The position numbers were made by a program, and so were the translations under genes. A stretch of DNA of 64,000 nucleotides. Origin: Shouchella clausii. Its GTDB lineage: Bacteria; Bacillota; Bacilli; Bacillales; Bacillaceae_D. The DNA lies in contig NZ_CP019985.1 in the NCBI RefSeq assembly GCF_002250115.1, positions 2,666,001 through 2,730,000 on the forward strand. The letters are read 5' to 3'. This document shows positions 1-64,000 of the stretch, piece after piece (position 1 is the first letter of the stretch; each line of letters starts with the position of its first letter). The notes under the pieces were generated by a model. That model saw nothing but the letters and a program-made list of their open reading frames with translations. It was not told the origin of the DNA and did no database searches.

Positions 1-311
1 GTTGGCTCAAATGGAGGCGTCTCCCACTCGCTTAATGGGTCAGGAGGCTGTACATCGTAATGTCCATAAATTAACAAAGTTGGCGCGTGTTTGTCTGTGA
101 GAAGTTCACCGTATAGAATAGGATGGCCCTCTGTTTCAAACAGTTCAGTCCGGGCACCGACTTCCTCCATTAGCGCTCGCATTAACGCTGCGCATTCGCG
201 CATTCCTTTGTTTTGAGTGCTAATGCTTTCTTGGCGCAACAGTTTAAACAACGTAGCCAATGAATCGTCTGTTTGCTTGGCGACAATGTCGTCAATTGCT
301 GGAATGCTCAG
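1..311 (-). CDS. M20-family metallopeptidase/dipeptidase, N-terminal part
   Basis: Reverse-strand reading frame running off the left edge; about 103 residues are visible. The N-terminal helix pattern (DDSLATLFKLLRQESIS, then GMRECAALMRALMEE) and the metal-site stretch LIYGHYDVQPP are typical of M20/M25/M40 peptidases, in which this His and a following Asp bind and orient the zinc pair. Family members are usually 450-470 residues, so most of the protein lies outside. The frame has a TAG only four codons upstream of the CTG at 311-309, and no ATG, GTG or TTG lies between. The AGGAGG at 325-320 sits 5 nt before ATT (314-312) and 8 nt before CTG, so the start is probably one of these rare codons; CTG is annotated. 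Exact substrate unknown (dipeptides or N-acyl amino acids are inferred from the family). Confidence 0.72.
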   Translation of the reverse strand, partial: MSIPAIDDIVAKQTDDSLATLFKLLRQESISTQNKGMRECAALMRALMEEVGARTELFETEGHPILYGELLTDKHAPTLLIYGHYDVQPPDPLSEWETPPFEP

Positions 312-431
312 AATAAATTCCTCCTAGTCTTAGGCGAAAGCAAAAAGGCTAGCGCCATCGTGTTTTTTAAATCGTAACACGGCCTACTGAAAAAGGGAAT
401 TGAATGAGGGCAGGCTGCAACTGGTGGTAAC

Positions 432-464
432 AAAAAAGCTTCCGCAAAATGCGGAAGCTTTTTT
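432..464. terminator. bidirectional intrinsic terminator after clpP
   Basis: Perfect stem AAGCTTCCGC / GCGGAAGCTT (436-445 and 451-460) with loop AAAAT, flanked by A-tract on the left and T-tract on the right, so it can act in both directions. It ends the reverse-strand clpP transcript. Confidence 0.85.
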
Positions 465-467
465 ATG

Positions 468-1055
468 TTATTTCGTTGGTGTGTCAATCACTTTGTCGAT
501 TAAGCCGTATTCTTTTGCTTGTTCGGCTGACATGAAGTTATCACGGTCAGTGTCTCTTGCAATTCGTTCGTACGGTTGACCAGAACGTTCTGCCATAATT
601 TGATTGAGTTTTTCGCGCATTTGAATGATGCGGCGGGCATGGATTTCCATGTCTGCAGCTTGGCCTTGCATGCCGCCAAGTGGTTGGTGGATCATCACTT
701 CGCTATTTGGCAATGCCATCCGCTTGCCTTTCGCCCCAGCAGTGAGCAAAAATGCGCCCATGGAAGCAGCCATGCCGATGCAAATCGTTGATACATCTGG
801 TTTAATGAATTGCATCGTGTCATAGATCGCCATTCCAGCAGTAATCGAGCCGCCAGGAGAGTTAATGTATAAGGAAATATCTTTTTCAGGGTCTTCTGCT
901 TGCAAAAACAACATTTGTGCAACGATCGAGTTGGCGACATTGTCGTCAATCCCGCTCCCTAGCATAATAATGCGGTCTTTCAATAAACGGGAGTAAATAT
1001 CATATGCACGCTCGCCACGGTTTGTTTGTTCAATTACTGTAGGTATTAAATTCAT
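468..1055 (-). CDS. clpP: ATP-dependent Clp protease proteolytic subunit
   Basis: 195 residues, the usual ClpP length. ClpP is the serine-protease chamber that degrades unfolded or tagged proteins fed by ClpX, ClpC or ClpE in the cytoplasm; tmRNA-tagged proteins are among its targets. The catalytic triad is visible: Ser98 in GMAASMGA, His123 in MIHQPLGG and Asp172 in DTDRDNF; the substrate-binding SPGGS loop is at 66-70. The ATG at 1055 follows a GAGGAGG ribosome site. It is monocistronic: its own terminator lies downstream and a CtsR-type operator overlaps its promoter. Confidence 0.98.
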
Positions 1056-1112
1056 CGCTCTTCCTCCTCATGTCATATTGACTAAAATCCTTGAAATTGT
1101 TGCTCTGTAATC

Positions 1113-1142
1113 ATCATACTGCAAAGGTCAATAAAGGTCAAA
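1113..1142 (-). promoter_or_regulatory. clpP promoter with CtsR heptad repeat
   Basis: On the reverse strand: -35 TTGACC (1141-1136), 17-nt spacer, -10 TATGAT (1118-1113). Tandem heptads GGTCAAT-AAA-GGTCAAA at 1126-1142 (plus-strand reading) match the CtsR box (RGTCAAA-NAN-RGTCAAA) with one mismatch, and they cover the -35 and upstream spacer. CtsR binding here would block polymerase, giving heat-shock induction of clpP, as known in Bacillus. Confidence 0.85.
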
Positions 1143-1348
1143 TAAGTTGCTTCTTTTTTCAAAAGTATGTACGGAAACAACAAAAAAGCAGTTTCATCCA
1201 TGTACTATTCCTTGTGATGACCAAAAAGCCCTTCTTTCATGATAGACTAAATTATAAAGATGTAAACCTCTATGTTTTACGCCGTTCACAACGTTGCTTT
1301 TTATTTTTTTAAAGGAACAAAAGAGCTAGGCAACTGCTGAAATTAAAA

Positions 1349-1386
1349 AGAAAGCGTTTACATAAACAAGCCATTTGGTTTATGCT
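1349..1386 (+). promoter_or_regulatory. sigL promoter with overlapping cre-like site
   Basis: AGAAAGCGTTTACA (1349-1362) matches the cre consensus TGWNANCGNTNWCA at 13 of 14 positions. Its right half contains a -35-like TTTACA (1357-1362), followed 18 nt later by TATGCT (1381-1386). CcpA bound here would repress sigL in glucose; catabolite repression of sigL is known in B. subtilis. Confidence 0.6.
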
Positions 1387-1479
1387 ATGACATGTAGAGG
1401 AAAAAGAGCATTTAAATTCGCCTAAGCGGTATGTAAAATCAATGTAAGGAAGTTCGAAGTTCGAGGAGGGGTTGAATAG

Positions 1480-2817
1480 ATGGAGATTGGCTTACTGCAA
1501 CGTCAGACAACTAGTTTAGTGATGACCCAAGAGTTAAGGCAAGCGCTCCACTTGCTACAATATTCGTCTGTGGATGTCATTGCCTATTTGCGGGAACAAG
1601 CGCTAGAAAATCCTCTACTCGAATTACATGAACGATCAACTCTTTCCCGTGAACGGGAACTGGATGGCACAAGGCCGATCAGGCAAACGGTGTCAAGTGA
1701 CGACAAACAGGCAGCGTTGCAAAATGTTCCACAAAGAGGGCGGACGCTTGCTGATGAGTTGCACGAACAGCTGATTGAATCGCCGACGCTGAGCGAAAAC
1801 GATAAATGCGAGCTTACTTATTTGATTGGCAATTTACGGGAAGATGGCTATCTAGGAGAAGAGCTGCCTCAGCTTTGCGCAGACCGGAAAATCGCTGAAT
1901 CGGAAGGGGAAAGGTTGCTCGCCATATTGCAAAGTTTTGAGCCTGCAGGCGTAGGGGCCCGTTCCCTTGGGGAATGCTTGGCCTTACAACTTAAACGAAT
2001 GCCTGATTGCCATCCTCTTGCGATTGACATCGTCTTAAACCATCTCGAAGCGCTAGCTGCCCGGAAGTGGAAGCAACTTGCGAAACAATACGGCGTCGCT
2101 GTTCAAGCTATACAGCAACTATACGACCAATTAAAGGAGCTTGACCCAAAGCCTGGACTACGTTATTCGAAGGAAACGGCCATTTACGTCCAGCCTGATG
2201 TGCTGATGGCAAAGGATGAATCTGGAAAGCTGCTTGTCTTCATGAATGATGACATACTACCAGCCATTCGCGTACATGAGGAATACGACCATTTGTTGAA
2301 ACAACAAGTCGAGACAAGCGCGTACGCGAAGCAAAAAAAGCAGCATGTCGAGTGGTTAAAGCGCAGCCTTGAACAACGCCAGCAAACGGTGCGTCGCGTG
2401 GCGGAAGTGTTGGCGAGCGAGCAGGCAGACTACTTGCTTCAGCCTAATGGGGTGCTCAAGCCATTGACGTTAAACGATGTTGCCCAAGTTCTCGGCATCC
2501 ATGAATCAACCGTAAGCCGGGCAACAGCAAATAAATATGCACAAACACCTCGTGGCTTAGTCGAATTAAAAGGATTGTTCTCTGCCCATGTTTCAAAGTC
2601 AGATACCCAATTAACCAATCACCACGTTAAAGTGTGGCTTAAAGAAATGATTAGCGTAGAGGATAAAAGCAAACCTTTGTCAGACCAAAAATTAGCGGAG
2701 CAGTTGAGAATCGAAAAAGGAGTAGCTTTGTCGCGGCGGGTAGTAGCAAAATACCGCGATGAACTTGGGATTTTGCCATCTTCGAAACGGAAACGCTACA
2801 ACGAAAGGACTGGATAA
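1480..2817 (+). CDS. rpoN: RNA polymerase sigma-54 factor SigL/RpoN
   Basis: 445 residues, full length. Sigma-54 directs polymerase to -24/-12 promoters and needs AAA+ enhancer-binding activators; in Bacillus it serves amino-acid, levan and acetoin catabolism. Region I is Gln/Leu-rich at the N-terminus (MTQELRQALHLLQYSSVDV, about 15-33), the core-binding region follows, an HTH lies near 325-350 (LNDVAQVLGIHESTVSRATANK), and the C-terminal RpoN box reads SRRVVAKYRDELGIL, close to the ARRTVAKYRE consensus. The ATG follows a GAGGAGG site. The stop overlaps the next ATG (TAATG), implying cotranslation with the glutaredoxin-like gene. Confidence 0.97.
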   Translation: MEIGLLQRQTTSLVMTQELRQALHLLQYSSVDVIAYLREQALENPLLELHERSTLSRERELDGTRPIRQTVSSDDKQAALQNVPQRGRTLADELHEQLIESPTLSENDKCELTYLIGNLREDGYLGEELPQLCADRKIAESEGERLLAILQSFEPAGVGARSLGECLALQLKRMPDCHPLAIDIVLNHLEALAARKWKQLAKQYGVAVQAIQQLYDQLKELDPKPGLRYSKETAIYVQPDVLMAKDESGKLLVFMNDDILPAIRVHEEYDHLLKQQVETSAYAKQKKQHVEWLKRSLEQRQQTVRRVAEVLASEQADYLLQPNGVLKPLTLNDVAQVLGIHESTVSRATANKYAQTPRGLVELKGLFSAHVSKSDTQLTNHHVKVWLKEMISVEDKSKPLSDQKLAEQLRIEKGVALSRRVVAKYRDELGILPSSKRKRYNERTG

Positions 2818-3068
2818 TGAACGTCGATTTTTATACGAAAAAAGGGTGTCCCTTGTGCGACAAGGGGTACGCATTGCTAAAAGAATTAGCCGATTGTTAC
2901 TCGCTTGTAATTCAATGCCATGACATTTATCAGGATGATGTGCTTTTAGAGAAGTACCAACTTAAAATCCCTGTTGTTTGTATAGACGGCCAAGAAATTG
3001 GCTACGGCTTATTAGAGAAAGAGTTGCTCCAAAAACAGATCGAACGCATTCGTTCAATAAAGCAGTAA
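2817..3068 (+). CDS. glutaredoxin-family thiol protein
   Basis: 83 residues with a thioredoxin fold pattern: beta strand NVDFYTKKGCPLC with a CPLC redox motif (residues 10-13), then KIPVVCIDGQEIGYG, which holds the cis-Pro of glutaredoxin-like proteins. It probably reduces disulfides or mixed thiols in the cytoplasm; the partner is unknown. Start is the ATG overlapping the sigL stop, so it is translationally coupled. Similar short glutaredoxin-like genes sit just before cggR in other Bacillaceae. No signal peptide. Confidence 0.85.
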   Translation: MNVDFYTKKGCPLCDKGYALLKELADCYSLVIQCHDIYQDDVLLEKYQLKIPVVCIDGQEIGYGLLEKELLQKQIERIRSIKQ

Positions 3069-3121
3069 GCATGTACAAATGGAAAGGCGACGTCCTGCTG
3101 ACAACACATCGAAAAACATAA

Positions 3122-3158
3122 AGACTGCCTGTTCCCATTTAACGGGGATAGGCAGTTT
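3122..3158. terminator. stem-loop after sigL-glutaredoxin unit
   Basis: ACTGCC (3124-3129) pairs with GGCAGT (3151-3156), with further internal pairing of TCCC and GGGA. A short T tract follows on the plus strand. Likely the 3' end of the sigL transcript, also facing the convergent phr gene. Confidence 0.5.
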
Positions 3159-3194
3159 CAGTCAAAAAGAGAACCGATTGGCTCTCTAGTAAAA

Positions 3195-3521
3195 TTAAGC
3201 TTTTGGCTTTGCCGTGTGAATGAAAGTAATATCGCCTTTATCATGATCGCCAATAGAAGTAATATCGCCTTTATCATGATCGCCAATAGAAGTAATATCG
3301 CCTTTATCATGGTCGCCAATAGAAGTAATATCGCCTTTATCACGGTCGTCAATAGAAGTAATATCGCCTTGATCACTGCTGTCAATGAAAGTAATGTCTC
3401 CTTTATCTCGGCTATTCATTTCACTGTTAGCCTGTGTGTTTGTAAAAACAACAAATGAAGCTGCTGCGATTAAAGAGACGCCAAGTGAAACGACCAACTT
3501 TTTCTTAAACAACTGAATCAA
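3195..3521 (-). CDS. Phr-type secreted signal-peptide precursor with six tandem repeats
   Basis: 108 residues: a positively charged start (MIQLFKKK), a hydrophobic export segment (about 9-26), then residues 37-102 made only of six 11-residue units. The core is D-[K/Q]-G-D-I-T-[S/F]-I; the unit starts are Ser37, Ser48, Asp59, Asp70, Asp81 and Asp92. Ordinary Phr precursors (40-60 residues) carry one 5-6 residue pheromone near the C-terminus; this one could release several copies. It starts inside the 3' end of the upstream rap gene (17-nt overlap), the standard rap-phr arrangement. By analogy the peptide is exported by Sec, cut outside, re-imported by Opp, and inhibits the neighbouring Rap. 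The mature sequence is not known; DKGDIT is the most conserved candidate. Confidence 0.85.
   Translation of the reverse strand: MIQLFKKKLVVSLGVSLIAAASFVVFTNTQANSEMNSRDKGDITFIDSSDQGDITSIDDRDKGDITSIGDHDKGDITSIGDHDKGDITSIGDHDKGDITFIHTAKPKA
3216..3413 (-). repeat. six 33-bp in-frame tandem repeats inside phr
   Basis: Exactly 198 nt, six 33-nt units each coding for 11 residues. The four downstream units (toward 3216) are nearly identical at DNA level, while the two nearest the signal peptide have diverged (TCACTGCTG and TCTCGGCTA variants), a pattern expected from recent unit duplication at one end. Confidence 0.95.
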
Positions 3522-4599
3522 CTCCTAAAGTATGTTGGTATAAGCGTGCACCATGGGCCACTTTCATATATTTCAATGCCAGTTTAGTATTTCCTTCCTT
3601 TTCTGCAAAGTGAGCGGCTTCTTCAGCAAGTTCACTTACCTCAAAGTCCATTCCTTCTTTTTGGAGCTGTGCAATCGCTTCGTCAACCAAATCATAATTT
3701 TTTTCGATGTGAAGGCCTTCCGTAAACAAGCAGCGTGCGTTGTATTCTTTGCTTTTGTAGTAGGCGGCACCTGCTTTTGCAATTTGGAAATGGGGGAGGG
3801 CTTCTTCGATTTTTCCTTGATTAAAGAGGACGTTACTTAAATTGTATCTAGATTTGGCACCGAAAATCGTGTTTTTGTGCTCAGGAATATCAAGCGCTCG
3901 TTTAAAATACGTTTCCGCCTCGTTAAACTTTTTTTGGCCTTGCTTGTTTAAACCTAGCGTCCGCAACACTTGTCCATATACAATTGGAATGCCTTTAGCA
4001 CGCTCTAACGCCTGCTTTAGGATAGCTTCGCCTTTTTCAGGGTTGTTTAATTCTTGATGAATACAAGCAGTGATAATTTGGCAGTTTATCGCTGGCTCAT
4101 GATATTGAAGCCGATCGAATAGGACGTTTGCTTGTTCCATGTAGGACGAAGCAATCAAATAATGGTTGAGACGATAATAAACAAGGCCAATATATTGATA
4201 AAATTCCGCTTCCTCCGCCTCATCGTTTACGTATTCTAGTAGTCGTTCGGCTTTGCGAAACAGCTTTACAGCAGACCGGTACCGTTCTTGCGTAAACTCG
4301 TATTGGCCACTAACAAAGTAATAAAGATACTTGAGAAGGTCATCGATTTCGGTCTTTTCAGAAATCGGCTCTATTTCCTCAGGGCATTCGTTTTTATCGT
4401 AACGGCTGACTAAAATCTGATGTTTAAATTCGACTAGTGAGTAGAAGGCCATAAACTTGTCGCTTGGATCCATCGCTGGTAAAAGCTGTTTGACCTCTTC
4501 TTTTAAAATAATCGCCTGTTCATATGACTTAGAAAGAAGGCAACTATACCATTCTGCGATTTTTGCCCCAACCGATTCAGAACGTATCGTCCTCCCCAT
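3505..4599 (-). CDS. Rap-family TPR regulator (response regulator aspartate phosphatase family)
   Basis: 364 residues, the typical Rap length. The N-terminal three-helix bundle (VGAKIAEWYSCLLSKSYEQAIILKEEV) is the phosphatase/effector part, followed by a series of TPR repeats from about residue 95 to 350 (FYQYIGLVYYRLNHYLIASSYMEQA; FNEAETYFKRALDIPE; ALPHFQIAKAG) that bind the Phr peptide. Rap proteins dephosphorylate Spo0F or sequester DNA-binding regulators such as ComA; which applies here cannot be told. Start ATG at 4599 is preceded by AGGAGG at 4613-4608. The phr gene overlaps its 3' end. It is divergent from cggR. Confidence 0.92.
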   Translation of the reverse strand: MGRTIRSESVGAKIAEWYSCLLSKSYEQAIILKEEVKQLLPAMDPSDKFMAFYSLVEFKHQILVSRYDKNECPEEIEPISEKTEIDDLLKYLYYFVSGQYEFTQERYRSAVKLFRKAERLLEYVNDEAEEAEFYQYIGLVYYRLNHYLIASSYMEQANVLFDRLQYHEPAINCQIITACIHQELNNPEKGEAILKQALERAKGIPIVYGQVLRTLGLNKQGQKKFNEAETYFKRALDIPEHKNTIFGAKSRYNLSNVLFNQGKIEEALPHFQIAKAGAAYYKSKEYNARCLFTEGLHIEKNYDLVDEAIAQLQKEGMDFEVSELAEEAAHFAEKEGNTKLALKYMKVAHGARLYQHTLGVDSVV

Positions 4600-4778
4600 A
4601 AAACCAACCTCCTAATGAATCCCATTTATATTCATATAATAGCAAAGAAAATAGGACTTGCCTACTATTATAAGAATTTTCCCCAAAGTTATAAAATGTT
4701 ATCTCTGAAAACAAAATAGGAGCATGTTATTTTTGATTTTAACAATGGCTTGCCATTATCAAACGGAGGATGTTTTAG

Positions 4779-4807
4779 TTGTCTGTTTTCGACTTCCTTG
4801 GTACAAT
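4779..4807 (+). promoter_or_regulatory. cggR-gapA operon promoter
   Basis: TTGTCT (4779-4784), 17-nt spacer, TACAAT (4802-4807). Transcription would start near 4814, about 23 nt upstream of the CggR operator. Confidence 0.65.
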
Positions 4808-4836
4808 ACAAGTGTAGTGAATGTTTTTGCTCTAAC

Positions 4837-4875
4837 CGGGACATAATATGTCTGCGAGGGACGTTATATGTCCCG
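4837..4875 (+). promoter_or_regulatory. CggR operator (two tandem half-sites)
   Basis: CGGGACATAATATGTC (4837-4852) is followed by AGGGACGTTATATGTCCCG (4857-4875), spaced 20 nt apart. Each has the GGGAC...TGTC core of the known B. subtilis CggR operator, and the position downstream of the promoter and before cggR also matches. Repressor bound here blocks elongation until fructose-1,6-bisphosphate accumulates. Confidence 0.88.
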
Positions 4876-4895
4876 ATAAACGGAGGAGGTGTTAC

Positions 4896-5912
4896 ATGCG
4901 GACGCTTATTAATCTGCAAAGACAAATTGTTCCCGAATTAATGGAAACAATGGCAAAGCGTTATCGCTTGCTGCAATATATCCGTTTAATGCAGCCAATC
5001 GGACGCAGAAGCCTAGCAACCAATTTGCAAACCTCCGAACGTATCGTCCGTGGGGAAGTGACGCTTCTTAAAGATCAGGGGCTCATTGAACTGACGACGG
5101 CTGGCATGCGCCTAACTGAAGCAGGCGAATCGTTGTTTTTAGAGCTTGCCGATATGATGGCAGAGCTGCTTGGGCATCGCCGGCTGGAAGAAAAGCTGGA
5201 AGAAAAGCTTGGCGTCGGCCAGGCGATTGTTGTCGCTGGCGATAGCGACGAAGAAGAATGGGTGAAGCAGGAGTTAGGTAGAGCTTGCGTCGATGAATTG
5301 AAACGTGTGGCTAAAAAAGGCGACGTCTTCGCCGTAATGGGCGGCACAACGCTTGCCGCAGTAGCAAATATGGTCACGCCAGATGAGACGCTAGCGACAA
5401 CGACGTTCGTGCCCGCTAGAGGCGGGTTGGGCGAAAAAGTTGAAATCCAGGCTAATACCATTAGTGCTGAGTTTGCCAGACGCTCAGGAGCTTCTTACCG
5501 GCTGCTGCACGTTCCTGATCAATTAAGCGAAGAAGCATACCATTCACTTGTATTGGAACGATCAGTTAGGGAAATCCTAGATGTGATTACGTCTTCTGCG
5601 GTTGTCATGCATGGCATCGGCGATGCGAGGCGAATGGCAGCTAGGCGCGATTCTGGTCAGCCGTTTATCGAGACATTGAAACGGGAAGAAGCGGTAGCAG
5701 AAGCGTTCGGCTATTACTTCAATGCAAATGGAGAGATTATCCACAAGCAGCGAACAATTGGCTTGCAATTAGGCGAGCTGGAAGGCAAGTACGTTATTTC
5801 AATCGCTGGCGGGCATACGAAAGCAAATGCGATTCTCGCTTATATGAAGAATCGGCCAAGTGATGTACTTGTAACAGACGAAGGGGCAGCCAGACGGCTG
5901 TTATCCGAGTAA
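4896..5912 (+). CDS. cggR: central glycolytic genes repressor CggR
   Basis: 338 residues, close to the 340 of B. subtilis CggR. It represses the gapA-pgk-tpiA-gpmI-eno operon and itself and is released by fructose-1,6-bisphosphate. The N-terminal winged HTH (about 20-70) includes LLQYIRLMQPIGRRSLATNLQTSERIVRGEV, almost the family signature; the SorC-type sugar-phosphate-binding domain follows (VFAVMGGTTLAAVANM; the segment ending in AGGHTKANAI). An upstream in-frame ATG at 4848 falls inside the operator; the ATG at 4896 has AGGAGG 6 nt before it and matches the family start (RTLINLQRQIVPEL), so it was chosen. Confidence 0.95.
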   Translation: MRTLINLQRQIVPELMETMAKRYRLLQYIRLMQPIGRRSLATNLQTSERIVRGEVTLLKDQGLIELTTAGMRLTEAGESLFLELADMMAELLGHRRLEEKLEEKLGVGQAIVVAGDSDEEEWVKQELGRACVDELKRVAKKGDVFAVMGGTTLAAVANMVTPDETLATTTFVPARGGLGEKVEIQANTISAEFARRSGASYRLLHVPDQLSEEAYHSLVLERSVREILDVITSSAVVMHGIGDARRMAARRDSGQPFIETLKREEAVAEAFGYYFNANGEIIHKQRTIGLQLGELEGKYVISIAGGHTKANAILAYMKNRPSDVLVTDEGAARRLLSE

Positions 5913-5921
5913 GATCCTGTA

Positions 5922-5941
5922 AAAAAGGCAACTGCCTTTTT
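5922..5941 (+). promoter_or_regulatory. cggR-gapA intercistronic stem-loop
   Basis: AAAAAGGC-AACT-GCCTTTTT forms a short perfect hairpin 35 nt before gapA. It may act as a weak terminator or, as known for B. subtilis, mark mRNA processing that leaves a stable gapA message and an unstable cggR message. Confidence 0.55.
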
Positions 5942-5963
5942 AATAAAAAGAAATTAACGCTAG

Positions 5964-6983
<1,020 letters not shown>

Positions 6984-7063
6984 GTAAAAATAGGCTTCAG
7001 AGGAGGAAGGCCATCTGCCTCCCTCCTTTGCGCTGTCTAGATGTCCGATAGGAGGATCAAGTA

Positions 7064-10562
<3,499 letters not shown>

Positions 10563-10568
10563 GAGTGA

Positions 10569-11864
<1,296 letters not shown>

Positions 11865-11881
11865 GTGGTTAATAGCAACGC

Positions 11882-11911
11882 CCCTCCTGATTAGATACAG
11901 GAGGGTTTTTT
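11882..11911 (+). terminator. glycolysis operon terminator
   Basis: CCCTCCTG / CAGGAGGG stem (11882-11889, 11898-11905) with an 8-nt loop, then six T. Confidence 0.92.
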
Positions 11912-12055
11912 CGATTGTGGGGAGGAATCATTAAATTAAAATATAAATAACTCAATATTATGAATATATTATAATGAATGAAATATAAAATACTATATGT
12001 TAATGTTAAATTGTACTTCTTATAATTCAATTCTGAATATAAGGAGCAAAAAAAT

Positions 12056-12835
12056 ATGGGAGGGATTTTTTTGAAAGTAATCGCAGGTAGGTTCACTTTT
12101 GTAATGTTGGCCATTTTATTTGTAATTGGCACAACAGTATCTTCGGTCGCAGGTGCGCAGAGCATAACCGATGAACAGCTACGAAAACAAGTTAGTGAAA
12201 AGATAACGAAAGAACTAGGCATTGAGTACTATGAGGTAGAAACAAAAGAAGCTGAAACATATGTAAATGATTTGAAGAGTAATTCTTTATTTGTAAATGA
12301 GGCTAATTCTGATATATCAGAATATTAGGCCTATGGTATTACTGGACTTCCAGCAGAAGGTTTTGAGGACAACGTGATTGTCATTAACGGCTTTTTAGAT
12401 AATTCAAATGAGTTTATAGCCGTTTACAACAAAGATTATAATGGGCTTGGTTTTGCTACGATCACTGACGATTCTGGTGAAGAAATTACAGTTACATTTA
12501 TTGCAGAGGATAGAGTCGAGACATCTAGTTTGTCTGAAGAAGAAGCAAAAACTATCCAAAAAAATTATGCCGTAAATATGGATAGTAAAATCGAAAAATA
12601 CTTAACTGGAGGAGATGAAGATTGTAATTGTGGACCTGAAGAAAATGTGTCAACTGGTGAAGTAATTACACATGACTATCCTTGGTATGCTTCTTTCTTA
12701 TGTTCTATTGCTGGAAGCATTGCATGTGTTAGCTTATGTATTGCTTTTGGGGTCGTTCCAGTTGCTGGTTGGTCTCTTGCCTTTTTCTGCGAGATGTTTT
12801 GTACGGGTGCATGGGGAACCTGGTTATGCCCTTAA
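12056..12835 (+). pseudogene. halocin-C8-like bacteriocin precursor, interrupted by in-frame TAG
   Basis: Reading frame of 259 codons with one internal stop, TAG at 12326-12328; the same frame continues directly after it. Upstream part (90 residues): signal peptide (hydrophobic segment about 13-34 ending in VAGAQS). Downstream part (from a possible GTG at 12374, 153 residues): a Cys-rich C-terminus with DCNCGP, then FLCSIAGSIACVSLCIAF and VPVAGWSLAFFCEMFCTG. The last part resembles the mature halocin C8 core (CGLLGITIPVAGLSC...EIVCTV), so I infer a secreted, disulfide-bonded antimicrobial peptide precursor. Start could also be TTG at 12071, after GGGAGG. The AT-rich upstream region (11930-12050) unlike its neighbours suggests transfer. 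It may be an inactivated gene, a suppressed stop, or a sequencing error; I cannot distinguish these. Confidence 0.65.
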
Positions 12836-12852
12836 AACAATAGGGTAAGGTT

Positions 12853-12890
12853 AGTAGCATGGACCTTTATGTAGTCCATGCTACTTTTAA
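12853..12890 (+). terminator. terminator after the halocin-like gene
   Basis: Perfect 12-bp stem AGTAGCATGGAC / GTCCATGCTACT (12853-12864, 12874-12885), 9-nt loop, then TTT. Confidence 0.85.
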
Positions 12891-13047
12891 AAATAGTCGT
12901 GACGGCATAAGAACTTCGGTTTGGTGTCTAAAAATGAGAAATTGATAAGTAAAAGACACATAGGCTATTTAAGTCATATCAAATTAAGCATAATTAGCCT
13001 TTTCCCTTTCCCTGTCTAAGAATGTAGAAACAGTTTTTACCTTAATA

Positions 13048-13659
13048 TTAATAGTCGACAGACTTCTGAGCAGTTTTATACAAATTTCGGAATGCTAAAT
13101 AAACTGATATCCAAGCTATAAGATAAAAAAGAAGGTAAATTGAAGAAAAGGCAGTGACGGTCTCAAACTTTATGATGTGCATGGCATACGCCCCAAATGC
13201 CATAAACAGTAAAAAAAACATCGCAATACCTGTATAACGCAAACTAATCAGTTTTTGTTTATCAACTTTTTTGGGATAATACCGAAAAGTGAACCAGCAT
13301 GCGACAACAAATAATGTTCCGTAAACAGTGAAAATTCCGGCTAAGTTAGCGTTTATATTGCTAAAATAAATTGGAAAGCTAAACAAACCTAATCCGGCAA
13401 ACACCAGACTTAAAGAAACATTGAATCCAAAGTGGTTACCGTTAAAAGCTTCCTTTTGCTCTTGTCGATACAGGGATAATATTTGGGTAGATAGTTCTTC
13501 TGCAGTAAGATAGGAGTTTAACACTCTTCTTTCGGCATCGTTTGAGCTACAATTGTACTGGGCGCAAATCTCTTCTTTTTCAGATAGCAAGTGATCCTTT
13601 ATCTCGTTTATATGGCTTTGCCTTTCCCCTCTTGGTAATTCTCTAATCTTACTGTCCAC
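13048..13659 (-). CDS. HAAS-domain integral membrane protein
   Basis: 203 residues from a GTG start. The N-terminal 70 residues (IRELPRGERQSHINEIKDHLLSEKEEI...VLNSYLTAEELSTQILS) form the alpha-helical HAAS/DUF1700-like pattern that often accompanies PadR regulators; four hydrophobic segments follow (about 83-105, 110-127, 143-163, 170-192). The function is not established; HAAS proteins are thought to act in membrane-associated signalling with the PadR partner. The codons just upstream of the GTG (SFRDYLAEV) look like genuine HAAS sequence, but no normal start codon precedes them before a TAG, and the GTG has no ribosome site, so the 5' end may be damaged. It lies 34 nt after padR. Confidence 0.7.
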   Translation of the reverse strand: MDSKIRELPRGERQSHINEIKDHLLSEKEEICAQYNCSSNDAERRVLNSYLTAEELSTQILSLYRQEQKEAFNGNHFGFNVSLSLVFAGLGLFSFPIYFSNINANLAGIFTVYGTLFVVACWFTFRYYPKKVDKQKLISLRYTGIAMFFLLFMAFGAYAMHIIKFETVTAFSSIYLLFYLIAWISVYLAFRNLYKTAQKSVDY

Positions 13660-13693
13660 TTCAGCTAAATAATCTCTAAAGCTTAGCTACTGT

Positions 13694-14044
13694 TTAGCCA
13701 CTAGTCTCACCTTCCTTTAAAGATATAAGAAATAAATATAAATTTTGATAATGTTCAAGTCTTTTGTTTAAAATTTCCTTCCCTTCCTCAGTAACTATAT
13801 AATATTTTCTACTGCGTCCCTCATGATCTTCTTGATAAGAAGTTAACCATCTGTTGTTTGTCATACGTCGTAATATAGGATAGATTGAACCATTTGCAAT
13901 TTGAACGATAGATTCCTTTCTTAGTTTTTTAGTGATCTCATAACCGTACATGGGCTTTTTTGCTACTAAAAGTAAAATGGCAAGTTCGAACATCCCTTTT
14001 GTAATTTGGCTACTCCAATCGTTTCTTTTCGAATTAATATCCAT
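13694..14044 (-). CDS. PadR-family transcriptional repressor
   Basis: 116 residues from ATG 14044, typical of short PadR proteins. Winged HTH: ITKGMFELAILLLVAKKPMYGYEITKKL, then IANGSIYPILRRMTNNRWLTS and the wing EGRSRKYYIVTEEGKEIL; the C-terminal helix for dimerisation follows. An in-frame ATG lies 24 nt further upstream (14068), but it would sit inside the promoter. It is cotranscribed with the HAAS gene. Its likely targets are its own promoter and possibly nearby membrane or bacteriocin functions (inference). Confidence 0.85.
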   Translation of the reverse strand: MDINSKRNDWSSQITKGMFELAILLLVAKKPMYGYEITKKLRKESIVQIANGSIYPILRRMTNNRWLTSYQEDHEGRSRKYYIVTEEGKEILNKRLEHYQNLYLFLISLKEGETSG

Positions 14045-14050
14045 ATTACC

Positions 14051-14090
14051 AATGTATATGATAAACATATATATGTCAATGATACATATA
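14051..14090 (-). promoter_or_regulatory. padR promoter with ATGT/ACAT operator-like repeats
   Basis: On the reverse strand: consensus TTGACA (14079-14074), 17-nt spacer, TACATT (14056-14051). Two ATGT...ACAT motifs typical of PadR sites flank the -35 and the -10, and CATATATATG is a perfect palindrome in the spacer. The predicted transcription start falls at about 14044, on the ATG itself, so the mRNA may be leaderless. Confidence 0.6.
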
Positions 14091-14209
14091 GGTTTTTAAA
14101 ATAAAGTAAGTATGTTGGGCTCATGCTAAAGCGCAATGATTTCCATTGCCCTTTTCTACGCTTGTGGCAGGGGGAAAGGCGATAAAAAGACGGAATTAAA
14201 ATTAATGTT

Positions 14210-14249
14210 TTGACAATAAGCGTTTTTTGTTCTATAGTGTGATATATCA
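14210..14249 (+). promoter_or_regulatory. gntR promoter and palindromic operator candidate
   Basis: TTGACA (14210-14215), 17-nt spacer, TATAGT (14233-14238). The perfect palindrome TGATATATCA (14240-14249) lies at the expected start site and is a good candidate for autoregulation by the GntR protein. Confidence 0.65.
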
Positions 14250-14279
14250 GATTTCATATTTTAAATTGGAGCTGGTTGT

Positions 14280-14981
14280 ATGACTGATAAGGATGAACGT
14301 TTCTTTTCTGTTGATCCCAATTTAGTAAAGTCACTGCGTGAACTGGCAGTCGAAAAAATCCGCGAAGGAATTGTAAGCGGATACTTTGAAGTTGGAGAGC
14401 ATTTAAAAGAGCGTGAGTTATCGAAGATGATGGGAATTAGCACGACGCCGATCAAAGAAGCGTTTCGGATTTTAGAAAATGAAGGCATGCTAGTAACCGT
14501 TCCGCGCAAAGGGACATTTGTTTCAGAGTACGCTTCTACATCAATTGAAGAAATTCTTCTTCTACGCGCCGCCGTTGAATCGCTATGTGCCCGCCTTGCT
14601 GCAGTCAAAATGAGCGAAGAAGACGTGAAGGAACTTGAGCAAGTGGTGCTTATCATGGAGAGCCTTCATAACAAAGGTGATTCAGATGCCTTGATTGAAC
14701 AAAATTCACGGTTTCACCAAATGATTATTACCAGTACCGAAAATAAGATGATGCAAACGATCTTAGCTAACATTCGCAGCATAGACAAAGCCTTCCGGAA
14801 GCGTGCCCTTAAAGTGGAAGTCGAGCGCGAAGTCGGCTATCAAGAGCACAGAGCAATTTTTGAGGCGATTAAGCAACGGGAGCCTGAGCAGGCCGAACAG
14901 CGAATGAAAGACCATATTTTGCGGACGAAAGACAATATTTTGGCTGCAGAAGCGAGAGCACAGGCCGAAAGAAATCCATGA
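14280..14981 (+). CDS. GntR-family regulator, FadR/FCD subfamily
   Basis: 233 residues. The N-terminal winged HTH (about 20-85) includes VGEHLKERELSKMMGISTTPIKEAFRILENEGMLVTVPRKGTFVSE; the C-terminal FCD helical ligand domain (about 95-225) has RFHQMIITSTENKMM and the EHRAIFEAIKQREPEQAEQRMKDHI segment with metal- or acid-binding His residues. FCD regulators usually sense organic or sugar acids. It is the first gene of the sugar-acid island and likely represses that cluster until the substrate or an intermediate binds. Confidence 0.92.
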   Translation: MTDKDERFFSVDPNLVKSLRELAVEKIREGIVSGYFEVGEHLKERELSKMMGISTTPIKEAFRILENEGMLVTVPRKGTFVSEYASTSIEEILLLRAAVESLCARLAAVKMSEEDVKELEQVVLIMESLHNKGDSDALIEQNSRFHQMIITSTENKMMQTILANIRSIDKAFRKRALKVEVEREVGYQEHRAIFEAIKQREPEQAEQRMKDHILRTKDNILAAEARAQAERNP

Positions 14982-14988
14982 TCATTCA

Positions 14989-15006
14989 TCGGCCTATATA
15001 GGCCGA
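14989..15006 (+). promoter_or_regulatory. 18-bp perfect palindrome between gntR and the dehydratase gene
   Basis: TCGGCCTATATAGGCCGA, self-complementary throughout. It may be an operator for the catabolic genes or an intercistronic hairpin; there is no T tract, so it is not a classical terminator. Confidence 0.55.
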
Positions 15007-15046
15007 GAATGGTCAGAGCTAATTTTTTAGAAAAGGGTGATGAACT

Positions 15047-15967
15047 GTGGCAAAGAAGCCGTTGGCAAAAGCATTAGAAACCATTTCTGGCATACCAATC
15101 ACGCCGTTTCGAAAATCAGACGGCAGCATCGATTGGAACCACTACAAGGAAACGGTCGACAGGATTGTCGACAATGGCATTGATGTGATCGTTCCTTGTG
15201 GAAATACGAGTGAATTCTATGCGCTGTCTCTTGAGGAAGCAAAAGAGGAAGTCCGGCGCACCGTAGAATATGTTAATGGGCGTGCGCTTGTCGTCGCTGG
15301 CATCGGATATGCGACGTCAACAGCGATTGAACTTGGAAACGATGCGATAGCGGCCGGGGCAGATGCGGTCATGATTCATATGCCGATCCACCCTTATGTG
15401 ACAGCGGGCGGTGTGTGTGCCTACTTCCGCGAAATCATCGAGGCACTAGATTTTCCGTCACTCGTTTATTTTAAAGATCCTGAAATTTCCGACCAAGTGC
15501 TCGTTGATTTGGCGCCACTTGAAAACCTAGTCGGCGTCAAATATGCGATTAATGATTTGCCTCGCTTTGCCAAAGTTGTACGTTCGATTCCAGAGGAACA
15601 TCAGATCGCTTGGATTTGTGGAACAGCAGAGAAATGGGCGCCATTTTTCTGGCATGCGGGGGCAAAAGGGTTTACTTCTGGGCTTGTGAATCTTCTGCCC
15701 GAAAAAGCAGTCGATATGCTGGAAGCATTGCGAAACAATGACAACGATACCGTGTGGCAAATTTGGGAAGACATTGTCCCTTTCGAGGACTTGCGCGCGA
15801 AGTACAACCAAGGCAATAACGTCGTCGTCATTAAAGAAGCAATGGAAATGCTTAGGCAAAATGCTGGGGTGACAAGGGCACCTGTGAATGAATTAAGCAA
15901 CGAAGATAAACAGCTTGTGACAGAACTGCTTTCTAGCTGGAAGTTATTACAACCTACGAAAGGATGA
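15047..15967 (+). CDS. dihydrodipicolinate-synthase-superfamily dehydratase (KdgD / keto-deoxy-sugar-acid dehydratase-like)
   Basis: 306 residues, TIM-barrel class I aldolase superfamily. The N-terminal [49 protein letters not shown] has the typical G-N-T-S/G-E loop, and the Schiff-base Lys is in [11 protein letters not shown]. Next to a ketoglutarate semialdehyde dehydrogenase, the likely reaction is removal of water (and CO2 for a hexarate) from a 2-keto-3-deoxy sugar acid to give 2,5-dioxopentanoate. Whether the substrate is a keto-deoxyglucarate or a keto-deoxypentonate is not decided by sequence. GTG start with AAGGGTGA 6 nt upstream. The stop overlaps an ATG (ATGA) that begins the next frame. 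Confidence 0.85.
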
Positions 15968-15972
15968 GGCAA

Positions 15973-18608
<2,636 letters not shown>

Positions 18609-18628
18609 GGCGGGAGGAGGTGTAAGTC

Positions 18629-19603
18629 GTGAAATGGTTCCCTTTGTTTGTGCTGCAGGCTATTCTTCTAGTGGCCTGCAGCAACCACGACGAAACAGCC
18701 GTTACGCAAGCGGCCATTGATACGTATCCAAAGCAAACGATTGAACTTTATGTCCCTGCCTCGCCAGGGGGGCAGTCTGATGCGGGAGCGAGGGTGTTAG
18801 CGCGTCATATTAGCAAGTATTTAGATAGCGATATTGTCATTGTTAATCAAGATACAGCAGGCGGGGCACTAGCGTTTGAAAATGTCTACCGCGCCAAAGC
18901 CGATGGATACAAGCTTCTCTACTATCACCAAGCATTGCACACAAGTTATGCCGTTGGCCAATACGATTATTCGGCGTTGGAAATGACGCCGATTGGAACG
19001 TTTGCTGGCATTAACCAAGTTTTTGTCACGCGTGCTGATGCCCCGTGGGATTCATTAGAAGAACTTGTTGAGGAGGCGAGGCAGCATCCTTACGAAATCC
19101 TATATGGTGGCCAAATTGGCGGCACTACTCATTTTATGGGGGAGCAACTTGGACAAGTTGCCGATGTCGACATTAAAGTGCTTGATGTCGGAGGAGAGTC
19201 TGACCGGATGACGGCATTGCTTGGCAACCAAATTGATTTTGTTTCTACTGGCATTGGCAACGCCTTAAATTATATTGAATCAGGCGATTTTAAAGCGTTA
19301 GCCGTTCTATCAGAAGAACGGGATGAGCTGGCACCTGATATCCCGACTGCCCTTGAGCAAGGGTATGACGTACAGTTTCCAATCATCCATACGTTATATG
19401 GACCGCCTAATTTGCCTGAAGAGATCATTCACAAATGGAACGCAGCAGCAGAGCAGCTTGCAGAAGATGAAGAGTATGTACAAGACCTCGCCACAACGTT
19501 CCAGAGACATATTCAAATGGATCATAATGAAACCCTTACATTCAACCAAGAAGAACTCAAAAAAGCAGAAGGCATCGCGTTTGAGTTATTCCAAGAAGAC
19601 TAA
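18629..19603 (+). CDS. TctC-type solute-binding lipoprotein of a tripartite tricarboxylate transporter
   Basis: 324 residues from a GTG with GGAGGAGG upstream. Signal peptide ends in a lipobox, LLVACSN, with Cys17 lipidated. The mature part begins with the Bug/TctC signature YPKQTIELYVPASPGGQSDAGARVLA and has the family strand-loop pattern (IVNQDTAGGAL; ALAVLSEERDELAPDIPTALEQGYD). It binds an organic acid outside the membrane for the TctA/TctB channel that follows. The neighbours suggest a sugar acid rather than citrate. Confidence 0.9.
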   Translation: MKWFPLFVLQAILLVACSNHDETAVTQAAIDTYPKQTIELYVPASPGGQSDAGARVLARHISKYLDSDIVIVNQDTAGGALAFENVYRAKADGYKLLYYHQALHTSYAVGQYDYSALEMTPIGTFAGINQVFVTRADAPWDSLEELVEEARQHPYEILYGGQIGGTTHFMGEQLGQVADVDIKVLDVGGESDRMTALLGNQIDFVSTGIGNALNYIESGDFKALAVLSEERDELAPDIPTALEQGYDVQFPIIHTLYGPPNLPEEIIHKWNAAAEQLAEDEEYVQDLATTFQRHIQMDHNETLTFNQEELKKAEGIAFELFQED

Positions 19604-19621
19604 GGATAAGGGGGAGCCAGT

Positions 19622-20095
19622 ATGTCAAAACTCGATTGTTGGATTGGAATGGGAACGCTCCTTGTCGGCGCCTATATGATTTTGGAAACGCTTACGATGG
19701 ATTATATGAGGCTCATGGATGATCCTGGGCCGGTTTTGTTGCCAAGGGTTGTCGGAATGGCGCTTGTTGTTTGTGGTGTTGCTTTAACAGTAGGTGGATT
19801 AAAAGCAAAGAAAAAAACGGAGCCGAAAGACGACTCGCCTGAGGCGAAAATCCGGCAAAAGAAAATGTATATGATGTTAGGAAGTTTGTTTTTATACGCC
19901 GTCGCTTTTTCGACGTTAGGATACGTATTAAGCACGTTCCTTTTTTTAGCTGCCACGACTTTATACTTGTCGAGTAAGCGAACGAAAAAGCATGTTGTTC
20001 AAGTAACAGTGGCATCACTGCTTATTACTTTTTCAATCTATTGGATATTTACCGAATATCTAGATGTTTTATTACCAGACGGATTTTTTCGATGA
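19622..20095 (+). CDS. TctB-type small membrane subunit of tripartite tricarboxylate transporter
   Basis: 157 residues with four hydrophobic segments (about 5-22, 38-58, 77-95, 100-115 and a C-terminal one near 125-145). The sequence between helices carries DPGPVLLPRVVGMALVV, typical of TctB. Partner of the TctA protein encoded 16 nt downstream. Confidence 0.85.
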   Translation: MSKLDCWIGMGTLLVGAYMILETLTMDYMRLMDDPGPVLLPRVVGMALVVCGVALTVGGLKAKKKTEPKDDSPEAKIRQKKMYMMLGSLFLYAVAFSTLGYVLSTFLFLAATTLYLSSKRTKKHVVQVTVASLLITFSIYWIFTEYLDVLLPDGFFR

Positions 20096-20110
20096 AGGGG
20101 GACGAAATCA

Positions 20111-21604
20111 ATGGATGTTTTACTTGCGAGCATAACTGACGTGTTCACCCCTTTTGTCGTTCTATTAATGGTACTAGGGGTATTCTTAGGCCTTATATTT
20201 GGCACAGTGCCTGGCTTAACCTCGACGATGGCAATGGCCTTGTTCGTGCCGTTTACGTTCCAATTAGAACCGATACAAGGAATTAGTTTTCTTGTCTGCT
20301 TGCATTTAGGCGGCGTTTCTGGTGGGCTCGTTGCTTCTACACTTTTAGGAATACCTGGAACGCCCTCATCGATCGCTACAACGTTCGATGCGTACCCAAT
20401 GGCGAAAAACGGCGAACCAGTAAGAGCACTTGGCATTGGCATTGTTGCCTCGCTTGTTGGCGGTTTGCTAAGCTTTATTGCTTTAACCACTATTTCTCCC
20501 CTCATTTCGAGGTTTGCGGTACAGATGGGGCCATTTGAGTTTTTTGCTTTAATCTTTTTCGCTCTCTCCTTGCTTGCCGTCCTTGCCCAAGGCAGCATGT
20601 TGAAAGGGATTACCGCTGGCTTTATTGGTTTAGCAATTGGCATGGTAGGGTTCGCGCCAATTGATGGGCTGCAGCGCTATACGTTTGGCGTGTTAGAGCT
20701 AAAAGGCGGCATCAGCTTGTTGCCGCTTATCATGGGCTTATTCGCTATCGCTCAACTTTTAGCGGAAATAAAGGCGGGCGATGAGCGAAAGGAAATGAAC
20801 TTTTCTGTGAAAGGCATTGGCATTAAGGTGGCCGAAATATTCCAAAATAAGTGGAATATGCTACGCTCGTCATTCATTGGAATTGCATTTGGGATTTTGC
20901 CAGGATTAGGGAGCGGCACATCAAACCTTGTTGCTTATGCACAAACGAAGCAAGCGTCAAAAAACCGTGACAAGTTTGGGAAAGGGGCACCTGAAGGCAT
21001 TTATGCGTCTGAATCAGCGAACACAGCAGCTGTTGGTGGATCGCTTATTCCGATGCTGACTCTCGGTATACCTGGCGATACGGTAACAGCGATTTTGCTC
21101 GGTGGCTTTATGATCCACGGCATTCAGCCTGGCCCGCTGTTTTTTGCGGAGAACCGCGAAATTGTCAATGTCGTCTTTATCGCTTTCTTCGTTGCGATCT
21201 TTCTCGTTCTGTTGTTTCAAGTGTTCGCGATGCGCTTTTTTACACGTGTGTTGATGATTCCAAAGGAATATTTATTCCCCATTATTCTTGTCTTATGTTT
21301 TGTCGGCGCCTTTGCCACCAACTCTTCTGTTTTCGACATTGGCGTCATGCTCTTCTTTGGTGTTATTGGCTACATCTTGTTAAAGGCCAAGTTTCCGATT
21401 GCTCCGCTCATTTTAGGCTTTATTCTCGGGCCTCTTCTGGAAACATATTTGCGGAGAGCGCTCATGTCGACTGGCAATGTGGCCGACTTTTTTACAAAAC
21501 CATTTTCGGCGATTTTTATTTTAATTGGAATCGGCTGCGTCCTATTTACGTTTATCAATGAAACACGCTCAACCAAGAAAGACTCGAAATCAGCAAGTAT
21601 GTAA
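20111..21604 (+). CDS. TctA-type large membrane subunit of tripartite tricarboxylate transporter
   Basis: 497 residues, about 11-12 membrane helices. The signature GLIFGTVPGLTSTMAMALFVPFTF occurs near the N-terminus, its internal-repeat counterpart GIAFGILPGLGSGTSNLVAYAQ near 255, and GGSLIPMLTLGIPGDTVTAILLGGF near 310. It forms the ion-coupled translocation pathway, energised by the ion gradient and not ATP. Last gene of the sugar-acid island; no clear terminator was seen after it. Confidence 0.92.
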   Translation: MDVLLASITDVFTPFVVLLMVLGVFLGLIFGTVPGLTSTMAMALFVPFTFQLEPIQGISFLVCLHLGGVSGGLVASTLLGIPGTPSSIATTFDAYPMAKNGEPVRALGIGIVASLVGGLLSFIALTTISPLISRFAVQMGPFEFFALIFFALSLLAVLAQGSMLKGITAGFIGLAIGMVGFAPIDGLQRYTFGVLELKGGISLLPLIMGLFAIAQLLAEIKAGDERKEMNFSVKGIGIKVAEIFQNKWNMLRSSFIGIAFGILPGLGSGTSNLVAYAQTKQASKNRDKFGKGAPEGIYASESANTAAVGGSLIPMLTLGIPGDTVTAILLGGFMIHGIQPGPLFFAENREIVNVVFIAFFVAIFLVLLFQVFAMRFFTRVLMIPKEYLFPIILVLCFVGAFATNSSVFDIGVMLFFGVIGYILLKAKFPIAPLILGFILGPLLETYLRRALMSTGNVADFFTKPFSAIFILIGIGCVLFTFINETRSTKKDSKSASM

Positions 21605-21719
21605 GAAGTTGACATCCAGGCAATAGAAGCGGCTGAAACTGTAGTTTTCCTTAAGGTTTGGCATTTTATAAAAGCCATGCTATCGTAAAAGGGAAAGAAA
21701 AAACGGGAGGCAGGCGTGT

Positions 21720-22172
21720 ATGGCTGACAGTGAAATTCTTCCCCCTGCTGTAGCAACTTTTTTAAACGGTGAACAATTAGAAGAAAAGCAGCATGAGGCG
21801 ATGCATTTTTTGACGGTTGATGACAATGGGTTTCCATATAAAGCGATGGTAAGCGTCGGCGAAGTGTTGGCCTATTCAAAAGACCGGTTACGGATTGCGT
21901 TATGGAGCGGAACACAAACGGATAACAATGCGACGCGTTCGGAAAAAGCTGTGCTGTTACTCGTTACGTGCGAAACGGCTTTTGATATTCAGCTAATGCT
22001 CGAACCGATAGGTCGTCAAGAGGGCCTTGCCCTTTACGAAGGGCGCGTCTTACATGTGAAAGCCGACCAAGCGCCTTATGCTAAATTAGAGTCGGCGGTA
22101 CGCTTTACGTTAAAGGATCCAGATGCTTCACTCGCCCATTGGCGCCACAAACTTGAGCTTCTAAAAAACTAG
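21720..22172 (+). CDS. pyridoxamine 5'-phosphate oxidase-like (split-barrel) FMN-type protein
   Basis: 150 residues. The split-barrel pattern is seen in [58 protein letters not shown], followed by a strand giving [10 protein letters not shown]. Such proteins bind FMN or F420 and act as small oxidoreductases or sensors; substrate not predictable. It stands alone between the Tct transporter and secG, with a GGGAGG site upstream. Confidence 0.75.
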
Positions 22173-22240
22173 CCTATTGTTTTCAAGGGCGTGGCTATGC
22201 TAAACTAGTGATACTGACGTGTTCGTGGAGGTGTTTGTTG

Positions 22241-22471
22241 ATGCAGCTGTTTTTGATGATCGCATTAATTATTGTTTCTGTCCTCTTAGTCGCTGTCGTT
22301 CTTTTGCAGCCAGGTCGCAGCTCTGGGTTATCGGGCGCCATTACTGGAGGGGCAGAGCAGTTGCTAGGAAAACAAAAAGCGCGCGGGCTTGATGCGGTAT
22401 TGCATCGAGCAACAATCGTACTTGCTGTTTTGTTTTTTATTTTGACAGGGTTAAATGCGTATTTCCTATAA
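22241..22471 (+). CDS. secG: preprotein translocase subunit SecG
   Basis: 76 residues, with two membrane helices (about 2-20 and 54-73). The cytoplasmic loop has [38 protein letters not shown], which is diagnostic. SecG assists SecYE/SecA protein export. The ATG at 22241 follows GGAGGTG at 22227-22233 and begins at the conserved start; an in-frame upstream start would add an unlikely 11 residues. First of the secG-est-rnr-smpB-ssrA neighbourhood common in Bacillus. Confidence 0.95.
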
Positions 22472-22480
22472 ACGATGCGG

Positions 22481-22508
22481 AACACCTGGGCTTGCCAGGT
22501 GTTTTTTC
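22481..22508 (+). terminator. secG terminator
   Basis: AACACCTGG / CCAGGTGTT stem (22481-22489, 22495-22503) with a 5-nt loop, then a T tract. Confidence 0.9.
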
Positions 22509-22564
22509 TGTTTTCTGTTTAATCGCAGCTTAAAAAAGGAACAATCGGATATAGAGGTGATGAA

Positions 22565-23551
22565 GTGCGCTTAATCATTTTAGACCAAGTGCCTATAACG
22601 ATAGGGCAAACAGCGGAACAAACAGCGGAACGAACGTTCTCTCTTGTTGAGCTTGCCGAACAATGGGGGTACGAACGGTATTGGTTTGCCGAACACCACG
22701 GTACGAGGGGGCTTGGTTCCAGTGCTCCTGAAGTGTGGATGGCAGCTGCTGCCGCAAGGACAAAGACGATTCATGTAGGCTCTGGAGGCATTTTGTTGCC
22801 CCAGTATAGCCCTTATAAAGTAGCGGCTCAGTTAAGGCAGCTAGAAACGATGTTCCCAGGTCGAATTGACGGCGGCATTGGCAACTCCCCTGGTGGCCCT
22901 GAACGAATCCGCGCGGCTCTTGCGTATGGACATACAGAGGGGATCGCCATGTTTTGGGAGAAAGTCGATGCCCTTTCCAAGTGGATACAAGGCGGCAGGC
23001 ACAAGGAAGTGACTGTTTCGCCGAAACCAGCAAGTACACCAAACTTGTTTATCCTTGGTCTTGGAGAACGGAGCGCCATCGAAGCGGGCCGGCGGGGGTT
23101 AGGTTTTGTCCATGGGCGTTTTATCGAGCCTGGACGAGGGAGGTTGGCACACGCTGCATATCGACAAGCGTTTAAGGGCAAAGGGAAGCCAGATGCGTTA
23201 ACGGCCGTATTTATCATTTGCGGCGAAACGGACGAGCATGCTGAAGAGTTGGCAAAGACCCAAGATTTATGGTTATTGCGGACGGAAAAAGGTTTAGATA
23301 GCCGCGTGCCAACCAGCATAACAGCCGCCTCTGCTCAGCTAAGCGAACAAGACCGTGCCCGTATCCAGGCGAATCGGAAGCGGATGATTATTGGCGGGCC
23401 TGAAACTGTAAAACGGGAATTAGAAAAAATCGCGAATGAAACAGGCTGCGACCAATTTCTAGTTTTAACGAATATCGATGATTTTGATGAAAAATGCCGT
23501 TCTTATGAACGGTTGGTGAAGGCCACAAAGTCGATAATATCAGCAGATTAA
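22565..23551 (+). CDS. luciferase-like flavin-dependent monooxygenase (LLM class)
   Basis: 328 residues, TIM-barrel bacterial-luciferase family. Typical segments: SLVELAEQWGYERYWFAEHHG (about 27-47), HVGSGGILLPQYSPYKVAAQLRQLETMFPGRIDGGIGNSPGG (76-118), and VKRELEKIANETGCDQFLVLT near the C-terminus. It would use FMNH2 and O2; the substrate is unknown (alkanes, sulfonates and xenobiotics are seen in the family). GTG start preceded by GAGGTGATGAA. Inserted between secG and the esterase genes, a position variable in relatives. Confidence 0.85.
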   Translation: MRLIILDQVPITIGQTAEQTAERTFSLVELAEQWGYERYWFAEHHGTRGLGSSAPEVWMAAAAARTKTIHVGSGGILLPQYSPYKVAAQLRQLETMFPGRIDGGIGNSPGGPERIRAALAYGHTEGIAMFWEKVDALSKWIQGGRHKEVTVSPKPASTPNLFILGLGERSAIEAGRRGLGFVHGRFIEPGRGRLAHAAYRQAFKGKGKPDALTAVFIICGETDEHAEELAKTQDLWLLRTEKGLDSRVPTSITAASAQLSEQDRARIQANRKRMIIGGPETVKRELEKIANETGCDQFLVLTNIDDFDEKCRSYERLVKATKSIISAD

Positions 23552-23729
23552 ATAGAAAACGTTGTCAGCTGAAGATTGCAGTCGAGGGGAGAGGCGAATA
23601 GAACAGGCGTTCATAAGCATCAGCAAGGCAAATGAAAACATATGTGAATGTTTGTCTACAGTCTGTATCGTTCGTATGCTCGGCTGACAATCTGCTATCA
23701 CGACTACAAAGCAACAGGAGGAACCTTTT

Positions 23730-24464
23730 GTGATTGGGTGTCTATGTATACATGGCTTTACTGGGGATCCGTGGGAAGTACAGCCTATTGCCGATGAACT
23801 GGCAAAGCAGCCTGGCTGGCTTGTTTATACGCCTGTATTGCCTGGCCACGGCCAAGGAAGTTTGCGGGAGTTAAAGCATGTGACATACAAACAGTGGGTA
23901 TTTGCTGTGGAAGTAGCGGCTGAAGAAATGAGAAAACGGTGCGACCGCCTTTATGTGATTGGTTTTTCAATGGGTGGAATGCTTGCCAGTTACATAGCAG
24001 CCCGTTTTCCTGTCGACAAGCTTGTACTGTTAAACGCTGCTGCCTACTATATGAATCCGAAACAGTTTGTAAAAGACATGTTCTCTGCCATTCGCTACCA
24101 CCTGACTGGCGAACAAGAAGGCGATGAGCTGATTGAACTTTATGAAAGGAAATTCAGGACAACGCCATTCGCCGCTGTACACCAATTTTTGCAACTCGTC
24201 CAAAAAACGAAGCCTTATGCAAGTAAAGTGACGGTGCCAACGCTCATTATCCAAGGAGAGCTTGATGGCCTTGTTCCATTAAAGTCAGCTTATTATCTTT
24301 ATGATGTAATTGGGTCCAAAACAAAACAAATTAAAGTGATGAAACGATCACGCCATATGATTTGCCATGGATATGAAGCCGATAAAGTGATTGAGGAAAT
24401 TAAAATGTTTCTGACAGATAGACAAACAGAGAGGGAAGATGACAATGAAATTAGTGCCACCTAA
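23730..24464 (+). CDS. alpha/beta hydrolase, monoacylglycerol lipase/carboxylesterase-like
   Basis: 244 residues. Oxyanion segment [15 protein letters not shown] (7-20), nucleophile Ser80 in VIGFSMGGM, acid Asp179 in QGELDGLVP, and His209 in RSRHMICHG complete a catalytic triad. It hydrolyses short-chain esters or monoacylglycerols in the cytoplasm. GTG start with AGGAGG 7-8 nt upstream. It overlaps the following esterase gene by 20 nt and is a paralogue of it, so the two may have arisen by duplication. Confidence 0.85.
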
Positions 24465-25191
24465 ACCTTTTACATTTGAAGGAGGACAGCGGGCTGTTCT
24501 GTTATTGCATGGCTTTACAGGAACGACTGCTGATGTCCGCATGCTTGGCCGCTTTTTGCAAAAGCATGGCTATACATGCCATGCCCCTTTATATAGAGGG
24601 CATGGCGTGCCGCCAGAAGAGCTTGTAAAGTACAGCCCAGAAGATTGGTGGGCTGATGTACAGGCAGCGTATGAACAATTGCAACAAGATGGCTATAAGG
24701 AAATCGCAGTGTGCGGATTATCTCTAGGTGGTGTTTTTTCATTAAAAGCAGGTTTCTCTATGCCTGTAAAGGGAATCATATCGATGTGTGCCCCTGTCAG
24801 GCCCAAAACGGAGGAAGCGATCAAAGTTGGGATGCTCCGTTACGCGAAAGAGTACAAGCGTCTTGAAAAGAAAGAAGACGCGGTGATCGAAGCCGAAATT
24901 AGCGCGCTTGCAGAAAAATCGCTTGAGCCGCTTTATCAGTTGCGGCAGTTGATGGATGACGTACGGGAACAGCTTGACTTGATTTATGCGCCAACGTTCG
25001 TTGTCCAAGCGCGCTATGACGAAATGATCGATACCGAAAGCGCTACGATCATTTTGGACAATGTTGGCACAGACGACAAACAGCTAAAGTGGTATGAACA
25101 TTCGACCCACGTGATTACACTCGGTGAGGAGAAAGAACAGCTTCATGAAGACATACTTGAGTTTTTAAATCACTTAGATTGGTCAAACTAA
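24445..25191 (+). CDS. est: carboxylesterase (Est30/YvaK type)
   Basis: 248 residues, nearly the length of Geobacillus Est30 and aligned from the first residues ([26 protein letters not shown]). Triad: Ser93 in GLSLGGVFS, Asp192 in ARYDEMID, His222 in STHVITL. It cleaves short to medium acyl esters. An in-frame ATG at 24439 precedes by two codons; the ATG at 24445 matches the family start and has better spacing from GAGGGA. Immediately upstream of rnr, as in B. subtilis. Confidence 0.93.
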
Positions 25192-25217
25192 AAACAAAAG
25201 CTTGAAGGAGGGAAAGA

Positions 25218-27557
25218 ATGGCTGCTCGATTAAAAGAAGAGCTGCTTGCCTATTTTCAAAATGAGGCGAAAAAGCCTGTTACAGTAGATGAATTAGAAGA
25301 GCAGTTCGGCATAGCTTCTGGCGACGACTTTAAAAAGTTGATCCAAGGCTTGAATGAACTGGAAGAAGAGGGGAGCATTGTGCGCACGCGGACAAACCGT
25401 TACGGCATCCCCGAAAAAATGAATTTAGTGCGTGGCCGTGTCCAAGGCCATGCAAAAGGATTCGCTTTTGTGTTGCCTGAAAACGGCGAGGAAGACATTT
25501 ATGTTCCACAAGGCTCCTTGGCAGGGGCAATGAATGGCGATATCGTCCTTGTCCGTATGGATGAACGGACAAGCGGCGCCCGGGCTGAAGGAAAAGTGAT
25601 CCGCATTATTGAACGGAAAGTGACAGAAGTCGTCGGCGAGTATAAACAGTTTTCTTCGTATGCGTTAGTCGTTGCCGACGACAAACGGATTAGCGCAGAC
25701 TTTCTTGTTGTCAACGGCCAGGAAAAAGGCGCAGTTGATGGCCATAAAGTAATCGCGACGATTACCAAATATCCAGAAGGGCGTTTCGGCGGAGAAGCAG
25801 AAATAAAAGAAGTCCTTGGCCATAAAAATGACCCAGGCATGGACATTCTGTCGATCATTTACAAATATGGCATCCCGCAAAGTTTTTCCGAAGAAGCGCT
25901 TGCACAAGCGGCAAACGTGCCAGATGAGATTACAGAAGCAGACTTGCAGGACAGGCGCGACTTAAGGAACGAGCAAATCGTCACCATTGACGGGGCTGAT
26001 GCCAAAGACCTAGACGATGCTGTACAAGTAAAAAAATTGGAAAACGGCCATTTTTTGCTCGGCGTACACATTGCTGACGTTTCCCATTATGTCGAAGAAG
26101 GGTCGCCGATTGACAAGGAAGCGTCTGACCGCGCTACAAGCGTCTATCTAGTTGACCGTGTGATTCCGATGATTCCACACCGTCTTTCAAACGGCATTTG
26201 CAGTTTAAATCCAAAAGTAGACCGTTTGACGCTGTCTTGCCAAATGGAAATCGACGAAAATGGTGGCGTTGTGAACCACGAGATTTTCCAAAGTGTCATT
26301 CGAACGACAGAGCGGATGACATATAGCGACGTTAACAAAATACTAGTCGAACAAGACGAGGCCTTGCGAGAGCGTTATGAAGCGTTAGTGCCGATGTTTG
26401 AAGCAATGGAAGATTTGGCACAAATTTTAAGAGACAAACGCTTCGCCCGTGGCGCCATTGATTTTGATTTTAAAGAAGCAAGAGTGCTTGTCAATGAAGA
26501 AGGCAAAGCGACAGATGTTGTGTTGCGGGAACGCTCAGTTGCGGAGAAGCTAATTGAAGAATTTATGCTTGCCGCTAATGAGACTGTCGCTGAACACTTC
26601 CATTGGTTAAAATTGCCGTTTGTATACCGGATTCACGAAGACCCTGATGCGGATAAATTCAATTCGTTTTTAGAGTTTATTACTGGGTTTGGCTATGTGG
26701 TTCGGGGCACAGCCAATACCGTTCATCCTCGTGCCTTGCAAGCACTTTTAGAGGAAATTTCCGGCGAACCAGAAGAAATGGTCATTAGCCGCGTCATGCT
26801 GCGCTCAATGAAACAAGCGAAGTATGATGTCCATCCAGTTGGCCACTTTGGGTTGTCAGCAGACTTTTATACTCATTTTACTTCGCCAATTCGCCGTTAT
26901 CCTGATTTGCTCGTCCACCGCCTCATCCGCACGTACTTGATCAAAGGCAAAACGGATCGCAATACGACGGCAAAATGGCAGGAAGTGCTGCCTGGTTTAA
27001 CAGCTCACGCTTCGGAAATGGAGCGGCGCGCGATTGACGCTGAACGGGATACAGACAGCGTGAAAAAAGCCCAATACATGGAAGATAAAATTGGCGAGAC
27101 GTTTACAGGGATCATTAGCGGTGTCACCAATTTCGGTCTATTTGTCGAATTGGAGAATACGGTTGAAGGGTTAGTCCATGTTAGCTATTTGACAGACGAC
27201 TACTACCATTATGACCAAAAGCATTATGCGATGATTGGCGAACGAAGCGGCACCGTTTTCCGCATCGGCGATGAACTCGAAGTCCGCGTTATCCAAGTAA
27301 ATGTCGAAGAAGCATCGGTCGACTTTGAAATTGTCGGTATGCAGCCCCGCAAGCCGCGGAAAATACTTGAGCGGCCAAAAGTGATTGATGGCGGAAAAAG
27401 ACAGCAACGGAACGGAAAAAAACGTGACAAGAATCGTTTGACAGGCGATCCAAATAAAGATGGCAGCCGGTCAAAGGCAAAGCGGAAGAAAAAGCCGTTT
27501 TATGAAAACGCCCCTAAAGCGAAACGAAAAAAAGGCCGTCGTAAAACGCGGAAATGA
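25218..27557 (+). CDS. rnr: ribonuclease R
   Basis: 779 residues. Order: N-terminal winged helix (about 1-65, with [43 protein letters not shown]), cold-shock domains (70-215), the RNB catalytic domain with the Asp cluster in [14 protein letters not shown] (near 255-268), the S1 domain (about 628-710, [33 protein letters not shown]), and a Lys/Arg-rich tail. It is a 3'-5' processive exonuclease acting on structured RNA, including mRNAs released by trans-translation; smpB and ssrA lie just downstream. Confidence 0.97.
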
Positions 27558-27622
27558 CAGCTTTTGGATAGTGCCCCGTCATGTATGACTAGGACATCCG
27601 ACAGTTTCCTACATGTACCTGC

Positions 27623-27652
27623 TTGCACGATCCTTGTTTTCTCCCGTACACT
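27623..27652 (+). promoter_or_regulatory. possible doxX promoter
   Basis: TTGCAC (27623-27628), 18-nt spacer, TACACT (27647-27652), 23 nt before the gene. Confidence 0.35.
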
Positions 27653-27675
27653 ACAAGCAATAAGGAGGGAGAAAC

Positions 27676-28071
27676 GTGACAAAAACAGAAATTGGCATAT
27701 TGCTTGTCCGTGTCACCGTAGGAATCATTTTTCTATTCCACGGACTGGATAAGTTTAATGGCGGAATTGAAGGGACGGGCGCGTTTTTTGATTCAATCGG
27801 CATTCCAGCAGCAATGGCCAGCGTCGTTGCCTTTGTCGAGATCATTGGCGGGCTCGCCCTTATTCTCGGATTAGGAACCCGTATCATTGGCGCTGTGTTT
27901 GCGGCCATTATGGTTGTAGCCATCATAACCGCCAAATGGGAAGCAGGCTTGCTTGGCGGCTACGAGCTTGATCTTATTTTGCTAGTAACTTCGCTTTTGC
28001 TTGTGTTAAACGGCAGCAAACTGCTTGCCATCGATCAGCTTTTTGGAAAGAAAAAGCGCCGCCGCTTTTAA
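27676..28071 (+). CDS. DoxX-family membrane protein
   Basis: 131 residues with four membrane helices (about 5-22, 48-66, 72-90, 97-115). The DoxX signature appears in LLVRVTVGIIFLFHGLDKFNGGIEGTGAFFDSIGIPAAMASVVAFVEIIGGLALILG. The family includes quinol-oxidase-associated and oxidative-stress membrane proteins; specific role unknown. GTG start with GGAGGG 9 nt upstream. Basic C-terminus KKKRRRF, likely cytoplasmic. Confidence 0.87.
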   Translation: MTKTEIGILLVRVTVGIIFLFHGLDKFNGGIEGTGAFFDSIGIPAAMASVVAFVEIIGGLALILGLGTRIIGAVFAAIMVVAIITAKWEAGLLGGYELDLILLVTSLLLVLNGSKLLAIDQLFGKKKRRRF

Positions 28072-28088
28072 CGTATTTCCAAAAGAAG

Positions 28089-28137
28089 TCTCCCCCTTCA
28101 AGCGTGTGAAGGGCGTAGCTGGGCGGTAAGGGGGAGA
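28089..28137 (+). repeat. IS200/IS605-type end-like hairpin upstream of TnpB relic
   Basis: A perfect 10-bp outer stem TCTCCCCCTT / AAGGGGGAGA (28089-28098, 28128-28137) encloses an inner TTCA/TGAA hairpin. The layout resembles the folded right ends of IS200/IS605 elements and sits directly before a 5'-truncated tnpB. Confidence 0.55.
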
Positions 28138-28147
28138 TGAATATCGG

Positions 28148-28585
28148 TTGGCGATAGCCAAAAATTGGAATAAACAACGGATTCGAGTAGCTAAACTTCA
28201 AGAGAAAGTCGCCAATCAACGTAGAAACTTTCTTCACCATCAATCAAAAGAATTGGCGACGAATTATGATGCCGTTATCATTGAAGATTTGAATATGAAA
28301 GGAATGGCACAAGCCTTGAAGTTTGCCAAAAGTGTCGCTGATAACGGTTGGGGAATGTTCACTTCTTTCTTGAAATACAAGCTAAACGAACAAGGAAAAC
28401 GACTGATCAAAATTGATAAATGGTTTCCATCTACAAAAACTTGTTCAAGTTGTGGTTCAGTAAGAGAGATAACATTATCGGAACGCACCTATCGATGTAC
28501 TTGTGGGCTAACTCTTGATAGAGACTACAACTCTGCACTGAACATCAAAAAAGAAGGGATTCGCTTATTAGCCACTGCCTCATGA
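28148..28585 (+). pseudogene. TnpB (IS605 OrfB) C-terminal remnant
   Basis: 145 codons remain of a protein of usually 360-400. Present: RuvC-II Glu in AVIIEDLNMKGMAQ, the zinc ribbon CSSCG...CTCG, and the RuvC-III Asp in LDRDYNSALNI. The N-terminal RNA-binding part and the RuvC-I Asp are missing, so nuclease activity is not expected. TnpB is an RNA-guided nuclease of IS200/IS605 elements whose guide RNA overlaps its 3' end. The relic lies between doxX and smpB, breaking the usual rnr-smpB adjacency. Confidence 0.85.
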
Positions 28586-28709
28586 ATCAATAAACTCTTG
28601 GAACAAGAGGGTTAGCTTGGTCCATTTCGCCGGCTACTAAAAGTGGCGATTACCCAAGAAGCCCCCACTTCAAGCAGCCTGCAAGGGTGATAAGTGGTGG
28701 GTAGTTCAC
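28586..28709 (+). mobile_element. IS200/IS605-family right end of the TnpB relic
   Basis: 124 nt after tnpB. CCCCCACTT (28662-28670) can pair with AAGTGGTGGG (28692-28701), and the stretch closes with a TTCAC-type end (28705-28709), as in right ends of Bacillus IS605-family elements. Any residual guide-RNA scaffold would lie here and in the 3' part of tnpB. Confidence 0.6.
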
Positions 28710-28792
28710 CGTCTGCCGTCTAGAGAAATTGACGAATGGCCGCTCCATTGGTACGATAATAGGAAGATGGTAGAAAGATGCAGGTGGAACGT

Positions 28793-29263
28793 ATGGGAGA
28801 AACGACAGAAGGCAAAGTTGTTGCACAAAATAAAAAAGCACGCCATGATTATTTTATTGAAGAAACATTTGAAGCGGGCATTGTCCTAACCGGAACAGAA
28901 ATCAAGTCGATTCGGGCTGGGAAAATGAATTTAAAAGATTCGTTTGCCCGCATCAAAAATGGTGAAGCTTTTTTGTACAATGCCCACATTAGTGAATACG
29001 AACAAGGCAACCGCTATAACCATGAACCGACACGGCCGCGGAAACTGTTGCTCCATAAAAAACAAATCAATACATTAATTGGGCAAACGCAGCAAAAAGG
29101 CTATTCAATCGTGCCATTAAAAGTCTATATTAAAAACGGCTTTGCTAAAGTGCTTATCGGCCTTGCAAAAGGGAAGAAAAACTACGATAAGCGTGAGACA
29201 TTACGGCGAAAAGACGCGAAGCGCGAAGTGGAGCGGGCGATAAAAGAGCGAATGCGCAGTTAA
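28793..29263 (+). CDS. smpB: SsrA-binding protein SmpB
   Basis: 156 residues. It binds tmRNA and brings it to stalled ribosomes. Diagnostic sequence: [42 protein letters not shown], then [23 protein letters not shown], and the basic C-terminal tail [24 protein letters not shown]. The ATG at 28793 has AGGTGG 5 nt upstream and is preferred to an in-frame ATG at 28778. Its RNA partner ssrA begins 90 nt downstream. Confidence 0.96.
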
Positions 29264-29286
29264 TGGAAGTCGGAAACGGCAAATTG

Positions 29287-29314
29287 TTGACATTTCAACA
29301 GAATGTAGTATAAT
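29287..29314 (+). promoter_or_regulatory. ssrA promoter
   Basis: Consensus TTGACA (29287-29292), 16-nt spacer, consensus TATAAT (29309-29314). The predicted start is near 29321, leaving a roughly 32-nt 5' leader that RNase P would remove; the leader contains the inverted repeat CCAGGT-ATTG-ACCTGG. Confidence 0.85.
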
Positions 29315-29352
29315 GAAATATCCAGGTATTGACCTGGACTTTTCAAAAACAA

Positions 29353-29704
29353 GGGGACGTTTTGGATTCGACAGGGATAGGTCGAGCTTGCGTTGCGAGC
29401 CGAGGGGTCGGCCTCGTAAAAACGCACAAGCCAATAACTGGCAAAGAAAACAACAACTTCGCTCTAGCTGCGTAAGCTAAGCGGTCTCTCCTCTCCATCA
29501 CCCATGTGGAGTGGCTGAGACTCAACTTTAGTGGGATACGCCTTTCTCCCCCCGCCTGAGGGAGAAGGAAGAGACTAATCAGGCTAGCTGCACGGAAGCC
29601 TGTCTTTGGGCTGAAGTGCTAGCGAAATACGAATACAAAGACTACGCTCGTAGAAGCGTAAGTGTCGTTATCTCTGGACGTGGGTTCAATTCCCACCGTC
29701 TCCA
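29353..29704 (+). ncRNA. ssrA: transfer-messenger RNA (tmRNA, 10Sa RNA)
   Basis: 352 nt. The 5' end (GGGGACG...GGATTCGACAGGGAT) and the 3' end (GGTTCAATTCCC...CGTCTCCA) form the tRNA-like acceptor and T-arm, with CCA encoded at 29702-29704. The tag frame begins at 29440 and ends with TAA at 29473-29475, giving GKENNNFALAA after the tRNA-borne Ala; the ALAA tail is the ClpXP degradation signal. Several pseudoknot-forming segments follow. With SmpB, RNase R and ClpP in this window, the trans-translation pathway is nearly complete. Confidence 0.97.
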
Positions 29705-29710
29705 TAGAAG

Positions 29711-29755
29711 AAGCCGCGAAAGTGTTGATTTATCAACACTTTCGTGGCTTTTTTG
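29711..29755 (+). terminator. ssrA terminator
   Basis: An 18-bp stem (29711-29728 with 29733-29750, one mismatch region) with a TTTA loop and T run after GGCTT. Confidence 0.92.
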
Positions 29756-29815
29756 TGATGTATCATGAAGTCACCCTTTTTTGATGAGTAAGTATAGCTG
29801 AGCAGAGTGGAACAG

Positions 29816-29833
29816 AATTCCCACCCTCTCAAT
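29816..29833 (+). repeat. imperfect copy of the tmRNA 3' end (att-like)
   Basis: AATTCCCACCCTCTCAAT matches the 3' end of ssrA at 29688-29705 at 16 of 18 positions, in direct orientation 128 nt downstream. tmRNA 3' ends are common integration sites, so this could be a decayed att site left by a lost element. Confidence 0.4.
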
Positions 29834-29861
29834 CCATTACCGACCATAGTGATGAAAATGA

Positions 29862-30233
29862 TCACTTATCACATTGTACATTAAATTTGTTCCCATCAGG
29901 ATCATAGAAATCTAAAAATAAATTGCCGAGCCCATCATCCATAATGTTTTCCACTTTGACTGCGTTCCTTTTTAAGTGATTGGCTAACGCTTCTATATGT
30001 TTGCATTGAAAGGCAATCACTGGATGAGTTTGATTGTTGACTTTAAATGTTGCAGTAGTTTGATGAGTGGATTCAACTAAAAATAACATTTGACCAGAGG
30101 GGAAATTTAGTTGTGCTTGTCTTTCCTCTTCACTATGCCAAACAAATTCAAGGTGTAGGATTTCCTTATACCATTTGATCGCATTTTCTAAGTGTGACAC
30201 AGGAACATGACAATATAATAGTTGTTCTAACAT
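29862..30233 (-). CDS. VOC-superfamily (glyoxalase/bleomycin-resistance-like) protein
   Basis: 123 residues with the paired beta-alpha-beta-beta-beta fold: LLYCHVPVSHLENAIKWYKEILHLEFVW at the start, then VIAFQCKHIEALANHLKR, and the closing LFLDFYDPDGNKFNVQC. Members bind metals or small molecules and act as lyases, dioxygenases or resistance proteins; the substrate here is unknown. The ATG at 30233 follows AGGAGG at the right spacing and was chosen over an upstream in-frame start (30302) that adds unconserved residues. Confidence 0.82.
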   Translation of the reverse strand: MLEQLLYCHVPVSHLENAIKWYKEILHLEFVWHSEEERQAQLNFPSGQMLFLVESTHQTTATFKVNNQTHPVIAFQCKHIEALANHLKRNAVKVENIMDDGLGNLFLDFYDPDGNKFNVQCDK

Positions 30234-30471
30234 AACAGCCTCCTGAATTTCTGCGTTTATCATGTTAAATTCGCTAGATTTTTTATAAAATCCTGTTTGC
30301 ACTTCGTCGCTTCATTATGTTTTACAACCTCCTGAACATCCCTTTCCGACTTTCAATCAACCTTGATCATCAAGTTTGGGCGGCATAGCCAAAATAAAAG
30401 ATTCCTAAACAGCCATTATTTATGTATAATTATCAAATACAGAGATTAAATATACGGAATGGGTGTCTATT

Positions 30472-31851
30472 ATGGAATCATACAAATCGGTACAATCAAA
30501 CAAACAACGTCCTATACAGTCGCGCCATCTTGCGACGTTTCTTATCCCATCTTTGGCTGGAGCGGTCCTGTTTTTAGTCCCTGTGAAAATAGATGACAAT
30601 TGGACTGTTTTTATTGGCTATTTGGCTGGTTTAATAGAAGACGGCCTTTCTGGCGTTTTGCCTGGCTTTTTATTGGCCTTGCTTGTGTTTTCCGGTGTTG
30701 CTTCGTTTTTGTGTTGGGCGTTTAAACCTAGATTTATCTTGGATAAGCCAGCCTTAAAAACATTGTTTTATACATCTTTTACTTGGACGGCAATTCGTGT
30801 CCTCGGCGCTGTGTTTGCGCTAATGGTCATGACAGGGACTGGAATGGAAATGGTGTACAGCCCAGCAACAGGTGGGACAGTGTTTACTGATTTATTGCCT
30901 GTTCTTGCCGTGTGGTCGGTTGTAATGGGTCTGCTCATGCCGCTTTTGCTTGACTACGGGTTAATGGAGTGGCTTGGCACCCTTGCCCAAAAAATTATGC
31001 GCCCACTGTTCAAATTGCCTGGGCGCGCTTCTGTTGATTCTCTTGCCTCGTGGATGGGCAACAATATGATGAGCATTTTGATCACGATCAATCAATATGA
31101 AAATCGCTATTATACGAAAAAAGAGTCTGCTGTAATCGTCACGAATTTTACGATCACATCTATAGGCTTCAGTTTAATTATCGCTAAAATGCTAGGATTG
31201 GAACATCGCTTTGTATCTTTTTACATGACGGTTCTTGTAGGCGTTTTGCTCGCTGCGTTTATTTGCCCGCGCATTCCGCCGCTAGCGACAATGAAAAATA
31301 CATATCACCTCGGCCAACCAGGAGCGATTGAAGAAACGGCGGAAACAGGCTCTTTATGGAAAAGCGCATTTGCCCGTGGCGTTGATAAGGCCAAACAAGC
31401 GCCCCATATAAGCACAGTGTTAAAAAAAGGAGCGTTCAACGCATTGGATATTTGGCTTGGCATGTTGCCACTTGTAATGGCAATTGGCACGCTTGCCTTA
31501 ATGGTCGCCGAATATACACCTGTATTTACGTATCTTTCCTATCCACTTGTGCCTGTATTGGAATGGATGCAGATTCCAGACGCAGAGGCAGCTGCGCCAG
31601 CCATGCTTGTCGGCTTTGCAGATATGTTTTTGCCAGCTATACTAGGAGCAGGGATTGAAAGCGAGTTGACGCGTTTTGTCATTGGCGCTGTTTCGCTCAT
31701 TCAACTTGTTTACATGTCTGAAATTGGTGTAATGCTTATTCGTTCAAGCATCCCGATCAACTTCTGGCAACTGTTTGTCATCTTTATTCAACGTACAGTG
31801 ATTGCTTTGCCTGTCGTTGTGTTGATTGCCCACTTTATGATTTATCGTTAA
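30472..31851 (+). CDS. YjiH-family membrane protein with nucleoside-recognition (Gate) domains
   Basis: 459 residues, about 10-11 membrane helices. The Gate-domain pattern is seen in [52 protein letters not shown] and again in the C-terminal half ([49 protein letters not shown]). Substrate is not known; YjiH proteins are putative transporters. The next gene, an aminotransferase 13 nt away, suggests an amino compound. An in-frame GTG at 30463 is an alternative start; neither has a strong ribosome site. TATAAT at 30422-30427 may be its -10. Confidence 0.8.
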
Positions 31852-31864
31852 AGGAGTGCCCTTC

Positions 31865-33145
31865 ATGTCACAAGAATGGAATGATTTAGCACAAACTATT
31901 CCGTACCGCCTTGCCCCAAGCATGGCGAAAGACCATCCGAACTTGCCTGTAGAAAAAGAAGAAGGCTGTTATTATTACGGTGTCGACGGAAAAACCTATT
32001 TAGATTTTACATCAGGCATTGCTGTAACCAATGTCGGACACCGCCATCCAAAAATTGTCGCGGCGATCCAAGAAGAAGCTGGACGTTTTACGCATGGGCC
32101 AATTGGCGTCATCCAGTATGAATCAATTTTACAGCTTGCCAATGAGCTGGCTGAAATCATGCCAGGTGATTTAGATTGCTTCTTTTTTGGCAATAGCGGA
32201 ACAGAGGCTGTAGAAGGGGCGCTTAAACTGGCCCGCCATGTGACAAAACGCCCGTACGTCATTTCTTTTAATGGCTGTTTCCACGGACGGACGCTCGGGT
32301 CGCTTAGCGTGAGCACGTCTAAAGCGAAGTACCGCAAGCACCAGCCCGCACAAGGGATGGCTTATCAAATTCCATATTACACGCCTGGCGATACGGAAGA
32401 ACAAGCCATTGCCAAGCTTGATGAGTCATTTGCCTCCTTATTTGCCCACCAAGTATCACCAGACGAAGTAGCAGCCGTCATTATTGAACCTGTTCTTGGG
32501 GAAGGGGGGTATATTGTCCCGCCTGCCTCTTGGTTAAAACGAATTCGCTCTATTTGCGACGCGTACGGAATGCTGCTCATTTTTGACGAAGTGCAAACAG
32601 GATTTGGCCGGACAGGCGAATGGTTTGCAGCACAAACTTTTGGTGTCGTACCTGACATTATGGCGATTGCAAAGGGCATTGCTTCTGGGTTGCCACTCAG
32701 TGCCACTGTGGCCAATCATAAGCTCATGCAAAAGTGGCCTCTAGGAAGCCATGCCACGACTTTTGGCGGCAATCCGATTGCGTGTGCGGCGGCACGGGCC
32801 ACAATTGCAGTAATAAAAGAGGAACGATTGCTTGAAAATGCCAAACAAGTAGGCGCTTATGCAAAACAACGTTTGAACGCGATGCAACAAAAATGGCCAC
32901 AAATTGGTGCTGTCCGCGGCATAGGCATGATGTTTGGCATTGAAATTATCGACCCAGAAACGGGCGAAAAAGACGGCGACACTGCTGCAAAGATTTTGGA
33001 CCTTGCATTAGAAGAAGGCGTTCTCTTTTATTTTTGCGGCAATGCCGGAGAAGTGTTGCGGATGATCCCACCATTAACTGTTACGAAAGCTGAAATCGAT
33101 GAAGGCCTAGAGAAATTGGATCGGGCATTCACGCGGCTAGGCTAG
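31865..33145 (+). CDS. class III (GABA/ornithine-type) PLP aminotransferase
   Basis: 426 residues. Class III features: [77 protein letters not shown] and the PLP Lys in [16 protein letters not shown]. It is most like 4-aminobutyrate/omega-amino transaminases that pass the amino group to 2-oxoglutarate; the precise donor is unproven. ATG 31865 lies 9 nt after AAGGAG. It probably forms an operon with the YjiH-type gene. A fragment of its 3' end is duplicated at 34269-34318. Confidence 0.87.
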
Positions 33146-33225
33146 TAGGTGCAAGTACGACGGCCTTGGACGTTTTACAACAACGTGTAGCGTGTAAATG
33201 GCGTTCACCTCTACGACATTAAATG

Positions 33226-33249
33226 AAAGCAGCAGCTGCTGCTTTTTTT
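33226..33249 (+). terminator. terminator after the aminotransferase gene
   Basis: Self-complementary AAAGCAGCAGCTGCTGCTTT (33226-33245) followed by a T run. Confidence 0.85.
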
Positions 33250-33348
33250 GTTTGTTATCTTGTTGGGAAAATCCATATTCCTATAGCGGTTAACATAATA
33301 ATCGTGTTATTTTGTTAGCGGTTCCAATTCACTATGAGGAGGATTATT

Positions 33349-33963
33349 ATGAGATTAATTCGCTTGTCATTTTTAACGGTTTTAGTATGTTTGCTTACAT
33401 GGGGAGGTGCTTATTCTTCTGAAGTCCGTGCACAACAAACATCAAGTATCGATTTTGATAAACCAATTGTGCTTGTACATGGGATTGGAGGAGCCGGTTA
33501 CAATTTCTATAGCATCGAAAGAAAGCTAAGGAGCATTGGCTACGATCGTTCTGACTTACATGCAATAGATTTCGCCGACCGCTCCGGAAACAATTACAGA
33601 AACTCCCGGCAATTGAGAGACTTTATTAATGAAGTGCTAACCAATTATGATGTCGATGAAGTAAATATTATAGCCCACAGCATGGGGGGAGCAAATACAT
33701 TACGGTATCTCACCCAACTTGGAGGCGTTGAACATGTAGACAAAGTTATTACGCTAGGAGGAGCCAACCGCTTGGGAGCAAGTTCCGTGCCAGACGGAGT
33801 CGATTTTACATCGATTTATAGCAGTTCCGATTTGATTGTAGCCAACAGTTTGTCGCGCATTGACGGGGCAAATAACATCCACGTTCCAGGCGTAACGCAT
33901 CTGCTTCTTTTGACAAATAATAGGGTTCAAGATCTGATTGTCGAGGCATTAGAGAAGGAATAG
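33349..33963 (+). CDS. secreted lipase, LipA-like alpha/beta hydrolase
   Basis: 204 residues. Signal peptide 1-28 or so (RLIRLSFLTVLVCLLTWGGAYSSEVRA, cut before QQTSS). The mature enzyme of about 180 residues has the minimal-lipase plan of B. subtilis LipA/LipB: KPIVLVHGIGGAGYNFYSIERKL, nucleophile Ser in NIIAHSMGGANTLRYL (LipA uses AHSMGG), acid in IYSSSDLIV, His in PGVTHLLLL. It hydrolyses acyl esters outside the cell. The ATG at 33349 follows AGGAGG; an ATG at 33334 overlaps that site and is rejected. Confidence 0.92.
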   Translation: MRLIRLSFLTVLVCLLTWGGAYSSEVRAQQTSSIDFDKPIVLVHGIGGAGYNFYSIERKLRSIGYDRSDLHAIDFADRSGNNYRNSRQLRDFINEVLTNYDVDEVNIIAHSMGGANTLRYLTQLGGVEHVDKVITLGGANRLGASSVPDGVDFTSIYSSSDLIVANSLSRIDGANNIHVPGVTHLLLLTNNRVQDLIVEALEKE

Positions 33964-33996
33964 AAACGAAACTAGAACATAGGTTTAGTAAACTAG

Positions 33997-34041
33997 AAAA
34001 AGAACGGCACCTGACGTTGATTTCGCGTGTCCGTTCTTTTT
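33997..34041 (+). terminator. lipase gene terminator
   Basis: AAAAAGAACGG (33997-34007) pairs with CCGTTCTTTTT (34031-34041), with further CAC/GTG pairing inside. Confidence 0.8.
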
Positions 34042-34127
34042 GGGGTATAAGAAATGAAAAAAGGTACCTTCTGATAAAATGAAATTCACCATAAAACCGT
34101 TAGATCTTTTGCGAACGCAACAGCTAT

Positions 34128-34275
34128 TCCAAGACAGATCCTGACGCTACCTTCATCATACGAATGAAAGACGACTATATGAAAAATGGCCGGTTCAAAG
34201 CAGGATAGGATACAATCTCCAGGTCGTCACGGACAGTACGTACTTGCCTTTGACTTTTTCCCAAACCTGATGAAG
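34128..34275 (+). pseudogene. IS1182-family transposase remnant
   Basis: Translating piecewise gives SKTDPDATFIIRMKDDYMKN followed by GRFKAG, then after a frame change GYNLQVVTDS, then after a second one VLAFDFFPNLM. This order matches the conserved middle of IS1182-like DDE transposases (S-K-T-D-P-D-A-T-F...GYNVQ). In-frame TAG at 34206-34208 and two frameshifts show decay. The rest of the element is missing. Confidence 0.72.
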
Positions 34276-34318
34276 GCCAAGAGAAATTGGATCGGGCATT
34301 CACGCGGCTTTTAGTAGG
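34269..34318 (+). repeat. duplicated 3' fragment of the aminotransferase gene
   Basis: The 41 nt 34269-34309 match 33099-33139 with one mismatch (T to A) and then diverge slightly before a common TAGTAGG. Direct orientation, about 1.17 kb apart, with the lipase gene and the transposase relic between the copies. Confidence 0.9.
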
Positions 34319-34409
34319 ATTGGAGAACCATCGTTACAGTCACGGGATTGTATAGTTTGCATAGTATGTCACAACAACGTTCACTTAACAACAAACGGAG
34401 TGAAATTTT

Positions 34410-34562
34410 GTGGAAAATGGACAGGTTTTAGACACGCAAGGAATTTTTATAGGGCGGTTATTCACACTTGGAGGATCGGCATTGTTTTTAATTGGATCGT
34501 TCATTGCGGCGTACTATGCTTATAAGGACTATGTAGAAGCAGTGGAAAAATCGAACAAGTAG
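34410..34562 (+). CDS. small single-pass membrane protein (50 residues)
   Basis: GTG start with GGAGTG 7 nt upstream; product MENGQVLDTQGIFIGRLF, then TLGGSALFLIGSFIAAYYAY (membrane helix, about 15-39), then a charged tail KDYVEAVEKSNK. Good coding look and its own terminator. I do not recognise the family. N-terminus probably outside or unresolved. Confidence 0.55.
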   Translation: MENGQVLDTQGIFIGRLFTLGGSALFLIGSFIAAYYAYKDYVEAVEKSNK

Positions 34563-34604
34563 GTAAGTTGTAACATCGATCATGAGATCAAAGTTAGTCA
34601 TTTT

Positions 34605-34645
34605 AGCCTCGGAAATATTATTTTGTCAATATTCCGAGGCTTTTT
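34605..34645 (+). terminator. terminator after the small membrane-protein gene
   Basis: AGCCTCGGAAATATT (34605-34619) pairs with AATATTCCGAGGCT (34628-34641), followed by a T tract. Confidence 0.9.
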
Positions 34646-34915
34646 ATGTTGGGATGGGATAACGGAATTTGTCTAAATATGATTATAACTAAAAAAGGTA
34701 ATCTTAAAAGGAAAGCATTGTCCCCGCGAGGAGGAATTCTAAAAGAATTATCTTACCAGCGAAAAGTAACACCAACAAACGTAGATGGAAAAGAAATCGT
34801 CTTCCAAGCAGCTGAGACGTGGTTAAAAGACCAACCTACGTTTGAGCAGCAGTATGACCAAGAGGACGCATTAGGGGTCATCCTATTACGTTATTTATAT
34901 TGTTTTTATGTTTAA
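34646..34915 (+). CDS. hypothetical ORF, doubtful
   Basis: 89 codons from ATG 34646, which lies on the T tract of the preceding terminator and lacks a ribosome site. The first 35 codons look non-coding, while the second part (VDGKEIVFQAAETWLKDQPTFEQQYDQEDALGVILLRYLY) has protein-like composition. It could be the tail of a decayed gene; not recognised. Confidence 0.25.
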   Translation: MLGWDNGICLNMIITKKGNLKRKALSPRGGILKELSYQRKVTPTNVDGKEIVFQAAETWLKDQPTFEQQYDQEDALGVILLRYLYCFYV

Positions 34916-34995
34916 AGAAAAGCATTTCGTCCATTTTCACCTTCCTGTTTTCCGTAGAATATACTATTCAATCAGCAAGCAGGAGGGGTCGGCAC

Positions 34996-35661
34996 ATGGA
35001 TCGACAAAAAGTGTGCTTTATTAGCTGCGTCAATGATGAAGATCAGTATGCCCGGGCTGCGAGCCATATTGATATGCTTTATCCGCCAAAAGGGGTAACG
35101 GTAGAAAAAGTGGCGATCCGTCATGCAAAAAGCATGGCAAGTGGCTACAATGAAGCAATGGAAAAAAGCGATGCGCGTTACAAAGTGTATATGCGCCAAA
35201 ATACGATGATCATAAACCGCATGTTCTTGCATGATTTGTTGTTTTTATTTGAACAACATCCTGACTTAGGCATGTTCGGCGTCATTGGCGCAAAGGACTT
35301 GCCTGCTTCAGGTATTTGGTGGGACAGTCCTACGAAAGCCGGTAAAATGTTAGAACATCGTCATACGTATAGTTATTTATCGTTTTTAGAAGCAGAGTAT
35401 GCATACCAACAAGTCGAAGCGATTGATGGTGCCTTGATGGCTACCCAATACGATTTGCCTTGGCCAGAAGTGGTTGATGGCTGGCATGTATATGACACCG
35501 TCCAATCTCTAAAATTCCAGCAAGCTGGATTCAAAGTCGGTGTTCCCCATCAACCGCACCCGTGGGTTTTACACGAGTCCGCCCTTCAGTTTGACGAGTC
35601 CGCCTCGACGCGCTATGCCTCCTTGTTGCAAAAATGGCGCCACTCCCGTGACGACGACTAA
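34996..35661 (+). CDS. glycosyltransferase-like family 2 protein (StrF-domain type)
   Basis: 221 residues. VCFISCVNDEDQYARAASHIDML, then AKSMASGYNEAMEKSDARYKVYMRQNTMI and LGMFGVIGAKDLPASGIWWD resemble the StrF-type glycosyltransferase-like family, in which a Rossmann-like nucleotide-sugar domain is cut short. The donor and acceptor are unknown. AGGAGGGG precedes the ATG by 7 nt. It stands alone, convergent with the sgrR-like gene. Confidence 0.72.
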   Translation: MDRQKVCFISCVNDEDQYARAASHIDMLYPPKGVTVEKVAIRHAKSMASGYNEAMEKSDARYKVYMRQNTMIINRMFLHDLLFLFEQHPDLGMFGVIGAKDLPASGIWWDSPTKAGKMLEHRHTYSYLSFLEAEYAYQQVEAIDGALMATQYDLPWPEVVDGWHVYDTVQSLKFQQAGFKVGVPHQPHPWVLHESALQFDESASTRYASLLQKWRHSRDDD

Positions 35662-35676
35662 AGGCGTGTTGTAAAC

Positions 35677-37434
35677 CTAAGATTTGCCGCGTTTCAGCCA
35701 AATCGTTGTATAATCGACCCAGCCATAAGCATTTAAAGCCACGTTTTTAACGTATTCTGGATACAACGCAAATTGCTTTAACCGGTAGAGGGGGAGGAGA
35801 TAATGTGCTTGGCAAAGCGATGTTTCGATTGATTGTAAGCTAGCCAGCAATGTTTTTGTTTTTAATTCCTGATGCCATAAACGCTCGGCTTTTTCCAAAT
35901 CGTCTGTACCCAAGTGGGAATAAAGAAACCGGTGGCGATCAAAAAACGCTGAAAAATAGCTATACACTTTGTCATCGTAGCCAAGCTGCTCGCCGAGCAA
36001 AAGGTCTGCTTTTTGTTCTAGTTCTAATTGTTGAAGCTCGTGATAAGGAAGGAGGTGGAGCCGCACTGAAATGCCTTCTGCTTCGAGCGTTTGTTTTATC
36101 CAACCAGCGTCCCTCTCATTGCCCGCTCCAGTGTAGCTATATAGCTGCAGCTCTTCTCCATGGTAGTTGCTTTTTAACAAGCATGACTGCCCTTTTTGCC
36201 TGTTACGAGTCGTTAGGACGCTGTGCCCTTGGGCGAAAAGCCGATCAGCTGGAATACTGCGGGTGCCGCCAATGTCTTGAATCATTGAATGTGGATCTAA
36301 AAAATGAAACAGCGCTTCGCGCAAGCGAGTGTCATTGGCACAAAGGCCGTGCTTTTTGTTTAACGAAAGGAGTTTGCAGCCTATGTCCATTGATTCCTGC
36401 TGCTGGAAATCATGATCTCCCTTTTCGACGTAAGGGTAATGATAAAAATTTAATTGGTTTGCGGCTAAGAATGCTGTTTCTGGTTCGTTGTCATAAAGGG
36501 CTGGAAAGATATACATGGTCACTGCATCAAGGTGCGGCCTCGTACTAAAGTAGCGCGGAAATGCTTGAAGGCGAAGGCGCTTACTTGAATGGTCCGACAA
36601 GGAAAAAGGCCCCGTACCGATTGGAAAAGATGTCGTTTCGTCTTTATAGACAATGGCCCCGCCTAATGAAGCAGCAAACGCCAGAAAATGGGGAGTAGGC
36701 TTAGAAAAACAAAACTCCACTGTGTAAGGATCAAGTGCAGATAGGCGATGCAAATGTTGGATTCCCCAATAATAGGGCGATTTATCCGTATGGCGTAAAA
36801 AACTGGCGCCAACTTCCTCGGCGGTACATGGCTGCCCATTATGAAAGAAAATGTTTTTCCGCAAATAAAAAGTCCACTTTGTGTTTGTAGTGTCCGTTTC
36901 CCAATAGTGAGCCAAATCAGGAATATAACAGTCGTTTTTAGGATCGTACTTTACGAGTTGGTTGAATAAATGGCTCATCAAATGATTTTCTGTCCGGCGG
37001 TGGATCGTAGCTGGGTCTAATGCGCTAACACCACGGTAAGTAGGGAAACGAAGATGATCCTCTTGCTCTATCCGCTCCTGGTCAATTGAATTCAAAATCG
37101 ACTCAATAAAAGCGCGGCTGTTTGCGTGTGAGCGTGAATAGGTTTGAACAAGTTGAATCGCCGCATCAAGTGATTGCTCAAAAGCGCGTTTTTTTGCTTC
37201 AGCAATCACGACAGCGTCGTAGTCTGCCAACAAGCGAATATAGGAAACATGGCCTCGGCCTTTTCCAGGCCGCCATTCAATCCAGCCACGCTTTTGCATT
37301 TTATGGACAAGCAATTTTGCGTTCCGCTCTGTACATAAAAGCTCGTTTGCTAAAGTACGGACAGAAAGGGGCTGTAGCGCTTGTGAGTAGTTTAATTGTT
37401 TGGCCAACATAAGGTAGTGCTCAAACAGTTCCAT
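35677..37434 (-). CDS. SgrR-type transcriptional regulator (HTH fused to solute-binding domain)
   Basis: 585 residues. The N-terminal winged HTH (about 1-115; VRTLANELLCTERNAKLLVHKMQKRGWIEWRPGKGRGHVSYI) is the SgrR_N domain. From about 160 to the end lies a family-5 peptide/solute-binding fold (ALDPATIHRRTENHLMSHLFNQLVKYDPKN...WTFYLRKNIFFHNGQPCTAEEV). No signal peptide, so the binding domain works as a cytoplasmic ligand sensor. E. coli SgrR responds to sugar-phosphate stress and sits beside a sugar efflux pump; here a divergent MFS gene lies 112 nt away and is the likely target. Confidence 0.88.
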   Translation of the reverse strand: MELFEHYLMLAKQLNYSQALQPLSVRTLANELLCTERNAKLLVHKMQKRGWIEWRPGKGRGHVSYIRLLADYDAVVIAEAKKRAFEQSLDAAIQLVQTYSRSHANSRAFIESILNSIDQERIEQEDHLRFPTYRGVSALDPATIHRRTENHLMSHLFNQLVKYDPKNDCYIPDLAHYWETDTTNTKWTFYLRKNIFFHNGQPCTAEEVGASFLRHTDKSPYYWGIQHLHRLSALDPYTVEFCFSKPTPHFLAFAASLGGAIVYKDETTSFPIGTGPFSLSDHSSKRLRLQAFPRYFSTRPHLDAVTMYIFPALYDNEPETAFLAANQLNFYHYPYVEKGDHDFQQQESMDIGCKLLSLNKKHGLCANDTRLREALFHFLDPHSMIQDIGGTRSIPADRLFAQGHSVLTTRNRQKGQSCLLKSNYHGEELQLYSYTGAGNERDAGWIKQTLEAEGISVRLHLLPYHELQQLELEQKADLLLGEQLGYDDKVYSYFSAFFDRHRFLYSHLGTDDLEKAERLWHQELKTKTLLASLQSIETSLCQAHYLLPLYRLKQFALYPEYVKNVALNAYGWVDYTTIWLKRGKS

Positions 37435-37546
37435 TGTTCCGAGCCTCCTGTCTTTATAAAAAGGGGAAAAATAACTATATACAGTTTACACTTTTTTTCC
37501 CGTTTTGGGACCGCCATAATGGAATGAAAGAAAAGGGGCGGTTTTA

Positions 37547-38797
37547 TTGCAAGCAAAACAGGAGGAGAAAAAAAGGGAACGCCTCCAAGTATCCCCGCAA
37601 AAGAAAGTGGTGGCGATAGCGCTATTAACAGCAGCGGCTGTGCTTGGCGATGCAATGTTGTTTATTGTGTTGCCCCTTTACTGGCAGGAGTTTGGCCTTA
37701 CAGCTCTTTGGCAAATTGGCATATTGTTATCTGTCAATCGCTTCATCCGTTTGCCAATTAGTCCCCTTGTCGGCTGGTTTTATAGCAAGTTTGAATTGCG
37801 GACTGGCGTGCAATTGGCCCTCATTTTGGCAACGGCCACGACTTTTTCGTACGGCTTTTTCCAAAGCTTTGCTACCCTTGTCGTGGCACGGGCCGTTTGG
37901 GGTGTCGCTTGGGCTTTGCTGCGTATCGGCGGCATGCTTGCTGTAGTGGAATTTTCCACCAAAGACAATCGTGGCAAACTGATGGGCACTTATAATGGTT
38001 TATGGGGAATTGGCGGATTGGTCGGTATGTTGGCCGGAGGCATTTTCGTCGAACAGCTATCTGTATTTCCAGTCACGACTGCTTTCGCGACGATTGGCAC
38101 GATTGCCTTCGTCATCGCCCCATTTGTCATCCCGAAACGCCAACAACAAGATGATAACAAACGGCGTATTCATGCTAGGAGAGCAGAAAAAACCCTTTCG
38201 CCATTTACGATGCTTGTGTTCGCAACAGGCCTAACGATGGGGTTTGTTGTGTTCGGACTGTTTTCGGTTACGCTCAGCCCGCTTGTTGAGCGCGCAATGG
38301 GTGGCCAACCGCTGGAAGCATTTGGTGTCATCATCGGCGCAGCTTCGATTGCAGGAATCCTTCAAGCCTTGCGCTGGGCCTGGGATCCATTCGTTGCCCC
38401 TTTTTATGGGAAAATGCTAGACCGCAGGCCGCTTTCGTATTCGTGGATTTACTTGCCTATGCTCGGGATTTGTTGTTTATTTTCGCTATTTGCGCTGCTT
38501 AATTCATTTTGGCTTTTGTTATGTGCCGTACTTGTATTTCAACTTCTGTCCACCTTTTTTGTAACCACTGCCGATACACTTGCAGCCCGGGCGGCGGCGC
38601 AAGGGAATAAAGTCAAAGTAATGACGATCCAGGCAGTCGTTGTCGATTTAGGAGCAGCGACTGGGCCCCTTGTATCGTTTTTCATTGTCGACACCTATGA
38701 ATTGGCGCCTTTGTATTGGTTAGCTGCCGCGTTTTTAAGTACGCTGTCTGTTTTATGGTTTGCTTATAGCCTAAACATGCGACGCAAGCCAACTTGA
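37547..38797 (+). CDS. major facilitator superfamily transporter
   Basis: 416 residues with about 12 helices, after a basic N-terminal stretch. The loop 2-3 region (RLPISPLVGWFYSKFELRTGVQLALI) fits MFS motif A-like sequences; ARAVWGVAWALLRIGGMLAVVEF lies in TM4-5. TTG start with a GGGGCGG site before it. Divergent from the SgrR-type regulator, so probably an efflux pump controlled by it; substrate unknown. Confidence 0.85.
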   Translation: MQAKQEEKKRERLQVSPQKKVVAIALLTAAAVLGDAMLFIVLPLYWQEFGLTALWQIGILLSVNRFIRLPISPLVGWFYSKFELRTGVQLALILATATTFSYGFFQSFATLVVARAVWGVAWALLRIGGMLAVVEFSTKDNRGKLMGTYNGLWGIGGLVGMLAGGIFVEQLSVFPVTTAFATIGTIAFVIAPFVIPKRQQQDDNKRRIHARRAEKTLSPFTMLVFATGLTMGFVVFGLFSVTLSPLVERAMGGQPLEAFGVIIGAASIAGILQALRWAWDPFVAPFYGKMLDRRPLSYSWIYLPMLGICCLFSLFALLNSFWLLLCAVLVFQLLSTFFVTTADTLAARAAAQGNKVKVMTIQAVVVDLGAATGPLVSFFIVDTYELAPLYWLAAAFLSTLSVLWFAYSLNMRRKPT

Positions 38798-38816
38798 CGA
38801 AAAAGATCTGTCGTAA

Positions 38817-38847
38817 GCAGTTGCCGAAGCCTATCTTCAGCAACTGC
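38817..38847 (+). terminator. stem-loop after the MFS gene
   Basis: GCAGTTGC (38817-38824) pairs with GCAACTGC (38840-38847), with GAAG/CTTC inside; a weak T content follows (CCTTCCTT). Confidence 0.5.
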
Positions 38848-38897
38848 CTTCCTTAGTCAAAAAAAGAAAAACGATCCAAAAAAACGAAAATTTCTTA

Positions 38898-38926
38898 TTG
38901 CAAACGCTATCATAATTGACTATAGT
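38898..38926 (+). promoter_or_regulatory. fadNAE promoter with overlapping cre-like site
   Basis: TTGCAA (38898-38903), 17-nt spacer, TATAGT (38921-38926). TGCAAACGCTATCA (38899-38912) matches the cre consensus at 13 of 14 positions and covers the -35, so CcpA should repress fatty-acid degradation in glucose. Confidence 0.75.
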
Positions 38927-38970
38927 AAAAGAAAGCCTTCTTTGAGAAGCCCTTTTTTTATCGTTAAAAA

Positions 38971-38988
38971 TGAATGAGTGTTCATTCG
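38971..38988 (+). promoter_or_regulatory. FadR (TetR-type) operator
   Basis: TGAATGAGTGTTCATTCG closely fits the Bacillus FadR box TGAATGAnTAnTCATTCA. It lies about 38 nt downstream of the predicted start, 28 nt before fadN. Long-chain acyl-CoA would release FadR. Confidence 0.88.
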
Positions 38989-39015
38989 GTTTGATCATTT
39001 GAGAGGAGGAATACG

Positions 39016-41379
39016 ATGGTTCGTCCTATCCGCAAAGCAGCAGTCATTGGCGCCGGCGTAATGGGGGCAAGCATTGCCGCTCACTTAGCGAATGCTGGGA
39101 TTTCCGTTTTACTGCTAGACTTAGCACCGCAAGATGATGGCAAAAGCGCCACAAACGTGGCAACGCTCACGAAAAAGCGGAGCCGCAACTACCTTGTGGA
39201 ACAGGCGATTGCAAAATTGAAAAAGCAAAAGCCGGCCCCATTGGCTTCAAAACAAGCACTTCATTTGATTGAAGCCGGAAACTTAGAGGATGACTTTGAC
39301 AAACTAAAAGAAGCTGACTGGATCATTGAGGCCATTATTGAGAACTTGGAAGCAAAAACACAGCTATTGGCTAAAATTGACGAAGTCCGCGCTACTGGGG
39401 CAATTGTAACATCCAATACTTCTGGCATATCGGTGGAAGCAATGTCGAAAGAAAGGAGCCAAGATTTTAAAGCCCATTTTCTCGGCACGCACTTTTTTAA
39501 TCCACCGCGTTATTTAAAATTGCTTGAGGTAATCCCAACGAAAGAAACGAAAACCGAGGTTACAGAGTTTATCGGTAATTTTGCTGAAACGGCGCTTGGC
39601 AAAGGGGTCGTTGAAGCGAAGGATACGCCTAATTTTATCGCCAACCGCATTGGCACGTATGGATTGCTTGTCACGGTTCATGAAATGCTTAAAGCCAATG
39701 CATCGATTGGTGAAATTGATTCTGTGACAGGGCCACTCATCGGCAGGCCGAAGAGCGCAACATTCCGGACACTTGATGTAGTTGGACTGGATACGTTCTT
39801 ACACGTGGCCAAAAATGTCTACGAGGAGACAGAGGGTACTGAAAAAGCAATGTTTGATCCCCCGGCTTTCATGAAAGAAATGGCGAAGCGTGGGTGGATT
39901 GGCGCCAAAAGCGGCCAAGGTTTCTACTTGAAAGAAAACGGGACAATTTACGAACTAAATCCCCACACGTTTGAGTATGAACCGCGCAAAAAAATGAAAG
40001 CGCCTTCGATTGAGCAAGCAAAGTTAATGAAATCGAAATCCGCTAAGTTACGTGCGGTTGTATGGGCAGATGATCCCGCAGGCAAGCTGCTCTGGTCAAT
40101 TTTAAAACCGGTATTGCTATATACAGCCGAGAAAACAGCAGAAATAGCCCATGATTTGTTAGCGGTCGATGAAGCGATGCGCTGGGGCTTTGGCTGGGAA
40201 ATGGGCCCATATGAGCTTTGGGATGCGCTCGGTGTAAAAGAAACGGTGGAAAAAATGAAACTTGAAGGCGAACATGTGCCAGCATGGGTGACGGCTATGC
40301 TTGAACAAGGCCATGCGTCGTTCTACAAAGATGGCGCTTTCTACCATGAAGGCGACTATCTTCCTGTTCGTACCCATAAAAAGCAGCTGCCTTTAAACGT
40401 GCTGAAAAAAGACAAGACGATTACAAAAAACACAGGGGCGTGTTTAATCGATATCGGCGACGATGTCGCCTTGTTGCAGTTTACTTCTCCTAACAATACG
40501 ATCGGCCTTGATGTTATCCAAATGATCCACAAAGCAATTGACGAGGCAGAAGCAAATTATCGCGGCCTTGTAATCGGCAATCAAGGGAAAAATTTCTGTG
40601 TCGGCGCTAACTTAATGATGATGCTAATGGAAGCGCAAGACGACAACTTTTTTGAGCTTGATCTCGTTATCAGGCAGTTCCAAAAAGCAACGGCGCGTAT
40701 CCGGTATGCAAATGTACCTGTTGTAACCGCTCCTTTTGGAATGACGCTTGGCGGCGGTGCCGAGATCAGCTTGCCAGCTGCAAGCATCCAAGCAGCCCAC
40801 GAAACGTATATGGGCTTAGTGGAGACAGGCGTGGGCCTCATTCCAGGCGGAGGAGGCAATAAAGAACTGTACCTGCGCAATATAGCCCGTTATGGCAGCG
40901 ACAATCTAGCTGATTTGCAAAAGGCGGCGCGAAAGACGTTTGAAACGATTGCCACCGCCAACGTATCCACATCAGCGGCAGGCGCGAGGGAAAAAGGCTT
41001 TTTGTCAGAACGGGACGGCATTACAATGAACGACTTTTTCGTTAATAACGATGCCAAGCAGCGTGTCCTGTCTTTAGCAGATGGTTACCGGCCGCCTGCA
41101 AAAACAAAGATCCCTGTGACAGGAAGAGCAGGTTATGCGACGTTGATGCTTGGCGCCAAAATGATGGAATGGGGCGGTTATGCATCAGAGCATGATTTAA
41201 AAATCGCCAAAAAGCTAGCGTTCGTCCTTTCTGGAGGACAGGTGTCAGAAGGCACGCTAGTTGATGAATCTTATTTGCTTGATTTGGAAAGGGAAGCGTT
41301 CTTAAGTTTGATCGCAGAACCGAAAACGCAGCAGCGGATGCAGCATATGCTTACGAAAGGAAAACCGTTGCGCAATTAA
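39016..41379 (+). CDS. fadN: 3-hydroxyacyl-CoA dehydrogenase / enoyl-CoA hydratase
   Basis: 787 residues, two-part beta-oxidation enzyme. Dehydrogenase half first: Rossmann motif VIGAGVMGASIAAHLANAG (10-28), catalytic His in FLGTHFFNPPRYLKLLEVIP, and C-terminal dehydrogenase domain. The crotonase half (about 480-690) has AEANYRGLVIGNQGKNFCVGANLMMM and FGMTLGGGAEISLPAASIQAAHETYMGLVETGVGLIPGGGG, the oxyanion and catalytic Glu segments. It converts trans-2-enoyl-CoA through 3-hydroxyacyl-CoA to 3-ketoacyl-CoA for FadA. First gene of the operon, under CcpA/FadR sites. Confidence 0.96.
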   Translation: MVRPIRKAAVIGAGVMGASIAAHLANAGISVLLLDLAPQDDGKSATNVATLTKKRSRNYLVEQAIAKLKKQKPAPLASKQALHLIEAGNLEDDFDKLKEADWIIEAIIENLEAKTQLLAKIDEVRATGAIVTSNTSGISVEAMSKERSQDFKAHFLGTHFFNPPRYLKLLEVIPTKETKTEVTEFIGNFAETALGKGVVEAKDTPNFIANRIGTYGLLVTVHEMLKANASIGEIDSVTGPLIGRPKSATFRTLDVVGLDTFLHVAKNVYEETEGTEKAMFDPPAFMKEMAKRGWIGAKSGQGFYLKENGTIYELNPHTFEYEPRKKMKAPSIEQAKLMKSKSAKLRAVVWADDPAGKLLWSILKPVLLYTAEKTAEIAHDLLAVDEAMRWGFGWEMGPYELWDALGVKETVEKMKLEGEHVPAWVTAMLEQGHASFYKDGAFYHEGDYLPVRTHKKQLPLNVLKKDKTITKNTGACLIDIGDDVALLQFTSPNNTIGLDVIQMIHKAIDEAEANYRGLVIGNQGKNFCVGANLMMMLMEAQDDNFFELDLVIRQFQKATARIRYANVPVVTAPFGMTLGGGAEISLPAASIQAAHETYMGLVETGVGLIPGGGGNKELYLRNIARYGSDNLADLQKAARKTFETIATANVSTSAAGAREKGFLSERDGITMNDFFVNNDAKQRVLSLADGYRPPAKTKIPVTGRAGYATLMLGAKMMEWGGYASEHDLKIAKKLAFVLSGGQVSEGTLVDESYLLDLEREAFLSLIAEPKTQQRMQHMLTKGKPLRN

Positions 41380-41397
41380 TAGAGGAGGGCGGCATCT

Positions 41398-42576
41398 ATG
41401 AAAGAAGCAGTCATTGTGGCAGGTGCGAGGACACCAGTCGGGAAAGCGAACCGCGGCTCTTTTAAACATGTGCGTTCCGACGACTTAGGCGCCATTGCCG
41501 TGAAGGAAACATTGCGCCGCGCCAAACAAGTCGAACCGGAAGAAATTGACGATTGCTTGATCGGCTGTGCCATGCCTGAAGCGGAGCAAGGGATGAACAT
41601 GGCCCGAAATGTAAGCGTGCTTGCGGGCATCCCTCAATCGGTGCCGGCAGTGACGATTAACCGCTACTGCGCTTCCGGCTTGCAAACGATCGCTTATGGG
41701 GCCGAACGAATTATGCTAGGGCATGCGAAAGCGATCATTGCAGGTGGCGCCGAATCGATGAGCATGATTCCAATGGGAGGCCACGTCGTCAAACCGAACC
41801 CAACGTTGATCGACGAAGCGCCGGAATATTACATGTCAATGGGCTATACGGCGGAAGAGGTGGCGCGCCAGTACGGCATTAGCAGAGAAGACCAAGACGT
41901 GTTTGCGGTAGAAAGCCATAAACGAGCAGCGGCTGCACTTGCGAATCAGCGCTTTAGCGATGAAATCGTACCTGTTCCTGTCGTGGAACAGCACTTTGGG
42001 TCGAACGGAACGCTTCAATCAACGGAACGACTTGTTGAGATAGATGAAGGCGTGCGCGCAGATACAACGATCGCTGCACTTAGCAAACTTAAGCCAGCAT
42101 TCCAGCATAAAGGGACGGTCACAGCTGGCAATTCATCACAAATGAGCGATGGCGCCGCGGCTGTCCTGCTCATGGACAAAGAAGAAGCGGAAGCTCGGGG
42201 ATTAGAGCCACTTGTAACGTTTAAAAGCTTTGCTGTTGCAGGGGTAGCGCCTGAAGTGATGGGGGTTGGCCCAATTGAGGCAATTCCAAAGGCGGTGCGC
42301 CTGGCAGGATTACAGCTTGAAGAGATTGGTTTGTTTGAGTTAAACGAGGCTTTTGCTTCCCAAGCGCTTGCCGTCATACGTGAATTGGGGCTTGATTACG
42401 ACAAAGTCAATGTCAATGGCGGAGCGATTGCTTTAGGGCATCCACTTGGCTGTACTGGCACAAAATTAACGTTGTCGCTCATCCATGAAATGAGGCGGCG
42501 CGATGAACGATTTGGGGTTGTGACGATGTGCATCGGTGGCGGCATGGGGGCTGCTGCTGTATTTGAACGACATTAA
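41398..42576 (+). CDS. fadA: acetyl-CoA C-acyltransferase (3-ketoacyl-CoA thiolase)
   Basis: 392 residues. It cleaves 3-ketoacyl-CoA with CoA to acetyl-CoA and a shortened acyl-CoA. Catalytic Cys in TINRYCASGLQT (near 88), His in GGAIALGHPLGCTGTK, and the second Cys in MCIGGGMGAA. It begins 19 nt after fadN with GAGGAGGG before the ATG. Confidence 0.97.
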   Translation: MKEAVIVAGARTPVGKANRGSFKHVRSDDLGAIAVKETLRRAKQVEPEEIDDCLIGCAMPEAEQGMNMARNVSVLAGIPQSVPAVTINRYCASGLQTIAYGAERIMLGHAKAIIAGGAESMSMIPMGGHVVKPNPTLIDEAPEYYMSMGYTAEEVARQYGISREDQDVFAVESHKRAAAALANQRFSDEIVPVPVVEQHFGSNGTLQSTERLVEIDEGVRADTTIAALSKLKPAFQHKGTVTAGNSSQMSDGAAAVLLMDKEEAEARGLEPLVTFKSFAVAGVAPEVMGVGPIEAIPKAVRLAGLQLEEIGLFELNEAFASQALAVIRELGLDYDKVNVNGGAIALGHPLGCTGTKLTLSLIHEMRRRDERFGVVTMCIGGGMGAAAVFERH

Positions 42577-42599
42577 ACAATTGGGGAGGCGAACCGAGG

Positions 42600-44384
42600 A
42601 TGAGCAACACGACTGAAAAACGTTTTAAAGGCGGCGGCTTTTTGCTTGAAGACATGGAGCCTGCCCACATCTTTACATTGGAAGACCTAACCGAAGAACA
42701 ACAAATGATTGCTCGTACGACGAAGGACTTTGTGGAAAAAGAAGTTTTGCCTTATGTCGATGAAATTGAACAACATCAATTCCAACATACGACGAGGTTG
42801 TTGAAAAAGGCTGGAGAATTGGGGCTGCTTGGCGCTGATGTACCAGAAGAATATGGCGGGCTTGGGCTTGATAAAATCAGCTCAACCCTCATTTCGGAGG
42901 AATTTTCAAAAGCCGGAGCGTTTGGGCTAAGCCACGGTGCCCATGTCGGCATCGGCACATTGCCAATTGTTTTTTTCGGCACGAATGAACAAAAGAGCAA
43001 ATACTTGCCTGGCTTGGCCAGTGGCGAGACATTTGCCGCTTATGCCTTAACGGAGCCTGGCTCAGGTTCAGATGCGCTTAGCGCCAAGACGACAGCAGTT
43101 CTAAACGAAGCAGGTACACATTATGTTTTGAATGGTGAAAAGCAGTGGATAACCAACTCTGCTTTTGCGGATGTGTTCATTGTTTACGCTAAGGTAGACG
43201 GCGAAAAGTTTACTGCTTTTATCGTAGAACGAACGTTTGCTGGCGTCAGCACTGGGCCAGAAGAAAAGAAAATGGGCATTAAAGGATCATCTACGCGTAC
43301 GCTAATATTGGAAGATGTTTCAGTGCCGGTGGACAATGTCCTTGGCGAGATCGGCCGTGGCCATGTCATTGCCTTTAATATTTTAAATATTGGCCGTTAT
43401 AAACTTGGAGTCGGCTGTATTGGCGGTGCTAAGCGGGCGTTGGAACTGGCAGCGACATATGCGACAGAGCGAAAGCAATTTAAAACAACAATCGCGTCAT
43501 TCGCTTTGATTCAAGAAAAACTCGCTTCCATGGCAACCGAAATTTACGCGTCAGAAAGCGCCATTTACCGAACAGGTGGACTGATTGAAAGCCGCTTTGC
43601 CAGCTTAAGCGAGGAAGAAAAAAACGACGGCCGTGCCGTTGCTAGTGCAATTGCGGAATACGCCATTGAATGTTCATTGAACAAATTCGCAGGTTCGGAA
43701 ACGTTGGATTTTGTAGCAGACGAAGCCGTGCAAATCCATGGCGGTTATGGCTTTATGGCTGAATACGAAGTAGAGCGTATTTATCGTGATTCTCGGATTA
43801 ACCGGATTTTTGAAGGCACGAATGAAATCAATCGTTTGCTTGTCCCGGGGACCCTTATGCGCAAAGCGTTAAAAGGCGATTTGCCGTTTTTGCAAAAAGC
43901 GCAAGCGTTGCAAGAAGAATTAATGCTGCTTATGCCTCAAGAAATCGATGATACACCGTTGGCACAAGAAACCCATTTGTTGGCAATGGCTAAGAAAGTA
44001 TTTTTAATGGTCGCTGGAGCAGGTGCGCAAAAATACGGAGCGCAACTGGATCAAGAACAAGAAGTCCTTGCTGCGGTAGCGGATATTGTCAGCGATATCT
44101 ATTCAATGGAGTCAGCGATTTTGCGGACGCAGAAAGCATTTGACGCGTCTTCACCAGAGAATGAGCAGCAAAAACTTCTATTAACAGAAGTGTTTACACA
44201 AGAGGCAATCAACCGGATCGAAGCAAATGCGAAAAAGGCGTTGTCTTATATGGAAGAGGGAGACACGCTGCGCACGATGCTTTCGATGTTGCGCAAGCTA
44301 ACGCGCCATCAGCCTGTTAATGTGGTGGCGAAAAAACGGGAAATCGCCAAAGCGATCATTGCTGAAAAGCAGTACGTGATTTAA
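42600..44384 (+). CDS. fadE: acyl-CoA dehydrogenase
   Basis: 594 residues, longer than the basic 380-residue family because of a C-terminal helical extension, as in B. subtilis FadE. FAD-binding stretch AYALTEPGSGSDALSAKTTA, GEKQWITNSAFADVF, and catalytic-base Glu region in AEYEVERIYRDSRINRIFEGTNEINR. It makes the first double bond of beta-oxidation, passing electrons to an ETF. Third gene of the operon, with a gap of 23 nt. Confidence 0.96.
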   Translation: MSNTTEKRFKGGGFLLEDMEPAHIFTLEDLTEEQQMIARTTKDFVEKEVLPYVDEIEQHQFQHTTRLLKKAGELGLLGADVPEEYGGLGLDKISSTLISEEFSKAGAFGLSHGAHVGIGTLPIVFFGTNEQKSKYLPGLASGETFAAYALTEPGSGSDALSAKTTAVLNEAGTHYVLNGEKQWITNSAFADVFIVYAKVDGEKFTAFIVERTFAGVSTGPEEKKMGIKGSSTRTLILEDVSVPVDNVLGEIGRGHVIAFNILNIGRYKLGVGCIGGAKRALELAATYATERKQFKTTIASFALIQEKLASMATEIYASESAIYRTGGLIESRFASLSEEEKNDGRAVASAIAEYAIECSLNKFAGSETLDFVADEAVQIHGGYGFMAEYEVERIYRDSRINRIFEGTNEINRLLVPGTLMRKALKGDLPFLQKAQALQEELMLLMPQEIDDTPLAQETHLLAMAKKVFLMVAGAGAQKYGAQLDQEQEVLAAVADIVSDIYSMESAILRTQKAFDASSPENEQQKLLLTEVFTQEAINRIEANAKKALSYMEEGDTLRTMLSMLRKLTRHQPVNVVAKKREIAKAIIAEKQYVI

Positions 44385-44458
44385 GGTAGCCATTTTGGGG
44401 CTTTTGGCCCCAAATAAAAATACAATGCTCCTCTCGCAAGGGGCATTCTCCTCTCACT

Positions 44459-44488
44459 GAAGAAGCCTAATTACGGGCTTCTTCTTTC
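44459..44488 (+). terminator. fadNAE terminator
   Basis: GAAGAAGCC (44459-44467) with GGCTTCTTC (44476-44484) then TTTC. Two weaker GC-rich hairpins (about 44393-44413 and 44424-44447) precede it. Confidence 0.75.
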
Positions 44489-44567
44489 ATGTGAGCCAAA
44501 AAGTTGTGTATGCGATGGTTTTCGGTAATAATAGACACGAGTCCACTGGATAGAAAGGGTGCTGGAA

Positions 44568-44930
44568 ATGGGTGTAACGGTTTATCAATATCCAAAATGT
44601 TCTACTTGCCGAAACGCATTAAAATGGCTTGATGAACATGGTATTTCTTATGAAGCCATCAATATTGTCGAGGCACCGCCGACAAGTACAACACTGAAGG
44701 AACTTCACCAAAAAAGCGGTTTGCCGTTAAAAGCGTTTTTCAACACAAGCGGAAAAAAATACCGGGAGCTCGATTTAAAGAACAAACTCGGCGAGATGAG
44801 CGATGAAGAGCAATATCAGCTACTAGCTAGTTCAGGTATGCTGATAAAACGCCCGATTGTAACAGACGGCACAAAAGTGACACTTGGCTTTAAAGAAGAT
44901 CAATTTCATGACATTTGGTCAACTTTTTAG
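44568..44930 (+). CDS. yusI: ArsC/Spx-family protein YusI
   Basis: 120 residues, arsenate-reductase-like fold. VTVYQYPKCSTCRNALKWLDEHGISYEAINIVE carries a CSTC motif (near 10-13); LKAFFNTSGKKYRELDL and MLIKRPIVTDG match the ArsC/Spx/YusI family. Precise function unknown; a thiol reductase or redox-sensing role is inferred. ATG 44568 has AGGGTG upstream and fits the family start better than GTG 44559. Located between fadE and gcvH as in B. subtilis. Confidence 0.87.
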   Translation: MGVTVYQYPKCSTCRNALKWLDEHGISYEAINIVEAPPTSTTLKELHQKSGLPLKAFFNTSGKKYRELDLKNKLGEMSDEEQYQLLASSGMLIKRPIVTDGTKVTLGFKEDQFHDIWSTF

Positions 44931-45013
44931 AGATGTAACAAGAAGATTTCCTTTCGCTTATGAGCGATTTCCTGTATGATAAACTTCGAAAAGACCACAT
45001 TGGAGGGGTTAAC

Positions 45014-45400
45014 ATGAGTAATTTACCTGAAGAGCTAAAGTATTCCGAAGAACATGAGTGGGTAAAAACGGAAGATGGCAAAGTCCGTATCGGCATCACT
45101 GATTTTGCTCAATCTGAACTAGGCGATATTGTCTTCGTCGAACTTCCTGAAGTTGGCGACGAGATTGAAGCCGACGAGCCATTTGGCAGCGTTGAGTCTG
45201 TAAAGACTGTATCTGAATTGTATGCGCCAATTAGCGGAAAAGTCGTTGAAGTGAATGAAGAACTTGATGATTCTCCAGAGCTTGTCAATGAGTCACCATA
45301 CGAAAAAGCGTGGATGATCGTCGTTGAGCCTGCTGACGCAAGTGAAGTGGACAAGCTAATGTCAGCAGGAGAATATGCGGAGATGATTAGCGAAGATTAA
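45014..45400 (+). CDS. gcvH: glycine cleavage system H protein
   Basis: 128 residues. It carries a lipoyl group on Lys64 in [13 protein letters not shown] and shuttles the aminomethyl group between the P, T and L proteins; in Bacillus it is also central to lipoate relay. The family start [15 protein letters not shown] and end [13 protein letters not shown] are present. GGAGGGG precedes the ATG; an in-frame start at 44960 would add an unconserved 18 residues. Confidence 0.96.
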
Positions 45401-45772
45401 TGCCTAGCTCTCCTCCTGGCTGATCTTCCCTCGGATACAAATTTTCCTGGCGTGCACTCTAAAGATAGGCGCTTGAGCTAGAGGAGATTTGGTAGGAAGA
45501 TGCACGTATAGAAACGGTTGTCGCAAACGAACGGAGAAGGCTGGCCGCTTCAGGTGCCGTAGTGAAAAGCTACGGCACTCCTAAGGCGTTGGCTTTATAG
45601 CAAGATGGACGTTTTCTATATGAGTTGACCAGTTGGAGAGATGGAAATGATTGCTGGTCGAACGCGAAGGATCGAATAGCGAAGGCTTGCCTGGCAGGGG
45701 CGGGTCTTTTTTTCTGATACCGGTAGGGTTTTGCTTTATTTACGCAAGGCAGTTCCATTTGTAAAGAAAGAA
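45401..45772. other. 372-nt non-coding stretch between gcvH and the met promoter
   Basis: No convincing gene on either strand. A strong hairpin, GTGCCGTAG (45554-45562) with CTACGGCAC (45570-45578), lies in it without a T run. In B. subtilis small genes occupy this interval, so this may be eroded sequence. Confidence 0.5.
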
Positions 45773-45801
45773 TTGACGCCGCCATAAAGCCATGCTATGA
45801 T
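45773..45801 (+). promoter_or_regulatory. metNIQ promoter
   Basis: TTGACG (45773-45778), 17-nt spacer, TATGAT (45796-45801), about 40 nt before the riboswitch. Confidence 0.8.
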
Positions 45802-45840
45802 ACGGCTACATTAGAGTGTGATAAAATAACCATATTCATT

Positions 45841-45990
45841 CTTATCGAGAGAGGTGGAGGGACTGGCCCAATGAAACCCGGCAACCGCAAGTTCGCTTGA
45901 AGGTGCTAAATCCTGCAAAGCATATGGGCTTTGGGAGATGAGAGGGAAGCAACAGCACCCTTTCTGTCTGTCCGGCAGAAAGGTTTTTTT
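45841..45990 (+). promoter_or_regulatory. SAM riboswitch (S-box) with terminator
   Basis: The aptamer starts CTTATCGAGAGAGGTGGAGG and contains GACTGGCCCAATGAAACCC and GGCAACC, the conserved S-box core. The closing segment GGGAGATGAGAGGG pairs back. The expression platform is the terminator CCTTTCTG / CAGAAAGG (45959-45966, 45976-45983) with seven T. S-adenosylmethionine binding would stop transcription before metN. Confidence 0.95.
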
Positions 45991-46007
45991 ATGGAGGGAC
46001 ATTGACA

Positions 46008-47036
46008 ATGATTTCTCTAAAAGGAATCAGCAAAACGTTTAAAACGAAAAATGGCGCTGTCCAAGCTGTCGATAACGTCAACCTAGAAATTGAAGCTGGG
46101 CAAATTTTTGGGATCATTGGTTATAGCGGAGCTGGAAAGAGCACGCTTATTCGGTTGCTTAATTTGCTTGAGAAACCAACGGAAGGTTCCGTTGAAATAG
46201 ATGGCAAGGCGATGTCGTCGCTTACGCCAAGTAAATTGCGGGCAGCTCGCCAAGAAATTGGCATGATTTTTCAGCATTTTAATTTACTTTGGTCGCGGAC
46301 GGTTAGACAAAACATTTCGTTCCCGTTGGAAGTTGCAGGAGTTCCAGCTGCCGAGCGGAAAAAACGGGTCGAGGAATTGATTGAACTTGTTGGGCTTCAT
46401 GGTCGAGGAGACAGCTATCCGTCTCAGCTGAGCGGCGGCCAAAAGCAACGGGTTGGGATTGCTAGGGCGCTTGCCAACAATCCGAAAGTGCTGTTATGCG
46501 ATGAAGCAACTTCAGCGCTTGACCCGAAGACGACAGATTCCATTTTGGATTTGCTCCTTGACATTAATGAAAAACTGAACTTGACGATCGTGCTCATTAC
46601 TCACGAAATGCATGTTATCCAAAAAATTTGCCATCAAGTAGCGGTGATGGAAAATGGCAAGATTGTCGAACAAGGGCCTGTCATTGATGTGTTCCGCAAG
46701 CCGAAAGAGCAGATGACGAAGGAGTTTGTTAAGCAGTTGGCGCAAACGGGGGAAGAAGAACAATCGCTTTGGCATCTTCTTGATGAAAATAGCGACGGCA
46801 CGATTGTCTCTTTAACGTTTGTTGGCAATCCTGCTGAAGAACAACTTGTAACGGAATTAATCCGACGTTTTCCGATCGACATTAGCATTTTGCAAGGGAA
46901 CATTTCAAAATTGCAACAAGGCTCCTATGGAAAGCTGTATTTACGGCTATTAGGGGCAACGAGCGAAATTGAAGCAGCGCTTGCATACATCCGCGGCAAA
47001 GAAATAGACGTGGAGGTGATTGAGCATGATCGCTAA
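46008..47036 (+). CDS. metN: methionine ABC transporter ATP-binding protein
   Basis: 342 residues. Walker A GYSGAGKSTLIR, Q-loop IFQHFNLLWSRTV, ABC signature QLSGGQKQRVGIARAL, Walker B VLLCDEATSALD and switch His in LITHEMHV; a C-terminal NIL/ACT-like regulatory domain (about 265-340) lets intracellular methionine inhibit uptake. ATG 46008 has GGAGGG 11 nt before; an in-frame TTG at 46002 is too close to that site. Controlled by the SAM riboswitch. Confidence 0.96.
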   Translation: MISLKGISKTFKTKNGAVQAVDNVNLEIEAGQIFGIIGYSGAGKSTLIRLLNLLEKPTEGSVEIDGKAMSSLTPSKLRAARQEIGMIFQHFNLLWSRTVRQNISFPLEVAGVPAAERKKRVEELIELVGLHGRGDSYPSQLSGGQKQRVGIARALANNPKVLLCDEATSALDPKTTDSILDLLLDINEKLNLTIVLITHEMHVIQKICHQVAVMENGKIVEQGPVIDVFRKPKEQMTKEFVKQLAQTGEEEQSLWHLLDENSDGTIVSLTFVGNPAEEQLVTELIRRFPIDISILQGNISKLQQGSYGKLYLRLLGATSEIEAALAYIRGKEIDVEVIEHDR

Positions 47037-47694
47037 ATGGTTTCCGAATGTCGTGTGGGAAGATGTGTGGGCAGCTACACAAGAGACGGTTTACATGACG
47101 CTCGCCTCAGCGGTTGCCACCTTTTTTATCGGCTTGCTCCTCGGTTTATTTTTATATTTGACCGCCAAAGGCAATCCGTGGCAAAACCGCTTCTTTTATT
47201 GGCTTGTGGCCGCTTTTGTGAATGTCTTTCGTTCGATTCCCTTTATCATTTTAATCATATTGCTTATTCCATTTACACGGGCGCTCGTCGGTTCGATTTT
47301 TGGCCCAAGCGCTGCATTGCCTGCCTTGATTATAGGAGCCGCGCCATTTTATGCCCGCATGGTTGAAATTGCTTTGCGTGAAGTGGATAAAGGCGTCGTC
47401 GAAGCAGCACAGGCGATGGGCTCTACGAACCGGCACATTATCTTTAAAGTGCTTATTCCTGAATCAATGCCAGCGCTTGTCTCTGGCATTACCGTAACGA
47501 CAGTTGCTTTAATCGGTTATACGGCAATGGCGGGAACGATTGGCGCAGGGGGCCTTGGCACACTTGCGTTCCAACAAGGGTTTCAGCGCACCAATCCAGA
47601 TGTGATGGTTGTCGCGACTGTCGTGATTTTAGCGATTGTGTTTGTGTTCCAGTGGATTGGCGACTTTTTCACAAGTCGTTTAGATAAACGCTAA
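47026..47694 (+). CDS. metI: methionine ABC transporter permease
   Basis: 222 residues, five membrane helices. The ABC permease EAA motif reads VDKGVVEAAQAMGSTNRHIIFKVLIPES. It overlaps metN by 11 nt; GGAGGTGAT precedes the ATG at 47026. Transports methionine with MetN and MetQ. Confidence 0.95.
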   Translation: MIAKWFPNVVWEDVWAATQETVYMTLASAVATFFIGLLLGLFLYLTAKGNPWQNRFFYWLVAAFVNVFRSIPFIILIILLIPFTRALVGSIFGPSAALPALIIGAAPFYARMVEIALREVDKGVVEAAQAMGSTNRHIIFKVLIPESMPALVSGITVTTVALIGYTAMAGTIGAGGLGTLAFQQGFQRTNPDVMVVATVVILAIVFVFQWIGDFFTSRLDKR

Positions 47695-47714
47695 TAAAAA
47701 GGAGAGGACGAGAA

Positions 47715-48572
47715 ATGAAAGCATTTTTGAAAACACTAGGTGTCACAACAGCAGCAGTTGCACTCGTTGCTTGCGGGCAAGGCGGCAACGAGCAAGGCGG
47801 GGCAAATGGAGACGGAGGCAATGCAGACGAGCCAACGACCATTAAAATTAGCGCCTCCAATGTGCCTCACGCCGAAATTTTGGAAGAGGCGGAACCGTTG
47901 TTAAAAGAACAAGGTGTCGAACTGGAAATTGAAATTGCCCAAGACTACATTTTGCCTAACATTGCTTTAAACGATGGCGACGTAGACGCTAACTATTTTC
48001 AACACCGCCCTTATCTGGAAGAACAACTTGAGCAAAATTCCGACTATGATTTCGTTGAGGCTGGTGCCATCCATTTAGAGCCAATGGGCCTTTATTCACA
48101 AGAATATGACAGCGTCGACGACCTTCCTGACGGAGCAACGGTGATGATGAGCGATTCTGTCGCTGACCACGGCCGTGTATACTCCCTTCTTCAAGAAGCG
48201 GGTTTAATTACCCTTAAAGAGGGCGTTTCAGTTGATGCAACCGAACAAGACATAGTGGATAACCCAAAAAATCTAACGTTTGTCAATTCTGGTGTTGCTG
48301 CTGAGTTGTTGCCGCAAGCATATACGAACAATGAAGCGGACTTGATTGCGATTAATTCCAACTATGCGATCGATGCTGGTCTATCGCCAACAGAAGACTC
48401 TGTCATTCTTGAAGAAGGCGATGCCGAAAATCCATACGTTAATTTGATTGTCGTTCGCAGCGAAGATGAAAACAATGAAGCGATTCAAACACTTGTTGAG
48501 GTGCTTCAATCTGAAGAAATCAAAACATTTATTGAAGAAAACTATGGCGGAGCGGTCATCCCTGCCGAGTAA
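47715..48572 (+). CDS. metQ: methionine-binding lipoprotein
   Basis: 285 residues. Lipobox LVACG with Cys20, then a Gly/Asn-rich linker. The NlpA family core begins TTIKISASNVPHAEILEEAEPLLKEQGVELEI, with DANYFQHRPYLEEQ and FVNSGVAAELLPQAY. It binds methionine outside the membrane and delivers it to MetNI. Last gene of the met operon. Confidence 0.96.
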   Translation: MKAFLKTLGVTTAAVALVACGQGGNEQGGANGDGGNADEPTTIKISASNVPHAEILEEAEPLLKEQGVELEIEIAQDYILPNIALNDGDVDANYFQHRPYLEEQLEQNSDYDFVEAGAIHLEPMGLYSQEYDSVDDLPDGATVMMSDSVADHGRVYSLLQEAGLITLKEGVSVDATEQDIVDNPKNLTFVNSGVAAELLPQAYTNNEADLIAINSNYAIDAGLSPTEDSVILEEGDAENPYVNLIVVRSEDENNEAIQTLVEVLQSEEIKTFIEENYGGAVIPAE

Positions 48573-48583
48573 GGAAAAAGGCT

Positions 48584-48612
48584 GCCGTTAGCGACGCGCT
48601 AACGGCATTTTT
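48584..48612 (+). terminator. metNIQ terminator
   Basis: GCCGTTAGCG (48584-48593) with CGCTAACGGC (48597-48606), 3-nt loop, then a T run. Confidence 0.92.
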
Positions 48613-48641
48613 GCTTGTAAAAAGACAGGAGTGGTCTAACA

Positions 48642-49187
48642 ATGGGCAAGGGGAAAGATATGCGCTATCTCTGCTATCCTTATATGCGTGAGGCGCAAAC
48701 AACTGTCGATTTTGAAATACAATCTGATGCGCTGGCAGTTCGGATTGGACAAGCGGCTAGCTTAGTTGTGCCGTTAGAGGAATTACATAGTGATTTACTC
48801 AAGCTGGTGGAAATGGTGTACCATTTAAACGGATCGGTACGCGGAAAGATGGCGATATCTTCTGCTGATTTACACAAATTGAGCAGTTTGTATGACCGCT
48901 ATGTTAAAGAGACGGAGGAGTCGATCAAGCAGTTTGTGTTGCCGCAAGGATCGGCAGCTGCCTGTGCTCTTCATGTGTGCCGCAGTGAAGCCAAGAAAAC
49001 GGTGCGTGCTTTGCATCGCGTCAGCTTGGAACGAGAAGTGCCAGAGAGGCTATTTGATTACGCCCATCTGTTGGCGAATGTGCTGTTTGTCATGGCTGTG
49101 TATGCAAACAAACGGCAAGGAATCGAGGAAATCCCATTTGTAAGCAAATCATACCCCGTAAAAACACGCAAAAAGGAGATTAATTAA
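48642..49187 (+). CDS. PduO-like (ATP:cobalamin adenosyltransferase fold) protein, probably divergent
   Basis: 181 residues, helical. The C-terminal half (IKQFVLPQGSAAACALHVCRSEAKKTVRALHRVSL...LFDYAHLLANVLFVMAVYANKRQG) aligns with the PduO-type adenosyltransferase pattern (FVLPGGS, A-x-x-H-x-A-R-x-x-x-R-R-A-E-R, YLNRLSDYLF). The N-terminal ATP-binding TKTGDKG loop is absent, and the catalytic R-R-A-E-R is K-K-T-V-R, so enzymatic activity is doubtful. It abuts a BtuF-like gene, so a link to cobalamin or another corrinoid is inferred. ATG 48660 is an alternative start. Confidence 0.65.
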   Translation: MGKGKDMRYLCYPYMREAQTTVDFEIQSDALAVRIGQAASLVVPLEELHSDLLKLVEMVYHLNGSVRGKMAISSADLHKLSSLYDRYVKETEESIKQFVLPQGSAAACALHVCRSEAKKTVRALHRVSLEREVPERLFDYAHLLANVLFVMAVYANKRQGIEEIPFVSKSYPVKTRKKEIN

Positions 49188-50111
49188 ATGAAAAAAAAGC
49201 TTTTGTTATCATCATTATTGCTCATTTGTGCGGTTGGCTGCCAATCGGACGAAGACAAGACAGAGGCCCACGAAGAACAGCCAGAGGGGCAATCGTATAC
49301 AGTAACGGATGACAGAGGTGAAGACATTACATTTGAAAAAATCCCAGAAACGGTTGTTTCTCTTGCTCCGAGCAATACAGAAATTTTGTTTGAACTTGGT
49401 GTAGGAGAAAACGTGATTGGTGTCACTGAATTTGATTTTTATCCTGAAGAAGCAAATGAAATCGAAAAAGTGTCTGACTCACAAACAATTGATGCTGAAC
49501 GAATTATTGAATTGAATCCTGATGTTGTCATTGGCTATACGATAGGGGCTCCTGATACGCTTGATCCTTTAGAAGACGCAGGGATTCCCGTGTTTGTGAT
49601 TCACTCAGCCGCAAACTTTGAAGATGTGTACAGTGATATTGAACAAATTGCAGAAGTGATGGGCGTAACAGAAAGAGGCGAAGAAATCGTAACAAACATC
49701 CAAGCGCAAATGGAGGAAGTGGCGACCAAAGTCGCTGAAGCGGAAGAAAAGGATGTGTATTTTGAAATCAGCCCATCTCCAGACATTTATACAACAGGAG
49801 CCAATACGTTCCAGCAAGAAATCATTGAAGCTGCTGGCTTAAACAATGTGTTTGCTGATGAAGAAGGCTGGCTTAAAATAGACGAAGAGCAAGTGATTGA
49901 CCGCAACCCGGACTTGATTGCAACAACGGTCACCTATACGGAAGACCCAGTCGGCGAGATCAAAGGCCGCGCTGGCTGGGGAGGCATTGCAGCTGTCGAA
50001 AATGAGGAAATTTATTTGCTTGAAGCGGACATCATGGACCGCCCTGGTCCTCGTATCGGGGAGGCGGTCGAGCATTTGGCACAAATCGCATACCCAGAGA
50101 AATTCGAGTAA
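49188..50111 (+). CDS. ABC transporter substrate-binding lipoprotein, BtuF/YvrC-like
   Basis: 307 residues, starting at the codon after the previous stop. Lipobox LLICAVGCQ with the lipidated Cys near 18; acidic linker, then the class III metal/B12/siderophore-binding fold: YTVTDDRGEDITFEKIPETVVSLAPSNTEILFELGVGENVIGVTEFDFYP, helical backbone, and C-terminal domain. YvrC binds vitamin B12 in B. subtilis; here the PduO-like neighbour supports a corrinoid, but no permease or ATPase gene is adjacent. Confidence 0.82.
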   Translation: MKKKLLLSSLLLICAVGCQSDEDKTEAHEEQPEGQSYTVTDDRGEDITFEKIPETVVSLAPSNTEILFELGVGENVIGVTEFDFYPEEANEIEKVSDSQTIDAERIIELNPDVVIGYTIGAPDTLDPLEDAGIPVFVIHSAANFEDVYSDIEQIAEVMGVTERGEEIVTNIQAQMEEVATKVAEAEEKDVYFEISPSPDIYTTGANTFQQEIIEAAGLNNVFADEEGWLKIDEEQVIDRNPDLIATTVTYTEDPVGEIKGRAGWGGIAAVENEEIYLLEADIMDRPGPRIGEAVEHLAQIAYPEKFE

Positions 50112-50175
50112 ATTGCATGCTCCTGGAAAAAGTACTGCATACTAACAGTAACTTTATGGAAAGGGAGCAGAATCG

Positions 50176-50541
50176 ATGAATCGTGAAAGTCATACTACAA
50201 CAGAGCAGCACCTGGGACGATACAAAAAAGGCGTTGGTACTTATGAAGAAAAAATGCCCGCTTTTTCCCGGACATACAACGAGTTTACAGACCAGTGCTT
50301 TAAAGATGGGGCCTTGTCAAAAAAACAGAAGCATTTAATGGCGTTGGGCATGAGCGTTTATGCCCAAGATGAATATTGCATCATTTACCATTCAAAAGGA
50401 TGCGTTGACCATGGTGCTTCTGAAGAAGAAATGCTCGAAACAATAGCGGTTGCGACCGCCTTTGGCAGTGGTGCAGCCTTTAGCCAAGGAGCTACACTTG
50501 TACAGGAAGCCTTTGGTGAATTCTCAAAAGGGCTGCAATAA
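50176..50541 (+). CDS. carboxymuconolactone decarboxylase/AhpD-family protein
   Basis: 121 residues, all helical. FTDQCFKDGALSKKQKHLMALGMSVYAQDEYCIIYHSKGCVDHGASEEEMLETIAVATAFGSGAAFSQG is the CMD core; the usual AhpD CxxC site reads Y-C-I-I-Y-H, keeping one Cys and a His. This suggests a peroxidase-like or structural role rather than a full thiol-disulfide relay. GGGAGC site precedes the ATG; no operon partner. Confidence 0.85.
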   Translation: MNRESHTTTEQHLGRYKKGVGTYEEKMPAFSRTYNEFTDQCFKDGALSKKQKHLMALGMSVYAQDEYCIIYHSKGCVDHGASEEEMLETIAVATAFGSGAAFSQGATLVQEAFGEFSKGLQ

Positions 50542-50718
50542 AGATTGGCAACAACCATTCTCTCATTGTTTGCGTGTTACTCGTTTAGGGTAGAGAAAAA
50601 CAGAACCGCAAATAGGCTGCTCGGTTTGCTTGGAGCTTAAATAGTAGCTTTGGTAAACGTTTGTGGTTTAAAAACAGGCATGACAAAATGAGAGAGGGGA
50701 TGAAGAACCATTCATAAG

Positions 50719-50883
50719 ATGGATCTATCCTACACGACTGAGATGGAAAAAGGGTTGCAGCAGCGGCATGGAATGAGCTATGCCGAGTATGAGAACAGTT
50801 TAAAAAAACGACTGGAAGTGGAGAAGGCGCGGACAAAAGAGCATTATGCATGCAACCGTCTTGTTGAATCACTCCATTCCTAG
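50719..50883 (+). CDS. small hypothetical protein (54 residues)
   Basis: Product begins MDLSYTTEMEKGLQQRHG and is strongly helical and charged (SYAEYENSLKKRLEVEKARTKEHYACNRLVE). The ATG has no close ribosome site; AGAGGGG about 20 nt upstream fits better a 5-codon frame at 50700-50717. A terminator follows immediately, which supports a transcript. Family not recognised. Confidence 0.4.
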   Translation: MDLSYTTEMEKGLQQRHGMSYAEYENSLKKRLEVEKARTKEHYACNRLVESLHS

Positions 50884-50895
50884 TCAACGTAGATC

Positions 50896-50938
50896 AAAAA
50901 CAGAGCCTCCTGCCCCACAGTGAAGGCTCTGTTTTTTT
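50896..50938 (+). terminator. terminator before the suf operon
   Basis: AAAAACAGAGCCT (50896-50908) with AGGCTCTG plus T run (50924-50939). Confidence 0.9.
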
Positions 50939-50963
50939 TGGGTAATTTATCGGGACGGGCTCC

Positions 50964-50992
50964 TTGAAGTGTGTGTCCATTTAGTATAAAAT
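50964..50992 (+). promoter_or_regulatory. suf operon promoter
   Basis: TTGAAG (50964-50969), 17-nt spacer, TAAAAT (50987-50992). Just downstream, 50997-51020 is AT-rich with GAGAAT and TAATCATT, faintly like a Fur box; this is weak. Confidence 0.5.
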
Positions 50993-51081
50993 TAGAATGA
51001 GAATAGATTAATAATCATTAAAAAATGTCAGCGAGGTTTGCTGGAAACAGCATACCTGCTTAATTTATGGAGGGAATACAC

Positions 51082-51873
51082 ATGTCTGTACCAAACCTTA
51101 AGATTGAGAATTTACATGTCTCTATTGACGATAAGGAAATTCTTAAAGATTTCAACCTTGAGATCAACGGCGGAGAAATCCACGCGATCATGGGACCAAA
51201 CGGAACAGGGAAATCAACGCTTGCTTCTGCCATCATGGGTCATCCAAAATATGAAATCACAAGCGGTTCTGTTACGCTAGACGGCGAAGACGTGCTTGAA
51301 ATGGAAGTAGACGAGCGTGCTCGTGCAGGCATGTTCCTTGCGATGCAATACCCAAGCGAGATTAGCGGCATTACAAACGCCGACTTTTTGCGCTCTGCCA
51401 TTAATGCGAACCGTGAAGAAGGCAATGAGCTGTCTTTAATGAAATTTATTCGCAAAATGGACGAAAAAATGGACGTTCTCGACATGGACCAATCCTTTGC
51501 GCAGCGTTATTTGAATGAAGGCTTTTCAGGCGGGGAGAAAAAGCGCAATGAAATTCTCCAATTGCTAATGCTTGAACCGAAAATCGCCATTCTTGACGAA
51601 ATCGACTCAGGGCTTGACATCGATGCGCTAAAAGTTGTTGCCCAAGGTGTCAACCAAATGCGCGGCGAAGAGTTTGGCTGCTTGATCATTACCCACTACC
51701 AACGCCTTCTTGACTACATCACACCAGATAAAGTCCATGTAATGATGCAAGGCCGCATCGTTAAATCCGGCGGCTCTGAACTTGCTGAGCGTCTTGAAGC
51801 AGAAGGATATGACTGGATTAAAGAAGAATTGGGCATTGAAGACGAACGCGTTGATGCCAACCAAGAAGCGTAA
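51082..51873 (+). CDS. sufC: Fe-S assembly ATPase SufC
   Basis: 263 residues. ABC ATPase: Walker [13 protein letters not shown], signature [15 protein letters not shown], Walker [15 protein letters not shown], switch His in IITHYQRLL. With SufB and SufD it forms the SufBC2D scaffold on which iron-sulfur clusters are built. ATG 51082 follows GGAGGG; an earlier in-frame ATG at 51067 overlaps that site. Confidence 0.97.
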
Positions 51874-51923
51874 GTGAGAACCAGTCGGAAGCTTTCACGA
51901 TAAAACAGCAAAGGATGGTATGT

Positions 51924-54884
<2,961 letters not shown>

Positions 54885-54900
54885 TTTAGGAGGGATATAC

Positions 54901-56298
54901 GTGGCAAAAAATATGCCAGATATCGGAGAATACAAATACGGGTTTTCAGATCGTGACGTATCGATTTTCCGTTCAGGCCGCGGCTTGACGAAGGAGATTG
55001 TTGAAGAAATTTCCCGTATGAAAGAGGAGCCTCAGTGGATGCTTGATTTCCGCTTGAAGTCGCTCGAACAATTTTACAAAATGCCAATGCCACAGTGGGG
55101 CGGCGACCTCTCTGAGCTAAACTTTGACGACATCACGTACTACGTGAAAGCTTCTGACAAAACGGAACGTTCATGGGATGAAGTGCCGGAAGAGATTAAA
55201 AACACATTTGACAAATTGGGCATTCCAGAAGCAGAACAGAAATACTTGGCCGGCGTTTCCGCTCAATACGAGTCTGAAGTGGTTTACCACAACATGAAAG
55301 AGGACTTGGAATCATTGGGCGTCGTCTTTAAAGACACAGACTCCGCTCTAAAAGAGAACGAAGACATCTTTAAAGAGTACTTTGCTACGGTCATACCTGC
55401 TGCAGACAACAAATTTGCAGCGCTCAACTCAGCTGTATGGTCAGGCGGCTCGTTCATTTATGTACCTAAAGGAGTCAAAGTTGACACGCCGCTGCAAGCG
55501 TACTTCCGCATCAACTCAGAAAACATGGGCCAATTCGAGCGGACACTCATCATTGCTGATGAAGATAGCTCTGTCCATTATGTAGAAGGCTGTACGGCAC
55601 CTGTTTATACAACGAACTCGTTGCACAGCGCAGTCGTCGAAATCATTGTTAAAGACAATGCTTACTGCCGCTACACGACGATCCAAAACTGGGCGCCAAA
55701 CGTCTACAACCTCGTTACAAAACGGGCCGTAGCCGATAAGGGTGCGACTATGGAATGGGTCGACGGCAACATCGGCTCTAAACTGACAATGAAATACCCT
55801 GCTGTCATCATGCGTGGTGAAGGCGCGAAAGGCACCGTTCTTTCGATTGCGATTGCCGGAAAAGGCCAGCACCAAGACGCAGGCGCGAAAGTAACGCATC
55901 TTGCGCCAAACTGTTCATCAACGATTGTATCAAAATCGATTTCCAAACAAGGCGGCAAAGTCACATACCGCGGCATTTGCCACTTTGGCCGCAAATCAGA
56001 CGGCTCGAAATCAAAAATTGAGTGTGACACACTCATTATGGATAACCAGTCCACATCAGATACAATCCCGTACAATGAAATTTTGAACAACAACATCACA
56101 CTTGAACACGAAGCGACGGTTTCCAAAGTGTCCGAAGACCAGCTTTTCTACTTGATGAGCCGCGGCGTTTCTGAAGAAGAAGCAACCGAAATGATCGTCA
56201 TGGGCTTCATCGAGCCATTCACAAAAGAACTGCCAATGGAATACGCAGTCGAAATGAACCGCTTGATTAAGTTCGAGATGGAAGGCTCGATTGGATAA
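54901..56298 (+). CDS. sufB: Fe-S assembly scaffold protein SufB
   Basis: 465 residues, the typical SufB length. The [12 protein letters not shown] start, [36 protein letters not shown], and [31 protein letters not shown] lead to the conserved C-terminal domain ([37 protein letters not shown]). It is the scaffold where clusters assemble. GTG start with GGAGGG upstream. Last gene of sufCDSUB. Confidence 0.97.
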
Positions 56299-56307
56299 TA
56301 CAACAAT

Positions 56308-56344
56308 ACCCCTTGTCACATAACGTTTGTGGCAAGGGTTTTCT
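56308..56344 (+). terminator. suf operon terminator
   Basis: ACCCCTTGTCACA (56308-56320) pairs with TGTGGCAAGGGTT (56328-56340), then TTTTC. Confidence 0.85.
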
Positions 56345-56410
56345 GTTTTACTTTTACGGATTTCTTCCTGAATCGTCATGGTTGCTGTATTTTTTTGCGG
56401 ATATATCGAA

Positions 56411-56439
56411 GCCCCGGCCACGTGGAAACCGGGGTTTTT
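56411..56439 (+). terminator. second GC-rich terminator
   Basis: CCCCGG (56412-56417) with CCGGGG (56429-56434), then TTTTT. It lies between convergent sufB and the deacetylase gene. Confidence 0.75.
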
Positions 56440-56492
56440 ATCTTAAGGAATAGGGGGCTGAATGACAAACTTTTGTTTAAGCTTGCCGGTTT

Positions 56493-57299
56493 TTAAGGTG
56501 TAAGGCTATAGCAGCGGTCATTGCAGTTAAAACTGTAAGGTTCAACGTCGTTGTCGATTTTTTCAGGTTTATAGCCTTTCTCCAGAAGGTAGGTTAATAG
56601 GTTAGGCAGCTGCTTAGCGGTTTCTGTTTTGTCATGGAGAACAATAATGGGAGATTGTCCATTGTTTTCTATTTTTTCTATTTGTGAAATCACACTATCC
56701 AAAGAAGCCTCTGTTGATAAATTCCAGTCTTCGCTATCGACATTCCAATCCCACAACTTGAAGCCATGTTGATCGAATACCTCTCTGAAGCTATCTGTTA
56801 AATAAGGGATACTCCCATAAGGCGTCCGAATTAAGTCCGATTTCACCCCCGAAATATCATGCAATGTTTCTTGAGTTTTTACCATCTCTTGAAGTGCCGC
56901 TTGTTCGGATTGATAAAATTGATCTTTGTCATGAGTAACACCATGTAGACCAGCGCTGTGACCGTCCCTTATAATTCGTTTTACGATTTCTGGAGATTTT
57001 CTCATTTCAGGTTCGAGCATAAAAAAAGTCGCTTTCGCATTAAATTGATCAAGTATGTCTAAAATTTCGGTTGTAGCGGAATTAGGTCCATCGTCAAATG
57101 TTAAATAGACGACTTTCTCATTTTTTTCTTGATTGTAGTCTTCTTTGCTTTCCGCGTATTTACTTATTTTCGTTTGGAGTTTTTCGTATTCTAGTTTAAT
57201 AGGGAGCTTCGTTTCTTCTGTAATGCTGGCTTTTACGACTCCTATTACTGAAATTACTAGCACTAGGCCAACGGTTAAAAATAGCACTTTTTTCTTCAT
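56493..57299 (-). CDS. polysaccharide deacetylase (NodB-homology)
   Basis: 268 residues. N-terminal membrane anchor or signal segment (about 5-24). The NodB domain begins with VVYLTFDDGPNSATTEIL (catalytic Asp and metal-binding Asp), then HSAGLHGVTHDKDQF (metal His pair), RTPYGS, DWNVDSEDWN and IIVLHDKTETAKQLP. It removes N-acetyl groups from peptidoglycan or another surface glycan, changing lysozyme sensitivity; the polymer is not known. Unusually, the C-terminus has two late Cys (FNCNDRCYSL). Separated from the two-component genes by their terminator but in the same direction. Confidence 0.92.
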   Translation of the reverse strand: MKKKVLFLTVGLVLVISVIGVVKASITEETKLPIKLEYEKLQTKISKYAESKEDYNQEKNEKVVYLTFDDGPNSATTEILDILDQFNAKATFFMLEPEMRKSPEIVKRIIRDGHSAGLHGVTHDKDQFYQSEQAALQEMVKTQETLHDISGVKSDLIRTPYGSIPYLTDSFREVFDQHGFKLWDWNVDSEDWNLSTEASLDSVISQIEKIENNGQSPIIVLHDKTETAKQLPNLLTYLLEKGYKPEKIDNDVEPYSFNCNDRCYSLTP

Positions 57300-57430
57300 T
57301 TGAGATCATCCTTTTCTGTTCATATAGTCATTGTGATTCAAATTGAAATGGTATATATAGACTAGTTGAATGAAATAAAGATGAGATAAAGATAGAGTGG
57401 AGGTGAGTTAAAGTTTTATAAATAGAAAAA

Positions 57431-57460
57431 CCAGCCAATCAACGTACGTTGATTGGCTGG
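57431..57460 (-). terminator. terminator of the two-component operon
   Basis: A 30-bp perfect inverted repeat, CCAGCCAATCAACGT followed by its exact complement, with TTTTTC after it on the reverse strand. It ends the response-regulator/kinase transcript before the deacetylase gene. Confidence 0.92.
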
Positions 57461-59298
57461 TAAGATGATTCACTCTTTGGTAAATAAAAGTAGAAACAGA
57501 CTCCTTTATCGGTATTCATCACTCCATATTCTACAGCATGTAGCTTTAAGATATTTTTCGTAATCGCTAGACCTAATCCTGTGCCTTCTTTGGAACGCTG
57601 CGTTTTTTTCTCTTGGTAAAACCGATCCCAAATGTTTCCGAGTTGGTCTGTATCGATGGGATGCCCCTCATTTTCAACGCTTATTTTTACTCTATTTCCT
57701 TCATCCTCAGTTGAGATGAAAATCATTCTTTCGACGGGTGTATGACGAATGGCATTCGTCAAAAAATTTGTCATAACCTGTTCAATTTGATGTGTATTAC
57801 CAACAACGTCAATTGGCTTTAGCTTAAGATTTATATGGAGCTGTTTATCACGAGCTTTAATTGATAGCTGATTGCATACGCTATGAATGGAGTCCTTTAT
57901 ATTAAATACATCCATCTTAACTTTATAGGTACCTGACTCGAACTTTGCTAGTTCGAGCATATCGACAATCAATCGATCCATTCGATTGACTTCATTATTC
58001 ATTGCCTGGAAATAATGGTCGCTTTTTTCAATCGCTACCCCGTCTTGCAGAATCGACATACAACTTTTTATAATGCTTAACGGTGTTTTTAATTCATGTG
58101 AAACGCCTGCTATAAATTCTTTTCGCGTTTTTTCGAGCTGTTTCTCTTTCTCGATATCCTGTTGCAACTTTTCAATGTGCATTTGCAATTTTTCAGAAAG
58201 GATGTTAATGCTTTCGGAAAGCTGGCCAATTTCATCGCTTGATTTAATAGGAATACGCTCTTTGAAATCCAAATTTGCCATTTGTTTCGCTGTATGGTTG
58301 ATATTTAATAACGGACTTGCGATTTTCTTGGAAAAATAGAGCGAAACCAATAAAATTAAAAAGATAACAGCAACAAGAATATAAATAAAATACTCTTGCA
58401 TCATTTCCGCTGCTTCATCTATTGGTTGCAGTGACGTCATTGTTAAGAAATAGAGTGTGTCTCCGTTTGAGGTCGTCTCTGAATGTGTGAGCAATTTATA
58501 TTGAATGCCATTTTGCTCATAGTCTTGAATAGATGTCCCGTTATCATTGGCTGGGTTATTGTTAAAAAGCAAATCCGCTTGAAATGCTTTTATTCGCTCA
58601 AAAAACAACGAGTTTGATAAAGCCGTGACATAAAAATGACTGTAGTCTTCCGGTATGTTCACGGCAGCAATCGTCCCGTAAACGCCTTTTTGGGTATACG
58701 CTTCATTATCATCAAATTGAGCCTTAAGGGCATCATTTCGCCAATAAATGATGCCCTCTATTCCGCTCTCTAACCTCGTAAATGGAGTGGGCTCGACTTC
58801 GTCTTTACTTAAAATGATCTCATATGGGAAGAATTCTTCTTGTATTTCTACACCGCGAATCTCCATTTGGTGATTTTCATAGTCTTTTAAACCATCAAGT
58901 TGTTGACTAACCTCAAAGGAGTTTTCTAAATAGACGATAGGAATAACAAAGTTGTCATCGCTGTAAGTGACTAATTCATCTTCTAATTCAAATATCCCAT
59001 TTAATTCGATCGTATAATCTTTTGTTCCTTTTATATAGCCATTGTGGTCTAAAACGGTTATCCAAGCATTGTTTTCTCGATAAAATGTTTGTTCCAATTC
59101 TTGAAGCTTTGTTTCATTTTCTTCGTTATGCCAATAAGTTTTTGTGAACGCTTCAATCGCTTCTGAAAGGCGTTCTTCTTTGTTTTTAGCATAGTATTGT
59201 TCAAAGAATAGTGTTTGACCAACAAAAATGCCAAATAAAATAAATAGGCATAATGACGATATGAGCAGAAACCATTTTACTACAATCCGATTTTTCAT
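57439..59298 (-). CDS. sensor histidine kinase
   Basis: 619 residues. TM1 (about 9-32), large extracellular domain (33-300), TM2 (304-322), HAMP (323-375; SPLLNINHTAKQMANLDFKER), short coiled coil, HisKA with phospho-acceptor His401 in GVSHELKTPLS, and HATPase with N-box FLTNAIRHTP and G-box GTGLGLAITKNI. The signal is unknown. Its ATG overlaps the response-regulator stop by 4 nt. The stop codon lies within the terminator region. Confidence 0.95.
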   Translation of the reverse strand: MKNRIVVKWFLLISSLCLFILFGIFVGQTLFFEQYYAKNKEERLSEAIEAFTKTYWHNEENETKLQELEQTFYRENNAWITVLDHNGYIKGTKDYTIELNGIFELEDELVTYSDDNFVIPIVYLENSFEVSQQLDGLKDYENHQMEIRGVEIQEEFFPYEIILSKDEVEPTPFTRLESGIEGIIYWRNDALKAQFDDNEAYTQKGVYGTIAAVNIPEDYSHFYVTALSNSLFFERIKAFQADLLFNNNPANDNGTSIQDYEQNGIQYKLLTHSETTSNGDTLYFLTMTSLQPIDEAAEMMQEYFIYILVAVIFLILLVSLYFSKKIASPLLNINHTAKQMANLDFKERIPIKSSDEIGQLSESINILSEKLQMHIEKLQQDIEKEKQLEKTRKEFIAGVSHELKTPLSIIKSCMSILQDGVAIEKSDHYFQAMNNEVNRMDRLIVDMLELAKFESGTYKVKMDVFNIKDSIHSVCNQLSIKARDKQLHINLKLKPIDVVGNTHQIEQVMTNFLTNAIRHTPVERMIFISTEDEGNRVKISVENEGHPIDTDQLGNIWDRFYQEKKTQRSKEGTGLGLAITKNILKLHAVEYGVMNTDKGVCFYFYLPKSESSYQPINVR

Positions 59299-59990
59299 GG
59301 TAAATCCTCAAATTTATATCCTGCACGAACGATTGTTTTTATTTGTTTAGCGCTGTCAGCCAGTTTGCTTCGCAAATTTCGAATATGGGTATTGACTGTA
59401 CGGTCGTCACCTGCATACTCATAGCCCCAAACTTTTATAATGAGCTGTTGTCTGGAAATAACGATATTTTTGTTTTTCATTAGATACGTTAAAATTTCAA
59501 ACTCTGTATGTGTCAATGGGACGACATTGCCTTTTACTTTAACTGTACGTGAATGTAAATGGACTTCAAGTTCGTTGCTCGTTAAAATTTCTTGACTCTT
59601 GTTAGTGTTTTCATTTGTCGCTGGAGTAGTAAGCAATCGTTTGGCCCTTGCTAATAAAATTTTAGGGCTATAAGGTTTTGTGACATAGTCATCTGCGCCT
59701 AAATCAAACCCTAATAATGTATCTTCTTCATCTGAGCGGGCTGTCAGCATAATAATCGGTACGACAGAATGTTCGCGGATCCTTTTGCAAACAGACCAGC
59801 CGTCTAACCTCGGCATCATAATATCTAAAACAATCAAATCAACGTTTGCTTTTTCAAATATCGCTAACGCTTCTTTTCCGTCTTTTGCTTCCAATACATC
59901 GTAACCCGCATCGATAAAATAGTCTTTGCTTATTTCTCTAAGGATGTCTTCATCTTCCACAATTAGTATTGTTTTTCCCAATGTAACCAT
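59295..59990 (-). CDS. OmpR/PhoB-family response regulator
   Basis: 231 residues. Receiver with acidic EDED pocket, phospho-acceptor Asp56 in LIVLDIMMPRLDG, conserved Thr in MLTARSD, and Lys in YVTKPYSP. The C-terminal winged helix (about 130-231) has PLTHTEFEILTYLMKNKNIVISRQQLIIKVWGYEYAGDDRTVNTHIRNLRSKL. Forms a two-component pair with the kinase; the deacetylase gene nearby is a possible target (inference). Confidence 0.95.
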   Translation of the reverse strand: MVTLGKTILIVEDEDILREISKDYFIDAGYDVLEAKDGKEALAIFEKANVDLIVLDIMMPRLDGWSVCKRIREHSVVPIIMLTARSDEEDTLLGFDLGADDYVTKPYSPKILLARAKRLLTTPATNENTNKSQEILTSNELEVHLHSRTVKVKGNVVPLTHTEFEILTYLMKNKNIVISRQQLIIKVWGYEYAGDDRTVNTHIRNLRSKLADSAKQIKTIVRAGYKFEDLP

Positions 59991-60014
59991 TCCTTACTTT
60001 CTCTTAATAGACTT

Positions 60015-60043
60015 ATAGTAAGTATACTTTATCATCTTTTCAA
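60015..60043 (-). promoter_or_regulatory. response-regulator promoter
   Basis: Reverse strand: TTGAAA (60043-60038), 17-nt spacer, TACTAT (60020-60015). The spacer holds the palindrome AAGTATACTT, a possible operator. Confidence 0.5.
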
Positions 60044-60249
60044 CTTGTAAATTTAGTTAAGTTCCCATAATTGTGGTCATCTTTTTAAGGAACGGTCCTC
60101 GTTTTGGGAGGTGAAAGGGGGGATGATTTACTATCAGATTAACGTAGACTAAGGACGTGGGGCAACTTTTTTAGGGGAATTTCCAGATGCTAGAATCGGT
60201 TATTCAACTCTCGAAACAATTACGTGTATGTCAGATGGAATGAAAATGG

Positions 60250-60302
60250 TATGAATCGGATCAGGAAATGGTCGTAAAGGGGTGGCTTTTCAAAAAAGGC
60301 AT
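60250..60302 (+). pseudogene. decayed fragment of a LicT/BglG antiterminator gene
   Basis: ATGAATCGGATCAGGAAATG, then GTCGTAA and GTGGCTTTTCAAAAAA align with 62533-62588 inside licT, which reads EWDQEMVVMGRGLAFQKK. Small deletions break the frame. About 50 nt are recognisable; the rest is lost. Confidence 0.7.
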
Positions 60303-60338
60303 AGGCGCCGGAGCATCGCGTTTATTAGAAAGGCGGGC

Positions 60339-60365
60339 AAGCCACCCATTAACGGGCGGCTTTTT
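60339..60365 (+). terminator. stem-loop facing the aceA 3' end
   Basis: AAGCCACCC (60339-60347) with GGGCGGCTT (60354-60362), then TTTTT on the plus strand. It could be a leftover of the lost plus-strand unit, or terminate aceA weakly. Confidence 0.55.
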
Positions 60366-60372
60366 CACGTTT

Positions 60373-61644
60373 TTAAGATTGAAACTGTTCCGCTTCAGTC
60401 GATCCCTTCAGGGCAGTGGTCGATGAAGTCCCGCCTGTTACGACTTGGGCAACTTCATCAAAGTAGCTTGTGCCGACTTCGCGCTGATGCCTTGTTGCCG
60501 TGTAGCCGTGGGCTTCACTGGCAAATTCAGCCTGCTGAAGATCAGAGTACGCCGCCATTCCGCGGTCCTTATAGTGGCGGGATAATTCAAACATGCCGTG
60601 GTTTAAGGCGTGGAAGCCCGCCAGTGTGACAAATTGAAATTTATAGCCCATTTCACCGAGTTGTTTCTGGAAGTTTAAAATGGTGTGGTCATCCAGTTTG
60701 GCTTTCCAGTTAAACGAAGGGGAGCAATTGTAGGCGAGCAGTTTGCCTGGGAATTTCTCGTGGATCGCTTGTGCGAACCGACGTGCTTCTTCAATATTTG
60801 GCTCAGACGTTTCACACCAGATTAAATCAGCATACGGCGCATACGCTAAGCCTCTCGCAATCGCCTGATCAAGACCTGACTTTGTTTTGAAAAACCCTTC
60901 CGCTGTTCGTTCTCCCGTTAAAAACGGTGCATCATATGAATCGACGTCGCTTGTGATTAGGTCAGCGGCATTGGCATCTGTACGAGCAATAAGAATGGTC
61001 GGTACTCCCATCACGTCTGCTGCCAGGCGGGCGGCAATCAAATTACGCACTGCTGTTTGCGTTGGAAGCAGCACTTTTCCGCCTAAATGCCCGCACTTTT
61101 TCTCAGAAGACAACTGATCTTCAAAGTGAACCCCTGCGGCGCCGGCTTCAATCATGCTTTTCATTAACTCGAACACGTTTAGCTGTCCACCGAAGCCTGC
61201 CTCAGCATCGGCCACAATTGGCGCAAACCAATCGATGTCTTCTTTTTCTTCCATGTGGTAAATTTGATCCGCGCGTTGCAGCGTGCGGTTGATTTTTTTG
61301 ACAACTTCCGGTACGCTGTTTGCCGGATAAAGGCTTTGGTCAGGATACATGCTCCCTGACAAATTGGCATCAGCAGCCACTTGCCAGCCGCTTAAATAAA
61401 TCGCTTTCAATCCGGCTTTTACTTGCTGCATCGCTTGGTTCCCAGTTAAAGCGCCTAGTGCCGGGACGAAATCCTCTGTATGGAGAAGTTCCCACAACTT
61501 TTCGGCACCACGCCTGGCAATCGTGTATTCAATCTCGAGCGTGCCCCTTAGCCGCATGACATCAGCTGCTTCATACGGCCTTGTAATCCCTTTCCAACGT
61601 TCTTCATGCTCCCAGCTTTCTGCGAGTTGTTTTTCTTTTAGCAT
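60373..61644 (-). CDS. aceA: isocitrate lyase
   Basis: 423 residues. It splits isocitrate to glyoxylate and succinate (glyoxylate shunt), letting the cell grow on acetyl-CoA from fatty acids. The active-site Cys loop is [11 protein letters not shown]; the Mg and substrate motifs include [11 protein letters not shown] and [11 protein letters not shown], with NCSPSFNWK in the C-terminal part. The ATG at 61644 is 7 nt after GGGGGA; the in-frame ATG at 61659 is on that site. Malate synthase is not in the window. The beta-oxidation operon 16 kb away is a natural partner. Confidence 0.96.
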
Positions 61645-61847
61645 TGGACATTCCCCCATTATAAGTTTGTGTCATCTAAAATCAGCTACTCAACTAACTG
61701 TGTGCCTTTTCGAACCAGCCGTTCATCAGAATGATCCAGCCGGCTTCTCATGCATTTTTTCCTCTACCATCAAACCGTCATGTGAATTTCCTTCTCTTCT
61801 GTCACATTCACCTCCTCCATAAACATGTTGTTATAAAACAGTTATAC

Positions 61848-61985
61848 TTACTCACCTTTTTTAGCAAGACAGCGTTCGCATTCCATGAAGTAAGATTCAG
61901 CTTGCTCTTCCATCTCTTCGCCACATTCAGGACACGTTTTTCTCGGAAGCATTCTGTAAAAGTCAATTGGATTTTTCAAGCTCAT
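61848..61985 (-). CDS. yhfH: YhfH-family small zinc-ribbon-like protein
   Basis: 45 residues: MSLKNPIDFYRMLPRKTCPE, followed by CGEEMEEQAESYFMECERCL and AKKGE. Two CxxC pairs (CPEC, CERC) could bind one zinc. Matches the short YhfH family of Bacillus; function unknown. GGAGGA 5 nt before the ATG. The T-rich region upstream may be its promoter. Confidence 0.85.
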   Translation of the reverse strand: MSLKNPIDFYRMLPRKTCPECGEEMEEQAESYFMECERCLAKKGE

Positions 61986-62273
61986 TTGTCTCCTCCTTTT
62001 TTATAGAACAGTTTATTTTGTTTATTTCTGTTGTAGTACAGTATACAATGTAAAAATGAAAATGTACACACCTTTTTCAAAAAAATTTTTTTCTGTTTTC
62101 CATTCAATGAAGAGGGCCATAAAGAGAAGGGAGGAGGGCGATGAAAAGGAACAGGCGACGAATATGAGGATGTTGGGGGGAGACGTCGGGTCAATACAGA
62201 GTCGAAAGCGAGCTAGCTATTAGTGGTACACGTAAAGAAATTGATGGTATCTCCGATTTTTTCTTTTTTTCCC
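61986..62273. other. non-coding stretch upstream of the lic promoter
   Basis: About 290 nt between yhfH and the licT promoter. It probably holds the reverse-strand yhfH promoter (TATACT near 62040). A GGGAGGAGGGCG site at about 62129 precedes only an 8-codon frame. Nothing else was recognised. Confidence 0.5.
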
Positions 62274-62320
62274 TTGACAGAACCAAATAAGCATGATAAA
62301 AGTAATAGTAAGCGATTTCA
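62274..62320 (+). promoter_or_regulatory. licT-bglP promoter with cre-like site
   Basis: TTGACA (62274-62279), 17-nt spacer, TAAAAG (62297-62302). AGTAAGCGATTTCA (62307-62320) matches cre at 13 of 14 positions around the start of transcription, so CcpA repression is expected. Confidence 0.75.
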
Positions 62321-62336
62321 TTTAATTTCATAACAT

Positions 62337-62421
62337 GGATTGTTACTGTTTAGCAGGCAAAACCTAAGTTTGTATGAGAGTTCCTTTAAAGGGGATTCTA
62401 TATGCAAAGTTGGGTTTTTTT
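62337..62421 (+). promoter_or_regulatory. RAT antiterminator overlapping a terminator, upstream of licT
   Basis: GGATTGTTACTG-TTTA-GCAGGCAAAACC (62337-62364) is nearly identical to the RAT of B. subtilis bglP. From AAAACC (62359) to GGGTTTTTTT (62412-62421) an alternative terminator can form with partial complement. LicT binding to the RAT would prevent termination and allow its own expression. Confidence 0.9.
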
Positions 62422-62485
62422 GTTTTCGTATCTTACCATTCCCTACTAGAGAATTCTTTATGTCAGAAATAAAGGCGAGTGAATC

Positions 62486-63343
62486 ATGCAAATTAAGAAA
62501 GTATTTAATAACAATGTTGTCCTAGCAAAGAATGAATGGGATCAAGAAATGGTCGTAATGGGCAGGGGCTTGGCTTTTCAAAAAAAGGCAGGTGAAACGA
62601 TCGATACAGCTAAAATCGAAAAAACATTTGTTTTGGAAAAAAGGGGTGTGTCGGATAAGTTAGCGAAATTATTACGAGATACGTCAGAACTATATTTAAA
62701 CATTGCCTCTAAGATTTTAGATTATGCGAAATCACAATTGCCATATAAACTGGATGACTATTTGTATGTAGCCTTGACGGACCACATTAGTTTTGCAATT
62801 AAAAGACATAAAGAAAACGTGCACGTGAAAAATCCTTTAGTATGGGAAATTCGTAAGTACTATAAACAGGAGTATCAAGTTGCGCTAAAATGCCTAGACA
62901 TCATTGAAGAACAAACAGGTGTCCGGTTTCCCGAGGATGAAGCGGCTTCGATTGCGCTCCACCTTGTCAACAGCGAGTTGTCAGGAGGGAATTTGGCAAC
63001 AGCCGTTCAAGTGACGGAATTAGTCAATAATGTGCTAAACATCGTGAAATATCACTTTAAAATGGAATTAGATGAAACGTCGATTAATTACGAGCGTTTT
63101 TTAACCCATCTTCGCTTTTTTGCGATTCGCTTTATTCGCAAAGAAAGAATGGCAGATAGTGAAGACAATTTCTTATACGAGCAACTAAAGAGAAAATACC
63201 CTGAATCGTTTCAATGCAGTCAAAAAATCAAGATCTATTTAGTTAAAAGCTATAATTGGTCCATTTCTAAAGATGAAGAAATGTATTTAACCCTACACAT
63301 ACAAAGGGTGACGAAACGGCATTTGCAAGACCAGGCGGATTAA
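62486..63343 (+). CDS. licT: BglG-family transcription antiterminator LicT
   Basis: 285 residues. The N-terminal RNA-binding CAT domain (1-60; MQIKKVFNNNVVLAKNEWDQ, VVMGRGLAFQKKAGETID) is followed by PRD1 (about 65-170) with conserved His in TDHISFAIKRH and PRD2 (about 175-280) with His in LTHLRFFAIRF and LTLHIQRV. It binds RAT RNA when beta-glucosides are transported; the PTS phosphorylates its PRDs. ATG is used; a RAT/terminator lies on each side. Confidence 0.95.
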   Translation: MQIKKVFNNNVVLAKNEWDQEMVVMGRGLAFQKKAGETIDTAKIEKTFVLEKRGVSDKLAKLLRDTSELYLNIASKILDYAKSQLPYKLDDYLYVALTDHISFAIKRHKENVHVKNPLVWEIRKYYKQEYQVALKCLDIIEEQTGVRFPEDEAASIALHLVNSELSGGNLATAVQVTELVNNVLNIVKYHFKMELDETSINYERFLTHLRFFAIRFIRKERMADSEDNFLYEQLKRKYPESFQCSQKIKIYLVKSYNWSISKDEEMYLTLHIQRVTKRHLQDQAD

Positions 63344-63365
63344 ATCAATGAGAATATGAATGGAT

Positions 63366-63439
63366 GGAATGTTACCTTCAGTGGGCATAACCTGACCTAA
63401 TTTGCAAACACTATGATGCAAATTGGTTCAGGTTTTTTT
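63366..63439 (+). promoter_or_regulatory. second RAT and terminator between licT and bglP
   Basis: GGAATGTTACC...GTGGGCATAACC (63366-63392) is a less exact RAT. It overlaps a strong terminator: AACCTGACCTAATTTGCA (63389-63406) pairs with TGCAAATTGGTTCAGGTT (63417-63434), then T tract. It gives separate LicT control of the PTS gene. Confidence 0.82.
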
Positions 63440-63474
63440 ATTTACCAAGTACAACATGAAAAGAGCTGGTTCAT

Positions 63475-64000
63475 ATGAAGTACGAGCAATTAGCAAAGGA
63501 TATTATTGAAAAAGTTGGCGGCAAAGAAAATGTAAACAATGTCGTTCATTGTATTACGCGCTTGCGCTTTAAGTTAAAAGATGAGGACAAAGCACAAACG
63601 GAAGCGTTAAAAAACATGGATGGCATTGTGACTGTCATGAAAAGCGGCGGCCAATACCAAGTGGTTATCGGCAACCATGTCCCTGATGTTTATAAAGCTG
63701 TCGTAGAGGTCGGCGGCTTCGCAAACATCGGACAAGTAGACGACGACGAGCAAGAAAAACGAGGAAATTTGTTTAATCGCTTTATAGATATTATTGCCAG
63801 CATCTTTACACCTATCCTTGGCGTTTTAGCGGCCACAGGGATGATCAAAGGGTTTAACGCGCTATTTCTGGCAGTGGGATGGTTAGAGGAAACCGACGGT
63901 ACGTATCAACTATTAAACATTGTCGGCGATTCGTTGTTTCATTTCTTCCCTATTTTTCTTGGCTATACGGCGATTAAAAAGTTTGGCGGAACCCCCTTTA
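63475..64000 (+). CDS. bglP: PTS beta-glucoside transporter, EIIBC part (truncated by window)
   Basis: 175 residues visible of about 600. The EIIB domain (1-90) has the phospho-Cys in NVVHCITRLRFKLKDED (Cys24) and MKSGGQYQVVIGNHVPDVYKAV; after an acidic linker EIIC starts at FIDIIASIFTPILGVLAATGMIKGFNALF. It imports and phosphorylates aryl-beta-glucosides; controlled by LicT through the upstream RAT. Its end and any bglH lie outside. Confidence 0.92.
   Translation, partial: MKYEQLAKDIIEKVGGKENVNNVVHCITRLRFKLKDEDKAQTEALKNMDGIVTVMKSGGQYQVVIGNHVPDVYKAVVEVGGFANIGQVDDDEQEKRGNLFNRFIDIIASIFTPILGVLAATGMIKGFNALFLAVGWLEETDGTYQLLNIVGDSLFHFFPIFLGYTAIKKFGGTPF

Follow-up and report, generated by a model that had tools for sequence, protein, structure and literature searches.

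Two overlapping genes on the reverse strand of the window, the 64-kb stretch of Shouchella clausii DNA analysed here, very probably form a Rap–Phr quorum-sensing pair in which the Phr precursor has grown through tandem copying of a unit made of core and spacer (Table 1). The receptor matches the RapH_N profile (PF18801; 1.3e-23, 83.1 bits against a cut-off of 27) and TPR_12 (48.3 bits against a cut-off of 30.1). Its nearest solved structures in phmmer comparisons are RapI (9.3e-30), RapJ (1.9e-28), Rap3T (5.1e-28) and RapF (7.1e-28), and judged by its sequence the product of 3505-4599 is a true Rap. The genome is a single 4.52-Mb contig and encodes six Raps of full length, besides five partial matches. 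The possibility that a close relative of the window Rap is carried on a plasmid was rejected, as the 239 matching plasmid records all show less than 60% identity.

In the open reading frame at 3195-3521 a signal peptide precedes six units of 11 residues each, and the first-pass annotation, which had described a rap gene followed by an overlapping secreted precursor of this form, is borne out by the reading frame and by the RapH_N and TPR matches. A short secreted product whose gene overlaps the 3' end of rap is the layout of Phr precursors; secretion was judged by eye from the hydrophobic stretch. Translation more likely starts at the second TTG, at 3512, than at the TTG at 3521, because the AGGAG motif within the end of rap (3526-3522) stands 9 nt ahead of the former and directly abuts the latter. 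The protein from TTG 3512 begins MFKKK. Neither of two patterns for a sigma-H-type promoter, based on the general consensus, matched within the final 400 nt of rap at any of five loci.

Table 1. Features of the rap–phr locus, in window coordinates
Feature	Position	Strand	Basis or remark
rap, 364-aa Rap-family TPR receptor	3505..4599	-	RapH_N and TPR profiles, phmmer
phr, predicted secreted multi-copy pheromone precursor	3195..3512	-	105 aa from the preferred TTG, stop included in coordinates; ORF list
Predicted signal peptide MFKKKLVVSLGVSLIAAASFVVFTNTQA	3429..3512	-	Positively charged start and a hydrophobic run with a best 12-residue mean of 2.52; cut after A placed by eye
Six cores (DKGDIT, DQGDIT, then DKGDIT four times) with 5-residue spacers	3225..3407	-	TRF, unit DNA
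Positions of the individual cores	3407-3390, 3374-3357, 3341-3324, 3308-3291, 3275-3258, 3242-3225	-	Codon counting from the ORF
Variant core DQGDIT, unit 2	3357..3374	-	Second codon CAA, AAA in the other units
C-terminal tail FIHTAKPKA after the last core	3198..3224	-	ORF translation
Terminator-like hairpin 3' of phr	3168..3187	-	Weak: 3 such sites in 3000-4900 on both strands, against a shuffle mean of 1.4

The repeat array and its relatives

Tandem Repeats Finder (TRF) reports a 33-bp array at 3224-3407 with 5.6 copies, 91% matches and a score of 275; only two other arrays are reported in the window, scoring 54 and 51. The spacers read, in order, FIDSS, SIDDR, SIGDH, SIGDH and SIGDH, before the tail. 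With six units, each bearing one copy of the candidate pheromone, the precursor belongs with the multi-copy Phrs, defined by two or more copies per precursor. No core is C-terminal: all six are internal and the last bears the nine-residue tail. Lysine occupies the second position, where pheromones carry a positive residue, in five of the six cores and glutamine takes its place in unit 2. A chance repeat or a reading on the wrong strand could be set aside, since nearly every difference between the cores of the units is synonymous when read in the phr frame. To see whether the array came from a phage, 50,697 phage records were searched with the Phr by tblastn; no hit reached E 0.01, a weak result given the low-complexity masking of so repeat-rich a query.

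The same locus was found in the nearest relatives that carry the same Rap, and the surrounding 7 kb are collinear in all three, at about 94-97% identity. The window has six units, Shouchella rhizosphaerae DSM 21911 three (Rap 99% identical to the window Rap), S. clausii AKU0647 four (98%) and S. tritolerans FJAT-45399 four (98%); these counts come from four genomes, taken as one per species, a sample too small for statements on intraspecific variation. The expectation that copy number can differ between related genomes is thus upheld at the four syntenic loci found. Assembly collapse behind the lower counts is unlikely, as all units of the three- and four-copy arrays differ in DNA. Units 4 and 5 of the window are identical over their 33 bases and unit 3 is one silent base away, in keeping with the near-identity from which the first reading had proposed slippage. 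Across the arrays, the outermost units can be matched to each other and those between them differ, the window having three SIGDH units; this pattern of matching edges and differing interior fits slippage or unequal exchange.

Selection was assessed on 13 units (6+3+4) from three distinct arrays, 11 of them distinct in DNA; locus L014 was dropped, its phr DNA being identical to that of L013. Over all pairs of the 11 distinct units the six core codons give pS 0.387 and pN 0.013. Among the eight inner units, pS is 0.409 and pN 0.017 in the core; in the five spacer codons the values are 0.349 and 0.265. The sole amino-acid replacement in the cores of all four arrays is the K-to-Q change of the window, every core of the three other syntenic arrays being DKGDIT. 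On these codon counts the hexapeptide DKGDIT is under purifying selection and the spacers are not. The isoleucine two residues past the core is unchanged in 13 of 13 units and is perhaps part of the cutting site.

Beyond this locus, we collected full-length Raps (330 aa or more, counted from the last upstream stop) from 11 of 13 genomes of the genus, which gave 80 proteins, 77 of them distinct; broken or partial copies were excluded, as were the duplicate loci L039-L047, and some copies are absent from the set. A clear Phr accompanies 73 of the 80, and seven Raps have no clear phr. By a 4-mer rule 22 of the 73 Phrs are multi-copy, four at the window's locus and 18 elsewhere, one of them (L086) assigned two copies manually; L008 and L089, with two-copy Phrs by eye next to incomplete Raps, fall outside the 73. 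Five copies occur at L078 and L079 and three at L074, L076 and L083-L085. Six copies also occur at L073 (genome G005), with KHEFTH units in a 135-aa precursor, and at L065 (G009), with KHDFH units in an 89-aa precursor. A quick tree requires at least three switches between single and multiple copies, and because the window's clade is nested there within single-copy Phrs, the array probably expanded recently. Two other genera of the family yielded 23 Rap ends from 26 loci and, among these, 15 recognisable Phrs, all of which look single-copy.

The Phr of the sister paralogue (L022 and L023) consists of one core and a tail, EKVDIT-FLPTASSHLT. It resembles the last unit and tail of the window, whose FIHTAKPKA is similar in its first residues to FLPTASSHLT, and for this reason the arrangement of one core plus tail is probably the original one. 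At L010, in the window genome, and at L098 (G006), most of the paralogous rap is deleted and the phr, whose core is EKVDIT, is intact and appears to be an orphan pheromone gene; its receptor, intact at L022 and L023, shares 74% identity with the window Rap. The Raps at L006, L072, L015, L033, L034 and L075 are each followed by two phr-like genes that differ in candidate pheromone, and at L008, also in the window genome, a partial Rap match precedes a Phr-like ORF that contains DKIDT twice.

Candidate pheromone and receptor contacts

Related Raps have single-copy Phrs with the C-terminal sequences DKGDMT (L018), RDKADIS (L017), RDKVDIS (L015), RDKAEMT (L016) and DKVEIS (L002). Since these precursors stop right after a motif like the repeated core, the comparison suggests that the mature peptide finishes in T or S and singles out DKGDIT as the best pheromone candidate. 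No printed record of the string DKGDIT was found in the literature text searched. The first-pass annotation had remarked on S or F after DIT and on Q for K in one unit, both present in the translation, and had suggested that a single gene might send several slightly different signals. The first half of this suggestion loses ground, as the S/F difference sits in the spacer outside the conserved core and need not alter the signal. The K-to-Q change falls at the usual positive position and may weaken or alter the ligand, but Phrs with Gln there occur in a neighbouring genus, so that a second signal is possible.

In RapF the basic second residue of the pheromone is bound by Asp194 (PMC3601957). 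At the aligned position the window Rap carries Glu, an Asp-to-Glu exchange known from RapG (PMC3601957). In an alignment to RapF and RapJ the 80 Raps of the genus have Glu in 72 cases, Asp in three and Ile in five. Among the 73 Raps with a clear Phr, Lys is present in the Phr in 68 of 68 cases beside Glu or Asp, against none of five beside Ile, where presence means a Lys anywhere within the final 12 residues or the repeated body (65 cases) or in internal cores recognised by eye (L022, L023 and L086). The five Ile Raps form one clade, so that the pairing amounts to a single independent event and carries no statistical weight by itself; a sign test, run with a looser Lys trait (any Lys after residue 22), gave p 1. 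The Phrs of this clade (L063, L064, L066, L069 and L075) lack Lys in the last 12 residues and have ends such as YVQPIAGH, a co-change of receptor and signal. In a neighbouring genus, Raps with Glu at position 194 (L116, L117 and L121) are accompanied by Phrs that end in GQANTGR, with Gln in the usual Lys place and no Lys in the end region, a change of the same kind as in unit 2 of the window. DQGDIT is probably a weakened or altered ligand; it may also be active, because the GQANTGR Phrs beside Glu194 Raps indicate that Lys is not strictly needed.

Several features of the receptor depart from the textbook picture of a Rap. RapF Asn227, described as a strictly conserved anchor (PMC3601957), is Thr in the window Rap, and 18 of the 80 full-length Raps of the genus have Asn there. 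Only Tyr152 is identical among the eight named anchors, and both Asp194 and Asp338 are replaced by Glu. Domain content, sequence similarity and gene layout keep the protein in the family despite the Thr, and its mode of binding may differ in detail. Arg is found at RapF positions 226 and 303 (the latter RapJ 300) and Lys at 263, a basic setting that would suit acidic peptide residues; the Arg at 303/RapJ 300 in particular would suit an acidic first position, as in DK. A K300E exchange in RapJ abolishes sensitivity to PhrC (PMC3601965).

The catalytic Gln of Spo0F phosphatases (RapH Gln47) is Asp in the window Rap, which for this reason is not called a Spo0F phosphatase here. None of the 80 Raps of the genus has Gln at this position (64 Asp, 15 Glu and one Lys); it is present in three of 22 further Raps aligned from other genera of the family (L120, L125 and L127). 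In vitro, RapH Q47E is active and Q47N is dead (PMC3035606), and Raps with Glu at position 47 could accordingly be phosphatases, the shorter Asp making this doubtful for those that have it. The absence of Gln47 across the genus raises the question of which targets these Raps act on.

Signal dose and competing explanations

Known Phr precursors were said in the first-pass annotation to carry a single pheromone, a claim that the literature contradicts. Repeats of the autoinducer within one gene, identical or varied, were described for Rap–Phr systems by Even-Tov et al. in 2016 (PMC5199041), and a 2022 survey of RRNPPA propeptides found multi-copy forms with up to six copies and suggested that they act as 'chatterers' (PMC9765709). 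Two double-copy precursors have been tested at the bench (PMC11343458). Probably the closest published case is found in PMC5199041, where S11A Fig is named under 'autoinducer duplications' for the six Raps of one B. clausii genome; it resembles the window in species group and phenomenon, and is perhaps the same gene in another strain. The chatterers share with the window the class of repeat, a number of copies that reaches six at most, the idea of a raised pheromone-to-receptor ratio and the occurrence of one deviating copy, but copy-number differences at one locus among close relatives are not treated in the accessible part of that survey (PMC9765709). The available text of PMC10075063 holds nothing on repeated pheromones.

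Experimental precedent for maturation comes from two phage-type systems (PMC11343458). Phr105 of phage phi105, the partner of Rap105, resembles the window Phr in its identical copies (ERPVGT), short spacer and acidic-basic start, comparable with D-K, and both of its copies were shown to be released by extracellular proteases; it has two copies, the second C-terminal, whereas the window Phr has six, none of them C-terminal, and a nine-residue tail. Phr3T, paired with Rap3T, carries two putative pheromones per precursor that were shown to be released and bind with different affinities; unlike the window Phr, it belongs to a phage system and its two copies are not identical. Supernatants of B. 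subtilis matured the internal as well as the C-terminal copies of Phr3T and Phr105, and WprA was important for the internal ones (PMC11343458). Since some published Phrs lack a C-terminal copy altogether, according to the same source, a C-terminal pheromone is a common rather than a defining feature of Phrs.

In the most likely scheme, the window precursor would be exported by Sec, and extracellular proteases, probably of the subtilisin type, would cut before the D and after the T of every unit; each copy would need cuts on both sides, because none is C-terminal. DKGDIT would then be imported by an oligopeptide permease and inhibit the Rap, releasing the target response regulator, and more units would yield more pheromone per transcript. 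Candidate machinery is encoded in the window genome, with five peptidase S8 and 15 SBP_bac_5 matches.

We tentatively propose, as one possibility rather than the expected outcome, that the array acts as a genetically encoded dial for signal dose. Slippage would change the number of identical pheromones (three, four or six beside near-identical receptors) and so shift the quorum threshold between lineages, leaving signal and receptor unchanged, and an occasional variant unit such as DQGDIT would open a second signal.

Two other explanations accept a multi-copy Phr and differ in what the copies do. Copy number may drift by slippage without effect, one processed copy being enough and the conservation of the core reflecting recent duplication and homogenisation. 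The near-identical DNA of window units 3-5 and the persistence of both single- and multi-copy Phrs in the genus are consistent with such drift, which is possible but not probable; yet silent core differences are plentiful (pS 0.387) and replacements nearly absent, which argues that the units are old enough to have diverged and that the protein has been held, and spacers of the same history did diverge. Somewhat more doubtful is the explanation that the array is an intermediate of diversification, which mainly lets new variants arise, with DQGDIT as a nascent second signal, as intact copies go on serving the old receptor. This was proposed by Even-Tov et al. for RapK2, where R or K at position 2 sets which of the RapK2 variants responds and a mixed double-copy Phr exists (PMC5199041), and it is in line with the Gln-for-Lys Phrs beside Glu194 Raps of the neighbouring genus (L116, L117 and L121). 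However, just one of the 13 unit cores differs in protein, the three other syntenic arrays are uniform, and such strong conservation of the core favours an identical dose over variety. Finally, it is very improbable that the repeat protein is itself the product, for example as a structural or surface peptide whose place after rap is incidental: it is longer than single-copy Phrs (mostly 35-45 aa) and has no C-terminal copy, but its start overlaps the end of rap, its ribosome site lies inside rap, and related Raps have short Phrs in the same position that end in the same motif.

The analysis contributes codon-level support for the hexapeptide, a syntenic locus at which copy number differs, and a pairing of receptor with peptide. 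In the multi-copy Phr literature, as far as its accessible text goes, a rise of signal dose with copy number has been proposed and not measured. The comparison points to the likely pheromone, DKGDIT, and to its contact on the receptor, and a syntenic locus with three, four or six copies, receptors that are 98-99% identical and selection confined to the core would make the dose idea behind the 'chatterers' directly testable.
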